Made by a program: the position numbers and the translations under genes
Source of the DNA: JACPSX01 sp035288405 [NCBI: bacterium]
GTDB lineage: Bacteria; JACPSX01
DNA length: 11,886 nt
NCBI GenBank assembly: GCA_035288405.1
Contig: DATEAK010000044.1
Span: 1-11,886 of the forward strand
Reading direction: 5' to 3'
Notes under the pieces: generated by a model
Seen by the model: the letters and a program-made list of their open reading frames with translations, nothing else
The model's database searches: none
What the model was told of the DNA's origin: nothing
Shown here: positions 1-11,886 of the stretch, one piece after another
Position numbering within the stretch: position 1 is the stretch's first letter
How the letters are laid out: every line of letters starts with the position of its first letter

Positions 1-207
1 AGAGATTCCCGAACACCTATCATTGTTCTGACCGCGTACGGGGAGGAACTCTCTCCCCATCGTTGCTGGCAGTTAAACGTGAGCCAGGTGCTGGAGAAAC
101 CGGTGACTCGCGAGCGGCTTTTGTCTTCGGTCTGGAGTGTCCTAGGAAAACCCGAACAGGGACCCATGTCCCAAGGAGGTCAACATGTGGGAATTTCTGA
201 GGGATAA
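1..207 (+). CDS. Response regulator receiver domain, C-terminal end (5' partial)
   Basis: The reading frame is open from base 1 to a TAA at 205-207, giving 68 codons with no start inside the window. The sequence shows the last third of a CheY-like receiver domain: a beta-4 strand ending in the conserved switch threonine (IIVLTAYG, T11) and a beta-5 strand with the conserved Lys-Pro pair (LEKPV, K37-P38), followed by the alpha-5 helix (RERLLSSVWSVLG). About 20 residues of tail follow and no DNA-binding domain. The protein is therefore a stand-alone receiver, a regulator with an N-terminal output domain, or a hybrid histidine kinase ending in a receiver. The phosphorylated aspartate lies upstream of the window. 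The 3' end overlaps the next small gene by 23 bases. Family assignment is good; target and partner kinase are unknown. Confidence 0.8.
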   Translation, partial: RDSRTPIIVLTAYGEELSPHRCWQLNVSQVLEKPVTRERLLSSVWSVLGKPEQGPMSQGGQHVGISEG

Positions 208-370
208 CGGACTGTGGATTGCGCTGGTCGGGGTGTTCGTCGTAATGCACCTCGCCGGCGGAGGATGCTGCGGCGGATTTCGGAAGCGTCCGGAGACGGA
301 AGGGAAAGAGGGGTCTCCGGAATCTAAAACGGGATCACCCGAGGCAGGCAGAACGGGCGGCTGTCATTAG
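185..370 (+). CDS. Small single-pass membrane protein with CC motif, DUF2933-like
   Basis: A 61-residue protein starting at an ATG with a strong Shine-Dalgarno (AAGGAGG, 5 bases before the ATG), which supports real translation although it overlaps the end of the receiver gene by 23 bases. Residues about 8-24 (NGLWIALVGVFVVMHLA) form one membrane segment. It is followed directly by a glycine-rich Gly-Gly-Gly-Cys-Cys-Gly-Gly turn and a polar Lys/Glu/Gly/Ser tail ending in Gly-Gly-Cys-His. The pattern of a short aromatic N-terminus, one helix ending in MHL and then Gly/Cys/His-rich residues recalls DUF2933-type small membrane proteins, which often sit near metal-handling genes; this is from memory and not checked. 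The Cys-Cys pair and terminal Cys-His could bind a metal. Function unknown. Confidence 0.7.
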   Translation: MWEFLRDNGLWIALVGVFVVMHLAGGGCCGGFRKRPETEGKEGSPESKTGSPEAGRTGGCH

Positions 371-390
371 ATTGGAAGACAGGACGTTCG

Positions 391-440
391 GGAACGCTGA
401 GGAATCCAAAATCATTGGTGGGGAGCTTCCCCAGCGTTCC
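391..440. repeat. Inverted repeat / potential hairpin between two small genes
   Basis: GGAACGCTG (391-399) and CAGCGTTCC (432-440) are perfect 9-base inverted repeats separated by 32 bases. A competing smaller palindrome GGGGA-GCT-TCCCC lies at 420-432. No T-run follows on either strand, so a simple intrinsic terminator is unlikely. It may be an mRNA structure between the two small cistrons or a remnant of a palindromic repeat. Confidence 0.45.
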
Positions 441-476
441 GGGTTCCACTGTTCATTGTGATTCGGAGTAGCGCTC

Positions 477-722
477 ATGCGGAGATCAATTTTCCTGCCC
501 GGAGTACTGGTTGCGGCATTTCTTCTTGTTTGGATTTGGGTCCAGACCTGGCTTGGAGAATCGATCTGGAACTTGAAGTTTGCCGAGACCAACACGCTGG
601 ATCCTCCCAAGCTCCAGGCCCTACAAACCGTTGAGGCTGACCCGGAATCACTGCTTACTTTGATCGAGCTTGTCAATGGCTTAGAGTTGGAACTCACCGG
701 CTCGTCGGGCCACAGTCATTAG
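477..722 (+). CDS. Small membrane-anchored protein of unknown function
   Basis: An 81-residue protein starting at an ATG with a weak GGAG-type ribosome site about 8 bases upstream. Residues about 5-24 (IFLPGVLVAAFLLVWIWVQT) make one N-terminal membrane anchor or uncleaved signal. A ~55-residue soluble part follows, with a leucine-rich helix (PESLLTLIELVNGLELEL) and a terminal Ser-Gly-His-Ser-His. It has no cysteine. Its stop codon lies 4 bases before the GTG start of the large membrane protein downstream, so the two are probably co-transcribed and perhaps translationally coupled. I do not recognise the family. Two neighbouring small proteins, both with one helix and a His- or Cys/His-tipped C-terminus, suggest a shared envelope role, which is only a guess. 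Confidence 0.6.
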   Translation: MRRSIFLPGVLVAAFLLVWIWVQTWLGESIWNLKFAETNTLDPPKLQALQTVEADPESLLTLIELVNGLELELTGSSGHSH

Positions 723-726
723 CGTC

Positions 727-3378
727 GTGCTGTCCTCTAGTCAAACAAGATTCTCTTTCAGCCTCCGGACTCTTTGTCCTCCTCTCCACCTTCTTTGCGT
801 ATTTGTGATTGGTCTGACCGTCCTGTCCTACGAGATCATTCTGACTCGATTCTTCTCGGCCCTGTTCTCCTATCATTTCGTGTTTGTTGCCGTGTCCCTG
901 GCCGTTCTCGGTTTGGGGTTAGGCGGTCTGTTTGCCACCAGATTCCCGAAGGGGGATGAGGCTGTTCCCCTTGTGTATGGCGTTCTGCAGGGGAGATCCG
1001 CATTCTTCCTTGGACTTTCACTCCTTATTGTCCTCGTTTTGTTTGCCAATTTTCCCTGGGTCCAAGGCGTGTGGTTTTTTAGCTTGGTCGCTCTTTTGCC
1101 ATTCGGTGTAGCCGGGTATTCTCTCGCCATGACGATGCGGTTGTTCTCCAGAGAGAGTTCACGAGTCTACTGGGCTGATCTCAGCGGCGGGGCGCTGGGC
1201 ACTCTTCTCATCGTGGTTGGGCTCCAGAAATGGGGACCCGTAGGGGCACTCCTCTTTCTCTTTGCTCTGATCACTCTAATTTCCGGATTGTGCTTTCTCC
1301 AGGCCCGCACCTGGAAGTGGTTCGGAGCGGTCTCAAGCCTTTTCTTACTTCTTATTCCTTTGTGGGAATTGAGCACTCCGGGAGGACCGGTGGACTTACG
1401 CGGGGGTCGCAGGCAAGGATCAGAGAATCAACTGAGCCGGCTGTTTCAGAATCCTGAACTCGGAACGACTCTCATCTCAAGTAAATGGAACGCCTTCGCC
1501 CGCACGGATGTGGTTGAAATTTGGGAGGCGGAAAAACGGGCTCGACTCCTGTTCACGGACGGCGGCGGGGCTTCCCTGATTCCCCAGTTTCCGGGTGATT
1601 TGCTGGAGCATTCCTGGGTTGAGGAAGATCCGGGGCTGTTTCCCTTTCTCGCCGCCGCTCCCAGGAAAGTCCTGGTGATAGGAGCTGGCGGCGGGCGGGA
1701 TGTCCTCCTGTCTCTCCGGGGCGGGGCCAAAGAAATTACGGCGGTAGACATAAACCCCGAGACCCTGAGAGCCGTGAGGCGTTACGCGGGGGATCTGGTC
1801 CGGCTCAAGAACGTACGCTGGGTTGTGGATGAGGGAAGGGGATTTTTGCAGGGCAGCAAGGAGCGGTATGATCTCATCTATCTCCCCCTGGTCTACACGG
1901 ATCGTCCCGAAGCCATCAGTTATTCTCTGGTGGAGAATTACGTCTTCACCCGCGAGGCGTTCCGGGAATATCTCGATCACCTCACGGAAAAGGGGTTGCT
2001 GGTCGTCCGGTCCCACGATTTTAACGACTTTACCCGGGCAGCGCTTACCGCTCTGGAGGCCCTGGAAGGGCGGAACGGAAATTATTCCGGAGCCATGGGC
2101 CACCTGATCGGTGTGCACCGCAGCGACGGTTTCCTCCTGGATCCCCAGGAGGTGAGCTATCCGCTGTTGCTGGTTCGCAGAACTCCCTACCAACCCCAGG
2201 AGTCCTCACGCATTCTGAAGATTGCACTTGGGGCCGGGATGTATCCAATTTTTATCCCGGGGCTGGTTGCACGGTTTCCGTTCACGGCTCTTGCCGCCGG
2301 CCGGGAAACCCCGCAGAAATTTAGCAGTCGCTTTCCTCAAAACTTTACACCGACTCGGGATGATCGGCCGTTCTTTTACCAAATGAATCGATTCCCACCC
2401 CGGCCGTTGACGCTTTTGCTTCTGTTCGTATCCGCCGTCTTGCTGACTTTGCTCTTTGTCTACTTCCGGCACTGCGGGAGTTTCCCTCTGCGGCGCCCTT
2501 TAAAAGCGGCGGCCCTCTATTTCTCCGCCTTGGGTGTAGGATACATGTTGATTGAAGTGGCTCTCCTGCAGCGCTTCCTCCAGCTCCTCGGGTTTCCCAC
2601 CCTAACATTTTCCGTTCTCTTGTTTGTCCTTCTTCTTGCCGGAGGAGTGGGGAGCTGGTGCAGCCGGTTGATTCCCGTGGAACGAACTGCTCGGTTTGTC
2701 TCAATTCTGGTGCTTGGACTCCTCGTTGCGAGTTTCCTTTTTTCCCGGGCTTTGCCTCCTTTGTTTTCCTGGGCTGCCTCCCTGGATCTTTGGACGCGAT
2801 CGCTCGTATCCATGGCAGTTCTCTTTCCGTTGGGTTTTTTCCTGGGAATCCCTTTCCCTATTGGGATTCGTCTCCTGGAACACGGAGGTCTAGAGAGCGA
2901 GATCCCCTGGATGTGGGGGCTCAACGGGGTCGCTTCGGTGCTGGGATCGGTGGCGGCTGTGGCGATGGCGCTGATCCTGGGAACAAGCTGGGCCTTCCTA
3001 CTGGGGGGACTTTGCTACTGGGCGCTTGTGCCGACCGCTCTCCGAGGGCTCTCGGAGCACTCCGTTGCTCCTTCTCCGAGATGCCCTTCCGAGTCTGGAG
3101 GTGGCGGCTCCACGGGAATCTGGTGGGCTAACAGCGAATTACCGTTTCGATTCAGGCGTGTTGGCAGGCAAGGGAACAGAAAGCCTGCCTCTCGGAGCTG
3201 GCGCGAGCCGCAGATCGACTTGCCGCCTGGTAGCGGACGGCCCCGCAGGCTGTGCGCACCGTTGCTCGCACTGAGTTGCCATGAGCCTTCGGCTCACCCG
3301 TGCATCATGAAAATCCCCCCTCCCTTTCCCTCCCCGAGGGGGGAGGGAAAGGGAGGGGGTGAGCAGAGGATTTTCTAG
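727..3378 (+). CDS. Multi-pass membrane protein with spermidine-synthase-like Rossmann domain
   Basis: The ORF has 883 codons from a GTG; no clear ribosome site is seen, and coupling to the small gene ending 4 bases upstream is likely. Order: about seven hydrophobic segments (residues ~20-215), a soluble Rossmann domain (~240-550), and about seven more segments (~560-773). In the Rossmann domain the nucleotide loop is KVLVIGAGGGRD (314-325), the ribose-binding acid is in VDINP (D341), and DEGRGFL follows (368-374). This is the layout of the membrane-embedded spermine/spermidine-synthase-like family. At the site where true aminopropyltransferases carry a catalytic acidic motif (DSxDP type) this protein reads YDLIYLPLVYTD (381-392), so polyamine synthesis is doubtful and a methyltransferase-like or substrate-binding role is possible. 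Residues ~774-883 are Arg/Pro/Ser/Gly-rich, unlike the rest, and run through repeats; the true end is probably near 3050-3131, with a frameshift possible. Confidence 0.75.
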   Translation: MLSSSQTRFSFSLRTLCPPLHLLCVFVIGLTVLSYEIILTRFFSALFSYHFVFVAVSLAVLGLGLGGLFATRFPKGDEAVPLVYGVLQGRSAFFLGLSLLIVLVLFANFPWVQGVWFFSLVALLPFGVAGYSLAMTMRLFSRESSRVYWADLSGGALGTLLIVVGLQKWGPVGALLFLFALITLISGLCFLQARTWKWFGAVSSLFLLLIPLWELSTPGGPVDLRGGRRQGSENQLSRLFQNPELGTTLISSKWNAFARTDVVEIWEAEKRARLLFTDGGGASLIPQFPGDLLEHSWVEEDPGLFPFLAAAPRKVLVIGAGGGRDVLLSLRGGAKEITAVDINPETLRAVRRYAGDLVRLKNVRWVVDEGRGFLQGSKERYDLIYLPLVYTDRPEAISYSLVENYVFTREAFREYLDHLTEKGLLVVRSHDFNDFTRAALTALEALEGRNGNYSGAMGHLIGVHRSDGFLLDPQEVSYPLLLVRRTPYQPQESSRILKIALGAGMYPIFIPGLVARFPFTALAAGRETPQKFSSRFPQNFTPTRDDRPFFYQMNRFPPRPLTLLLLFVSAVLLTLLFVYFRHCGSFPLRRPLKAAALYFSALGVGYMLIEVALLQRFLQLLGFPTLTFSVLLFVLLLAGGVGSWCSRLIPVERTARFVSILVLGLLVASFLFSRALPPLFSWAASLDLWTRSLVSMAVLFPLGFFLGIPFPIGIRLLEHGGLESEIPWMWGLNGVASVLGSVAAVAMALILGTSWAFLLGGLCYWALVPTALRGLSEHSVAPSPRCPSESGGGGSTGIWWANSELPFRFRRVGRQGNRKPASRSWREPQIDLPPGSGRPRRLCAPLLALSCHEPSAHPCIMKIPPPFPSPRGEGKGGGEQRIF
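3282..3296. repeat. Small hairpin TGAGCC-TTC-GGCTCA
   Basis: A perfect 6-base stem with a 3-base loop, inside the presumed non-coding tail of the upstream ORF. No T-run follows. Its position supports the view that this part of the ORF is not protein-coding. Confidence 0.4.
3309..3375. repeat. Long palindromic intergenic element, possible bidirectional terminator
   Basis: The core is a perfect 20-base inverted repeat of C/T-rich (3316-3335) and G/A-rich (3340-3359) arms around a 4-base loop GAGG. The outer edges are also inverted: GAAAATCC (3309-3316) and GGATTTTC (3368-3375). The homopurine/homopyrimidine arms and the GAAAATCC/GGATTTTC borders match a widespread class of bacterial intergenic palindromes that annotation pipelines often mis-translate as Pro-Ser-Pro-Arg-Gly-Glu-Gly peptides; that comparison is from memory. 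It lies between convergent genes (the large + strand ORF and the - strand binding-protein gene), where it could end transcription from both sides. Copies elsewhere in the genome are expected. Confidence 0.8.
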
Positions 3379-3410
3379 GCCGAATCTAGCCAGAGGCAGG
3401 CTTCGCTCGA

Positions 3411-4415
3411 TCAGGGGGTGTAATAGCTGTCGATATAGCCGGCTGCCTCCTTGGCGAACATCCCCATCTCCATAGCCTCCCGGAGATAGTTCTTGGAGGC
3501 CCTCAGCGCGGAGGCATCAGGCCAGGTGAAGTCTGCCGGGAGCAAGAACTCCCGGGTCCGCTGCCAGGCCAGAGTGAGCTCTTCGGGCTTGTCCAATCCA
3601 AAGAACTGTTTCGCATACTTCCGGAAATGGGCCTCATCCTGCTGGACGCCCCGGTAGGCCTCCGTCCAGGCGGCCCGCAGCTTGGAGGCCAGAGCGGGGT
3701 TTGCCTTGATCCAGGGTTCCAGGCCGCCAAGCCAGATTATGGGGAAGACTTTGGTGTTCAGAAGGGTGTTTAGCTCATCCCGAAATCCCAGGATCGTTCT
3801 GTATTTTCCCGTCATGAGAAGCCGGGAGACATGGGATTCCCAGAGGATGCCCGCTTGCACCTCGCCCCTTTCCAGCACGGCGATGATCGCCGGCGCTCCG
3901 AGCTTTTTCAGTTGAAAATCCTTTTCGATGTTGAAGCCTTTTTTCCTCATCATGAAGTCAAACAAGTTGTACAGGCCGGTTATTTCCGGGGTGAGGGCGA
4001 TGGATTTCCCCTTCAGATCTTCCACCTTCTGGTACGGCGAATCCTTCCGGACCAGAACGTACATATGGGAGGTCTGATAGGGCTGGATCAGGCGGATCGG
4101 GATGCCCTGCATGTTGGCCCGCAGCCCCGCCTCGGGCGTCATCAACCCCACGGAAATGGCCTGTACGCCCAGAAGACGCTGGATCTCCGGGACGCCCGCC
4201 CAGCGCGGTTTCATGATGAACCCGTTCTTGCGGTCCAGGCCCTTGTCCAGAATGTACTGGCCTCCCAGGCCGAAAAGCCCGTCCTGGGGAAGGCCCACCT
4301 CGACCGTGGGGAGCTCGGCCGCCTGTACTTTCGGAAAAGAAGCCGATATTCCCCACAGGGACATCAGGACTACCGCGGCGATGATCAGGATCTTGCTGGA
4401 ATGCCTTCTCATCAT
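3411..4415 (-). CDS. NitT/TauT-type ABC transporter substrate-binding protein
   Basis: 334 residues from an ATG preceded by a strong GAGGAGG site 4 bases upstream; the start overlaps the ATPase stop as TAATG, a sign of translational coupling (a second ATG follows at once). The N-terminus is a signal peptide: MMRRHSSK, a hydrophobic stretch (residues ~9-26) and an Ala-X-Ala-type cleavage region near AAVVL...VQAAE (~33-35). The mature part has the SsuA/NMT1-like periplasmic binding fold: PTVEVGLPQDG at the start, a mid-protein VEDLKGKSIALTPE segment typical of the lobe crossover, and a C-terminal helical region. In this family such proteins capture small ligands (nitrate, sulfonates, taurine, pyrimidine precursors and others) in the periplasm. 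No residue pattern I can read fixes the ligand. It is the last gene of the importer operon, convergent with the large membrane protein. Confidence 0.88.
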   Translation of the reverse strand: MMRRHSSKILIIAAVVLMSLWGISASFPKVQAAELPTVEVGLPQDGLFGLGGQYILDKGLDRKNGFIMKPRWAGVPEIQRLLGVQAISVGLMTPEAGLRANMQGIPIRLIQPYQTSHMYVLVRKDSPYQKVEDLKGKSIALTPEITGLYNLFDFMMRKKGFNIEKDFQLKKLGAPAIIAVLERGEVQAGILWESHVSRLLMTGKYRTILGFRDELNTLLNTKVFPIIWLGGLEPWIKANPALASKLRAAWTEAYRGVQQDEAHFRKYAKQFFGLDKPEELTLAWQRTREFLLPADFTWPDASALRASKNYLREAMEMGMFAKEAAGYIDSYYTP

Positions 4416-5188
4416 TAAACCTCCTCTTTGATGAGATTGAGAACCGTCTGGAGCACCTTTTTCTTGAACTCGATAAAGTGCAAGTCGTCCAGGCTCCTCT
4501 CCGTGCCGGGAAAGGGGTTATCGAAAATGTTCACGACGCGCGCGGGCCTGGCGGACAGGACCACGATCCGATCTCCCATGTAGGCGGCTTCCTCCACGTC
4601 GTGGGTCACTAAAAGGGTGGTCTGCTTCAGGAGGGCGCAGATCGAAAGCGTATCCTCTCGCAACTTACGGGCTGTCAACTGATCCAGCTTGCTGTAAGGC
4701 TCGTCCATGAGAAGAACTTCCGGCTGGACCACGAGGCCGCGGGCGAGCCCGATTCTCTGGCGCATCCCCCCGGACAGATAGAGGGGGTACTGCTTGCGGA
4801 ACTCGAGAAGGCCCACCAAGTCCAGGTATTTGTGAACCCGCTCCGGCCATTCAGAGGAAGGCACCTTCATGCCTTTCAGGGCGAAGATGAGGTTGTCTTC
4901 CACGCGCTTCCAGTTGAGCAGGCGGGGGTCTTGGAACACATACCCCAGCTTCGGCGGACGGGCCCCCGACTTCTGGTGGTTCGAGATGATCTCCACCTGG
5001 CCCCGATCCACGCGATCGAGGCCCGAGATCACGTTCAGAAGGGTGGACTTGCCGCAGCCCGACGGGCCCAGCAGGCAGGTGATGTCGTACGCCTTCGTAT
5101 CGAAGGAAACCCCATCCAGGACCAGCATCTCGGTGCCGTCTTCCCGGGGGAAGAACTTGACGGCCCGATCCACATGGATATAGGCCAT
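4415..5188 (-). CDS. NitT/TauT-type ABC transporter ATP-binding protein
   Basis: 257 residues, close to the usual length for SsuB/TauB/NrtD-type ATPases. All motifs are intact: Walker A GPSGCGKST (41-49), Q-loop glutamine in YVFQDPRLL (Q86), signature LSGGMRQR (138-145), Walker B VLLMDEP with catalytic E163 (158-164), D-loop SKLD, and H-loop histidine in LVTHDVEEA (H196). It hydrolyses ATP on the cytoplasmic face to drive import through the permease encoded just upstream. The ATG lies 3 bases after the permease stop, and its own stop overlaps the start of the binding-protein gene by one base. The dimer would be a homodimer, since only one ATPase gene is present. Ligand unknown. Confidence 0.93.
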   Translation of the reverse strand: MAYIHVDRAVKFFPREDGTEMLVLDGVSFDTKAYDITCLLGPSGCGKSTLLNVISGLDRVDRGQVEIISNHQKSGARPPKLGYVFQDPRLLNWKRVEDNLIFALKGMKVPSSEWPERVHKYLDLVGLLEFRKQYPLYLSGGMRQRIGLARGLVVQPEVLLMDEPYSKLDQLTARKLREDTLSICALLKQTTLLVTHDVEEAAYMGDRIVVLSARPARVVNIFDNPFPGTERSLDDLHFIEFKKKVLQTVLNLIKEEV

Positions 5189-5191
5189 GGG

Positions 5192-6061
5192 TCAACGCCT
5201 CCACGCCTCGACCCGGGGGCGCCAGCGCGTCACAGTTCGCTCGAACCACCCGATGAGGCCGAACTCGATCAGGATCATGACGATCAGGAAGGTGAGGGCC
5301 CAGGCCAGCACGGTCTTCATGGAGAAGACGTTGAAGCCTCGGACCACCTGATAGCCCACTCCATCGCTGAAGCCGAACATTTCCACCACCACGACTACTT
5401 TCCAGGCCAGTCCCAGACCGTAACGGATGGCCGCCAGGATATGGGAGATGAGCTGAGGCAGGATCACCTCGACGATTTTCATCAGGGGAGTGGCCTGGAA
5501 GACATTGCTCATGTCGATGAGATCTTTGTCGATGGACTTCGTGCCCTGCCAGATGCTGATGGTCAGCATGGGAAAGATCGTGATGGCCACGGCGGCATAG
5601 GCGCTGGTCTCCGTCAGGCCGAAGAACATGATCATGAGCACGGCCCAAATGAGTCCCGGCATGGTGAGCCCCAGAATGACGGGCGGTTCGAAAAAGCTCT
5701 CCATGTTGCGCAGAGTTCCCATGAGGATCCCGAGCGGGATGCTGACGGCCATGGCCAGGCCGAAGCCGACCAGGACCCGGCGCAGCGTACTCCCCATCTC
5801 CACGAAGAAGTTTCCCGAGCTGATGATGGCACCCGCCTCCGCGAGAGTTTCCCAGGGCTTGGGGATCAGGGTAGGGGGGAAAATCAGGCTCAGGATCCAC
5901 CAGATAAAGAAGATCGCCACGACAGAGGCGATCCTGAGACTGTTGTTCCAAACCGCCTTCTTCCCGCGGGCAGCTTTTGGGCGGGGAGGGACCAGCACAT
6001 CGTCTTGGGAAAAGGGTTCCGCTTCGCCCGGCACGACCAGGGCCTTCTCTTGCTTTGCCAC
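5192..6061 (-). CDS. NitT/TauT-type ABC transporter permease
   Basis: 289 residues from a GTG with GAGGA about 9 bases upstream. A ~40-residue polar cytoplasmic N-terminus rich in Lys/Pro precedes about six membrane segments, beginning with IASVVAIFFIWWILSLIF (~47-64). The cytoplasmic coupling (EAA) loop is visible as DMSNVFQATPLMKIVEVILPQ (about residues 182-202), the region that docks on the ATPase. The length and layout fit SsuC/TauC/NrtB-type permeases, apart from a slightly long N-terminus. It is the first gene of the operon permease-ATPase-binding protein. No metabolic enzyme that would reveal the substrate is adjacent. The divergent or preceding gene on the same strand (selenoprotein) is separated by 186 bases containing a hairpin and a probable promoter. 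Confidence 0.9.
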   Translation of the reverse strand: MAKQEKALVVPGEAEPFSQDDVLVPPRPKAARGKKAVWNNSLRIASVVAIFFIWWILSLIFPPTLIPKPWETLAEAGAIISSGNFFVEMGSTLRRVLVGFGLAMAVSIPLGILMGTLRNMESFFEPPVILGLTMPGLIWAVLMIMFFGLTETSAYAAVAITIFPMLTISIWQGTKSIDKDLIDMSNVFQATPLMKIVEVILPQLISHILAAIRYGLGLAWKVVVVVEMFGFSDGVGYQVVRGFNVFSMKTVLAWALTFLIVMILIEFGLIGWFERTVTRWRPRVEAWRR

Positions 6062-6102
6062 CAGCTTTCCTCGGGGTTCCTGGGTTTTGGATAATTTTTG
6101 CT

Positions 6103-6131
6103 ATTATATCCCAAGGCAGGCAAGATAAAAA
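6103..6131 (-). promoter_or_regulatory. Probable sigma-70-type promoter of the ABC importer operon
   Basis: On the - strand a perfect TATAAT (6108-6103) lies about 42 bases upstream of the permease GTG. The -35 region at a 17-base spacing (6131-6126) reads TTTTTA, a poor match to TTGACA, so an activator may be needed or the match may be fortuitous. The location directly before the first gene of the operon supports the call. Confidence 0.4.
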
Positions 6132-6158
6132 GATTTTTGAGGAAGCGGACAATCTGCC

Positions 6159-6213
6159 GCGGAAACCGTGGGCTTGCCGTCCGGTAGATATGGCGGCAGC
6201 CCAGGTTTTCCGC
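6159..6213. repeat. Long imperfect hairpin after the selenoprotein gene, possible terminator
   Basis: Arms at 6159-6179 and 6194-6213 are inverted copies (GCGGAAACC pairs with GGTTTTCCGC with one bulged base; TGGGCTTGCCG pairs with CGGCAGCCCA with one bulged base) around a 14-base loop. It lies 35 bases beyond the selenoprotein stop and upstream of the importer promoter, so it may end transcription of the selenoprotein unit. No T-run follows directly on the - strand; T-rich sequence appears only about 20 bases further on. It could equally be a dispersed repeat. Confidence 0.5.
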
Positions 6214-6247
6214 AAATCGCCGGCTTGCCTGGAGCTGTCCAGTCGGT

Positions 6248-6823
6248 TCAGAAGGGCTGGTCCTCTTTCAGAAGAGCAGCGATGAGACGCTCGGCCTCCG
6301 GACTCTGCCAATTGCGGGGGCCGATGGCCAGGGCCGCAATGCGCCCTTGCTTATCGATGAGAAAAGACTCCGGGTGCCCGGTGATCCCGAACCGGGCCGA
6401 AACTTCGGACCGGCTGTCCAGAAGGACGGGAAACGTCCATCCCAACTCCCGGGAGCGCTCACTCACGATATCCTCGGCTTCCCCCACATCGATGGCCAGT
6501 AGAGCAAAATCGGGGTGGCCTTTGTGTTCTTGAAAGAGTTTTTCTACAGAAGGACCCTCCTGTTTACAACTGTGTCACCAAGTAGTGCGGAAGTTGAGCA
6601 TCACGACCCGGCCTCTGTATTCACGCAAGTTGACCGTCCTTCCCCCGAGGACCTTCAGGGAAAGTTCAGGGGCCTCACGCCGCTCCTGGAGAAGCTTAGC
6701 AAAGACCTGGTAGCCTTCCTCCGTCCGCTGTTGCTGTTTGGCCTTGATCAATGTGCTGCGGGCCAGGAGACCGAGGAACAAAAGGACAAGCGGGACAACG
6801 ATCCAGGCAATGCGACGCTTCAT
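6248..6823 (-). CDS. Membrane-anchored TlpA/ResA-like thioredoxin selenoprotein (UxxC)
   Basis: One uninterrupted frame of 191 residues if the TGA at 6577-6575 is read as selenocysteine (U83). Residues 5-26 form an N-terminal membrane anchor, placing the rest in the periplasm. A thioredoxin fold follows: ELSLKVLGGRTVNLREYRG, the beta strand VVMLNF, the active site T-W-U83-H-S-C86, the central strand FALLAIDV, and the cis-proline loop GITGHPESFLID. C86 is the only cysteine in the protein, so U83 and C86 form the redox pair in place of the usual WCxxC. The frame and homology continue seamlessly on both sides of the TGA, and the TGA falls exactly on the first active-site cysteine. Family members reduce or exchange periplasmic disulfides, in ResA/CcmG those of apocytochrome c. 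The ATG overlaps the stop of the upstream gene (ATGA), with GGAG 7 bases upstream. Main alternative: a pseudogene by a Cys-to-stop point mutation. The terminal stop is also TGA, with no hairpin like the one below recognised after it. Confidence 0.85.
6546..6563 (-). promoter_or_regulatory. Candidate bacterial SECIS element
   Basis: On the mRNA, 11 bases after the UGA, a 7-pair stem ACAGGAG / CUUCUGU (one G-U pair) closes a 4-base loop GGUC. Bacterial SECIS elements lie in the coding region just after the UGA and present a G-rich apical loop to SelB. In E. coli fdhF, as I recall its sequence, the loop GGU also starts 18 bases after the UGA, the same distance as here, and the UGA is likewise followed by CAC. 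The element lies inside the selenoprotein gene and codes for K-Q-E-G-P-S-V. Confidence 0.7.
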
Positions 6824-7365
6824 GGCTTGGCTCCATCGAAGGGTTTGATTTTCACTAGAAGTTCGTGCAGGGCCTTTTGCGCGGCTCCGGGGTCCACGGC
6901 GAGCCAGACGTTCCGCTTGCCAGCGCCGTAGAAGTAGTGTTGCTGTCCCTGGCCGTCCACGGTGTAGACGACCTTGCCCCCGATGTCGAATTCCTGAAAA
7001 TTGCTGTAGGGACCGCGCCCGCGGCGAATTTCCGCCGTCATCATTTGCAAGAGTTGCAGCGACTGCTCCAGGTTTTTAGATTCCGACAACCAGACCATGG
7101 CCTTGGAAGTCTTGTTGCTGTAGTGGCCGACGAAGCCGTCTTTCAGGTCGAAGGTCTTGCCATGGAGGCGAGAAATATCCTTTAGGGCTTCCTTCCCCTG
7201 GAGAGAGTGGTCCAGACGCATGTCGCCAAGAGTTGCAGGGAGGGGTATTTGCTTGGTCCCAGCGCCCGCCTGCAGGGGGATGATCGCAAAGAGCAGGAAA
7301 CCAAGAACAGAGAAAAACAGCCGGTAATTGATTCGATGGCTCCTTCTGGAGCTTTTCACTGACAC
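6820..7365 (-). CDS. Cysteine-free exported protein of unknown function, selenoprotein partner
   Basis: 181 residues from the GTG at 7365, chosen because AAGGAGG (7380-7374) lies 8 bases before it; a longer reading from a TTG at 7398 would put that site inside the gene, and a second GTG lies at 7359. The N-terminus is basic (KSSRRSHR), followed by a hydrophobic stretch (LFFSVLGFLLFAIIPL) and QAGAG, a likely signal peptide. The mature domain of ~145 residues starts IPLPATLGDMRL and contains RLHGKTFDLKDGFVGHY, a VVYTVDGQGQQHYFYGAGKR strand pair and WLAVDP near the end. It has no cysteine. I do not recognise a named family. Its stop overlaps the selenoprotein start (ATGA), so the two are tightly coupled and probably work together in the periplasm. 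Confidence 0.8.
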   Translation of the reverse strand: MSVKSSRRSHRINYRLFFSVLGFLLFAIIPLQAGAGTKQIPLPATLGDMRLDHSLQGKEALKDISRLHGKTFDLKDGFVGHYSNKTSKAMVWLSESKNLEQSLQLLQMMTAEIRRGRGPYSNFQEFDIGGKVVYTVDGQGQQHYFYGAGKRNVWLAVDPGAAQKALHELLVKIKPFDGAKP

Positions 7366-7373
7366 AGTAAGGT

Positions 7374-7380
7374 CCTCCTT
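7374..7380 (-). promoter_or_regulatory. Ribosome binding site fixing the exported protein's GTG start
   Basis: AAGGAGG on the - strand, 8 bases before the GTG at 7365. It decides for this start over the upstream in-frame TTG at 7398. Confidence 0.7.
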
Positions 7381-7423
7381 TTGGATCGGTACACTCAAAA
7401 CTCATTGACACCGGTTGCAGATA

Positions 7424-7486
7424 TGCAAGTTTTCTGCCGTTTCCGCTGCCTGTCGCCCGGGTGCGGGGGCTTATTCGAAACTTGCA
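7424..7486. repeat. 9-base inverted repeat in the leader of the selenoprotein unit
   Basis: TGCAAGTTT (7424-7432) and AAACTTGCA (7478-7486) are perfect inverted repeats 45 bases apart, upstream of the exported-protein gene. The interval contains G/C-rich sequence (GCCCGGGTGCGGGGGC) that could form its own structure. It may be a protein-binding site pair or part of a structured 5' leader. Confidence 0.35.
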
Positions 7487-7520
7487 AGAACCCTTTTGTA
7501 TCCAACCGTCATACCGAGAT

Positions 7521-7543
7521 CGAGCTTGTCGAACCACGAAGGG
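7521..7543. repeat. Partial copy of a common intergenic repeat
   Basis: CGAGCTTGTCGAACCACGAA followed by GGG resembles half of a widespread intergenic palindrome built on GAGCTTGTCGAACCACGAA, seen in many environmental bacterial genomes. The comparison is from memory. The opposite arm is not recognisable here, so it would be a degenerate copy. Confidence 0.35.
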
Positions 7544-7777
7544 TGCTAACTGAGAATGTTCCTTGAGTGATCATCGGCTTGCCAAAATGTCGGGATGCTG
7601 CCGGGGCTTTGCGCTGTTTTTGCCAGTTTGTCAAGAGCCGCCGATTTCAGTCTCGTTGCCGTCGCGGCAGAATCACAGATGCCTTCTCTAGTCAGTATTT
7701 ACGGCCCTGCTCCCCATTTTTCCGATGGCATCGTGTTTGCTAGACAGGAGAAGGGAAGCTTGATTTAGGGGCAGTAC

Positions 7778-8170
7778 ATGGAAACAGAAAGCAGTAGCAA
7801 AGAGACGGGAAATCTCAGATTCAAGAAGTTTCTCTGGATTCTGCTTCCCGTTGTCTTCGTCGTCTATCTGGCCTGGTCTTCAACCCGGTCGGGGGAGATC
7901 GGAGTCAACGAAACGCAATTTACCAAGCAGGGTGAGAAAGTCTGGGTATCCGGGATGGTGACCAACCGATTGCGAAATCCTGTGGAGCACGTGGAGATTC
8001 AAGTCGAGTTCTTCAGTAGCTCGCACGAGAAGGTAGGGGAGAGCAAAGCCCGGGTCGAGGGGATTCCTGCTCGCGGGAGCGTTCCTTTTCATACTGCGGC
8101 CCAGCAGATTCCCTTTGCCGCTCATTTCCGCGTCAGCGTAGCGAACTATCGCAATCCCTATGGCAATTGA
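7778..8170 (+). CDS. Single-pass membrane protein with FxLYD-like domain
   Basis: 130 residues from an ATG with a modest AGGGG site 7 bases upstream. A ~18-residue polar N-terminus is followed by one membrane segment (about residues 20-36, LWILLPVVFVVYLAWS). The periplasmic part (~45-128) has the beta-sandwich pattern of FxLYD-type domains: KVWVSGMVTNRLRNPVEHVEI, then VEFFSSSHEKVGES, then a Gly-rich proline turn (IPARGSVPFH) and a final strand AHFRVSVANY. The family is found in many envelope proteins and its biochemical role is not defined. It is the first gene of the ccm operon, 18 bases before ccmF, so it may help assemble or stabilise the heme lyase complex; that is inference. Confidence 0.75.
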   Translation: METESSSKETGNLRFKKFLWILLPVVFVVYLAWSSTRSGEIGVNETQFTKQGEKVWVSGMVTNRLRNPVEHVEIQVEFFSSSHEKVGESKARVEGIPARGSVPFHTAAQQIPFAAHFRVSVANYRNPYGN

Positions 8171-8176
8171 GGCTTG

Positions 8177-8182
8177 AAGGAG
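8177..8182 (+). promoter_or_regulatory. Ribosome binding site fixing the ccmF ATG start
   Basis: AAGGAG, 6 bases before the ATG at 8189. An in-frame TTG at 8174 would overlap this site and is rejected as the start. Confidence 0.8.
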
Positions 8183-8188
8183 ATCCTC

Positions 8189-10183
8189 ATGATGAACACC
8201 CTTGGAGAATTTTCCCTCCTCTTGTCACTGGCTGTGGCCGCTTATTCCGGGGCAGCGGCATTGCTGGGTCATCGGAAAAAGCGACCCGAATTGGTGCGCT
8301 CCTCGGAGCAAGCCTCCCTGGCTCTTGTGTTCCTCCTCGGGGTTTCCACACTTGCGCTCATGGCGGCCTTCCTGCGAAATGATTTCAGCCTGGCTTACGT
8401 GATGAACTATTCTCGCAAGGGTCAGGGTCTTGCCTACAAGATATCGGCTTTGTACGGGGGGCAGGATGGCTCACTGCTGTTGTGGAGCTTCGTGCTCTCC
8501 ATCTTTGTGGCCGTTGTGACCCTGCAAAACCGCTACCGGCACAGGGAACTGATGCCTTACGTCACTGCCACCTGCATGGCCATCTCGATTTTCTTTCTCT
8601 CGGTACTCAATTTCTCTTCGAACCCGTTTACGCCCGTCCCCGTTCCGCCTCCCGATGGCCATGGTCTCAACCCCCTGCTGCAGAACCCGGGCATGTTTTT
8701 CCACCCCCCGACCCTTTACATCGGCTACGTGGGCTTCACGATCCCCTTTGCCTTTGCCATTGCCGCTCTGATCACGGGGCGCTTGGGAGACGAGTGGATC
8801 CGTAGTACCCGGCGCTGGACGCTGGTCACCTGGTTCTTCCTGACACTGGGAAACATGTTCGGAGCTTGGTGGGCTTATGAAGTTCTGGGCTGGGGAGGAT
8901 ATTGGGCCTGGGATCCCGTGGAAAACGCCTCGTTCCTGCCATGGCTCACGGGAACGGCTTACCTGCACTCGGTGATGATCCAGGAAAAGAAAGATATGCT
9001 GAAGATCTGGAACATGGTCCTCATTATCGCGACCTTCGGGCTTTCCATCCTGGGTACGTTTCTTACCCGCAGCGGCATTCTCTCGTCCGTCCACACGTTC
9101 TCCCAGACGGGCCTCGGCCCGTTGTTCCTGGGCTTTCTTGCCTTTGTCCTTCTGGTTTCTCTGGGACTTCTCTTTTACCGCTTGCCGGACCTGAGGAGCA
9201 AGAATGAGCTCGATGGGCTGGTGTCCCGCGAGACGAGTTTCCTGGTGAACAATCTCCTGCTCGTGGGTGTGGCGTTTACGGTACTGTGGGGGACTTTCTA
9301 TCCGCTCATTGCCGAGGCCGTGCGTGGAGTGAAAGTCACCGTAGGGCCGCCCTTCTTCAACCAGGTCATGATTCCCATCGGAATCGCACTCCTGTTCCTC
9401 GCCGGGATCTGCCCTCTGATCGCCTGGCGGCGGGCTTCCATGGCCAATCTGCGGCGAAACTTTCTCCTGCCCTTCCTGGCGGCTCTTCTGGGTGCTGTTC
9501 TCCTCATCCCGGTTGTAGGAGTTGGAGATCCACTGGTCAATTTCACCTTCGGGCTTCTCCTCTTTGTGGCGATCACCATCGGAGCCGAGTTCTACCGGGG
9601 GGCGAGGGCACGGTCCCACATGACGGGGGAAGGCTTCGCCAAGGCCTTCACCAATCTGGTGGCCCGCAACAAGAGGCGCTACGGCGGCTACATCATCCAT
9701 CTGGGGATCCTCCTCCTGGTTCTGGCTGTCGCCGGCGGCGCCTTCAAGGTGGAGAAGGATGCTTATGTAAAGAAGGGGGAATCGCTGGAGATCGGCCCTT
9801 ATACCCTGAAGTACGAAGATCTGGTCGGGTATCCGAAGGGGGACACGATGATTGTGGCGGCCCGGGTGGCGGTCTACAAAGGGGGGAAACTTTTGCAGAC
9901 TCTTTTGCCGCAAAAGCAGTTTCACCCTGGTTCCGAACAGCCCCACGGGATGGTGGCTATCCGCAGCACGCTGAAGGAAGATCTTTACGTGATCCTGGCG
10001 AGCTATGACCCCCACGGTGCCTCCTTTCGCATTCTCATCAATCCCTTGATGATGTGGATGTGGATCGGCACGTACATCATGGGCTTTGGAATCCTGGTGG
10101 TCATGGGAAGTGAGCGTCCCCGCAAGACCCGCCGGACGGTCCCGGCCGCTGCCACGGAGGTGCCCGAAAATGCGCTGGTCTGA
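8189..10183 (+). CDS. ccmF: Cytochrome c heme lyase subunit CcmF
   Basis: 664 residues, normal for CcmF/NrfE. It takes heme from holo-CcmE and, with CcmH-type partners, attaches it to the CxxCH cysteines of apocytochromes c on the periplasmic side. About a dozen or more membrane segments are visible. The heme-handling WWD domain is intact (WGGYWAWDPVENASF, about residues 235-249). The four conserved histidines are present: H172 in FFHPP, H260 in AYLHS, H302 in SSVHTF and H504 in YIIHLG; these correspond to the P-His and WWD-flanking His pairs of E. coli CcmF. A soluble C-terminal domain (~510-620) precedes the last membrane helix (MMWMWIGTYIMGFGILVVM). The 3' end overlaps ccmH by 14 bases. 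No ccmA-E genes are in the window. Among System I proteins the choice between CcmF and the specialised NrfE cannot be settled by sequence alone. Confidence 0.96.
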   Translation: MMNTLGEFSLLLSLAVAAYSGAAALLGHRKKRPELVRSSEQASLALVFLLGVSTLALMAAFLRNDFSLAYVMNYSRKGQGLAYKISALYGGQDGSLLLWSFVLSIFVAVVTLQNRYRHRELMPYVTATCMAISIFFLSVLNFSSNPFTPVPVPPPDGHGLNPLLQNPGMFFHPPTLYIGYVGFTIPFAFAIAALITGRLGDEWIRSTRRWTLVTWFFLTLGNMFGAWWAYEVLGWGGYWAWDPVENASFLPWLTGTAYLHSVMIQEKKDMLKIWNMVLIIATFGLSILGTFLTRSGILSSVHTFSQTGLGPLFLGFLAFVLLVSLGLLFYRLPDLRSKNELDGLVSRETSFLVNNLLLVGVAFTVLWGTFYPLIAEAVRGVKVTVGPPFFNQVMIPIGIALLFLAGICPLIAWRRASMANLRRNFLLPFLAALLGAVLLIPVVGVGDPLVNFTFGLLLFVAITIGAEFYRGARARSHMTGEGFAKAFTNLVARNKRRYGGYIIHLGILLLVLAVAGGAFKVEKDAYVKKGESLEIGPYTLKYEDLVGYPKGDTMIVAARVAVYKGGKLLQTLLPQKQFHPGSEQPHGMVAIRSTLKEDLYVILASYDPHGASFRILINPLMMWMWIGTYIMGFGILVVMGSERPRKTRRTVPAAATEVPENALV

Positions 10184-10640
10184 GCGGGTGCCTAGGATCG
10201 GAGTTTTGTTCATCCTGCTGCTCTTTTCTCCCGCCATGGCGTCGGCCCTCACGATGCGAGACGTGGGCAAGGACTTCATTTGCAACTGCGGTTGCAACAA
10301 CCTCTTGCCGGACTGCGACATGGAATGCGGCGAGCAGTTGAGAAAAGTCATTGCCACCAAAATTGAGCAGGGGTGGGACAAGCCCAAGATCGCTGCTTAC
10401 ATGATCGACAACTACGGAGAGAAGCTGTTGGCAGCGCCCACGAAGAAGGGGTTTAACCTGACCGCTTGGCTCACCCCCTTTGTAGCGATTCTCGTGGCCG
10501 GTGGAGCGATTTTCGCTGTGGTGCGGCGCTGGACTTCCCGGCAGCCTGCTGCTTCCGACGCTCAGGGCAGCGAAGATCTAGCCAGTCTGGAGCAGCGCTA
10601 TCAGAAGCGCTTAGACGCCGAGCTCAAGGATTTTGATTGA
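10170..10640 (+). CDS. ccmH: Cytochrome c maturation protein CcmH (CxCGC type)
   Basis: 156 residues from an ATG with GGAGG 9 bases upstream, overlapping the end of ccmF by 14 bases. A signal peptide or anchor (residues ~10-26, ending MASA) precedes the CcmH/CycL/NrfF domain: VGKDFICNCGCNNLLPDCDMECG (28-54 region), a helix bundle with KIEQGWDKPKIAAYMIDNYGEKLL, then a second membrane helix (TAWLTPFVAILVAGGAIFAVV) and a charged cytoplasmic tail. In canonical members an LRCxxC motif reduces the apocytochrome disulfide. Here the cysteines are C38, C40, C42, C49 and C53, with no CxxC spacing; I recall the CxCGC form from deltaproteobacterial relatives, so it looks like a family variant rather than damage. 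It acts with CcmF at the outer face of the inner membrane. Confidence 0.9.
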   Translation: MRWSERVPRIGVLFILLLFSPAMASALTMRDVGKDFICNCGCNNLLPDCDMECGEQLRKVIATKIEQGWDKPKIAAYMIDNYGEKLLAAPTKKGFNLTAWLTPFVAILVAGGAIFAVVRRWTSRQPAASDAQGSEDLASLEQRYQKRLDAELKDFD

Positions 10641-10650
10641 GGAGAGGACA

Positions 10651-11073
10651 ATGGAGACTGTTCTCATTGTGACCCTGGTATTGGGGACACTGGTGTTTAT
10701 CGGCCGGCCGCTCTTGCGCCCGGCGGCTTCTCCGAGGTTTCAAGGAAAGAGGGAAATGGAGGCGCTCGAGTCCGAAAAGGAGATGGTCTATACGGCTCTC
10801 AAGGACTTGGATCTCGACTACCACATGGGGAAAATTGATGCCAAAGACTACGGAGAGATCAAGGATCGCTATCGCCTCAAGGCTCTCACTTTGCTCGAGC
10901 AAATCGACCGGACAATGCAGAAGGGATCTCTGAGGAATGAGCACGCGATGGATGAGGCGAACAATCAGAGTGATGAAGTGAGGTTCTGCGCCCGGTGCGG
11001 GACATCGCGAAGTGCCGGGGATCATTTCTGCCGCATTTGCGGCGCTATGCTGGCTCCGGCCGGTTCATCTTAG
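10651..11073 (+). CDS. CcmI-like membrane protein with C-terminal zinc ribbon
   Basis: 140 residues from an ATG preceded by GGAGAGG; an in-frame TTG at 10633, inside ccmH, is rejected. An N-terminal membrane helix (residues ~3-22) is followed by a cytoplasmic helical segment EKEMVYTALKDLDLDYHMGKID...DRYRLKALTLLEQID, the pattern of the N-terminal region of CcmI/CycH proteins. Instead of the TPR domain that binds apocytochrome in full-length CcmI (several hundred residues), the protein ends in a zinc ribbon with C113-x2-C116 and C127-x2-C130. It lies 10 bases after ccmH in the same operon. The ribbon could bind zinc structurally or take part in regulation. Confident as a ccm-cluster protein; less so that it replaces CcmI. 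Confidence 0.8.
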   Translation: METVLIVTLVLGTLVFIGRPLLRPAASPRFQGKREMEALESEKEMVYTALKDLDLDYHMGKIDAKDYGEIKDRYRLKALTLLEQIDRTMQKGSLRNEHAMDEANNQSDEVRFCARCGTSRSAGDHFCRICGAMLAPAGSS

Positions 11074-11084
11074 GAGATGGGAAA

Positions 11085-11886
11085 GTGAATGCGAGAATTA
11101 CGGCTCTTTTCATCCTCGTTATTTTGTCCTTTGCTCCTGCCCCATGGAAAACTGCGGACGGGGTTCCGGCGTACAAGATTTCCGATCTGAAGATTTCCGT
11201 GTGGCCCGAGTACGATGATCCCAGGGTCCTGGTGATGTATGAGGGCGTATTTTCCCAGAGTACAGGGGGGCCTCAGGCCGTGGAGTTCTATCTTCCGCCG
11301 GAGGCCGAGGTGACGGAAGCCTGCGCCATGACGGCGAAAGAAGAACATCTGTGCCAGAGCTGGGAGATTACAGAAGAAAAGGGAGTAAAGAAGGTCAAGT
11401 ACAACTTGCCGGAACCCCGCTTCCGGTTGGAATATTATTTCAACGGCATACGCGGCGACAACCGGCGGGAAGTAGTGCCCTTCCTGCGGCTTGCATATCC
11501 CGTTGAGAAGCTGGCCGTCGACGTGCAGCAGCCCCTTCGTTCCGAGAATTTTCAAGTGGAGCCCAAACCGACAAATACTTTCGGGGACCAGCAAGGATTT
11601 AACTATGCTCACCTGGGCTTTGAGAATGTGGCGCCCGAGAAGAACTTGGCCCTCAAGATTGCTTACCTGAAGACCGACCGTAAGCCTTCCGTCAAGAAAG
11701 AGGTCAGCGGTGAGAAGGTTCCGGTCCGGGAAGTGCGAAAATCTCCGTATCTGTACGTGGCTGTGGGGACCACGATCGTCCTGATCGCTATCGGTGGTCT
11801 TACCATGAGCCGCAGACGGCGCCAGCTTGCTCCTGAAGGGGCCCGGTCAACAGCACCGGCAGTTGATCGGCAGGAAACTTCCCGGC
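11085..11886 (+). CDS. Exported, membrane-anchored protein of ccm operon (3' partial)
   Basis: The frame is open from a GTG at 11085 (AGGAG 8 bases upstream) to the window end, 267 codons; the ATG at 11089 is out of frame and the ATG at 11076 meets a stop at once. The N-terminus is a signal peptide (NARITALFILVILSFAPAP, cleavage near residue 20-26). A beta-rich periplasmic region of ~200 residues follows (ISDLKISVWPEYDDPRVLV, then EFYLPPEAEVTEAC), then a membrane helix (SPYLYVAVGTTIVLIAIGGL, about 225-244) and an Arg-rich cytoplasmic start of a tail that runs off the window. There are two cysteines (in TEACAM and HLCQSW) about a dozen residues apart. I do not recognise a named family; its place directly after the CcmI-like gene points to a role in cytochrome c assembly or its products. 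Confidence 0.75.
   Translation, partial: MNARITALFILVILSFAPAPWKTADGVPAYKISDLKISVWPEYDDPRVLVMYEGVFSQSTGGPQAVEFYLPPEAEVTEACAMTAKEEHLCQSWEITEEKGVKKVKYNLPEPRFRLEYYFNGIRGDNRREVVPFLRLAYPVEKLAVDVQQPLRSENFQVEPKPTNTFGDQQGFNYAHLGFENVAPEKNLALKIAYLKTDRKPSVKKEVSGEKVPVREVRKSPYLYVAVGTTIVLIAIGGLTMSRRRRQLAPEGARSTAPAVDRQETSR

Follow-up and report, generated by a model that had tools for sequence, protein, structure and literature searches.

The locus examined here raises the question of whether a gene that appears to be cut in two by a stop codon is broken, or whether this stop codon is instead read as an amino acid. Within the window, by which we mean the whole stretch of 11,886 nucleotides of DNA that was analyzed, the minus-strand frame from 6823 to 6248 translates into 191 residues followed by a terminal TGA (codon 192), and its sole internal stop is a TGA at codon 83. 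In a WCxxC motif of the TlpA/ResA type, this internal TGA takes the place of exactly the first cysteine, giving the active-site motif T-T-W-U-H-S-C-K-Q-E, where U marks codon 83. An earlier note on this DNA had described a frame that is continuous except for this one codon, a single cysteine (C86), and a normal genetic code in which UGA ends neighboring genes, and our translation agrees on each point. Codon 86 is TGT and there is no other Cys codon, and of the ten neighboring frames checked, six have TGA as their terminal codon and all are free of internal stops. Because of these counts, we treat UGA as an ordinary stop in this DNA and reject a genome-wide altered genetic code. Only the N-terminal 82-amino-acid piece of the gene appears in a list of open reading frames with a minimum length of 80 amino acids, and ordinary gene calling would lose the active site. 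For the reasons developed below, we conclude that this seemingly broken gene is very probably intact, and that its ‘stop’ is a selenocysteine (Sec) codon at the active site. The features under discussion are collected in Table 1.

Table 1. Features of the selenoprotein locus and its surroundings, in window coordinates.
Feature	Position	Strand	Basis and remarks
Substrate-binding protein, Phosphonate-bd/NMT1/SsuA-like	3411..4415	-	Pfam/NCBIfam matches
ABC importer ATPase	4415..5188	-	Best NCBIfam match PhnT2, then SaoA (173 bits, cut-off 360); both below cut-offs
ABC importer permease	5192..6061	-	Downstream of selenoprotein gene; best NCBIfam match SaoP (97.3 bits, cut-off 295); Pfam BPD_transp_1
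Predicted selenoprotein gene	6248..6823	-	191 aa + stop; thioredoxin-like, AhpC-TSA/Redoxin domain; U83-H-S-C86
bSECIS-like hairpin ACAGGAG-GGUC-CUUCUGU	6546..6563	-	7-bp stem; loop GGUC at 6556-6553; 18 nt from UGA to loop
Codon 86 (TGT), proposed resolving cysteine	6566..6568	-	No other Cys in the protein
In-frame UGA, codon 83, proposed selenocysteine codon	6575..6577	-	TGA also in L001; Cys or TGA in paralogs
N-terminal hydrophobic helix (codons 6-35), proposed membrane anchor	6719..6808	-	AlphaFold helix, low confidence; hydrophobic by eye
Upstream gene, 192 aa, no family	6820..7398	-	No Pfam/NCBIfam match passes cut-off
CcmF/NrfE-like heme lyase subunit	8174..10183	+	Divergent from selenoprotein gene; best match 456 bits, cut-off 569
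CcmH/NrfF-like protein	10149..10640	+	Pfam CcmH (frame 10086-10640) 73.6 bits, cut-off 25; NrfF 22.7, cut-off 159

With codon 83 read as cysteine for both Pfam scoring and structure prediction, the protein matches AhpC-TSA (PF00578) over residues 49-163 (E 2.8e-20; 73 bits against a cut-off of 26) and Redoxin (PF08534; 60.4 bits against 26.6). The AhpC-TSA match is a single domain that spans the stop, with scoring sequence on both sides of it. The best AlphaFold model has a mean pLDDT of 82 and a pTM of 0.74, with a well-predicted thioredoxin-like domain; the input alignment held five sequences, and three of the five models reach a mean pLDDT of only 60-62. In the PDB, the top matches of the model are ResA and the Geobacter structure 3kcm, the latter with 35-37% identity and a TM to target of 0.91-0.93, and a comparison by sequence points the same way. 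As modeled, the fold is that of ResA/TlpA, and the helix predicted for residues 6-35 is probably a membrane anchor.

Several further residues resemble those of this group. Glu89, three residues past Cys86, is invariant in an alignment of five family members. Its counterpart in the ResA-family chain 4nmu is also a Glu, which we take to be the functional Glu80 of ResA; Pro151, presumably the cis-Pro, is conserved. The window protein has in common with ResA, TlpA and CcmG (DsbE) the fold, a WCxxC-type site, the conserved Pro151, a Glu after the second Cys and a probable anchor, and it differs from them in the Sec predicted in place of the first Cys. The curated models for these proteins all score it below their cut-offs (ResA, NF002854, 91.3 bits against 170; TlpA, 68.5 against 230; CcmG/DsbE, TIGR00385, 53.6 against 123.15), and so the earlier label ‘TlpA/ResA’ is sound for fold and broad family, and not for membership of the curated ResA, TlpA or DsbE families. 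A family of ResA-like WAxxUGC motif-containing selenoproteins (NF041054) also combines a ResA-like domain with a Sec-containing motif, but that motif differs from the WUHSC seen here, its profile has a length of 354, and the match is far below the cut-off (38.6 bits against 300); we reject membership of this family as well.

A scan of a collection of species genomes yielded three loci. Two of these (L002 and L003) come from other phyla, share 27-30% identity with the window protein and were left out of the alignment. The third, L001, is the one close relative on which the following comparison is based, and comes from a 2.9-Mb Candidatus Tectomicrobia groundwater metagenome-assembled genome (MAG), isolate NC_groundwater_717, which we call G001. 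Its homolog is 87% identical to the window protein, carries TGA at the same codon and has no further internal stop, so that scanning a relative’s gene for additional disruptions, as the earlier note had proposed for recognizing a pseudogene, reveals none. The surrounding regions are syntenic in four pieces at 80-90% DNA identity. Between the two species, codons 84-191 have a dN of 0.065 and a dS of 0.44 (NG86), compared with 0.080 and 0.73 for codons 1-82. The low dN relative to dS beyond the UGA indicates that this region is under purifying selection as protein.

Homologs within the phylum were sought in one genome, G001, which holds four matches with E values of 1e-8 or better: the L001 gene and the paralogs L026, L027 and L028, whose identities with the window protein are 36%, 34% and 37%, respectively. 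L026 and L028 carry WCPPC at the active site, and the TAG of L028 is its terminal stop. L027 (L030:6163-6717, minus strand, on contig C245) instead reads W-TGA-PSC (ATW-U-PSC), and its gene overlaps one for a CcdA/DsbD-like protein. The active-site column of the five-row alignment therefore contains TGA in three rows and Cys in two, which is the pattern that had been predicted for a Sec codon, with Cys in some homologs and TGA in others. Judging from this motif, L027 is probably a second selenoprotein of G001. A sole stop among 191 codons that lands on the codon of the catalytic Cys, is kept in a second species and recurs in a paralog reflects more than chance placement. The occurrence of Sec and Cys paralogs in one genome also offers a natural comparison of what Sec contributes to a ResA-like enzyme. 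On either side of L027, two minus-strand frames (L030:4908-5276 and 7310-8026) encode cysteine-rich, repeated NPCA-type units, and the second has a CxxCH site.

Decoding of UGA as Sec requires dedicated machinery, and the earlier note had called for a check of selA, selB, selC and selD. In the relative’s MAG this check has a divided outcome: selB and two copies of selD are present, and selA and tRNA-Sec were not found. The selB gene is full length (639 amino acids; 372.6 bits against a cut-off of 242), and its product has the GTPase and SelB winged-helix domains. Both selD genes (L023:8403-9449, plus strand; L024:3858-4907, minus strand) score far above the cut-off and themselves carry an in-frame TGA in the N-terminal active-site motif, U-A-G-K and U-G-C-K, which fits the UxxK motif that one review gives for Sec-type SelD (PMC13188914). 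Two models for selA found no match in G001. An Rfam model for tRNA-Sec, for which 150 of 508 candidates were scored, gave 12 matches that are other tRNAs, and a tRNA-Sec pattern search gave two matches compared with six for a control pattern. Only 259 bases of its contig precede selB, on the side where selA often lies. The 33 tRNA matches in G001 leave six amino acids uncovered (Ala, Ile, Lys, Gln, Glu and Cys), and the MAG is visibly incomplete. Given the missing tRNAs for six amino acids and the truncated selB contig, the absence of selA and tRNA-Sec is weak evidence against Sec. Tetranucleotide profiles of the contigs with selB, the second selD and L027 correlate with that of L001 at 0.92, 0.90 and 0.93, respectively, and two control loci give -0.1 and -0.3, although these come from other phyla with lower G+C and form a weak control. 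The assignment of these contigs to G001 could conceivably reflect a binning error, and the two selD contigs may mean either that the gene is truly duplicated or that the bin is mixed. On L023, which also carries one of the selD genes, a phosphonate-type binding protein-like frame (by eye; L023:4970-5458) ends at 162 amino acids and is followed by one ATPase-like and two permease-like frames, where a frameshift or assembly fault is possible.

Immediately downstream of the window’s UGA is a hairpin with a perfect 7-bp stem, and the minimum free energy (MFE) of the UGA plus 45 bases is -10.4 kcal/mol. The model of bacterial SECIS elements in the available text of PMC13188914 specifies a loop of 3-9 nt, a stem of 4-16 bp, a distance of 16-37 nt from the UGA, an MFE of -7.5 or lower and a G in the first two loop positions, and the window hairpin conforms to this model as given there. 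In our strict version of the test, in which the loop begins with G followed by G or U and the stem has no upper limit of 16 bp, four of the five putative Sec sites pass (the window gene, L001 and both selD genes, with L027 failing), compared with 36 of 794 other TGA sites in the window and L001. A looser scan is uninformative, with 108 of 250 random TGA sites passing. A tighter version passes three of the five putative Sec sites and four of the 794 background sites, and is not used as evidence because it was tuned after the sites had been seen.

Other properties of this region were also evaluated. The 61-nt stretch at the UGA is no more stable than shuffled sequence (z 0.26). Rfam models give no match over the whole window, and over the UGA region they give two matches that are both far below family thresholds. 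The 50 bases from 6580 to 6531, which contain the hairpin, are identical in the window and L001 and form the longest such run within the selenoprotein gene; the four other identical runs of at least 50 bases, with lengths that include 127, 56 and 53, lie in the importer genes, the longest (127 bases) at 5236-5362. Among the 14 eligible codons that come next after the UGA, none differs synonymously between the window and L001, whereas the gene as a whole has 49 such codons in 160 (P 0.0046); this block was bounded after the alignment had been viewed, and inclusion of the next codon gives 1 of 15 (P 0.026). We regard the hairpin as supporting, and not decisive, evidence for Sec.

The conserved UGA in the Cys column, the constraint beyond it, the hairpin, the SelB and Sec-type SelD of the relative and the predicted ResA/TlpA fold all point in one direction, and the selenoprotein reading of the earlier note is well supported overall. 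We consider it highly probable that the product is a thioredoxin-like thiol-disulfide oxidoreductase, anchored in the membrane and facing away from the cytoplasm, and that codon 83 of its gene is read as Sec under the direction of the hairpin. In the mechanism that we infer, SelB and tRNA-Sec would decode this UGA, with the hairpin just after it directing Sec insertion. At the membrane, Sec83 would be the attacking residue of the U-H-S-C site and Cys86 would then resolve the selenenylsulfide, a catalytic order by which the enzyme would reduce disulfides that are probably periplasmic.

What might such an enzyme serve? Our first guess is a role as apocytochrome c reductase, because of the cytochrome c maturation genes that diverge from the selenoprotein gene. 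This cluster includes, besides the CcmF- and CcmH-like genes, a weakly CcmI-like gene, and no ccmG is evident in the window, including between the ccmF and ccmH genes. The gene immediately upstream of the selenoprotein gene has a TGA stop that overlaps the selenoprotein ATG (ATGA) in both the window and L001, and the two are probably on the same transcript. At the far end of the window, 727-3378 encodes a long protein that looks by eye like a membrane protein and contains a methyltransferase/spermidine-synthase-like stretch; its family matches are all weak.

Our second guess is a partnership with the neighboring ABC importer. A specific form of this idea is that the protein acts as a counterpart of SaoT (NF040730), the thioredoxin-like selenoprotein of the SAO system, rather than as a cytochrome c maturation factor. 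Like SaoT, the window protein is thioredoxin-like and has UxxC, and it lies near an ABC importer whose permease is nearest to SaoP. Here the importer genes are on the same strand as the selenoprotein gene and are conserved in L001, with SaoP as the best match of the permease and SaoA as the second-best match of the ATPase. These scores are all below the cut-offs (Table 1), however, and neither the selenoprotein against SaoT nor the binding protein against SaoB and SaoX matches at E ≤ 0.01. Furthermore, neither the permease nor the binding protein contains a Cys or an in-frame UGA. We therefore reject membership of the SAO system itself and think a SaoT-like role unlikely.

A broader proposal, which is tentative and on balance doubtful, is that this lineage possesses a selenium-dependent branch of periplasmic thiol reduction. 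Such a branch would draw on two or more distinct TlpA-like selenoproteins with UxxC, among them one beside a CcdA/DsbD-like electron carrier and that of the window, the latter coupled either to cytochrome c maturation or to the SaoP/SaoA-related importer. If this is true, Sec rather than Cys carries out the reduction of apocytochrome or substrate.

The reading of codon 83 as Sec must also be weighed against other fates of the UGA. The most durable of these, though very improbable, is that an opal tRNA-Cys of the selC* type, with a UCA anticodon, reads the UGA as cysteine and yields an ordinary WCHSC enzyme. Such tRNAs are described for some anaerobic bacteria in the available text of PMC7609411, and the failure to find tRNA-Sec in G001 would fit this idea. 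That genome nevertheless has selB, as well as selD genes that carry an in-frame TGA; a SECIS-like hairpin lies just past the UGA of the window gene, and the UCA anticodon occurs in none of the 33 tRNA matches, though G001 shows no tRNA-Cys at all. Still less credible is a nonsense mutation, with the locus now either a pseudogene or a pair of fragments that are translated separately. A stop does interrupt the frame, and a GTG at codon 113 could restart translation; this is the first ATG, GTG or TTG after the TGA, and a product begun there would lack the active site. We reject the pseudogene because the diverged relative has the same TGA with constrained codons downstream and no other disruption, and because TGA occupies this position in the paralog L027 too. 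A sequencing or assembly error is the least credible of all and is likewise rejected, since the TGA, as read from the assembled contigs of the window and the MAG, recurs on a separate contig from another species, in a region of 80-90% DNA identity, and in the paralog.

With Sec at codon 83 as the preferred reading, the protein belongs to a known type. Table 1 of PMC13188914 lists UxxC selenoproteins named ‘Prx-like thiol:disulfide oxidoreductase’ (PF00578), ‘Thiol-disulfide isomerase-like protein’ (cd02966) and ‘Redoxin family protein’ (PF08534), and the same source also lists a UGC-type TlpA selenoprotein. The Sargasso Sea set includes 21 UXXC Prx-like and four UXXC thiol-disulfide isomerase-like sequences, according to the accessible part of PMC1088965. 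These entries share with the window protein the PF00578/PF08534 domains, Sec as the first residue of UxxC and a SECIS-like hairpin after the UGA; the likeness is one of domain and motif, and the available text of the two sources does not name the window’s lineage for them. Lists of selenoproteins have included UxxC members with these domains from 2005 onward, and the protein type is not new. The accessible text of PMC7539508 mentions for algae a TlpA selenoprotein with a hemerythrin metal-binding domain. It too is a TlpA-type, thioredoxin-like selenoprotein, but it is eukaryotic, likened here by type, and a hemerythrin domain is not among the Pfam matches of the window protein.

In the literature searched, as far as its available text goes, no paper pairs a selenoprotein with Tectomicrobia, and the combination of selenocysteine and Tectomicrobia leads to papers on sponge symbionts. 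A survey of more than 44,000 groundwater MAGs (Deng et al., 2026, cited in the available text of PMC13188914) may already include the window selenoprotein. What the present analysis adds is a well-supported selenoprotein, together with selB and Sec-type selD, in a little-studied, uncultured, Tectomicrobia-related groundwater lineage. Searches with the window also extended to mobile DNA: viral contigs gave five stretches and no relatives, and plasmid DNA gave 34 records, of which the 20 listed match 50-60 bases at 5016-5075, within the ABC ATPase gene.
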